The notes below the pieces were generated by a model. The model saw only the letters and a program-made list of their open reading frames with translations, had not been told where the DNA came from and searched no databases. 33,575 bases of DNA, taken from assembly GCA_002290555.1 (NCBI GenBank), contig NEUK01000008.1:1-33575 (forward strand), written 5' to 3'. Position numbers and translations under genes: made by a program. Positions 1-33,575 of the stretch are shown piece by piece. The stretch comes from Spartobacteria bacterium AMD-G4 (GTDB lineage Bacteria > Verrucomicrobiota > Verrucomicrobiia > Chthoniobacterales > Terrimicrobiaceae). Position 1 is the first letter of the stretch. Each line of letters opens with the position of its first letter.

Positions 1-79
1 ATCCCACTGCCTCTTGCTTTCCATATCCATGGGTATGGCCCGAAAGCGATAGTCTCTGTCTCTCACATCTCCTTCACTC

Positions 80-694
80 ATGCCCTGCTCCCTCTTCCAC
101 GAGCATTGCCTATCCGCGCAGGGTTTAAGCCCTGTTGTAGGCATCGATGAGGCTGGCCGTGGACCACTGGGTGGTCCAGTTGTTGTAGGCGCTGTCATCC
201 TGCCGCCAAACTTCGTTCTCGCTGGCCTCAACGACTCCAAGAAACTCACCGCCAAGGCCCGCGAGCGTCTCTATGCCGAGATCACAGAAAATCCCGAGAT
301 TCGTTGGACATCCATCGCCATCTCTCCACAGGAAATCGATCGCCTCAATATCCTCGGCGCAACGCACTCCGGAATGCGGGCCGTGGTCGAACAAATCTCG
401 CCCCGCCCCGCCCACGCCCTCATAGATGGCCTTCCCGTCCCTCGTTTTCCATGCCCTCAGACCGCGCTGGTCGGCGGTGACGGCATAAGCCTCAGCATTG
501 CGGCAGCCAGCATTATTGCCAAGGTCGAGCGCGACCGCATCATGCTGGAAATCGATCGCCTCTATCCCGAGTATGGATTTGCCAAGCATAAAGGCTACCC
601 AACGCGCGAACACTTTGCCAAACTTCGTGCCCATGGCCCTTGTCCAATCCATCGCCGAAGTTTTGCGCCGGTTGCGCAGGCCGAACTCTGGTGA
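80..694 (+). CDS. rnhB: Ribonuclease HII
   Basis: Cleaves the RNA strand of RNA:DNA hybrids and removes single misincorporated ribonucleotides in the cytoplasm. The family signature DEAGRGPLGGPVV starts at residue 23, giving the first two metal-binding acidic residues (D23, E24). D116 in the LIDG segment and D152 in the KVERDR segment complete the usual four-carboxylate site. The conserved GD and AASIIAKV stretch lies around residues 133-149. At 204 aa the length is normal for the family. The 3' end overlaps the start of the yraN-like gene by about 60 bases in another frame, and rnhB-yraN is a common gene pair. The ATG at 80 is the first start giving a full-length protein; no strong Shine-Dalgarno sequence precedes it. 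Confidence 0.96.
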   Translation: MPCSLFHEHCLSAQGLSPVVGIDEAGRGPLGGPVVVGAVILPPNFVLAGLNDSKKLTAKARERLYAEITENPEIRWTSIAISPQEIDRLNILGATHSGMRAVVEQISPRPAHALIDGLPVPRFPCPQTALVGGDGISLSIAAASIIAKVERDRIMLEIDRLYPEYGFAKHKGYPTREHFAKLRAHGPCPIHRRSFAPVAQAELW

Positions 695-1076
695 GGCCGC
701 GCATATCGCACTCGGCAATCTGGGCGAAAACCTCGCCGCCGCCTATCTCCAGCGCCATGGCCACAAAATCCTTCACCGCAATTTCCGCGCCCCGCATGGT
801 GGCGAGGTTGATATCGTCTGCCGCGACAAGCGCCACGGGGAGCTTGTATTTGTGGAAGTCAAGACCCGCTCGATCGAAGAATTCGGACGCCCGTCGGATG
901 CGGTTGACGAAAAAAAACGCAGCCTCATTATTCGCGGCGCAATGAAATGGCTCCGCATGCTCGACATGCCAGATATCACTTACCGGTTCGACATCGTGGA
1001 AGTCGTCATGGGGCCGACCCGCGAAATCCGACAGATCGAAAACGCCTTCAACACCCCGGATATCTTCTCGTTTTGA
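633..1076 (+). CDS. YraN/UPF0102 family nuclease-like protein
   Basis: Small predicted nuclease-fold protein (147 aa from the ATG at 633) of the YraN family. It keeps the PD-(D/E)XK-like core: G-EVD-I around residues 57-61 (E58, D60) and FVEVKTR around 73-79 (E75, K77). The LGNLGENLAAAYL helix at about 28-39 is typical of the family. The reading frame stays open upstream to 498, but those residues have no family similarity and lie inside rnhB, so the internal ATG is preferred. The start lies within the rnhB 3' end, suggesting co-translation. The biological role of the family is not well defined; a link with nucleic acid processing is inferred from the fold and from rnhB adjacency. Confidence 0.9.
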   Translation: MALVQSIAEVLRRLRRPNSGEAAHIALGNLGENLAAAYLQRHGHKILHRNFRAPHGGEVDIVCRDKRHGELVFVEVKTRSIEEFGRPSDAVDEKKRSLIIRGAMKWLRMLDMPDITYRFDIVEVVMGPTREIRQIENAFNTPDIFSF

Positions 1077-1311
1077 TGTCAGTGTCAAAAAACTCTGCAC
1101 CCTCTCGCCGCTCAACAACAGGGGAGCACAGGCGTCCCGCCTGTGAATGGCACAGATGCCGCGGTCCAATAGAAACTCCGCATTACAAGCCCATCCCCTG
1201 CCTACACAGTCGCAACGGCCATGCCCCCTTCTTGAGAACGCAGCACCGCCTCACGCTTGGAATGCCTTCATCGATCTTACCCTCGGCAAACCGATTTTCT
1301 TACATCACCTA
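1077..1311. other. Intergenic region carrying a REP-like palindrome
   Basis: No credible gene. It holds the palindrome annotated at 1123-1145 and presumably the promoter of the ABC-F gene, although no clear -35/-10 pair could be picked. The frame of the downstream ABC-F gene is open back to 1147, but that extension has no family similarity. Confidence 0.5.
1123..1145. repeat. REP-like palindrome (CACAGGCG-TCC-CGCCTGTG)
   Basis: A perfect 8-bp stem (1127-1134 with 1138-1145) with a 3-base loop, preceded by GGAG. The same GGAGCACAGGCGTCC string occurs in reverse complement at 27018-27032, and a shorter relative AGGCG-TCT-CGCCT lies at 33271-33283. Recurrence in separate intergenic sites argues for an interspersed repeat family and against a gene-specific terminator; no T tract follows. 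Confidence 0.75.
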
Positions 1312-3198
1312 ATGTCCGCAATCCCATCGCTTCTTTCCGCACAGGAAATCAAACTCGCCTACGGCAATCATGTCCTCCTCAACGGCGTCACGCTCACCGT
1401 TGCCCCCGGCGAAAAGGTTGGTCTCGTCGGCCGCAACGGCTGCGGCAAGACAAGCCTGCTTAAAATCCTCGCCGGGGCAAGCGACCCAGATGCAGGCGAG
1501 GTTTCCCGCCGCCGTGGACTTCGCACAGGCTACCTTCCACAGGAGTTCGAACTCGATCCCGAGCGCACCGTCCTCGAAAATATCGAGCTTGGCGCTGCAG
1601 ACTTGGTCGAGTGGATGCGCCGCTACGAAAGCGGCGAAGGCAGCGATACCGAACTGCACGAGCTTCTCGACCTCATCCAGCATGCGGATGGATGGAATCT
1701 TGAGACCCGTATCAAATCCCTTGCCGGTTCGCTGGACGCTCCTCCGCTTGATGCCTTGGTGGGGCCGCTTTCCGGTGGTGAAAAACGCCGCGTCGCACTC
1801 TGCCGCGCCCTGGCTTCCCAGCCCGACCTCCTGCTCCTCGACGAGCCGACCAACCACCTCGATGCCGAATCGATCGACTGGCTCGAAGGCTTTCTAAACA
1901 GCTTTCCCGGCGCGATTATTTTTGTAACGCACGACCGCTACTTTCTCGAGACCATCGCCACGCGAATTGCCGAGATTAGCTTCGGCCAGGCGTTCTCACA
2001 TCCCGGAAACTATACGGCGTATCTGGAATCCAAGGCCCTCCGACAGCAGATCGTGGAGCAATCCGAGAGACGCCGCCAGCGATTCATCAAGGCCGAACTG
2101 GAATACGTGCGCGCGGGCGTTCGGGCCCAGCGGTCTAAATCCAAGAACCGCCTCGAGTCATTCTACCAAGTCGCAGGACAAAGCGCCCCACCGGAGGAAC
2201 GCGAGATGGATCTCCTCATCCCGCCCGCGCCGGAGATCGGCAACACCGCCGTGGAGTTGGTGAAAACGGGAGCCTCCGTGCCACTCGACAAAGCGCAAAG
2301 ATGGCTCTTCCGGCATCTGGATTTGTCTCTTCGTCCCGGGCAGTGCACCGGCATTGTGGGGCGAAATGGCGTTGGCAAAACGACACTCCTCCGAATATGT
2401 CTCGGTCAACAGGAACCAAGCGAAGGGAGCGCGACAGTGGGAAAGCGCGTTATTTTCAACTACATCGATCAAAGCCGCGCCCAACTCAACGGCCTCGGAA
2501 CCGTGATGGAAGAAATCGGCGGCACCAGCGGCATGGTGAAGTTCGGCACGCAAATGCTCACCGTGCGATCCTACCTGCGCCGGTTTTTGTTTGATGAATC
2601 CCGTGTGAACGAGCGTGTGGACAAGCTCTCCGGCGGCGAGCGGGCGCGCCTCATGCTCGCCAAGACCCTTTGCCGTGGCGGCAATGTGATCGTTCTCGAC
2701 GAACCCACAAACGATCTCGATCTCAGCAGCCTACGCATGCTGGAGGAGGCCCTTGCAGTCTTCGACGGCACAGTTCTGGTCGTCAGCCACGACCGTTATT
2801 TTCTGGACCGAATTTGTGACCAAATCGTCGCCTTTGAGGCTGGGGGCATTCACATCCAGTCCGGAAATTACTCTTACTACCTCGAGAAGAAAAAAGACCG
2901 CGAGAAGCATTACAAAAATATAGGCCGCCCGTTTGAAGAGCCAGCCCCCAAGGCGCAGCCTTCACCCGCGCCTACGGAACGCAAGCTGACCTACAAGGAG
3001 AAAGCCGAACTGGAGGGCATGGAGCGAACGATCCTTGAGGCCGAACAATCCGCCGCCGCCCTGGAGGCACAACTCAACGAACCCACATTTCACGCCGAGC
3101 ACGCCGCCGACGTCAACCAGACCGTTTCCAAACTCGCTTCGGCCCGCGCCGAGATCGAACGCCTCTACGCACGCTGGGAGGAACTTTCCGCATTATGA
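1312..3198 (+). CDS. ABC-F family ATPase, Uup-like
   Basis: Cytoplasmic ATPase with two ABC domains and no membrane segments, the hallmark of ABC-F proteins that act on ribosomes or nucleic-acid intermediates. Walker A motifs are GRNGCGKTS (residues 40-48) and GRNGVGKTT (350-358). Signatures LSGGEKRRVALCRAL and LSGGERARLMLAKTL and Walker B motifs LLLLDEPTNHLD and VIVLDEPTNDLD are intact. After the second ABC domain, a proline-rich linker and a charged coiled-coil tail (about 545-628) match the C-terminal extension of Uup. The length is 628 aa from the ATG at 1312; an upstream in-frame extension lacks similarity. The stop overlaps the next ATG (ATGA), so translation is coupled to the RapA-like gene. 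Assignment to Uup over other ABC-F subfamilies rests on the C-terminal tail. Confidence 0.93.
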   Translation: MSAIPSLLSAQEIKLAYGNHVLLNGVTLTVAPGEKVGLVGRNGCGKTSLLKILAGASDPDAGEVSRRRGLRTGYLPQEFELDPERTVLENIELGAADLVEWMRRYESGEGSDTELHELLDLIQHADGWNLETRIKSLAGSLDAPPLDALVGPLSGGEKRRVALCRALASQPDLLLLDEPTNHLDAESIDWLEGFLNSFPGAIIFVTHDRYFLETIATRIAEISFGQAFSHPGNYTAYLESKALRQQIVEQSERRRQRFIKAELEYVRAGVRAQRSKSKNRLESFYQVAGQSAPPEEREMDLLIPPAPEIGNTAVELVKTGASVPLDKAQRWLFRHLDLSLRPGQCTGIVGRNGVGKTTLLRICLGQQEPSEGSATVGKRVIFNYIDQSRAQLNGLGTVMEEIGGTSGMVKFGTQMLTVRSYLRRFLFDESRVNERVDKLSGGERARLMLAKTLCRGGNVIVLDEPTNDLDLSSLRMLEEALAVFDGTVLVVSHDRYFLDRICDQIVAFEAGGIHIQSGNYSYYLEKKKDREKHYKNIGRPFEEPAPKAQPSPAPTERKLTYKEKAELEGMERTILEAEQSAAALEAQLNEPTFHAEHAADVNQTVSKLASARAEIERLYARWEELSAL

Positions 3199-5915
3199 GC
3201 AAGACCACTCCCGTCCCCGGTCAAAGGTGGGTCAGCGATACCGAACCCGAGCTTGGTCTCGGCATCGTCCTGAAGAGCGAATTCGGCCGCGCCGAGATTT
3301 TTTTCCCTGCTGCTGGCGAACACCGTCAATACGCGCTCGGCAGCGCACCAGTCCGCCGCGTTGCATTCAAGGAGGGCGATGCCGTCCGCACGCACTCTGG
3401 CGAGAACCTTCATGTGGATTCCATAGCGGATGCCGGCGGCCTGCTGACCTACCGCTGCGGGTCGAGGGATGTCGCTGAGGCGGAGCTTTCCGACAATATC
3501 GCTTTTTCGAAACCCGAGGAGCGTCTCCTGGCCGGCCAAGTCGATGAGCTCGAGCGCTTCAAGCTGCGCGTGGAGTGCCTTCAGCGCCGCCGTGAGATGC
3601 GCCAAAGCCCGGTTCGAGGCTTCGCGGGCGGGCGCGTGGACCTCATCCCTCACCAGATTTCCATCGCGGCCGATGTCTCATCCCGCATGAATCCGCGCGT
3701 CCTCCTCGCGGACGAGGTGGGCCTTGGCAAAACCATCGAAGCCGCTCTCATCCTGCACCGTCTGCATATCACAGGCCGCGCCGGTCGGATTCTGATTCTT
3801 CTGCCGCCTGCCCTTCTCAATCAATGGTTCGTGGAAATGTTCCGCCGGTTCCAGATGTCATTCAGCATTTTTGACGAAGACCGCTGCGCCTCGCTGGAAC
3901 TTGAAGGGGCAAATCCCTTCCTCGACAGCCAACTCGTCATCTGCGCCCTCGATTTTCTCTCCCACAATCCCAAGCGCGCGGCTCAAGCGCGCGAGGCTGG
4001 GTGGGACCTTCTGGTGGTGGACGAAGCCCATCACCTCCAATGGTCGCCCGCAGAGGCCGGCCCGGAGTATGAACTGGTCGAATCCCTCGCTGTGGCGGCT
4101 TCCTCACTGCTTCTGCTCACGGCAACCCCGCAGCAACTCGGCATGGAAGGCCATTTCGCGCGCCTCCGCCTGCTCGACCCCAACCGCTACGACGACTTGG
4201 ATGCCTTTCTCAAGGAATCCGACCACTACGAGTCCGTCGCAAAATCCATCGATGCGCTCCTGGCGGGAAAAAAAATCCCGAGCGCCTCGATATTCAAAGG
4301 CACGCGTGTGGCTGGTCACTATGCCGATTTTTTGGCGGGAGATGTCTCCGCACGCGACCGGGTGGTCGCCGCGCTGCTCGACGAATACGGCACGGGGAGG
4401 GTTATCTTTCGAAACACCCGCGCCGCTCTCTCCGGCTTTCCCAAACGCAAGGCCCACTTGGCTCCGCTGGCTTCCGAAGCAGACGAAACCTCCGCAAAAA
4501 TCCGCTGGCTCATCGCCCTCCTCAAAGAACTCAAGAAGCAGAAGGTTCTCGTGATTTGCAAATCGCCGGATACGGCCACCGATATTCTGAACCGCCTCCA
4601 GAAGGAGATCAAAATCGCCGCCGCGGTCTTCCACGAGGGACTCACTCTCCTCCAGCGCGACCGCAATGCCGCCTACTTCGCCGAGGAGGACGGCGCCCGC
4701 TTGCTCATTTGCTCCGAGATAGGCAGTGAAGGCCGGAATTTTCAATTCGCCCACCACCTCGTCTTGTTCGACCTCCCCGAGAACCCCGAGTTGCTGGAAC
4801 AACGCATCGGTCGCCTCGACCGCATCGGCCAGACATCGACCATCCACATCCATGTCCCGTTCGAGGAAGGCACGCGCGCCCATGTGCTCGCACACTGGTA
4901 TCACGAGGCGCTCGACGCTTTTCAGAAAAACCCGCATGGGGCAGCCGATCTCATGCTGCGCTTTGAAAAAAAATTCCAAGCCGTTGCCGAGAATTTTGCG
5001 CCTGCTGAACTCGCCGCCCTCATCAAAGAAACCTCCGCCGAAGCGAAAAAAATCACCAAACGCCTGCAAGGCGGGCACGATCGGCTTCTCGAACTCAATT
5101 CCAACCGCCCCGAGGTCGCCGGCCCCCTCATCGAAGCGATCCAGCGCCAGGATGCCGATACCGATTTTGAGGCTTTCTTCATTCGTATGCTCGACCACTT
5201 GGGAGTCGAAGTCGAGGAGCTCGGCCTGCGGAGCTACCTGCTCAAGAGTGGAGGCTCTCAGACAGCCACACTTCCTGGCCTCCCCGCTGAGGGAACGATG
5301 GTGACTTTCCAGCGCAGTCGCGCGCTGGCCCGCGAGGACATCGGGTTTGTGACTCCCGACCACCCGCTGGTTCGTGCCGCACTGGATGCCATCCTTGGAA
5401 TGGAAACGGGAAATTCGGTTTTCAGTGTTTGGAGATCAGGTCCGGCGGATGGAATCCTTCTCGAGTCCCACTTCGTGATCGAATCCATCGCCCCGCCAGC
5501 CTTGCATGCCGACCGCTTTCTACCCGCTACTCCGCTGAGGATCGTGGTGAATCAATCGCTGGAAGACTGCAGCGACGATGACGATTTCCGGAATGCCACC
5601 TTGGAAGCGGGAGATGTCTTCACGCTCCTCGACACCCCGGTTTTCAAGAAAAAGCACCTCCCGGCCATGCTGGCCAAGGCCGCCGCAATCGCGTCCTCCC
5701 GCAAAGAGGCCATCATTCAAACCGCACGGCAAAAGGCTTCGGATCAACTCACCACGGAAATCGAACGCCTCGAAGACCTGCTCCTCATCAACAACCATGT
5801 CCGCCCCGGCGAAATCCAAGCCCTCCGGGATCTCCAAACATCCCTTCTCGAGGCGATCGAGGGAGCCACCGTGCGCTCCGACGCGCTCAAACTCGTCCTG
5901 CGCCTTTCGAAGTAG
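3195..5915 (+). CDS. rapA: RapA-like SNF2/SWI2 helicase-family ATPase
   Basis: Swi2/Snf2 ATPase that in other bacteria binds RNA polymerase and recycles it from post-termination or stalled complexes. The N-terminal region has the PGQRWVSDTEPELGLG segment typical of RapA's Tudor-like domain. The ATPase core follows: DEVGLGKTIEA (from D173) is motif I, DEAHH (from D276) is motif II, LLTATPQQ is motif III. The helicase C-lobe contains SEIGSEGRNFQFA and the EQRIGRLDRIGQ motif VI at about residues 510-545. The C-terminal third is helical and charged. At 906 aa it is slightly shorter than the 968-aa E. coli protein. It starts inside the last codon of the ABC-F gene and converges on lpxB with only two bases between the stop codons. 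Confidence 0.93.
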   Translation: MSKTTPVPGQRWVSDTEPELGLGIVLKSEFGRAEIFFPAAGEHRQYALGSAPVRRVAFKEGDAVRTHSGENLHVDSIADAGGLLTYRCGSRDVAEAELSDNIAFSKPEERLLAGQVDELERFKLRVECLQRRREMRQSPVRGFAGGRVDLIPHQISIAADVSSRMNPRVLLADEVGLGKTIEAALILHRLHITGRAGRILILLPPALLNQWFVEMFRRFQMSFSIFDEDRCASLELEGANPFLDSQLVICALDFLSHNPKRAAQAREAGWDLLVVDEAHHLQWSPAEAGPEYELVESLAVAASSLLLLTATPQQLGMEGHFARLRLLDPNRYDDLDAFLKESDHYESVAKSIDALLAGKKIPSASIFKGTRVAGHYADFLAGDVSARDRVVAALLDEYGTGRVIFRNTRAALSGFPKRKAHLAPLASEADETSAKIRWLIALLKELKKQKVLVICKSPDTATDILNRLQKEIKIAAAVFHEGLTLLQRDRNAAYFAEEDGARLLICSEIGSEGRNFQFAHHLVLFDLPENPELLEQRIGRLDRIGQTSTIHIHVPFEEGTRAHVLAHWYHEALDAFQKNPHGAADLMLRFEKKFQAVAENFAPAELAALIKETSAEAKKITKRLQGGHDRLLELNSNRPEVAGPLIEAIQRQDADTDFEAFFIRMLDHLGVEVEELGLRSYLLKSGGSQTATLPGLPAEGTMVTFQRSRALAREDIGFVTPDHPLVRAALDAILGMETGNSVFSVWRSGPADGILLESHFVIESIAPPALHADRFLPATPLRIVVNQSLEDCSDDDDFRNATLEAGDVFTLLDTPVFKKKHLPAMLAKAAAIASSRKEAIIQTARQKASDQLTTEIERLEDLLLINNHVRPGEIQALRDLQTSLLEAIEGATVRSDALKLVLRLSK

Positions 5916-5917
5916 TC

Positions 5918-7084
5918 TTACCCTTGCAGGCTGCGGAGCAGTGTCTTCGCAGCCCGCTCGCTGGCCCCCTCGGCCTTGAGCATGGAAATGATGCCTGCGA
6001 GTTCGGTGCGAAGGTCCCGGCGAGCGGACTCGCTGTCGAGCAGGCGCAGAGATTCCGCCGCGAGGGCTTGTGGCGAGGCATCGTTCTGAATGAATTCCCT
6101 GACCACATGCGGAGCGGCCCTTGCCGGAAGGGCCGGGTTGTCCGGCGGGTTCAGGCGGTAGTTGTTAAGAATATTCACGATTCCCAGCGCGTTGACATCC
6201 ACAAGGCGCTTGCCGACTTCGAAGGTGAGCCAGGCGGTTTTGTAGATGAGGCAGTAGGGCAGGCCGAAAAAAGCGGCTTCGAGCGTAGCCGTGCCCGAGC
6301 AGACGATTCCCGCCGTGGCGCGTTGCATCAACTCATGGGCGTTGCCCTCGCGGATTTCCATCGGAAATCCCTCCGCCATCCGGCGCATGCTCTCACCCCG
6401 CGCTTTACTTGCCGCAGAGGCCTCGAAGCGAACATCTGGACGATCCTTTGCCAGCAAGCGGGCCGCTTCCAGCATCACCGGAAAATTCCGTTTCACCTCG
6501 CGCTCCCTGCTGCCGGGAAAAAGGCCCAAGAGGTTTGGATCGCGTTCCACCCCTGAGCGCTTTGTGGCAAGCGCCTCGAGCAGGGGATGCCCCACGAAGA
6601 CCGTGTGCAAGCCGCTGGCCTCATACATCGGAGCCTCGAAGGGAAAAACACAGATCATGAGATCCAAATAACGCGCCATTTTTGGAATGCGGCCCTTGTT
6701 CCAAGCCCACACCTGCGGGCTAATGTAGTAGAGAATTTTCCCCGCGTAACCGCTTGCCCTCAGCGCTCGCGCCAGTCTCAGATTGAAGCCCGGGTAATCA
6801 ACCAGAACGACCGCATCTGGTTCCTTCCCGCGAATCGCCGCGAGCATCGTGTGGAACTTTCGCCGGAAGTAGCCGTAGTTTTTGAGAACATCCCAGAGAC
6901 CTGTCACCGCCGCGCGTTGCACCCAGTTGTCAAACTGCTCTTCGCACAATTTCTCCATGGCATCGCCTCCTGCGCCGCCAAAGACAACCGAGGGATGCTG
7001 GATCCTGATGGCACGCATAACCTCCACAGCACGCGCATCGCCGCTCTCCTCTCCTGCCACAAACCAAAGAAAAAAGTCGCGCAT
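5918..7084 (-). CDS. lpxB: Lipid-A-disaccharide synthase
   Basis: GT19 glycosyltransferase that joins UDP-2,3-diacylglucosamine and lipid X (2,3-diacylglucosamine-1-phosphate) to give the lipid A disaccharide at the inner membrane. The N-terminal VAGEESGDARA motif, the VDYPGFNLRLA segment, YYISPQVWAW, GHPLLE, LLGLFPGSREREV and CSGTATLEAA are all family hallmarks. Length is 388 aa, close to E. coli LpxB. It is the last gene of a minus-strand run (ruvX, truA, amidase, lpxB) and begins 12 bases after the amidase stop. Its presence shows a lipopolysaccharide-type outer membrane. Other lpx genes are not in the window. Confidence 0.96.
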   Translation of the reverse strand: MRDFFLWFVAGEESGDARAVEVMRAIRIQHPSVVFGGAGGDAMEKLCEEQFDNWVQRAAVTGLWDVLKNYGYFRRKFHTMLAAIRGKEPDAVVLVDYPGFNLRLARALRASGYAGKILYYISPQVWAWNKGRIPKMARYLDLMICVFPFEAPMYEASGLHTVFVGHPLLEALATKRSGVERDPNLLGLFPGSREREVKRNFPVMLEAARLLAKDRPDVRFEASAASKARGESMRRMAEGFPMEIREGNAHELMQRATAGIVCSGTATLEAAFFGLPYCLIYKTAWLTFEVGKRLVDVNALGIVNILNNYRLNPPDNPALPARAAPHVVREFIQNDASPQALAAESLRLLDSESARRDLRTELAGIISMLKAEGASERAAKTLLRSLQG

Positions 7085-7096
7085 GCAGAACCTCCG

Positions 7097-8206
7097 TCAG
7101 CCGCCAAAGCGCTTGCGGAGCCATCCGAGCGGGAAGCGGTCGCCAGGGCAATCGGTCGGCTTGGGGTTGATTTCCTTGTGCCCTTTGACAATGGCCGGGC
7201 GCCCTTTGACTTTTCCAACGCGGTCGCGGAGGTAGCTGCAAAGCTCATCGAGGGCGCCGAGTTGATCCTTGGTCGGGAGGTCGCGGTTCAGATCGCCAAC
7301 GAGGCAGATGCCGAGGGATATGTCGTTCAAGTAGTCGCTCGCGACATGCCCGCCGTTGATCTGGCGCGTCCAGCGGCTGCCGATTTCGATTTGGCCATTA
7401 CCCGAGGAATTGCCATTTCCGATGACAAAATGATACGCGAGCCCATTCTGCATCTTACGGACTTTGCGGTGGTAGCTTTCAAAGATGCGGGCGTTGCCCT
7501 GCCGAGTGCCGCTATTGTGAACGATGATGTATTTCCAGCGGCCTCGCTGGACTTTGGCACTGTCGATCGCCTTTCGGACAGAGGGCGTGAGATAGCGGTA
7601 GCGCTTCATGAAGCCGCCGAAGACGGACTTGGCGGGCGGCTCGTAGCCGACCTCGTCCTGGAGACCAGACTTCTCAATGAGGATCGGTGCATCAAGCGGT
7701 CTGCCAGCAGGCGTTTCGCCTTTCGGAACCTGCGGCGCCGCCGGGACGGGCTTTTCTTGCGGTTTCTCTTCCACCGCTGGGGTGGGAGTGGATACGGGAA
7801 TCGATGGTTGTGAATCCACACCTGGAATCAAGATGTAGTCTTGCGAATCTGAGGATCGCGGGCTCTCCACAGGAGGGTCTTCTGGCTCCGGCTCGGGAGC
7901 AGGCTTTTCCTCTTCTTTCTGCGCCGTGGAAACCGCCGTTCGCTTCACGGTGCTGGATTGCGATTTGCGCGGAGTCGGTGAGGCCTTGGATTTCGTTTTA
8001 GGCTTGGACTTCGGAGTGGGCGCCGGCTTGGGCTTGGGGCGAGGGGTGGCTGAGGGTGAGGGCTTGCTGACGGGGCTTATTTTTTCCTTCGTCTGAAGAA
8101 AGAGTTGTCTTTTTTTCTCCTCGCTCGTTTGCCCGCGCACTGCGAGTGGAGCTGACAAGAAGCCCCCCAGGCAGATGATGATGGCTACGAGATTTCGTTT
8201 CCGCAC
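7097..8206 (-). CDS. Secreted N-acetylmuramoyl-L-alanine amidase (amidase_2/PGRP-like)
   Basis: Predicted zinc amidase that cuts the bond between N-acetylmuramic acid and the stem peptide. From a GTG at 8206 the protein is 369 aa: a signal peptide (basic VRKRN, hydrophobic LVAIIICLGGFLSAPLA), a long Lys/Pro/Ser/Glu-rich disordered spacer (about 30-170), and a C-terminal amidase domain (about 222-369). The zinc ligands are visible as H230 in IIVHNSGT, H343 in GHKEINPKP and C353 in TDCPG. The start is uncertain: TTG codons at 8221 and 8239 are in frame, and no ATG is available downstream of the truA stop at 8245. GTG is preferred because it gives the cleanest signal peptide. The spacer could let the domain reach or bind peptidoglycan. 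It lies between truA and lpxB in one run. Confidence 0.85.
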   Translation of the reverse strand: MRKRNLVAIIICLGGFLSAPLAVRGQTSEEKKRQLFLQTKEKISPVSKPSPSATPRPKPKPAPTPKSKPKTKSKASPTPRKSQSSTVKRTAVSTAQKEEEKPAPEPEPEDPPVESPRSSDSQDYILIPGVDSQPSIPVSTPTPAVEEKPQEKPVPAAPQVPKGETPAGRPLDAPILIEKSGLQDEVGYEPPAKSVFGGFMKRYRYLTPSVRKAIDSAKVQRGRWKYIIVHNSGTRQGNARIFESYHRKVRKMQNGLAYHFVIGNGNSSGNGQIEIGSRWTRQINGGHVASDYLNDISLGICLVGDLNRDLPTKDQLGALDELCSYLRDRVGKVKGRPAIVKGHKEINPKPTDCPGDRFPLGWLRKRFGG

Positions 8207-8244
8207 ACCGCAGGCTATCAATGGTGGCGGTATTTTCAAGTCGC

Positions 8245-8979
8245 TCAATAAACAACGCGCACGAGACAAAGTCCCGCCGCGGGAGCGCTGTGCATGAATG
8301 TTTGTGTGGCACCACGAAGCCTGGCCTCGAGATCTTCGATTTCCACTTTGCCATTCCCATGGCGGACGATGGCTGCAGAGAGAATCCTCACCATTTTGTG
8401 GAGGAAGCCCTCCCCCGAAAAAACAATCTCGATTTTCTCCGAAGACCTCTGGCATTCGATGGAATGGATCGCCCGAACCGTGTTCTCGACACCATTTGTT
8501 CTTCTCAGCGAAAAGGCCGCGAAATCGTGCGTGCCAACGAACAATTCGCAGGCCCGCTGAAGCTTTTCAAAATCGAGGGCACTGGGGACATGCCACGAGC
8601 GGTCTTTCCACAGCGGATGGAGCGCCGGGGCATTCCACACCGTGTATCGGTAGATTTTGGATTTTGCAGAAAATCGCGCGTGGAAGTCGCCCAGAGCCTC
8701 TTGGATTTTCATCACACGGATCGTATCGGGCAGGTGTGCGTTCAGCGCCGGAAGCCACTCCTGCGGGGCAAGTCGGCCGTCTGGCACATCCGCGTGTGCG
8801 CATTGCGCATCGGCATGCACCCCGGCATCCGTGCGGCCCGCTCCATGAACGATGATGCGGTGCGGGCAGAGGGCCGCGAAGGCTTTTTCGAGGTGGTCTT
8901 GGACTGTATTGCCACACACTTGGCTTTGCCAGCCGTTGAGGCCGCCGCCATGATAGGCGATTTCCAGCCGCAACCTCAT
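8245..8979 (-). CDS. truA: tRNA pseudouridine(38-40) synthase
   Basis: Isomerises uridines 38-40 of the tRNA anticodon stem-loop. The protein begins RLEIAYHGGGLNGWQSQ, the usual TruA N terminus with YxG..GWQ. The catalytic aspartate is D51 in HGAGRTDAGVHA. The C-terminal FLHKMVRILSAAIV segment and the GLCLVRV ending are also conserved. Length is 244 aa, normal for the family. The ATG overlaps the ruvX stop (ATGA, 8976-8979), so the two are translationally coupled. The amidase gene follows within about 40 bases. Confidence 0.96.
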   Translation of the reverse strand: MRLRLEIAYHGGGLNGWQSQVCGNTVQDHLEKAFAALCPHRIIVHGAGRTDAGVHADAQCAHADVPDGRLAPQEWLPALNAHLPDTIRVMKIQEALGDFHARFSAKSKIYRYTVWNAPALHPLWKDRSWHVPSALDFEKLQRACELFVGTHDFAAFSLRRTNGVENTVRAIHSIECQRSSEKIEIVFSGEGFLHKMVRILSAAIVRHGNGKVEIEDLEARLRGATQTFMHSAPAAGLCLVRVVY

Positions 8980-9386
8980 CCCTGCGAATCAAGCCAGCTT
9001 TGAAGAATGATCTGTGCGGCCACTTGGTCGATAACGGCGCGTTGATTCTTGGTGTTCCGCCCTGCTTCCTGTAGCGCGCGTTGGGCCGAAACCGTGCTGA
9101 GGCGCTCGTCCCAAGGAAGAACGGGAATCGATGTTTCGCGGCGAAGCTCCTCGATAAAGGCCTTCGCCTTTTCAGAAGCGGGTCCGAGCGTCCCATTCAT
9201 GTTCCTCGGCATACCCACAATGATCGTCGTTGCCGAGCGCTCGGCGGCGAGGGCAAGCACGCGTTTGAGCACGGGGGTGGATTTTACCGAGATGGTCTCA
9301 AGCGGATGCGCGAGCATGCCGAGATCGTCGCTTACGGCCACTCCCACACGGGCGTCACCAAGGTCAATGCCAAGAGCTTTTATCAT
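8976..9386 (-). CDS. ruvX: Putative pre-16S rRNA nuclease / Holliday junction resolvase, YqgF/RuvX family
   Basis: RNase H-fold nuclease of the YqgF family, implicated in 16S rRNA 5'-end maturation and named after predicted Holliday junction resolution. The ATG at 9386 gives MIKALGIDLGDARVGVAVSDD, with the family's first catalytic aspartate at D8. VGMPRNMNG, DERLSTVSA and the final IDQVAAQIILQSWLD helix, which supplies another acidic residue, are all recognisable. Length is 136 aa, typical. The frame stays open further upstream but those codons run into the divergent gene at 9430 and have no similarity. It is first in the ruvX-truA-amidase-lpxB run, with only 43 bases between the two divergent start codons. 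Confidence 0.93.
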   Translation of the reverse strand: MIKALGIDLGDARVGVAVSDDLGMLAHPLETISVKSTPVLKRVLALAAERSATTIIVGMPRNMNGTLGPASEKAKAFIEELRRETSIPVLPWDERLSTVSAQRALQEAGRNTKNQRAVIDQVAAQIILQSWLDSQG

Positions 9387-9429
9387 TTGCCGTTGAAAAT
9401 CCCATACCGTCTGCTTAGCATCAATCACC

Positions 9430-9720
9430 ATGTCACAGCTTTCTTTGGACAAATTTGGCGAAAATCTCCCCGTCTCTGGAATCGTGGCCTTTTCGCAGGT
9501 TGCCATCGGCCTCGGAGCAGGCCTTCTCGTTGCCGACAACATCCGCAGTGATGCACGCCGCAGCGCCGGCGTGGCCTTGATCACCGTGGGCGCGGCCGCT
9601 TTGATTCCAGTCGTGTGGGGCATCGCTTCGAAAATCAGCTCCCGGCCAGAGTCCTCGCGCGCCATGCGCAAGAAGCTTGAAGGCATCCGCGGCGCCTACG
9701 ATACCGATATCGAGCAGTAG
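9430..9720 (+). CDS. Small membrane protein of unknown function
   Basis: A 96-aa protein with two predicted transmembrane helices (about residues 17-36, ending AGLLVADNI, and 47-66, ALITVGAAALIPVVWGIA) separated by a short basic loop, NIRSDARRS. A charged C-terminal tail carries RAMRKKLEGIRG. It starts 43 bases from the divergent ruvX and is followed after 18 bases by maf, so it probably shares a transcript with maf. I do not recognise a named family. Codon composition resembles the neighbours, which supports it being real. Confidence 0.75.
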   Translation: MSQLSLDKFGENLPVSGIVAFSQVAIGLGAGLLVADNIRSDARRSAGVALITVGAAALIPVVWGIASKISSRPESSRAMRKKLEGIRGAYDTDIEQ

Positions 9721-9738
9721 GTCTTCCGCTGCGAAAAA

Positions 9739-10308
9739 GTGAAGCCCCTCGTCCTTGCCTCGGCATCGCCGCGCCGACTCCAGCTTCTGCGAGAAGCCGG
9801 CTGGGCGGTGGAAGTGGATGTTTCTGGTGCCGATGAAATCGAAGACCATTCCCTGCAGCCCGATTTTCTGGCTTTGGAAAACGCCCGCCTCAAGTGGCGT
9901 GCCATTGCCACCCGAAGGCCAACGGATTTCATTGTGGCGGCGGATACCGTCGTGTGGAGCGATGGGCGATTTTACGGAAAGCCTGCCGATCTCGAGGAGG
10001 CCAGAAAAATGCTGGCCTTACTCGTGGGGCGTAGCCACGAAGTAGTCACCGGAGTGGTTGCTGGACGCCTTGCGACCCCTGTGGAGTTTGCCGATCACTC
10101 AGTGGTCACCTTTCATGATCTGAGTTCCACCTCGATCGAAGACTATCTTACCTCCATAGACCCCCTCGACAAAGCTGGTGGCTACGCAGCGCAGGATGAC
10201 GCGGGTCGACTCATCGCAAAAATCGAAGGCTCGCTGAGTAATGTCATCGGCTTGCCGATGGAACGCCTTGCGGAAGTCCTCCGCAACTTTCAGCGTTTGC
10301 AGGAATAA
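9739..10308 (+). CDS. maf: Maf/YceF-type nucleoside triphosphate pyrophosphatase
   Basis: House-cleaning pyrophosphatase that hydrolyses non-canonical or free nucleoside triphosphates to monophosphates; homologues are historically called septum formation inhibitors. LVLASASPRR at residues 4-13 is the family's nucleotide-binding start, IVAADTVV (D69) the central acidic motif, and the DKAGGYAAQD and SNVIGLPM segments are conserved. Length is 189 aa, normal. It starts 18 bases after the small membrane protein gene. Its last 19 bases overlap the 3' end of the convergent methyltransferase gene. Confidence 0.95.
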   Translation: MKPLVLASASPRRLQLLREAGWAVEVDVSGADEIEDHSLQPDFLALENARLKWRAIATRRPTDFIVAADTVVWSDGRFYGKPADLEEARKMLALLVGRSHEVVTGVVAGRLATPVEFADHSVVTFHDLSSTSIEDYLTSIDPLDKAGGYAAQDDAGRLIAKIEGSLSNVIGLPMERLAEVLRNFQRLQE

Positions 10309-10862
10309 ACAAAAGCCGGTGGAAAATTCCGCATGACGACCTTCCTGCGGTGCACATGACTAAAAGTGCTCTCCAGATTTTTGCGAAATCTTTGCCCAGA
10401 GGCCAGACGATGCGGACCGTAATAGGCAAAAGTTGAAAAGATGCCACCCTCCGCGAGTGTGCCGTGCACTTCTTTAAGGATCGAGCTTTGCAGAGCCGCA
10501 TCAAAGATCGCCCAAGGGAGGCCGGAAAGAATCGCATTCGGCCGCGGGATATTCTCCGTATTCAAATGCTCGCTCAATCGCGTCGCGCATCCTTCGATGA
10601 TTTGTGCCTCGGGAAATTTATCCGAGACCTCCCTCGCCAGAATCGGACACTTTTCGATGGCAGCGAAGCGGGCTCCCCTTTGCAAATTGGCGAGGATGTG
10701 CCCGGTGAATGCGCCACTGCCGGGGCCCAGTTCGATAACGCTCGAGGCGATGTGAAGATCCGACGCACGCACCATTTCCTCCGCTAAAAATGGAGAAGAC
10801 GGCCAGATCGCTCCGAGCGTCGAGGGATTGCGCAAGAAGGATTTTAAGAAACCCAGAGACAT
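10290..10862 (-). CDS. SAM-dependent methyltransferase, phospholipid/ornithine-lipid N-methyltransferase-like
   Basis: Class I methyltransferase of 190 aa. The N terminus GFLKSFLRNPSTLGAIWPSS resembles the membrane-binding start of the PmtA/OlsG-type lipid N-methyltransferases. The SAM-binding motif I is VIELGPGSGAFTGHIL (about residues 42-57), followed by the acidic AAIEKCP motif. SGLPWAIFD (about 112-120) occupies the position of the catalytic motif IV found in KsgA-like enzymes and in this lipid methyltransferase group. The substrate could therefore be phosphatidylethanolamine or an ornithine lipid, but rRNA or another substrate cannot be excluded. The 3' end overlaps maf convergently by 19 bases. 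Confidence 0.75.
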   Translation of the reverse strand: MSLGFLKSFLRNPSTLGAIWPSSPFLAEEMVRASDLHIASSVIELGPGSGAFTGHILANLQRGARFAAIEKCPILAREVSDKFPEAQIIEGCATRLSEHLNTENIPRPNAILSGLPWAIFDAALQSSILKEVHGTLAEGGIFSTFAYYGPHRLASGQRFRKNLESTFSHVHRRKVVMRNFPPAFVYSCKR

Positions 10863-10942
10863 AGGTCGCGGAGGTTCGTTGGCATTCCATCTTGGCGCAA
10901 CACCAAAAAAGCAACGAGATTCATGATTACAGCGCCGCGTGA

Positions 10943-12016
10943 CTATTCTTTACCGGTCCGAACGAACAACGCGGCCAGTTCGATCTCAGCCGTCTGCGGA
11001 AACATATCCACCGGCTGGATGCCTGCGATGCCATAAGCCACCGAGAGTTTCTTAGCATCGCGAGAGAAGGTGGCAGGATCACAGGAGACATAAACAATCC
11101 TGTGGGGGAGATTTTCCAATATGGCACGCATGGCATCGGGAGAGAGTCCCTCCGCAGGCGGATCCACGAGCAATGTTGTCTGCGCCGCCTCGCCGCCATG
11201 GAAGCTCTCTGAGAGGTGAGCCTCCACGGAGCCGACAAGGTAAGTTTCTTTTTCCGTGGCTGTTTCTCTGGCGCTTCGCACAGCACCCTCGCTCCACTCG
11301 ATACCCAGAATGCGATGAAAATTCGGCAACAGCCTTTTGGAAAAAAATCCCGCGCCGCAGTAGGCATCAATCAAGAATTCCGAGCTACCAGCAAGTTCCT
11401 GGACGGTCTTGGCGAGCAACTCGGCCGCGCCGCTGTTGACCTGAGCAAATCCCCTTGCCGCACCACTCTCACGGAGCGTGAGACGGCCCGAGATGCGTGG
11501 CGGTTTTTCGCGAAGCTCTGCTAAAAGCCGGTTCACCTCTTCGCTTGCAATCGGACACTCAACCACATCGACCAGTTGATGCGACTTCCGGTGGTAAAAA
11601 CCCACATCGCCTTGATCCGTGTGCACGGAAAGACGGTTGCGGTATCCCCACTGCTCGGGGGATGCCAGCATGGGGCGCACCTCGAGATCGGCAATGCCTC
11701 CGACACGGCGGAGGAGCTCCGCAACTTGTGAGGTTTTCATTTCAAGCTGCAAGTCGTAGTCCGCATGCTGGTAAGCACAGCCACCACACTCGCCGAAGAC
11801 AGCGCACTTCGGGGATACACGGCGGGGAGAAACCTCCAGAAGCCTCACGAGATCGGCCTCGGCGAGGTTTTTTTTCGATTTCGTCACACGCACGATGGCG
11901 CGTTCGCCGGGCAGTGTTCCATGGACGAAACAAACACGCCCATCGGGCAGGCGTCCGATTCCCGCTCCTCCATAGGCCATGCGTTCAATCGCAATTGTGA
12001 CTTCCGGCGCCATCAT
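10943..12016 (-). CDS. 23S rRNA (uracil-5-)-methyltransferase, RlmD/TrmA family
   Basis: Predicted RNA m5U methyltransferase with an iron-sulfur cluster. From the ATG at 12016 (357 aa) an N-terminal TRAM-type beta-barrel (IAIERMAYGGAGIGRL, about 8-23) is followed by the 4Fe-4S cysteines C71, C77 and C80 in KCAVFGECGGC plus C154 in VVECPIA. The catalytic domain has FAQVN (190-194), AYCGAGFFSKRL (SAM motif), VDPPAEGL (284-291) and the nucleophile C312 in VYVSCDPATFSRD. The protein is shorter than E. coli RlmD (433 aa). The substrate (23S rRNA or tRNA) cannot be decided from sequence alone. Its ATG overlaps the stop of the upstream methyltransferase (ATGA); a second ATG follows immediately. Confidence 0.9.
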   Translation of the reverse strand: MMAPEVTIAIERMAYGGAGIGRLPDGRVCFVHGTLPGERAIVRVTKSKKNLAEADLVRLLEVSPRRVSPKCAVFGECGGCAYQHADYDLQLEMKTSQVAELLRRVGGIADLEVRPMLASPEQWGYRNRLSVHTDQGDVGFYHRKSHQLVDVVECPIASEEVNRLLAELREKPPRISGRLTLRESGAARGFAQVNSGAAELLAKTVQELAGSSEFLIDAYCGAGFFSKRLLPNFHRILGIEWSEGAVRSARETATEKETYLVGSVEAHLSESFHGGEAAQTTLLVDPPAEGLSPDAMRAILENLPHRIVYVSCDPATFSRDAKKLSVAYGIAGIQPVDMFPQTAEIELAALFVRTGKE

Positions 12017-12774
12017 GCCGGTTTGCGCATAAGCCAGTAGATTTCGCCAGGCCAGCCGGGAAAGATGCGGCCCCAAAGGATGTTGAAGCGCATCCATGCC
12101 GCCGAGTTTTCCAATCCGCTGCCCTTGCTGCGCATCAGAAAGGCCCCGCTCATGAACTCGACGGTGAGGCCCGCTTTCGCCGCCATGCTGCGGACCCTCG
12201 CGGGTGAAAAAACACTCACATGGCCCATGGGCTTGGCTGTGCGACGGACTTGGCTCTGGCGGAGCGCAGCCAGCGGCCCGGGCACGACGGGAAATCCTCC
12301 GATCAGCGAGCCACCCGGACGAATGGCTGAGGCGATTTTTATCAAAACATCCTCCGGTTCGAAAAGGTGCTCCAACACATGCAACAAGATGGCCGTGTCG
12401 TATTGGTGCGGAAGTTGGAATTTCACATCCTCGAGATTCGCTTCAAAAAAATCCGTGTATCCGGCTTTGGCCAACCTGTCGCGCAGCATGACGGCATCGA
12501 CAGCAGTCCAGCGGTCATAGCGCACGCCGGCGGGAGCGGAATTCACAAACTCCAGCATTTGGCCAACATGAACGCCGATCTCGGCGACATCGAGCGGACG
12601 CCCCGCACGAAGGGATTCCTCGCGGAGGAGTTGATATCCGAACCAGTAACGAAGCAGGCGGATCGGATACTTCACGCTCTTGGCCTCCTTGGTCATACCG
12701 AAATCCTTCGAGCGAACGACTTGGTTTTCAGCCAGAAATTGGATGTCCCATTGGGACGAGGAATACTTGTTCAA
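12013..12774 (-). CDS. Class I SAM-dependent methyltransferase (type 11-like)
   Basis: 253-aa protein with a Rossmann methyltransferase fold. Motif I is DVAEIGVHVGQMLEFV (about residues 62-77), the acidic loop is WTAVDAV, and the post-I region LLHVLEHLFEPEDVLIKIA and RPGGSLIGGFPV matches small-molecule methyltransferases. The substrate is unknown. The first codon is TTG at 12774; no ATG exists upstream before a stop, and a later ATG at 12696 (GMTKEAKSV) is the alternative. It is translationally coupled to the RNA methyltransferase downstream (ATGA), which suggests co-expression but not necessarily a shared pathway. Confidence 0.82.
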   Translation of the reverse strand: MNKYSSSQWDIQFLAENQVVRSKDFGMTKEAKSVKYPIRLLRYWFGYQLLREESLRAGRPLDVAEIGVHVGQMLEFVNSAPAGVRYDRWTAVDAVMLRDRLAKAGYTDFFEANLEDVKFQLPHQYDTAILLHVLEHLFEPEDVLIKIASAIRPGGSLIGGFPVVPGPLAALRQSQVRRTAKPMGHVSVFSPARVRSMAAKAGLTVEFMSGAFLMRSKGSGLENSAAWMRFNILWGRIFPGWPGEIYWLMRKPA

Positions 12775-12836
12775 TGCGGCCGGATGATGGATACACCGCG
12801 TATTCCGGTCAAGCGATGCGTGAATGCTCGAGGGGA

Positions 12837-12866
12837 TTGACCAGACGCCTGTTTGGTGTTTGTATT
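12837..12866 (+). promoter_or_regulatory. Putative sigma-70 promoter of tRNA-Ser
   Basis: TTGACC at 12837-12842 (five of six to the -35 consensus), an 18-base spacer, and TGTATT at 12861-12866 (four of six to the -10 consensus). The predicted start falls a few bases before the mature tRNA 5' end at 12880. Seen in sequence; promoter function is inferred. Confidence 0.45.
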
Positions 12867-12879
12867 ACCCCGTCAAGCA

Positions 12880-12970
12880 GGTGAGGTGGCTGAGTGGTCG
12901 AAAGCAGCGCTTTGCTAAAGCGCCGTAGTCCAAAAGGCTACCGAGGGTTCGAATCCCTCCCTCACCGCCA
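12880..12970 (+). tRNA. tRNA-Ser(GCU)
   Basis: A class II tRNA. The acceptor stem GGTGAGG pairs with CCTCACC, followed by the discriminator G and an encoded CCA (12968-12970). The anticodon stem GCGCT/AGCGC encloses the loop TTGCTAA, giving anticodon GCT, which reads AGC and AGU serine codons. A long variable arm (CGTAGTCC...GGCTACCG) is characteristic of tRNA-Ser. The T arm GAGGG-TTCGAAT-CCCTC is perfect. A run of six T residues follows just after CCA. Confidence 0.97.
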
Positions 12971-13066
12971 GTTTTTTGGCCCCCCGCTCGCCAACGAGCC
13001 TCGTCGATTTTCTTTTCACAAACTTGGGCTTAAATTTCAAGGCCGCGTGTGCTTGAGTAGTCTGCG

Positions 13067-13756
13067 ATGTCGATACGCACTTCTATTCGATCCCCACTGG
13101 CTGCCTATGTGGCGCCTTTCCTGGTCTTCATGGCAGGCCTCATGCTGGTCTCGCTCGTCAAAGATTCTCAGGCCGGCTCGCTCTGGCTGCGCAGCCCGGA
13201 ATATTGGATCTATCCGCTGCAGACCGCCCTCTGTGGGGCGACGCTGATTTTTTACTGGCGCCAATATGATTTTGGAAAACGCGGCGGGGTTGTTCTCGGC
13301 TTGGCGGCCGGCGTGGTGGTGCTGGGCCTCTGGATCGCTCCGCAGGCCGTTCTGGGAGCGGGTGCGCGGGTGGACGGATTCGATCCCTCGGTGTTCGGCG
13401 AGGGCTCTGCGCTCTACTGGATGACGGTCACAGCGCGGTTCGCGCGATTGGTCATCATCGTCCCGTTGGTGGAGGAGATTTTTTGGCGGGGATTTTTGAT
13501 GCGTTATCTCATAAAGGAGGATTTCACCTCGCTGCCGGTGGGAGCGTTTCAATGGAAATCCTTCTCCGCAGTGGCGCTGTGTTTCATGCTTGTGCATGGC
13601 ATGGCGGATTGGCCGGCCGCCCTGCTTTGCGGGATCATTTACAATTTCGTGGCGGTGCGGACGGGCAGTCTCGGCGCCTGCGTGCTGGCCCATGCGGTGA
13701 CAAACCTCGGTCTCGGCGTTTATATTATGGCAACCCGGCAATGGGGATTCTGGTAA
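13067..13756 (+). CDS. CPBP (CAAX/Abi) family intramembrane metalloprotease
   Basis: Polytopic membrane protein of 229 aa with the CPBP catalytic motifs: EEIFWRGF (E136, E137, R141), a histidine in MLVHGMADWP (H177), and HAVTNLGLG (H209, N213). Several hydrophobic helices surround them. It resembles the CAAX-protease-related group often found in genomes with exosortase/PEP-CTERM systems, and an exosortase lies about 16 kb away. No substrate is apparent. The stop (13754-13756) is one base from the nadE ATG, so the two are probably co-transcribed. Confidence 0.88.
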   Translation: MSIRTSIRSPLAAYVAPFLVFMAGLMLVSLVKDSQAGSLWLRSPEYWIYPLQTALCGATLIFYWRQYDFGKRGGVVLGLAAGVVVLGLWIAPQAVLGAGARVDGFDPSVFGEGSALYWMTVTARFARLVIIVPLVEEIFWRGFLMRYLIKEDFTSLPVGAFQWKSFSAVALCFMLVHGMADWPAALLCGIIYNFVAVRTGSLGACVLAHAVTNLGLGVYIMATRQWGFW

Positions 13757-13757
13757 A

Positions 13758-15383
13758 ATGATGAATATCGGACTGGCTCAGATCAACGCGACGGTGGGCG
13801 ACCTGGAGGGCAATGCCCGCAGGATTGTGGAGGCGTGCCGCTTGCTGGAGGCCCAGGGATCGGAAATCATTCTTACTCCCGAACTGGTCCTGACCGGCTA
13901 TCCCCCGCAGGATTTGCTTTTCCAGTCCGACTTTGTGCCCATGAGCCTTCAAGCACTGGAAGAAATCCATAAAGCCGTCGGCAAGGCGGCGTGGATCGTG
14001 GGTTGTGTTCAAAAAAATCCCTCTTCCTCAGGGCGGCCGTTTTTTAATGCGGCAGCCATTCTGGAGCGCGGAAAAGAAATTCGCTGGGTCTATAAAACAC
14101 TCTTGCCGACCTATGATGTCTTCAACGAAACCCGCTATTTCGAGCCCTGCCAAAAGCCAGCACCGGTCGAGATCCAGGGCCGCCTTTTGGGAGTCACCAT
14201 TTGTGAGGACATCTGGACTCCAGATTATTTGCCACGCTCATTGTATTCCTGCGATCCGGTGGAGGTGCTGTGCGAAGCCAAGGCGACGGCGATCCTCAAT
14301 CTGAGTGCGTCACCTTTTCAACTCGGCAAGCCGCAGCGGCGCGAGGACATGATCCAAAACCGCGCACGGCGGCACGGCGTTCCCTTTTATTACTGCAACG
14401 CCGTTGGCGGAAATGACGAGTTGGTCTTCGATGGGCACTCGCTGGCGGTTGCCGCCGACGGAGCGATTCAGGCGCGCCTGCCGGGTTTCGAGGAATCTGC
14501 TCAACCGGCCTCAGGCGGTGTGGTGGAAAATGTCTCGAACGATATGGAGGATTTGCAACGGGCGCTGGTCCTCGGCGTGCGGGATTATGCATCCAAATGC
14601 GGCTTCAAATCCGCTGTCTTGGGCTTGAGTGGAGGTATCGACAGCGCGGTCGTTGCCTGCATCGCTGTGGAGGCGTTGGGAGCGACGAAGGTCACCGGCG
14701 TCGCCATGCCATCACCCTTCTCATCCACCCACAGCGTGGAGGATGCACTCGCCCTCGCCGAAAATCTTGGCATCACTTGTTTAAACATCCCGATTGGCGA
14801 CAGCTTTGCGTCTTTCAAAAAACAGATGCAGCCTGTCTTTGGCGATCTCCCCGAGGATGCCACGGAGGAAAACATGCAAGCGCGTCTTCGTGGTCTCACC
14901 CTCATGTCGCTCTCCAATAAATTCGGTCACCTCCTCCTCACTACGGGCAACAAAAGCGAACTCGCCGTGGGCTATTGCACGCTCTACGGCGACATGGCCG
15001 GTGGACTCGCGGCGATCTCCGATGTGCCAAAAACACTCGTTTACCAACTCGCGGCCCATTTGAACCAAAAAAAGGAAGTCATTCCCCACCGCACCATCGA
15101 AAAACCCCCGAGTGCGGAACTTCGCCCGGATCAGAAGGACCAAGATACCTTGCCGCCTTACGATATCCTCGATGGCATTCTGAAGCTCTATGTGGAGGAA
15201 AACCTCGGCGCTGCAGAGATCGTTGCTGCTGGATACGATACTGAAACCGTCCGCTGGGTGACTCGGCGGGTGGATTTCAACGAATACAAACGCGAACAAG
15301 CCGCACCCGGATTGAAAGTCACAAGCCGCGCCTTTGGCATGGGCAGACGGATGCCTATAGCCCAGAAATTCTTCTCCAAATGA
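13758..15383 (+). CDS. nadE: Glutamine-dependent NAD+ synthetase
   Basis: Makes NAD+ from deamido-NAD+, ATP and glutamine. The N-terminal glutaminase (carbon-nitrogen hydrolase fold, about 1-260) carries the E42-K113-C149 triad in TPELVLTG, YKTLLPTYD and TICEDIW. The C-terminal synthetase begins with the PP-loop LGLSGGIDSA (S291-S296) and has TTGNKSELAVGY and KPPSAELRPDQKDQD. At 541 aa it is the standard bifunctional length. Two consecutive ATG codons (13758, 13761) start it directly after the CPBP gene. The origin-like intergenic region follows it. Confidence 0.97.
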   Translation: MMNIGLAQINATVGDLEGNARRIVEACRLLEAQGSEIILTPELVLTGYPPQDLLFQSDFVPMSLQALEEIHKAVGKAAWIVGCVQKNPSSSGRPFFNAAAILERGKEIRWVYKTLLPTYDVFNETRYFEPCQKPAPVEIQGRLLGVTICEDIWTPDYLPRSLYSCDPVEVLCEAKATAILNLSASPFQLGKPQRREDMIQNRARRHGVPFYYCNAVGGNDELVFDGHSLAVAADGAIQARLPGFEESAQPASGGVVENVSNDMEDLQRALVLGVRDYASKCGFKSAVLGLSGGIDSAVVACIAVEALGATKVTGVAMPSPFSSTHSVEDALALAENLGITCLNIPIGDSFASFKKQMQPVFGDLPEDATEENMQARLRGLTLMSLSNKFGHLLLTTGNKSELAVGYCTLYGDMAGGLAAISDVPKTLVYQLAAHLNQKKEVIPHRTIEKPPSAELRPDQKDQDTLPPYDILDGILKLYVEENLGAAEIVAAGYDTETVRWVTRRVDFNEYKREQAAPGLKVTSRAFGMGRRMPIAQKFFSK

Positions 15384-15404
15384 GCCTCCTGGGAGAACAA
15401 GGAA

Positions 15405-15645
15405 CGCTGTCAACAGGCTGTGAACAACCTGTTGATCCGTGCCAGCAAGATCGAACAACCCGCCCGAAAAACCGAGTTTTTCAGAGTCGTTATTTTTCGC
15501 TCACCCGTTATTCACAGCATCAAAAGAGCGTGGAACACCCACAGGGACGCTGAAGAACAGGATTTCCACTGGTTGTTCACACTTATAAGAAGAAGAAGAA
15601 TCCTGAAAAATTATTTCTTTATTCTTAAGACATGTGAACAACCCT
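15405..15645. other. Candidate replication origin: DnaA-box-like cluster with AT-rich element
   Basis: In the 355-base gap after nadE there are four copies of TT(G/A)TTCACA. TTGTTCACA occurs at 15573-15581 on the plus strand and at 15419-15427 and 15633-15641 on the minus strand; TTATTCACA, a perfect TTATNCACA match, is at 15508-15516. Five bases after the third box come four AAG triplets (15587-15598), the pattern described as DnaA-trio. A stretch of about 47 bases (15584-15630) with roughly 21% G+C then leads to the fourth box. The first box sits in the loop of a perfect 8-bp inverted repeat (15410-15417 / 15428-15435). This arrangement of boxes, trios and an AT-rich unwinding region is what a bacterial oriC looks like. 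dnaA is not in the window, so function is inferred. Confidence 0.5.
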
Positions 15646-15738
15646 ACACTTAACGCGCTCCTCAAGCCGTGATCGCGCTTTTCAGTTGCTCAGGAACTTG
15701 CTAAACTTTTCGCACTTCAACACTCTCAATAACTCACC

Positions 15739-16716
15739 ATGTCTCAAGGCCCAGTATCCCAATTCATCGACCTTCACTACCGCCACTTCAACGCAGCCGC
15801 CCTCAAGGACGCCGCTGAAGCCTACACACAGCATTTGGACAAGGGAGGTATCATGCTCATGACTCTCGCCGGCGCTATGAGCACGGCCGAGTTGGGAATT
15901 TCCCTCGCGGAAATGATTCGCCAAGGAAAAGTCCACGGCATCGTTTGCACGGGAGCCAACCTCGAGGAAGACATCTTCAATCTTGTGGCGCACGACTTCT
16001 ACGAGCGCATCCCGCACTACCGGGACCTGACGCCAGCCGACGAGCAGGCCCTCCTGGCGCGTCACATGAACCGCGTCACGGACACCTGCATTCCCGAGAT
16101 GGAAGCCATGCGCCGTATCGAGGATGTCATCCTTCGAGAGTGGACGGCAGCCGACGCCAAGGGCGAGCGTCTCTTCCCGCACGAGTTTTTCTGGAGGATT
16201 CTCGATTCGCCGGAACTCCAAAAGAGCTTCCAGATCGATCCCAAGAACAGCTGGATGATTGCCGCCAAGGAGAAAAATCTCCCTATGTTTGTGCCTGGTT
16301 GGGAGGACTCGACCCTCGGCAACATGTATGCCGGACATTGCATCGAAGGAGATATCAAAAATGTTCACACTGTTCGCTCCGGCATCGAATACATGATCTC
16401 GCTGGCTGAGTGGTATGCACCGACCAGCCACAAGTCATCGATAGGCTTCTTCCAAATCGGCGGCGGCATTGCTGGCGATTTCCCGATTTGCGTGGTTCCC
16501 ATGCTCCACCAGGATTTGCGCCGCACCGATGTTCCGCTCTGGGGATACTTCTGCCAGATCAGCGACTCAACAACCAGCTACGGAAGCTATTCGGGGGCAG
16601 TGCCAAACGAAAAAATCACCTGGGGCAAGCTCGGCGAGAAGACACCAAAATATGTCATCGAGTCCGACGCCACCATTGTGGCCCCGCTCATTTTCGCCAA
16701 GGTTTTGGGCTGGTAA
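15739..16716 (+). CDS. Bacterial deoxyhypusine synthase-like protein (possible polyamine enzyme)
   Basis: 325-aa homologue of deoxyhypusine synthase. Bacteria lack the eIF5A substrate, and related proteins are linked to homospermidine or spermidine-type metabolism. An NAD-binding Rossmann-like fold is suggested by MTLAGAMSTAELG and GIVCTGANLEEDIF. Near the C terminus the active-site lysine motif is kept (ITWGK, W295, K297), as is the glutamate four residues before the tryptophan (E291). However, the region matching the human KHHIAN motif reads GGGIAGDFP (241-249), and the aspartates matching human D313 and D316 read tyrosine (SYGSYSG). Polyamine handling may therefore differ from true DHS. 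It is preceded by the origin-like region and followed by metF. The exact reaction is unknown. Confidence 0.85.
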   Translation: MSQGPVSQFIDLHYRHFNAAALKDAAEAYTQHLDKGGIMLMTLAGAMSTAELGISLAEMIRQGKVHGIVCTGANLEEDIFNLVAHDFYERIPHYRDLTPADEQALLARHMNRVTDTCIPEMEAMRRIEDVILREWTAADAKGERLFPHEFFWRILDSPELQKSFQIDPKNSWMIAAKEKNLPMFVPGWEDSTLGNMYAGHCIEGDIKNVHTVRSGIEYMISLAEWYAPTSHKSSIGFFQIGGGIAGDFPICVVPMLHQDLRRTDVPLWGYFCQISDSTTSYGSYSGAVPNEKITWGKLGEKTPKYVIESDATIVAPLIFAKVLGW

Positions 16717-16781
16717 AATAAGGATCGGATACCCCCCTCAGGAGCTGTGCAACTGAATTCCTAAAACGTAAAACTTCTTCC

Positions 16782-17669
16782 ATGCACATCCTCGACATTC
16801 TCAAGCCGGGAAAACCCACTGTTTCCTTCGAGTTTTTTCCACCAAAGACCGATGAATCCCAGCAAGCGCTCTACGAAACGATTCGCGATCTCGAAACAAT
16901 TCACCCCAATTTTGTCAGCGTCACCTACGGAGCAGGGGGCTCGACTCGAAATCTCACGCACGATCTTGTCTTGAGGCTCAAGACGAGCACCACGCTGGAT
17001 CCCGTGCCGCACCTAACCTGTGTGGGCCACACTCATGAGGAGATCGCCGCCATCCTTGAAAGATACGCCACCGCCGGAGTCAGCAATATCTTGGCCCTGC
17101 GGGGCGATCCCCCTCGCGATCAGCCGAATTACAATCACTCGGGCGATGCCTTCCCACAGGCCGTTGATCTGGTGCGGTTCATCAAGAACTTCAGCGGACA
17201 TTCCGACCCCCGAGGCTTCGGTATCGGAGTGGCGGGATTTCCCGAAGGCCATCCGGCCACGCCCAATCGCTTGCTGGAATTGGACTACCTCAAGGCCAAG
17301 GCGGATGCCGGAGCGGACTACATCTGCACCCAGCTTTTCTTCGACAACCACGACTTCTATGATTTCCGCGAGCGTTGCGAACTGGCCGGCATCCATGTGC
17401 CAATTATCGCCGGCATCATGCCCGTAACCAGCCAGTCTTCCATGCGCCGAATGGCCGAACTCGCCGGCGGAGCCAGATTTCCAGCGCGTCTGGTGAAGAG
17501 CCTTCAACGCGCGGGCGACTCCACCGAGGCTTTCCGCCAGATCGGCCTCCACTATGCCACCGAGCAATGCGCCGATCTTCTGAATCACGGCGTGGCCGGC
17601 ATCCACCTCTACACGCTTAATCAATCCACAGCCACCCGCGAGATTTGCCAGCGGTTGGGCATTCTTTAA
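16782..17669 (+). CDS. metF: 5,10-methylenetetrahydrofolate reductase
   Basis: FAD-dependent TIM-barrel enzyme that reduces 5,10-methylene-THF to 5-methyl-THF for methionine synthesis. SFEFFPPKTD near residue 15 carries the catalytic glutamate (E17). VSVTYGAGGSTR, the NILALRGDPP segment, GVAGFPEGHP and CTQLFFDN are conserved flavin- and folate-site motifs. Length is 295 aa, typical of bacterial MetF. The gene ends 11 bases before the ATG of the acyl carrier protein, so it may be co-transcribed with the following cassette, although a metabolic link is not obvious. Confidence 0.96.
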   Translation: MHILDILKPGKPTVSFEFFPPKTDESQQALYETIRDLETIHPNFVSVTYGAGGSTRNLTHDLVLRLKTSTTLDPVPHLTCVGHTHEEIAAILERYATAGVSNILALRGDPPRDQPNYNHSGDAFPQAVDLVRFIKNFSGHSDPRGFGIGVAGFPEGHPATPNRLLELDYLKAKADAGADYICTQLFFDNHDFYDFRERCELAGIHVPIIAGIMPVTSQSSMRRMAELAGGARFPARLVKSLQRAGDSTEAFRQIGLHYATEQCADLLNHGVAGIHLYTLNQSTATREICQRLGIL

Positions 17670-17680
17670 CTCCTCAGGAA

Positions 17681-17935
17681 ATGGCCGAAAATCCCGCCGC
17701 CATCGCTGAGAAGGAAGCCAAACTCCTGTCCATCATTTCCTCCGACATTCTGGAAATCGGCCCCGAATTTGCAGTCACGGATGACCTCTTCGAGGCGGGT
17801 TTGGATTCCATGTCGATCATGCGCCTTCTCATCCAAGTCGAAACGGCTTTTGGGTCCCGCATTCCTGTAGCCCAAGTGAACCGCGAGAATTTTTCCACAG
17901 TCTCAAAAATCGTTGCGCTCATCCCGGTGGCGTGA
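17681..17935 (+). CDS. Acyl carrier protein
   Basis: 84-aa carrier protein. The phosphopantetheine attachment serine is S43 in FEAGLDSMSIMRLL, followed by the usual amphipathic helix and a short C-terminal helix (STVSKIVALI). AGGA lies a few bases before the ATG at 17681, which decides this start over the in-frame upstream codon at 17645 inside metF. Its stop overlaps the GTG start of the flavoprotein (GTGA). It is distinct from a housekeeping AcpP, whose usual motif is GADSLD. The dedicated neighbouring ligase suggests that an acyl or aryl group is loaded onto this carrier. Confidence 0.9.
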   Translation: MAENPAAIAEKEAKLLSIISSDILEIGPEFAVTDDLFEAGLDSMSIMRLLIQVETAFGSRIPVAQVNRENFSTVSKIVALIPVA

Positions 17936-19179
17936 TTTCTGTGCGCTCCTTGGCCACCGATTCCAAGAACCAACAAAAAGCCGATGTCATTGTTGCCGGC
18001 GGTGGCACGGCCGGGATCGCCGCCGCTGTGTGTGCGGCAAGAGACGGTGCGCAAACCCTGCTCATCGAGAGGCGCGGCGCACTCGGTGGCATGGCCTGCA
18101 ACGCCCTCGTTCACACGCTCTGCGGGCTTTATCTACTGCGTGATGACGACACCCATCCATTGGCCTATTCCAATGAAGGCTTCCCGCGCGAGTTCGCCGA
18201 GCGCCTCATCGCTGCGGGTGGGGCCTCCTCACCCGTGCGAATGGGAAAGCTCGATGTGCTTCCTCATGATCCTACAGCCCTTGCCGCCGTGGCCGATAAC
18301 CTCACACGCCGAACGCCAAACCTGACTGTTTTTCTTCACACGGATCTCACAAGAGTGGAAACCGCCGCAGGCCAAATCCAGGCCGTGCAGCTCCGTTCCC
18401 AAGGCTGCGCCATGGAAGTCTCTGTGAAGTCGCTCATCGATGCCTCGGGGGATGCTGAAGCCGTCGCTCTTGCCGGCGCCGACTTCGAGGTCGCGCCGAC
18501 GGATCGCCTTCAGCGGCCGGCGTATATTTTTGGCATCGGGGGCGCCTTGGAAAACGCTCTTGCGGGTGACGCGCGCCTCAAGCTCGCGCATCTCATCAGC
18601 AGCGCTGTAACATCAGGGCACCTTTCCTCTGAAGCCTTGGGCGTCGCCTTTCGTCACGGCATGGGCAAGAGCGAAATCTGGGCCACGCTGGATTTGCAGG
18701 CCGATCCTTACGACCCCTGTTTGCCAGAGTGCCTGTCGCGTGTGGAATCCTGTGGCCGGCGGGTCTCACTCGAAATCATCCGTTTTCTGCGCCTTCATGC
18801 GCCAGGTTTTGAAAATGCAGAGATCACCCGCACGCCCTTGCAAGCGGGCATTCGGGAGAGCCGCCGCGTAAGTGGTGTCGCCAGCCTCACCGGCGAGGAC
18901 ATCCTACACGGCAGGCTCGGCGAAAATCCCGTGGCCTTGGCCTGCTGGCCACTCGAACTGCGCGAGAATGCCCGTGGCGCGCGCTTGCGCTTCCCCACAG
19001 AGAATCGACCCGCTGGCATTTCGCTCGATTGCCTACGCTCACGAACTTATAAAAATCTTTTCGTCGCTGGTCGCTGTATTTCCTGCACACATGAGGCGCA
19101 GGCGTCCATTCGGGTCACAGGCACATGTCTCGCAACCGGCGAGGCCGCCGGGAAAGCCGCCGCTGCGTTTTCAAAATGA
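17932..19179 (+). CDS. FAD-dependent oxidoreductase (FAD_oxidored family)
   Basis: 415-aa flavoprotein starting with GTG. The dinucleotide-binding motif is VIVAGGGTAGIAAAVCAARDG (about residues 19-39), followed by LLIERRGALGGMA. The C-terminal FAD motif FVAGRCISCTHEAQASIRV and TGTCLATGEAAGKAAA are characteristic of the FAD_oxidored (PF12831-type) family. A middle segment, GIRESRRVSGVASLTGEDIL, is also typical. The start overlaps the ACP stop and the stop overlaps the ligase ATG, so it is locked between the two. The substrate is unknown; oxidation or desaturation of a carrier-bound group is a reasonable inference. Confidence 0.88.
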   Translation: MISVRSLATDSKNQQKADVIVAGGGTAGIAAAVCAARDGAQTLLIERRGALGGMACNALVHTLCGLYLLRDDDTHPLAYSNEGFPREFAERLIAAGGASSPVRMGKLDVLPHDPTALAAVADNLTRRTPNLTVFLHTDLTRVETAAGQIQAVQLRSQGCAMEVSVKSLIDASGDAEAVALAGADFEVAPTDRLQRPAYIFGIGGALENALAGDARLKLAHLISSAVTSGHLSSEALGVAFRHGMGKSEIWATLDLQADPYDPCLPECLSRVESCGRRVSLEIIRFLRLHAPGFENAEITRTPLQAGIRESRRVSGVASLTGEDILHGRLGENPVALACWPLELRENARGARLRFPTENRPAGISLDCLRSRTYKNLFVAGRCISCTHEAQASIRVTGTCLATGEAAGKAAAAFSK

Positions 19180-20540
19180 ACATCGCCGAGGAGATTTTCA
19201 AAAAAGCCAACCCCGCTGCTGTCGCTGTTTTCCACGACGGGGGTGAAACCACCTACGCGGAATTGGATAAAAAAAGCGCTGCGCTTGCCGCCCGACTCCG
19301 TCCGCTCATCGAGCGCCTGCCTTGCCCGCGCGTCGGACTCCTGTGCGTGGACGGGGTGGACTACATCGCGCACGCCCTCGGCATTTTGAGGGCCGGAGGG
19401 TGCTTTGTTCCCATCGCCCCTGAGCTTTCCTTTCCCGAGCGCGAGCGCCTCATCGAAGAGGTTCACCTCGATGTCCTCGTGAAGCACACTCCGTCCGATG
19501 GACTGCTTCTCGAGGTGCCTTCCCATCCCTCGCCGCCACCCGATTGGATCAAGCCGCTCGCCAAAATCCGCCCGGCATTCATCCGCTTCACCTCGGGCAC
19601 GACAGGCGATTCCAAGGGTATTGTCCTTTCCCACGAAACGCTTCTGGAGCGGATCAAGGCCGCAAACGAAGGCCTCGGTATCTCGCCCTCGGACCGCATC
19701 CTCTGGGTGCTGCCCATGTCGCACCACTTCGCCGTTTCCATCATGCTCTACCTCTGGCACGGTGCGGGCATCGTTTTTCCGCAGTCGAATTTGCCGGGTG
19801 ATATTTTGGAAGCTTCCAAACGCACCCGCGCGACCATTATCTACGCAGCACCTTTCCACTACGAGATGCTGGCGGGCTGCCAGTCTGGCAGCGGTATCGC
19901 CTGGCGGCTCGCAATCGCAACCACCGCCGCACTCGCCCCTGCCACCGCCTGCAAAATCTCCGAAATCTTCGGCATCTTTCCCTCTCAAGCCCTCGGTATC
20001 ATCGAAGTCGGCCTGCCGTGTCTGAATTTTCCATCGCCAGAGAACCAACCCGCTTCAATCGGCCGTCCACAGCCTCCCTTCGAAGCCAAACTGAAAGAGA
20101 ACCAGCTTTTCCTGCGCGGCCCGGGCTGCCTGGACGCCTACCTCTCCCCCTGGAGGCTTCGCGCCGAAATCCTCGACGGCGACGGCTGGTTCGCCACGGG
20201 GGATATCGCCGAAATCGACGCCGGGGGATACATCACGCTCCTGGGGCGCACCAGCACAGCCATCTCGATCGGCGGAATGAAGTTTTTCCCCGAAGAAGTC
20301 GAAGCCATTCTCAACACCCACCCCGCCATTCAGCTTAGCCGCGTCTTGGCGCGCAGACATCCCGACTTTGGCATGGTCCCAGTAGCCGAGGTTGTGATCA
20401 CAAATGCCGCCGAGCCTCCACCCCGTCTTGAATTGCTCAAGCTCTGCCGCGCTGCATTGTCGGCTTACAAAGTTCCCGTTGAGATACGCTTTGTGGACGA
20501 GATTCCCCTCACTCCCACTGGAAAAATCAAACGCCCATGA
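19176..20540 (+). CDS. Adenylate-forming acyl/aryl ligase (AMP-binding enzyme)
   Basis: 454-aa ANL-superfamily enzyme from the ATG at 19176. The P-loop is FTSGTTGDSKG (138-148), the aromatic/acyl pocket motif LPMSHHFAVSIMLYL lies at 179-193, the acidic residue of motif A5 is E277 in LGIIEVG, the ATP-binding motif is TGDIAEIDAGGYITLLGR (341-358), and the catalytic lysine is K450 in PTGKIKR. The segment that in amino-acid-activating domains carries the FDxS aspartate reads HHFAVS, so an aryl or fatty acid is more likely than an alpha-amino acid. With ACP and flavoprotein in overlapping genes it probably loads the carrier. CoA ligation remains possible. Confidence 0.88.
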   Translation: MNIAEEIFKKANPAAVAVFHDGGETTYAELDKKSAALAARLRPLIERLPCPRVGLLCVDGVDYIAHALGILRAGGCFVPIAPELSFPERERLIEEVHLDVLVKHTPSDGLLLEVPSHPSPPPDWIKPLAKIRPAFIRFTSGTTGDSKGIVLSHETLLERIKAANEGLGISPSDRILWVLPMSHHFAVSIMLYLWHGAGIVFPQSNLPGDILEASKRTRATIIYAAPFHYEMLAGCQSGSGIAWRLAIATTAALAPATACKISEIFGIFPSQALGIIEVGLPCLNFPSPENQPASIGRPQPPFEAKLKENQLFLRGPGCLDAYLSPWRLRAEILDGDGWFATGDIAEIDAGGYITLLGRTSTAISIGGMKFFPEEVEAILNTHPAIQLSRVLARRHPDFGMVPVAEVVITNAAEPPPRLELLKLCRAALSAYKVPVEIRFVDEIPLTPTGKIKRP

Positions 20541-21193
20541 AACGCCTCGGCCTCCTCCTGCTTCTCCTCGCCACGCTTCCCCTTCGGGCCGAGAATACCG
20601 ATGCCATCCTTCGCGATTGGATTTCCAAACAAGCCGGCATCCGCACGCTCCGCGCCGATTTCATCCAAACCCGTCGCCTGCCCGCCCTACGCATTCCGCT
20701 GAGAAAATCCGGCACCGTCTGGTTCGGCGCCGAGGGCCGTTTCCGCTGGCAGGTCGGCGATCCTGTCGAGCTCCTCGTGCTGAAATCCCCCGGCGACTTC
20801 CTCATCATCGAACCCAAAAAATCCCTTGCCCGCAGGCTCTCGGCCTCCTCGGCCGCCGCACGGGCCATGCAGCATTTCCCCATGCCACTGGCCGTTTCCT
20901 TTGAAGAATTCCAGCGCCGCTTCGAAGTCATTTCTCTGGGAAACAACGCCGGAACCGTAGATCTCCGCCTTCGTCCCAAGGATCCCCAAATCGCCGAGGG
21001 GATGAAATCCCTCCGCATCCTCTTCGATCCCGCCACCGGCTCTGTCTCCCTCTTTGAAATGACCTTCCGCGACGGCAGCGAAATCTCCACCGAATTCACC
21101 TGTGTGGAATGGAACAAAACACCTGACCCCGCCCTTTTCCGTTATGATCTTAGCATTTTTCGGATCAGAGAGGAGACTTCACAAGCCCCATAA
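20537..21193 (+). CDS. LolA-like outer-membrane lipoprotein carrier protein
   Basis: 218-aa predicted periplasmic protein. A signal peptide (MKRLGLLLLLLATLPLRA) is followed by a LolA-type half-barrel. IRTLRADFIQTR near residue 35 corresponds to the LolA start (typically xxxGxFxQ), then SGTVWFGAEGRFRWQVGDP, and FLIIEPKKSLARR. The ATG overlaps the ligase stop (ATGA). LolA-like proteins also appear in aryl polyene and related lipid clusters, so this copy may carry the product of the upstream cassette, or it may be the cell's general lipoprotein carrier. No LolB- or LolCDE-type genes are nearby. Confidence 0.82.
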   Translation: MKRLGLLLLLLATLPLRAENTDAILRDWISKQAGIRTLRADFIQTRRLPALRIPLRKSGTVWFGAEGRFRWQVGDPVELLVLKSPGDFLIIEPKKSLARRLSASSAAARAMQHFPMPLAVSFEEFQRRFEVISLGNNAGTVDLRLRPKDPQIAEGMKSLRILFDPATGSVSLFEMTFRDGSEISTEFTCVEWNKTPDPALFRYDLSIFRIREETSQAP

Positions 21194-21319
21194 GCCCCAT
21201 TGCGGTCTCTCAGAGAAGAATCAACAGATCCCATGAGTTCGCGGACGGTATTTTAATCGTATCGCCGGAACGACCTCGTCCCAAATTTTTACTGATCTCT
21301 TGGCGCCCACCCTTCGCTT

Positions 21320-21937
21320 TTATGGTGTGGCCAGCCTTGCCGCTGTCACCGCATCGATGGCCTCCTGCAATTGGCTCAATCGCGTCTCCCGCGAGCCGCA
21401 TAACTCCACGAGGAGCGGGCTGTTTTTTTCGGGAAAAACCTGAAACCGCCCCTCGCGATAAATTTCTTTGAAAATCGCATCCACCTCGTCGCGGTAGGCA
21501 TAGTCGACAGGCCTTATGCCGTCATCCTCCATGGCCACCGGCCAATCCTCGGATCTCGGAACAAAGGCCAGAATATCCAAGTGATCCAGCGACTCCCTCA
21601 CAGCGGGAACCATCGACTCCACAAAGGCGTCATCGATGTCCGTGGTGCCCTGGTTGGCCGTGTATTGGGAATAGGCGAGGTAATCCACCGGCGCCCGGTC
21701 GAAAATCACATCATCCGCAAAATTTCCATACCGGTGAATTCTGCTGATGTTGTAAAAAAGCTGAATACCGTTGTGCAGCTTCGTGGAGGCATCGCGAAAG
21801 AGGATTTCATAGGGCCCGTAAAGCCCCAGCGCCCGGTAGGGCTCCTCCTCGCGAAGGAACCCGGGATGTTGTGCCATCCAGTCATTGACGATGGTTGATT
21901 TTCCCAATGAGTGGGACCCGGAAACGGCGATGCGCAT
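21320..21937 (-). CDS. AAA_28-type P-loop ATPase/kinase-like protein
   Basis: 205-aa protein with an N-terminal Walker A, RIAVSGSHSLGKST (residues 2-15), in the style of AAA_28/NadR-like nucleotide kinase folds. VIFDRAPVDYLAY (about 78-90) occupies the Walker B region, and the C-terminal half carries many acidic residues. It stands alone, transcribed from the minus strand and converging on the LolA-like gene. Its substrate is unknown. Homologues are annotated as ATP/GTP-binding proteins, and a nucleoside or cofactor kinase role would be a guess. Confidence 0.75.
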   Translation of the reverse strand: MRIAVSGSHSLGKSTIVNDWMAQHPGFLREEEPYRALGLYGPYEILFRDASTKLHNGIQLFYNISRIHRYGNFADDVIFDRAPVDYLAYSQYTANQGTTDIDDAFVESMVPAVRESLDHLDILAFVPRSEDWPVAMEDDGIRPVDYAYRDEVDAIFKEIYREGRFQVFPEKNSPLLVELCGSRETRLSQLQEAIDAVTAARLATP

Positions 21938-22127
21938 GGATGGAATTTTGGTTTGCCGCAGACTGCGCCCTCAAATGCCGTTGAAAAGAATTTATTGCCC
22001 GCACCGACGGCTTTTTACTGATTCCATAGCACCTCGGCCCTCTTTTGATCTCCTCTCGCGACCCCTCGATTATGAGATCTCGTTTTATACTCCTCAGAAA
22101 AGGAGAGGGGAGAAGCAGCTCATCTTG

Positions 22128-22568
22128 TCAGCGTGCCGGCGCTTCAGGTTCTCCCTTTTTCTCAGGCTGCCGCTCGAAAAAAATCTCGTAGGTCTGCTTC
22201 TGGGTGGATTGAAAGTATTTTCCCTGGAGCTTGTTTTTATCAGCTCCCAGCGTGAGTTGGTAGGTGCTGCCGGTATAGTTCACGCCCTCGAGTTTCACGA
22301 AGAGCTCAGGCCAGCCATCCTTCAGAGAGGCCGTAGCCTCTGCCACAGGGATGGGGTTCGGGTTGAAATATTCAACCAGGGCTTTTCCGTCTTCCCCAAT
22401 CGACTTGACCACCAGTTTGTAGCCCCCGTCCGGTCGAATCCATGCTCCCACCAGGTCGGCAAGCACGCCGGAATCTGCGTTTGCAAAGGAACACATCGCC
22501 AGCAGAAGCGCGGGCAAAAGAAGATGGCGGATCGATGAGGTGTTGGCACGGGGAATTTGCAAAGTCAT
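22128..22568 (-). CDS. Small secreted or periplasmic protein of unknown function
   Basis: 146-aa protein from the ATG at 22568, which has GAGGGG a few bases upstream. A signal peptide (RHLLLPALLLAMCSFANA) precedes a small beta-rich domain beginning LVGAWIRPDGGYKLVV, with AEYFNP-like VEYFNPNPIPVAEA and GVNYTGSTYQLTL, then a charged C terminus. I do not recognise a named family. It is an orphan gene about 190 bases from the AAA_28 gene start, and presumably works in the envelope. Confidence 0.72.
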   Translation of the reverse strand: MTLQIPRANTSSIRHLLLPALLLAMCSFANADSGVLADLVGAWIRPDGGYKLVVKSIGEDGKALVEYFNPNPIPVAEATASLKDGWPELFVKLEGVNYTGSTYQLTLGADKNKLQGKYFQSTQKQTYEIFFERQPEKKGEPEAPAR

Positions 22569-23033
22569 CACCCCTCGCACCATGAGGCATCATCTGGGCC
22601 CATCACAATCCTTCTCTTCTGGTAAATGGGCAAACGCGGTGGACTCAAAACACTCCCACCAACTCTCGCCTGCCGATGGACGCACGATCAACCTCCGCAA
22701 GCCCAGACAATCCGCAGAAGAATAAAAACGCACCGACCAAACGCTCGGCATCGACTGGAAATCCGCCTTCCCAACCCAGAAAACCAGTTCCAACATCAAG
22801 AGATCGTAGTGCCTTTGGAACGAACCTCGAGGTTTTACGAGGGTCTCCTGTCGGCCATGAGAAACTTGGGTTAGATGTGCTAGCCAGTGGGGGGGGGTAT
22901 AAGAAGAACGACTTTCCCGAGTGGAATTCTCAAAAACATGCCGCAGGCTCTGGGCGGCGCACCCCACTGTGGCGCTCATCGATTGGGTAAACAACCCCAT
23001 GGTGGAGTGGATGTCTCTGCCCGATCCTAAGCC
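22569..23033. other. Intergenic region, no convincing gene
   Basis: About 465 bases with arginine- or serine-rich spurious frames on both strands and no recognisable protein. It contains a run of nine G residues (22889-22897) directly followed by TATAAG, and a short inverted repeat CCTCG...CGAGG (22825-22842). Presumably it holds the divergent promoters of the two flanking genes. Confidence 0.5.
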
Positions 23034-23468
23034 ATGAAAACCTCGCTCCTATTGCTCTCGGCCGGTCTCGCTGGGACTGTGGCCATGACGATTCCCCTGC
23101 TGCTTCCCCGCTGGTTGGGCCGGGTCCATGTGGATGTGATACAGGCTGGAGGATCCTTGTTGGTAGGCCCTGGCAAGCACTCCGCGTTTTCCGTGGGCTT
23201 GGCACTTCACATCGCCATGGGCATCGGCTTCGCATTCGTTTACTCCGCATTTCTGAGTCTTTCCTCACTGCCCTTCAACGCCCTCACCGGCCTGCTGCTG
23301 GGCAGCATCCACGGCGTCATAGCCATGCTGCTGGTGTCGATTTTGATCATGGAACACCACCCAGACCCTCGATACCATGAACGGGGACTTTCCACCGGCT
23401 TGGCTCAACTCGGAGCCCATATGCTCTATGGAACCGTTGTTGGCTCGTTTGTGGTTTTGTGGCGTTAG
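23034..23468 (+). CDS. Small polytopic membrane protein of unknown function
   Basis: 144-aa protein with about four hydrophobic helices: residues 3-25, a central pair around 55-75 and 82-105, and a C-terminal one near 120-142. Charged loops carry GPGKHSAF and MEHHPDPRYHERG. The histidine-rich loop before the last helix is notable. I do not recognise a named family. It converges on the subtilase gene with a GC-rich hairpin between them. Confidence 0.7.
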   Translation: MKTSLLLLSAGLAGTVAMTIPLLLPRWLGRVHVDVIQAGGSLLVGPGKHSAFSVGLALHIAMGIGFAFVYSAFLSLSSLPFNALTGLLLGSIHGVIAMLLVSILIMEHHPDPRYHERGLSTGLAQLGAHMLYGTVVGSFVVLWR

Positions 23469-23481
23469 TCGATGCCGCACA

Positions 23482-23515
23482 ATGCCCCCCAGTCCCTTGG
23501 GCTGGGGGGGGGCAT
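23482..23515. terminator. GC-rich hairpin between convergent genes
   Basis: ATGCCCCCCAG pairs with CTGGGGGGGGGCAT, leaving three unpaired G residues, in the 50 bases between two convergent stop codons. A strong stem in that place suits a bidirectional transcription stop, but the T tracts are poor. Confidence 0.45.
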
Positions 23516-23518
23516 CTG

Positions 23519-26500
23519 TTACCGGCTTACTCGCGGGAGGAGTTGTTTCTTGCGGAGTGTGACAGGGGTGGCGGAGTTGCGCGGGGCGGCGTAGTTCCAA
23601 TCGAAATCTGCGTAGTTGTCGTTGGTATCTGTGGCGCCTTCATTTGCCCGGAAGATGGCGTAGTAGCGCTCGGGTGATATCGCGGGGTAAGAGCCCTCGT
23701 AGGCATTGGCGGGGCCGTAGCCAACAAAGTCGCTGAGATTCGCCAGGCCAAGGGGTGATGCCCCCACCAGCGGCGCGCTTGTTCTCAGGAGTGCGACTTT
23801 ACCCTGTTTCACAGCAAGGTCGTAGGCCCCCGAGGCATTGGCTGTGGGGAGGTCGTAGGCATAGTCGCCACCCGCGAGGGCGACGAGGTAGTAGCCCCTG
23901 GCTGGTATGGATCCCTTGAGGGGAACGACAGTCCATCGCGATCCCGAGCCACCGGTGAGTTGTAGCGACCAGCCGTCAAGCCGCGCCGGCGCAGTCCCGG
24001 GGTTGTGGAGTTCCACATAGTCGTGACTGTAGTCCGACCACCAGCGGCCTCCGCCAGCGTAGATTTGGCTAATAAAGACGCTCGCCGGTGGCGTGGTCAC
24101 GGTGAAGGTCGCGGAACTCGTTGCGCTTGCTGTGGCGGTCGAGACCCTGACTCGCCCAGTGGTGGCTCCGAGCGGGACAGTGGCGCTGATTTGCGTGGGG
24201 GAGACGGTGCGCCATACGCTGGCGGAGACGCCATTGAACTGAACCCCAGTGACTGCGGAGAGGTTCCCGCCATTGATCAAGACGCTCGCGCCGACAGCCC
24301 CGCTCGCTGGTGAGAACGAGGAAATGGAGGGCGCTGGCGGAGGTGCCAGCACGGTGACCGTGGTCGATGTCGAGGTGGCTACTGCGCCTTCGCTATCGGT
24401 CGCGCGAGCTGTGAGGATATAATTTCCACTCGCGGCAGGTTTCCAAGCCACGGAGTAGGGGGCGGTGGTATCGATGCCGAGCCATGTTGAGCCGCTGAAG
24501 AATTCCACTCGGGAAATAATGCCCGCAGCGCCGCTGGATGTGCGATCTGCGGCATTCGCCGACAGGGTGAGTTGCGCTCCGAGGCTGATGCTTGTTCCGC
24601 TCGTCGGCGAGGTGAGGCTCACGGTGGGAGCGGGGTTAAAAGGAACGGGAGTCGGCGATGGAGTCGGACTTGGCGTGGGTGTGGTCGAGGCCGCTGCGCC
24701 AGTGATGACGAGCGCGTAGGGCTGAGCGTTTGTGCTCAGCGCGGCATCCATCGAAACAGTCACCGTGTAGGTTCCAGCACGGTTGGGGCTGGCGATGTGA
24801 ACTTGCTCGGTGTTGTCCACCCTGTTCTTGCCCGTGGCGGCTGCAGCCGACATGGCGGCCGATGTCCACGCGCCGACAAAGGGCATGACGAAGGGCAGAT
24901 AGACAGTGGCGCCATCGGGGCCTGTTATTTTTAAATCCAGATCGTGGACGAGATTCGGCGTCCTGCTGTCGGCGGCTGTCTGTGCGGCTCCGGCGGGGTC
25001 TGTCCAAGAAAGCGTGGCGCGAATGGGGCTGAGCCCATCCCAATCGAAGGTGGTCGTTGTCGATTTCAAGGCGGCCGTGAGTGAGTTCTCAACGATTCTT
25101 GGCACGGCCGGTGTGGCTTTTTGCGCCAGAATGAGATCGGCGGCGGCTTTCACATTGATCAATCCCCAGCCGAATTTGTAGTCGGGGCCTGGGTTGCCAA
25201 GGTCGTCGGCCGTGTGGATGAGCAGGGCTTTGAGAAGGCTGGCGCGGGGGCGCTGGCCGTATGTGGTCGCGTAGAGTTGCTGGATGAGAGCTGCGGAGCC
25301 GGCGGCATTTGGCGTCGCCATGCTGGTGCCGCTGTAGGAGCCATTGTAGGAGGAGTCGGTGCCTGCGGTGGTGGAGTAAATACCCACGCCGTTGGCGACG
25401 AGGTCGGGCTTGATACGCCCATCATCGCACGGACCCCAGCTTGAGAAGGTGCTCATGGATCCGGCGGATGCGGAACGCACACCTGCCACAACGGCGTCGT
25501 TTACGGCGCCAATGGTGACGATGTTTTTTGCAAGGGAATTGAAGGTGATCGACTGGAAGCCGCCCTGCGCGGTGAGGGAGTTCTGTTCATTTCCCGCTGC
25601 CCAAAAGGGGAGGAAATAAGGCAGGGACCACACAAGCGCATCGGTCGTCTGGGCCTCCCTTTCGTAGCGACCCATGTCGGCCGTGCCGGCGCCGTATCCG
25701 TAGGAATGGTTGGAGAGTGGCACGGAAGCAAGCGCGGTCGCGGTGGCTGCGCCGTTGGCTGTCATCTCGGCGTAGTCATTGTCCCAATCAAAGGAATCGA
25801 GGGTGGACTTCGGTGCCATGCCCTTCGCGCTGGCGTCCACTCCAGTAGCCGCGATGGTGCCCGCGACGTGGGTGGCGTGATCGTCGAGCGGAGTTGCGGC
25901 GTTTTTATTTGTCACCCGGCCCGTCAACTCACGGTGTGTGTTGCGGACTGAGCCAGCGTCCCAGACGCCCACTTTTACTCCGCTGCCATCAAGACCGTAG
26001 GGCGTTGCTTGGATCAGGTTGGAGCCGGTGGAGATGGCGGCATTTCTGTTGTTTGTGACGCGGTAGAGGGGGTGTTCTCCACGGAAATCGTGGAGCACCG
26101 AAACCTTGCCGTCCGTCTCGTCGATGCGCACGGGGACGCCGAGTTGCCCGGCTTTTTCCAGCACGGCATCCATGCGGCTCTCTTCAACCTGAGTCATCTC
26201 AGCCACGACCCTCTCACGCTCTTCGGGATTGCTCATATCGGCGGACTGAAGAAGCAGCACAATCGGGTTTGTCGGCGTCGCTGGCCCACCTGAAACCGCG
26301 CTCGACGGGGTAGTTCCGCGTGGCCGGGCCGGGTTGGTATTCTGCACCGTTGCGGTTCCGTCGCTTGCGTTATCCGAGCCCTGCGGGGAATCCTGCGATG
26401 GGTCCGGCAGGGTTGCCGACGGAGAGCCCACTGCCCCCAGCGCCTGGGAGGCCATGGTGGGCGCCATGCTGCTCTGCGGCGGGCTCACCACAGGCCCGCT

Positions 26501-26653
26501 GGAAGGCGGGGTTGCTGGAATCCCGGCGCTGGCGTCGGTGGTTTGATGGTCGAGGGGTGGTGTGTTTGTTCGGTCGGAGGCTTGATTGGCATAAAAAACG
26601 CCGCTCAATACGATCGAGGAAACACCCAAGCAGGTTATGATTGTTTTTTTCAT
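23519..26653 (-). CDS. Secreted subtilisin-like serine protease with C-terminal lamin-tail-like module
   Basis: 1044-aa S8 protease. A signal peptide (KKTIITCLGVSSIVLSGVF) is followed by a Pro/Ser/Thr-rich stretch (about 30-130) and a short prodomain-like segment. The catalytic triad is D232 in VGVWDAGS, H262 in DDHATHVAGT and S444 in SGTSMATP, with the oxyanion asparagine N355 in AAGN. A beta-barrel region follows (about 530-675), then a TPTPSPTPSPTP linker, an Ig-like domain (about 695-790), an IPT/TIG-like domain (about 795-870) and a C-terminal lamin-tail-like domain (SQIYAGGGRWWSDYSHDYVELHNPG onward). No PEP-CTERM or other sorting tail is visible. Probably an extracellular or surface protease feeding on protein. 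Confidence 0.9.
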   Translation of the reverse strand: MKKTIITCLGVSSIVLSGVFYANQASDRTNTPPLDHQTTDASAGIPATPPSSGPVVSPPQSSMAPTMASQALGAVGSPSATLPDPSQDSPQGSDNASDGTATVQNTNPARPRGTTPSSAVSGGPATPTNPIVLLLQSADMSNPEERERVVAEMTQVEESRMDAVLEKAGQLGVPVRIDETDGKVSVLHDFRGEHPLYRVTNNRNAAISTGSNLIQATPYGLDGSGVKVGVWDAGSVRNTHRELTGRVTNKNAATPLDDHATHVAGTIAATGVDASAKGMAPKSTLDSFDWDNDYAEMTANGAATATALASVPLSNHSYGYGAGTADMGRYEREAQTTDALVWSLPYFLPFWAAGNEQNSLTAQGGFQSITFNSLAKNIVTIGAVNDAVVAGVRSASAGSMSTFSSWGPCDDGRIKPDLVANGVGIYSTTAGTDSSYNGSYSGTSMATPNAAGSAALIQQLYATTYGQRPRASLLKALLIHTADDLGNPGPDYKFGWGLINVKAAADLILAQKATPAVPRIVENSLTAALKSTTTTFDWDGLSPIRATLSWTDPAGAAQTAADSRTPNLVHDLDLKITGPDGATVYLPFVMPFVGAWTSAAMSAAAATGKNRVDNTEQVHIASPNRAGTYTVTVSMDAALSTNAQPYALVITGAAASTTPTPSPTPSPTPVPFNPAPTVSLTSPTSGTSISLGAQLTLSANAADRTSSGAAGIISRVEFFSGSTWLGIDTTAPYSVAWKPAASGNYILTARATDSEGAVATSTSTTVTVLAPPPAPSISSFSPASGAVGASVLINGGNLSAVTGVQFNGVSASVWRTVSPTQISATVPLGATTGRVRVSTATASATSSATFTVTTPPASVFISQIYAGGGRWWSDYSHDYVELHNPGTAPARLDGWSLQLTGGSGSRWTVVPLKGSIPARGYYLVALAGGDYAYDLPTANASGAYDLAVKQGKVALLRTSAPLVGASPLGLANLSDFVGYGPANAYEGSYPAISPERYYAIFRANEGATDTNDNYADFDWNYAAPRNSATPVTLRKKQLLPRVSR

Positions 26654-26740
26654 TGTGCTGAGGGTTTGACTGGCTGTGAAGCATCAGCCGTGCCACCCGC
26701 ACGAGGTGCGCTTTTTCTTTCGAGTGGGTTTCTTCTTTGT

Positions 26741-26763
26741 CTCGTGCCGTTTATCGGCACGAG
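26741..26763. other. Perfect inverted repeat, 9-bp stem
   Basis: CTCGTGCCG and CGGCACGAG separated by TTTAT, about 90 bases upstream of the subtilase start. It could be an operator or a terminator-like element for plus-strand transcription (CGTTTGTTT follows). No other copy was seen in the window. Confidence 0.5.
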
Positions 26764-27017
26764 CGTTTGTTTCCAGGGCATTCACCCTGTGATGAAGTCC
26801 CCAAGGTTGTGGTTTTTAGAAGGCACTCAAGTAGGTCGGGCGTCTCTCCTGACATCGAACCCACACTCTGGAGGGCCCTGCTCCGTCAGTGCCCAAATAT
26901 TAGCCACAGCCAACTTGGAACCACTTTCAGACACCCTCGCCAGCGAGAACCAAACTGCCCGCCAACCCATCCCTTAAAAAAATGATTTTTTCTTCCTTCT
27001 CTTACGCCCACCAGCGA

Positions 27018-27064
27018 GGACGCCTGTGCTCCTCTCCAAGAGTCCAAAAGCTATCGCCTTTTGG
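27018..27064 (-). repeat. Composite interspersed repeat (CCAAAAG hairpin + GGAGCACAGGCGTCC)
   Basis: Read on the minus strand it is CCAAAAG-(7)-CTTTTGG, then ACTCT, a short spacer and GGAGCACAGGCGTCC. The hairpin plus ACTCT recurs at 33171-33196, and the second part recurs at 1123-1137. It lies just downstream of accC. Seen directly; mobility or function is unknown. Confidence 0.7.
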
Positions 27065-27115
27065 TATGAGTTGGCTTGATTTCGGCCGCTGAATTCCGTC
27101 AGCGCTGGGCGGGTA

Positions 27116-28477
<1,362 letters not shown>

Positions 28478-28494
28478 GGCGGGGTGGCCGGAGA

Positions 28495-28983
28495 TTACTT
28501 GAGGCGGAAGAGTGTCTGGCCAAACTGGACGGGCTTGCCATTTTCGGCGCAGATTTCTGTGACGATACCGGAGACTTCGGCCTTGACCTCATTCATGACT
28601 TTCATCGCTTCGATGATACAAATAACGGTGTCTGGAGTCACTTGTTGGCCTACCGAAAGGAACGCTGGGGACTCGGGAGAGGCGGCGGAGTAAAATGTGC
28701 CGACCATGGGAGACTTGATTTCGAGGCCCTCGGCGGCCGGTGGAGCGGCGGCTGGCGCTTCCGTGTGGTTTGCCGGCGGTGGGGAGGCGGGCTCGCTGGC
28801 TGAGAAAACAGGCTGACTGGTCACATACTGGGTGGGGCCGACGGCACCCGCCGTCTTGAGCGTGATTTTGAAGCCTTCCCGCTCCATTTTGAAAACGGCG
28901 ACGCCGTTTTTTTTCATGAGATCTATGAGTGTGCGAATTTCTTTGATGTCCACGGTAGAAGTAGGTTGTTTCCGAGAGGGCAT
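28495..28983 (-). CDS. accB: Biotin carboxyl carrier protein of acetyl-CoA carboxylase
   Basis: 162-aa carrier. The N-terminal helix [17 protein letters not shown] and an Ala/Pro-rich linker (about 60-85) lead to the biotinyl domain, with the biotinylated lysine K128 in [11 protein letters not shown] and the SPMVGTFY start at residue 91. The ATG at 28983 is preferred; a TTG at 28998 would add five residues. It is transcribed with accC, and a strong terminator separates it from the exosortase gene upstream. Confidence 0.96.
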
Positions 28984-29044
28984 GATGTCACGCGACAACT
29001 TGATTGGTCAAGACATGGAATGACTCCCCCCGAGCGGCGGTGGC

Positions 29045-29081
29045 AAAAAAAAGACCGCCTTGTTGAGGCGGTCTTTTTTTT
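29045..29081. terminator. Bidirectional Rho-independent terminator
   Basis: AAGACCGCCT and AGGCGGTCTT form a 10-bp perfect stem (29051-29060 / 29066-29075) with a TGTTG loop, flanked by eight A on the left and eight T on the right. On the minus strand it ends the exosortase transcript before accB. Confidence 0.92.
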
Positions 29082-29121
29082 CATGTGAGGGAGTTGTCTT
29101 TGAGATCGAGCGTAGGGCGTT

Positions 29122-30198
29122 TCAGTAGTCGTCGTCCCTTTTTTTAGCAGGCGATCCGGGCGGCGGCGGTGGCTTCTGGGTGGATCGCATGTTGGCGGCG
29201 GTCGGCACGGATTTTCGCAAGGATTCCATGGCACCGGGCACCTGCGCCCATAGGGTGGAGAAATTTGTCAGAAATTTACCGATCAATATCATGCCTCCGA
29301 TGGCCACAAAGAATACCAAGTAACCCGCCACCATGTGAAACCAGGAGGGGTCTGAAAGCGCATTTTTTCCGATGGCAAATTCCGAGCCAAACACAATCGT
29401 GCCGATGGTCAGCATGAGGATTCGCGCCAAGTTGCCAGCGATGGCCAGGGGAGCTGAGCACGCGAAAAGAATCCATTTTTGCCACCAGGTTTTCAGCGTG
29501 AATTGCGCATAGAGCGCGCTCGCCATCATGAGCGCAAAAAGCGATCGAATACCGGAACACGGGTCCGCCACATCGACGGCAAATTTTTTCCCTGCGGGAA
29601 TTCCCAGCATGGGGTCGGGCGCAGAAAGGATGCCAGTGCCATTGCGCACGACATCCACCCCAATGAAATCAAGCGAAAAAACCGCCGCGTGCGACATGAG
29701 CATGCGGAGCGGGAAGGCGATGTAATTGTCCAAAAAGGGCAGCGGCCAGGCAAAGACGAGGAACATCAGAGGGAAGACAAAAAAGAGAAGCGTCCGCCAG
29801 CCCAGCAGAAACCAAATCGAGCTGGCGACCAGCGCTTGGAAGGCAAAAAATCCCACATAGTGCGTGGCCATTCGCTGCCCCGCCCAGAAGAGCACAAAAG
29901 CGAGAATGGTGAAGACCATTCCAAGCCGCGAAAAGGAGGCGGCGGGCAAGGGCTTCTGGTGGATCGAACGGACGAAGATGGCCAAGGCGACTGGCAAGAC
30001 AAAAAGACAATGTCCCCAATCCGCACTGTCCTTCGTTATGTTCCAAAACTGCTTGAACGCCGACTCGGGGAAATCTCCATAGCCTTGGGAATAAGGGATG
30101 AGGGCAAATAACAAAAAGGGCAGAATCCATGAAAGCGCGAGGGCCAGGAGCTGGCGATCGGAGGCGTGGGAGCGTATTTGCGAGAGGTAATTACTCAC
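29122..30198 (-). CDS. Exosortase
   Basis: Polytopic membrane cysteine protease/transpeptidase (358 aa) that processes proteins bearing a C-terminal sorting tail. About eight to nine hydrophobic helices are visible. The catalytic triad is C214 in VADPCSGIRSLFALMM, R259 in GNLARILML and H288 in WFHMVAGYLVF. A hydrophilic Pro-rich tail (QKPPPPPGSPAKKRDDDY) ends the protein. The start overlaps the end of the glycosyltransferase-like gene by eight bases. No PEP-CTERM substrate is encoded in the window, so targets must lie elsewhere. The exosortase subtype cannot be assigned here. Confidence 0.92.
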   Translation of the reverse strand: MSNYLSQIRSHASDRQLLALALSWILPFLLFALIPYSQGYGDFPESAFKQFWNITKDSADWGHCLFVLPVALAIFVRSIHQKPLPAASFSRLGMVFTILAFVLFWAGQRMATHYVGFFAFQALVASSIWFLLGWRTLLFFVFPLMFLVFAWPLPFLDNYIAFPLRMLMSHAAVFSLDFIGVDVVRNGTGILSAPDPMLGIPAGKKFAVDVADPCSGIRSLFALMMASALYAQFTLKTWWQKWILFACSAPLAIAGNLARILMLTIGTIVFGSEFAIGKNALSDPSWFHMVAGYLVFFVAIGGMILIGKFLTNFSTLWAQVPGAMESLRKSVPTAANMRSTQKPPPPPGSPAKKRDDDY

Positions 30199-31222
30199 GA
30201 GGCGAGGAGTGTTGCATATTTAGCTGGTTTTCCACAATGGCAAAAGTTTCAGAATCCTTCACGGGATGCAGCGTCCAAGCGCCTGTAGCCCTTGCGCTGT
30301 GCGGGTCGGGTCGGTTCTGAGGGAGGTTCTGCACAAAGACGCCCTGCGCAGGAATTTCGCGCAAGCGGTAGCCTAATCGATGGGCGGTCGTGGGCAGGTC
30401 GAGTTCCAAATACCAATCGGCCAGAGTGAGATCACCCGCAACGGCCTGCCATGCCCCACGCGTCCAAAAATGCCCGGTTCCCAGCATCGACAGCGCGATT
30501 TGCTGCTCGTAGGTGTCCGTGACGGTGGCCAGCCAATGCGGATTCGTGGAGGCATCCACCCGGCCCAAGTGGTATGCCAAAACATCCGCTTCTTGTTCGG
30601 CGAGGCAGCGCAGCATGCGGGCTGGGAGGTCGGAGACCATGGGGAGATGGTCGTATTCCTGAAAGAGAACATGCGTGAACGGGCGGTCTTGGAGCCATTC
30701 CGTCGTGCGTGAAAAAATCTCGCGATAGCTTTGGCCTTCCCGCTGATGGTCGGAGGTTCTGTGCTTCGACTCGGTGAGAAGAAATTTCTGTGGATGCGAG
30801 ATTTTTTGAAACGCATCTTGGCTTCCCCCGTAAGCCAACAGAACATTTTCCCGATCAAAACCCGCCTTGGTCCAGAGACATATCGTTTTTTCGACGGATA
30901 CCGGATCGCGATGGTCGAGAAGGAGGAGGAGGATTTGGTCCGGCGCGTGAGTTGCTGTGGTCTTGGCGTGCCTAGGAGGGAAATCGACCTCGGGATGCGT
31001 TGTAAAGCCAATGGATTGATGCCAATATGTCAAGCGCTTCTGGGAAATAGGCACAGGCACAATGGCGCAATCGCAACCCAGCAAATGCAAGCGCCCCCCC
31101 CAAGAAAAAATGGCACCCCGGCCGAGCACCTTGCCCGTCCGACAGTCTCGAATCTCAGAGCCGATGAGCTGAAAAAACCAGATGCAGACATCGCGAAGGG
31201 CTTGTTTGAGTTGTTTCAACAT
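30191..31222 (-). CDS. Glycosyltransferase-like protein coupled to exosortase
   Basis: 343-aa soluble protein. The region from about residue 94, DQILLLLLDHRDPVSVEKTI, looks like the first beta-strand and loop of a GT-A nucleotide-sugar fold. THVLFQEYDHLP (about 184-195) would supply a DxD-like acidic motif, and LSMLGTGHFWTRGAW and WYLELDLPTTAHRLGYRLREIP resemble later GT segments. No firm family match can be claimed. It overlaps the exosortase start, so it may modify exosortase substrates or attach them to a glycan. It is the first gene of this two-gene unit. Confidence 0.6.
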   Translation of the reverse strand: MLKQLKQALRDVCIWFFQLIGSEIRDCRTGKVLGRGAIFSWGGRLHLLGCDCAIVPVPISQKRLTYWHQSIGFTTHPEVDFPPRHAKTTATHAPDQILLLLLDHRDPVSVEKTICLWTKAGFDRENVLLAYGGSQDAFQKISHPQKFLLTESKHRTSDHQREGQSYREIFSRTTEWLQDRPFTHVLFQEYDHLPMVSDLPARMLRCLAEQEADVLAYHLGRVDASTNPHWLATVTDTYEQQIALSMLGTGHFWTRGAWQAVAGDLTLADWYLELDLPTTAHRLGYRLREIPAQGVFVQNLPQNRPDPHSARATGAWTLHPVKDSETFAIVENQLNMQHSSPRE

Positions 31223-31287
31223 TTTTTAGAAAGAATCGGAGCGCAGCGGAGAAAGACAAGTGAAGTTTGCACGGAGAAGATTTTTAG

Positions 31288-31357
31288 ACAGGATGACAGG
31301 AACTGCAGGAGAAACAGGAAGTTTTTTAGACAAAATTAACAAAATTGACAAAATTGA
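31288..31357. repeat. Short-period tandem repeats: CAGGA at 8-9 bp, then ACAAAATT(A/G) x3
   Basis: CAGGA begins at 31289, 31297, 31306 and 31315 (spacing 8, 9, 9). It is followed by three exact 9-bp units ACAAAATTA, ACAAAATTG, ACAAAATTG (31330-31356). Similar ACAGGAT- and ACAAAATT-type intergenic repeats are familiar from other environmental bacterial genomes, but I know of no proven role. Confidence 0.7.
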
Positions 31358-31685
31358 GGGGAGGGGAAAAGCCGAGGGGCGTGCGGGATATCGAAAACTG
31401 GAAATCAGAGACTTGGCGCAAAAAGATGGGGAAAGTCTGGCAAAATCATGGACAGCAAAATCATTAGGGGAAAACTGAAATGCTTTATCATTCTACCTAC
31501 AAGAATTTTATTTAACCACAATCGAGTATCAGGGCGGGTGCGAGAACCGAAGGCTTGGGCAAGCCGAAGGAAGAGCAACTGAAAGTTGGCCCCTTGGGGG
31601 GGCGCAGCATCGGGTGCGATGCAAGTCAAAGAGCAACCGAAGGTTGGCCCAAAGGGTGAGCGAGAGGGAATGAGCGAGTCAAATT

Positions 31686-31930
31686 ACACGGATTAACACG
31701 GATAGACGCAGGCGCGGGTGCATTCGCGTTGCGAATGGGGCAGGGCAAAAACAAAAACTCTGCAAGCAAGCTTGATCGATTTTTGCTTTTTTATTTGCCA
31801 ATCCCAGCTTGCTGGGATCACCCGTGCCCATCCGCGCCCATCCGTGGTTAGTTTCCCCTCCAGCCGCGCAGCGCTCGTTCGCTGCTGAATTGTAAACAAT
31901 TCACTCTCTGTGCTCTCCGTGTCCTCCATG
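31686..31930. repeat. Further 9-10 bp periodic repeats and perfect palindromes
   Basis: ACACGGAT occurs at 31686 and 31696. Three 10-bp units from 31820 read ACCCGTGCCC, ATCCGCGCCC and ATCCGTGGTT. Three 9-bp units from 31904 read CTCTCTGTG, CTCTCCGTG and TCCTCCATG. Interleaved perfect palindromes are CATTCGC-GTT-GCGAATG (31721-31737), ATCCCAGC-TT-GCTGGGAT (31801-31818) and GAATTGT-AA-ACAATTC (31887-31902). Confidence 0.7.
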
Positions 31931-31940
31931 GTTAAAAAGT

Positions 31941-33092
31941 TTAGGCAACTTGACTCAAAAAAGCCCTTGGATTTTTTGAGAATTGAGGGAAATTTTCGGG
32001 CGATACGATGATGAGCTTGGCTCCGGGGAAATGTTTCAGGAAGGCATTCAAGCCTTGAGTCGATTTTTTTCGGCCCGATTTCACTTCGATGGCATAAAGT
32101 TGTCCTTGATACTGATGGATAAAGTCCACTTCGGCATTTTTTTCGCGCCAGTAGAAGAGTTCACCTGGCAATTGGAGCAATTCTGCTCCTACAGCGAGTT
32201 CGAAGACCCGACCGCGCCGCTCGGGATCCGTGGTATCCATCTTGCCGGTCGCCATCGTGTGGAGCGCGGGACAGGCGGGGATCACTTTTGGGCTGGAACT
32301 GCGCGCCAGCCACGCTTTGGCGGAATATTTTTGGAGGCCATGGATCAAAAATGCTCCGCCATAGAGTTCGATGTAATACTTTACCAAATCTGTGTTTCCG
32401 CGATCCTGTAACTGTCCGAGCAGCTTGGTGTAGCTGATTTCCCGAGCGGGATAGTGACAGAGGATTTCAAAGGCTTGGCGGAACAATGCAGGATTGGCAA
32501 CTTTTCGGTTCTGGAGGATATCCTTGCCGATGACTGCCTCGACGATAGATTCCTTCATGTAGGCATACCAGCGGTCGGCATCACCCTCAAAGGGAACCGC
32601 GCCGGGATAGCCGCCGAAGATCAGGTAGCGAGTCAGATCATAGCCAAAAGCCTCGTACAATTCGTTGTATCTCCATTGATATACGCGGATCAATTCAAAA
32701 CGCCCGGCAAGACTTTCCGTCAACCCGCTATGGAGTTGAAGCGCACTCGACCCCAAGAGAAGAACCCTCACTCGACCCGGTTGCGAATCCCAGAGCGCCT
32801 TGATGGTTTCAGCCCAGTTGGGTACTTTTTGAATTTCATCGACGATGAGGAGGGTGCCATCGCCCAAGGCCAAAGCTTTTTGCCATTGCTCCAATAACCA
32901 ATTCCGGTCACTGACCAGTAAACCATCCGCATTGGCATAAAAAAAAGGCCCATTCCAACGCTGCAAGAGTTGCTTTACGCCCGTGGTCTTACCGACTTGG
33001 CGAGGCCCAATGAGAACTTGAATGAGCACATCGCGAGAGCGGAAACGCTCTTCTAAAAGCCCAACAAAAGCTCTCTCATAGGTCGGCAACAT
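31941..33092 (-). CDS. AAA_14/DUF4143 family ATP-binding protein
   Basis: 383-aa predicted ATPase. Walker A is LIGPRQVGKTT (K35, T36), Walker B is LLIVDEIQKV (D85, E86), and the LLLGSSALQL sensor segment and LAGRFELIRVYQWRYNEL are typical of the AAA_14 domain. The C-terminal DUF4143-like half ends with a PD-(D/E)XK-like core, YWREKNAEVDFIHQYQGQLYAIEVKSG (the E-V-D and E-V-K residues are visible). The function of the family is unknown. It is a single gene bounded by repeat-rich, AT-richer sequence on both sides and preceded by two palindromes, which hints at autoregulation and horizontal transfer. Confidence 0.9.
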   Translation of the reverse strand: MLPTYERAFVGLLEERFRSRDVLIQVLIGPRQVGKTTGVKQLLQRWNGPFFYANADGLLVSDRNWLLEQWQKALALGDGTLLIVDEIQKVPNWAETIKALWDSQPGRVRVLLLGSSALQLHSGLTESLAGRFELIRVYQWRYNELYEAFGYDLTRYLIFGGYPGAVPFEGDADRWYAYMKESIVEAVIGKDILQNRKVANPALFRQAFEILCHYPAREISYTKLLGQLQDRGNTDLVKYYIELYGGAFLIHGLQKYSAKAWLARSSSPKVIPACPALHTMATGKMDTTDPERRGRVFELAVGAELLQLPGELFYWREKNAEVDFIHQYQGQLYAIEVKSGRKKSTQGLNAFLKHFPGAKLIIVSPENFPQFSKNPRAFLSQVA

Positions 33093-33106
33093 AAGGCAAT
33101 TAAGGA

Positions 33107-33146
33107 TTGATAGATTAGTCTATCAAAAATAATAGACCTTTCTATT
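33107..33146 (-). promoter_or_regulatory. Promoter region with twin ATAGA-N4-TCTAT palindromes
   Basis: TTGATAGA-TTAG-TCTATCAA (33107-33126) and AATAGA-CCTT-TCTATT (33131-33146) share ATAGA-N4-TCTAT with the same 4-base spacer. Their centres are 22 bp apart, about two helical turns. TATTAT (33129-33134, minus strand) fits a -10 element between them. The region lies 15-54 bases upstream of the DUF4143 ATPase start, where a repressor dimer pair would block transcription. The regulator is not identified. Confidence 0.55.
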
Positions 33147-33575
33147 GAAAAAAAGATTTCAGGTATAAGACCAAAAGCTGAATGCTTTTGGACTCTACTG
33201 TAGCGGCGGTCTATGACCGCCGATGGTCAACCAAAGGAAGGTTGGTTTTAGACATTCTCAAATGTAGCGTAGGCGTCTCGCCTGCAATGGTCTCGAGGAG
33301 CGCACACGCCTCAGGCACACAAGCACACACCTCGCGGGGTGATGCGAAACAATGCGGCCGAGAACCGATGGCTAACTCTCGAACAGGCGAACCGGTCTGC
33401 ACACGGCCGAGACGGCCATGCTCTCGTGCTTTTTTTATTATCCGTAGGTTAAGTGTCTCGCCTGACTGCGAACGCCATACCAACGCAGGCCTCCAGCTTG
33501 GAGCTTACGACTCGGAAAGCGAAACGCCGGCAGAACTTTTTTATCAAGTTCTAATAACCCATTTGTCGTCAATAT
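33147..33575. other. Right-end intergenic region, mosaic of palindromic repeats
   Basis: No credible gene to the window end. It holds the repeats at 33171-33283, a looser GTGTCTCGCCTG copy near 33451, and a CTCCA-GCT-TGGAG hairpin near 33490. Any upstream gene starts beyond the window. Confidence 0.55.
33171..33283 (+). repeat. Cluster of interspersed palindromes
   Basis: Three units lie in a row. CCAAAAGC-TGAAT-GCTTTTGG (33171-33191) is followed by ACTCT as in the copy at 27018-27064. Next comes CGGCGGTC-TAT-GACCGCCG (33204-33222). Last is AGGCG-TCT-CGCCT (33271-33283). The second and third are both preceded by TGTAGCG and followed closely by ATGG, so they look like variants of one module with different arms. 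Confidence 0.72.

What the first reader, a model, noticed from the sequence alone, without database searches (positions are those of the whole stretch)
15405..15645. Origin-like locus between nadE and the DHS-like gene
Four copies of TT(G/A)TTCACA within 223 bases are far more than chance for a 9-mer. One matches the TTATNCACA DnaA-box pattern exactly. The third is followed within five bases by four AAG triplets (DnaA-trio pattern) and then about 47 bases of roughly 21% G+C. These are the three parts of a bacterial basal unwinding system in the correct order. If real, it places oriC away from dnaA, beside nadE. By eye I see no clean strand-composition switch here, so the claim rests on motif architecture.
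Basis: partly seen in the sequence, partly recalled or inferred. Interest (0 to 1): 0.75.

Follow-up and report, generated by a model that had tools for sequence, protein, structure and literature searches.

The report
Verrucomicrobial replication origin, parS nearby
The stretch between nadE and the next gene is very probably the place where this bacterium starts copying its chromosome: the same DNA landing pad recurs in many relatives, often close to the chromosome-segregation site parS and not beside the dnaA gene where such origins are usually sought.

Summary
Four TTRTTCACA boxes lie at 15419-15641; the third is followed after five bases by AAGAAGAAGAAG and by the least stable 47 bp of the window. 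No other cluster of four exists in this 1.8 Mb draft; dnaA is on another contig. The module persists in the genus when the upstream gene changes. A sequence-only model built from 30 copies finds it in 140 of 213 genomes of the order and in some single-contig genomes of the class. Independent support: the nearest parS lies 0.1-15 kb away in 15 of 22 family genomes with the module, and 2-6 kb away in three single-contig class genomes; two reduced genomes without dnaA also lack the module. Raw GC skew turns positive 5-15 kb to its right in 6 of 9 genus genomes. Against: gene-direction-corrected skew does not switch inside the window, parS of this genome is on another contig, skew is inconclusive in two single-contig genomes, nothing was tested at the bench. 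Two conserved GGAAC motifs (-41, -19), parS half-site-like, are unexplained. Verdict: an oriC with a basal unwinding system in a lineage where I found no described one.

The parts
15419..15427 (-). DnaA box 1 (TTGTTCACA), -154 from the trio-proximal box, inverted
   Evidence: same -154 position in 6 of the other 29 aligned loci (5 of the genus and G016)
15508..15516 (+). DnaA box 2 (TTATTCACA), -65
15530..15536 (+). conserved GTGGAAC element (GGAAC at -41), parS half-site-like, function unknown
   Evidence: GGAAC exactly at -41 in 20 of 30 aligned loci
15553..15559 (+). second element (GGAAC at -19 in many relatives; AGAAC here)
   Evidence: GGAAC exactly at -19 in 19 of 30 loci, both in 16 of 30, against 10 of 8790 other positions
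15573..15581 (+). DnaA box 3 (TTGTTCACA), trio-proximal box of the basal unwinding system
15582..15586 (+). 5-base spacer; same length in the own locus and 10 genus relatives found without a motif search, and in all 30 aligned loci, which were however chosen by a fixed-spacing pattern (28 exact, 2 with one mismatch)
15587..15598 (+). DnaA-trio run, AAG x4 (3'-GAA-5')
   Evidence: trio rule seen in PMC8287927
15599..15632 (.). A+T-rich unwinding region, 21% G+C
15633..15641 (-). DnaA box 4 (TTGTTCACA), inverted, +60
15384..15738 (.). whole intergenic region between nadE (stop 15381-15383) and the DHS-like gene: proposed oriC

Best explanation
The intergenic region 15384-15738 is the chromosomal replication origin (oriC) of this verrucomicrobial genome, built as a basal unwinding system. 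DnaA binds the boxes, is loaded from box 3 onto the AAG trios of one strand, and opens the A+T-rich stretch next to them so that helicase can enter. Shown here: the sequence parts, their conservation while neighbour genes change, single occurrence in this draft, separation from dnaA, closeness to parS in many relatives, and absence in two relatives without dnaA. Inferred: DnaA binding, melting, helicase loading and initiation. The two GGAAC elements are probably protein sites that set the timing or geometry of this complex.
For: Cluster far above chance. Module kept in 10 of 11 aligned genus relatives while the upstream gene changes, neighbours differ in other genera. Exact pattern in 29 of 213 order genomes, reversed control 0 (two of its 30 hits I judged chance). 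Sequence-only model R1 in 140 of 213 order genomes, 30 of which built it, and in 24 class genomes outside the order (189 searched in all; 8 of the 24 at E below 1e-8, all one family; at E 0.01 per genome about two false hits are expected). Nearest parS (up to 1 mismatch) on the same contig within 15 kb in 12 of the 18 family genomes that have both; in the three genomes of genus g3 two-mismatch variants lie 0.2 and 1.5-1.8 kb away, with none at up to 3 mismatches in 480 kb of remote G017 sequence. Single-contig genomes G361, G236, G246: parS 6.3, 1.8 and 4.8 kb from the R1 site. G031 and G040 show neither DnaA domain nor R1; genus mates G047 and G055 have the DnaA C-terminal domain and R1. Genus skew stack negative from -10 to +10 kb and positive from +10 to +45 kb. 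G017: score of the site as origin reached by 0.1-0.4% of permutations. At dnaA in G010 skew is positive on both sides.
Against: In this genome parS lies on contig C12 and the best parS-like site in the window has 4 mismatches; in 6 of 18 family genomes and 3 of 9 others parS and module are on different contigs. Fourfold-site skew corrected for gene direction does not switch within the window, nor across the module in G017 (-0.03 and -0.02), G010 or G020. In the genus the raw skew turn lies 5-15 kb to the right; beyond -25 kb to the left the two genomes with data are slightly positive; G006 turns only at +25 kb. G079 and G093 go slightly the wrong way. Sampled skew of G361 gives no support when weighted by distance and G358 only weak support; the best-fitting point in G017 is about 115 kb from the module. 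R1 finds nothing in 73 of 213 order genomes, some 95-100% complete. The region upstream of dnaA also has boxes. No experiment.
Confidence: 0.9

Rival explanations
1. The origin is upstream of dnaA, as in most bacteria, and the window cluster is a DnaA-titration or regulatory site.
For: The region upstream of dnaA (L001 about 2300-2750) has TTATTCACA and TTATACACA side by side and a CTATCCACA.
Against: I see no trio run beside those boxes (by eye). No skew switch at dnaA in G010, nor in the stretches sampled at 3.45, 3.60 and 3.74 Mb around dnaA of G017. parS lies by the module and hundreds of kb from dnaA in G361 and G236; in G246 parS is 26 kb from dnaA and 5 kb from the R1 site.
Confidence: 0.05
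2. The boxes are a DnaA-regulated promoter region for the DHS-like gene or nadE.
For: The module lies 5' of the DHS-like gene in the own genome and 10 of 11 aligned genus relatives.
Against: In G006 the module is beside nadE while the DHS-like gene is on another contig; in other genera the flanking genes are unrelated, yet the module is kept.
Confidence: 0.02
3. Initiation starts nearer parS, 5-15 kb to the right, and the module is one part of a wider origin domain.
For: In four genus genomes the raw skew turns positive within about 4 kb of parS (about 5 kb from the module in G005, 11 in G010, 11 in G003, 14 in G015; parS at 5.3, 6.0, 14.7 and 14.3 kb) rather than at the module.
Against: Only 1, 0, 2 and 2 DnaA-box-like 9-mers within 3 kb of parS in those genomes (G005, G010, G003, G015; trios were not sought there); parS is known as a segregation site (general knowledge); a shift of 5-15 kb is under 1% of the chromosome.
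Confidence: 0.06
4. The feature is a plasmid or integrated-element origin.
For: The contig is only 33.6 kb; the plasmid collection was not searched.
Against: The contig carries housekeeping genes (NAD synthase and MTHFR by Pfam; rnhB-, truA- and accC-like by recall), and the module recurs through family and order.
Confidence: 0.01

Closest known systems
Basal unwinding system (BUS) of Bacillus subtilis oriC
   Same: DnaA box, short spacer, repeated trios with middle A, A+T-rich stretch, a further box upstream (PMC6669920 passages; PMC8287927 passages and first part of section 14).
   Different: One proximal box with a 5-base spacer instead of tandem boxes; trios are AAG, whereas TAG (3'-GAT-5') is the commonest; not next to dnaA; extra GGAAC pair; an inverted box beyond the A+T-rich stretch.
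ParABS centromere parS near oriC
   Same: TGTTCCACGTGGAACA sites near the proposed origin in many relatives, as in other bacteria (PMC10197239 passages).
   Different: In this genome the parS sites are on another contig; whether a parB gene is present was not tested.
Origin of Akkermansia muciniphila YL44 as placed by Hi-C, skew and parS
   Same: A verrucomicrobial origin placed by skew and parS in a set of 12 gut strains; the paper says that origin and dnaA do not always coincide (PMC10197239 passages).
   Different: The passages give only an approximate position, no box, trio or unwinding sequence.
Vibrio cholerae chromosome II origin, ParB2 half-site in a 39-mer
   Same: A parS half-site inside an origin element that a ParB protein binds (PMC3688505 passages).
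   Different: Other initiator (RctB), other half-site (TGTAAA), inhibitory element; the half-site alone was not sufficient. Here half-site-like motifs are paired 22 bp apart beside a DnaA box and no binding is shown.

Membership tests
Bacterial DnaA-dependent oriC | cluster of DnaA boxes in an intergenic region | tested here: met
Bacterial DnaA-dependent oriC | intrinsically unstable A+T-rich stretch beside the boxes | tested here: met
   least stable 47-bp window of the contig, narrowly
Bacterial DnaA-dependent oriC | one per chromosome | tested here: met
   R1 finds one place (overlapping hits on both strands) in the own draft genome, 82% complete; most listed genomes have one or two hits, G058 has seven hits in one 1.4-kb stretch
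Bacterial DnaA-dependent oriC | lies at the GC-skew minimum | tested here: inconclusive
   raw skew turn within 5-15 kb in 6 of 9 genus genomes; flat after gene-direction correction in several; inconclusive in G361, G358 and weak-skew genomes
Bacterial DnaA-dependent oriC | near parS | tested here: inconclusive
   met in many relatives; in the own genome parS is on another contig, so the distance is unknown
Bacterial DnaA-dependent oriC | binds DnaA and supports autonomous replication | not testable with these tools
   needs bench work
Basal unwinding system | at least three trios (3'-NAN-5') within 16 bp of a DnaA box | tested here: met
   four AAG trios, 5-base spacer; rule read in PMC8287927 section 14, part 1
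Basal unwinding system | DnaA- and trio-dependent strand opening | not testable with these tools
   strand-separation assay needed
parS (for the GGAAC pair) | full 16-bp palindrome TGTTNCACGTGNAACA | tested here: not met
   best site in the window has 4 mismatches and is not at the pair; in G025 the -41 element is one mismatch from the degenerate palindrome

The most novel reading that the evidence does not exclude
Origins of this group carry a pair of parS half-site-like motifs (GTGGAAC and GGAACA, 22 bp or about two helical turns apart, the second 19 bp before the trio-proximal DnaA box) through which ParB or a related protein touches the initiation complex directly, so that origin opening and origin segregation are wired together inside oriC itself.
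Probability: 0.25. Interest if true: 0.78.

Novelty: new variant of a known kind. Interest (0 to 1): 0.62.

Why it matters
I found no described verrucomicrobial oriC sequence in the held library. Searches: Verrucomicrobi with DnaA-trio (0 papers); with DnaA box (6, listing only); Verrucomicrobia with replication origin, oriC and DnaA (7, listing only); Akkermansia with replication origin, GC skew, dnaA and oriC (0); any two of Verrucomicrobiota, DoriC, origin of replication (118, of which 20 listed); Verrucomicrobi with parS and chromosome segregation (13, listing). One of these papers (PMC10197239, passages) placed the Akkermansia origin approximately by skew and parS. Subscription papers, databases such as DoriC and supplements were not searched. 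If right, a short motif model locates the origin in many drafts where dnaA misleads, which helps growth-rate estimates from coverage, replichore analysis and vector building in this phylum. The GGAAC pair makes a direct ParB-oriC contact testable with a gel shift.

Tried and rejected
Skew was too weak or flat to inform in G058, G073, G079, G093, G027 and G201; G079 and G093 go slightly the wrong way; G003, G020 and G047 go the expected way in raw skew; for G023 only the left side was long enough. Skew scans of single-contig G358 and G361 with 20 samples of 5 kb each were inconclusive; the unweighted scan that favoured the R1 site of G361 is not used because the sampling was denser near the site. 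Pattern hits left out of the alignment: L205, L134 and the one-mismatch hits L112, L132, L133, L135, L136. L132 was wrongly dropped: it is the G022 site that the model later found. L134 was printed but its coding status not tested. parS hits set aside as likely chance: G016:C123 and G025:C30, one mismatch each; G025:C115:40959 is the -41 element itself. That the GGAAC pair is simply parS was rejected for the window. Its tie to parS is imperfect: G236 has exact parS but no GGAAC in the stretch read, five of six g28 loci lack the pair, and in g3 the pair is kept beside a variant parS. ParB half-site binding, weak DnaA binding and a third protein could not be told apart; no parB search was made.

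Full report
What is there. The window is one whole contig (C73) of an 82%-complete, 1.8 Mb draft in 74 contigs. The third box is followed by 5 bases, AAGAAGAAGAAG, and the least stable 47-bp window of the contig, narrowly ahead of one at 33109. There are 29 TTRTTCACA in the genome, five in the reversed control, and no other cluster of four.

Conservation. Of 15 genus relatives, 11 gave a usable region upstream of the DHS-like gene; 10 of these and the own genome show box-N5-AAGA(A/T)GA and nearly all a downstream inverted box, also where the gene before it is not nadE; G006 and three genomes of genus g4 do not have it at that place. The pattern TTRTTCACAN5AAGAWGA with one mismatch is in 20 of 26 family genomes, with some extra hits that are likely chance; the exact TTRTNCACA version in 29 of 213 order genomes with no reversed-control hit. 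Thirty loci chosen by these patterns (28 exact, 2 with one mismatch) were aligned. GGAAC stands at -41 in 20 of 30 and at -19 in 19 of 30, both in 16, against 10 of 8790 other positions. Five of six loci of genus g28 lack the pair. A sequence-only model, R1 (E-values rough), finds the module in 140 of 213 order genomes at E up to 0.01, 30 of them its training set, and not in 73. In a class search of 189 genomes 50 match, 24 of them outside the order: eight at E below 1e-8, all in family f15, the other 16 weak. Read directly, G361 and G325 show GGAAC at -42 and -20, the box, N5 and an AAG run; G358 one GGAAC and a less regular run; G236 a TTATTCACA followed by a box-like 9-mer and TAGAAGAAGAAG, no GGAAC; G246 TTATTCGCA followed by TAGAAGAAGATGAAG, no GGAAC.

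Neighbours. The flanking genes differ between genera; by eye they include alpha/beta hydrolase-, pyrF-, folP- and rnc-like genes (names recalled). In G006 the module is by nadE while the DHS-like gene is on another contig. This argues against a promoter for one gene.

dnaA. In the own genome and G003, G006, G010, G013, G020, G023, G027, G296 it is on another contig than the module, which leaves the distance unknown; in G017, G358, G361 and G236 it is on the same contig, 3.5 Mb, 2.0 Mb, 0.65 Mb and 0.97 Mb away along the sequence; in G246 about 32 kb away. The region upstream of dnaA in the own genome has three boxes and by eye no trio run. The 0.9 Mb single-contig genomes G031 and G040 show neither DnaA domain nor R1; their genus mates G047 and G055 have the DnaA C-terminal domain (the other domain was not sought) and R1. 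This is probably one evolutionary contrast, not four. Loss of DnaA in another verrucomicrobial endosymbiont is reported (PMC8204192, passages).

parS. With up to one mismatch TGTTNCACGTGNAACA occurs in 22 of 26 family genomes; reversed controls are fewer but not absent, in 6 of 26 genomes. Of the 22 family genomes with R1, 18 have such a site: the nearest is on the same contig 0.1-15 kb away in 12 (distances) and on another contig in 6, the own genome (C12) among them. G001 has none. In G017, G020 and G023 two-mismatch variants lie 0.2 kb and 1.5-1.8 kb before the box; none with up to three mismatches was found in 480 kb of remote G017 sequence. Twenty scrambled palindromes gave no hit at two mismatches in 36 module loci, where parS-like sites were found in 6, one of them the -41 element itself. 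In 34 genomes outside the family searched for exact sites, 9 have one: on the same contig as R1 at 1.8, 4.8, 4.8, 6.3, 10.6 and 83 kb, on other contigs in three. Three of the nine are single-contig genomes (G236, G361, G246), two with only weak R1 scores (E 0.0025 and 6e-4), so parS acts there as an independent check of R1.

Strand composition. Genus stack: mean raw skew -0.05 to -0.15 from -10 to +10 kb (8-9 genomes per bin), then +0.03 and +0.11 from +10 to +20 kb (6 and 5 genomes) and weakly positive to +45 kb (3-5 genomes); beyond -25 kb to the left the two genomes with data are slightly positive. The turn lies 5-15 kb right of the module in G000, G003, G005, G010, G013 and G015, at +25 kb in G006, and is not reached in G004 and G011, whose contigs end. 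Where parS is on the contig the turn lies within about 4 kb of parS in four genomes examined. Fourfold-site fractions change on both coding strands in the stack, but in the window itself the corrected value stays negative on both sides. G017 (3.76 Mb contig, sampled): negative at 0-60 kb, near zero at 60-140 kb (module at 75 kb), positive in 16 of 21 stretches from 200 kb to 3.17 Mb, negative in 4 of 4 from 3.3 to 3.76 Mb; corrected values are flat on both sides of the module. The score of the site as origin is reached by 0.1-0.4% of permutations, though the best point is about 115 kb away. G003, G020 and G047 go the expected way in raw skew; G010 goes from negative to near zero; G027, G058, G073, G201 are uninformative; G079 and G093 go slightly the wrong way; G361 and G358 are inconclusive. 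At dnaA of G010 skew is positive on both sides.

Mechanism. By analogy with B. subtilis (PMC6669920 passages; PMC8287927 passages and one section part) DnaA binds box 3, is loaded onto the trio strand and opens the adjacent A+T-rich DNA; upstream boxes may help by looping. All mechanistic steps are inferred. The GGAAC pair is spaced by about two helical turns and resembles half of parS; in V. cholerae chromosome II a ParB2 half-site within an origin element is needed, though not sufficient, for ParB2 binding (PMC3688505, passages). A ParB contact is the boldest reading; weak DnaA sites or a third protein are equally open.

Judgement. Kind: known (oriC with BUS). New as far as my searches show: the sequence of such an origin in this lineage, its separation from dnaA in the genomes checked, and the GGAAC pair. 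Confidence in oriC 0.9; in the ParB reading 0.25.

Noticed in passing
G058:C39:111605-113029: Four R1 matches in a row on one strand within 1.4 kb: a possibly repeated origin module in one genome.
   Followed up: no
G000:C58:30399-30427 and C16:4419-4466: Two other places in the own genome with pairs of TTATTCACA boxes 20-39 bp apart, possible DnaA titration sites.
   Followed up: no
G000:C12:11852-13073: Two exact parS sites of the own genome; raw skew is -0.16 at 10-12 kb and positive after it (also positive at 6-10 kb). A stretch between them matches the parS regions of G010, G003 and G005, so origin and parS may have been separated by rearrangement in this lineage.
   Followed up: partly
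15739-16716: Deoxyhypusine synthase-like protein, over the Pfam cut-off but far under the curated cut-offs of the seven NCBIfam families it matches, yet 70-83% identical in the 80 kept relatives from several phyla: a widely spread bacterial relative of unclear function.
   Followed up: no
29122-30198 (-) and 13067-13756 (+): An exosortase (TIGR02602 over cut-off) and a CAAX-protease-related protein (TIGR03008 over cut-off) in the same window.
   Followed up: no
G031 and G040: Two 0.9 Mb single-contig genomes without a hit to either DnaA domain.
   Followed up: partly
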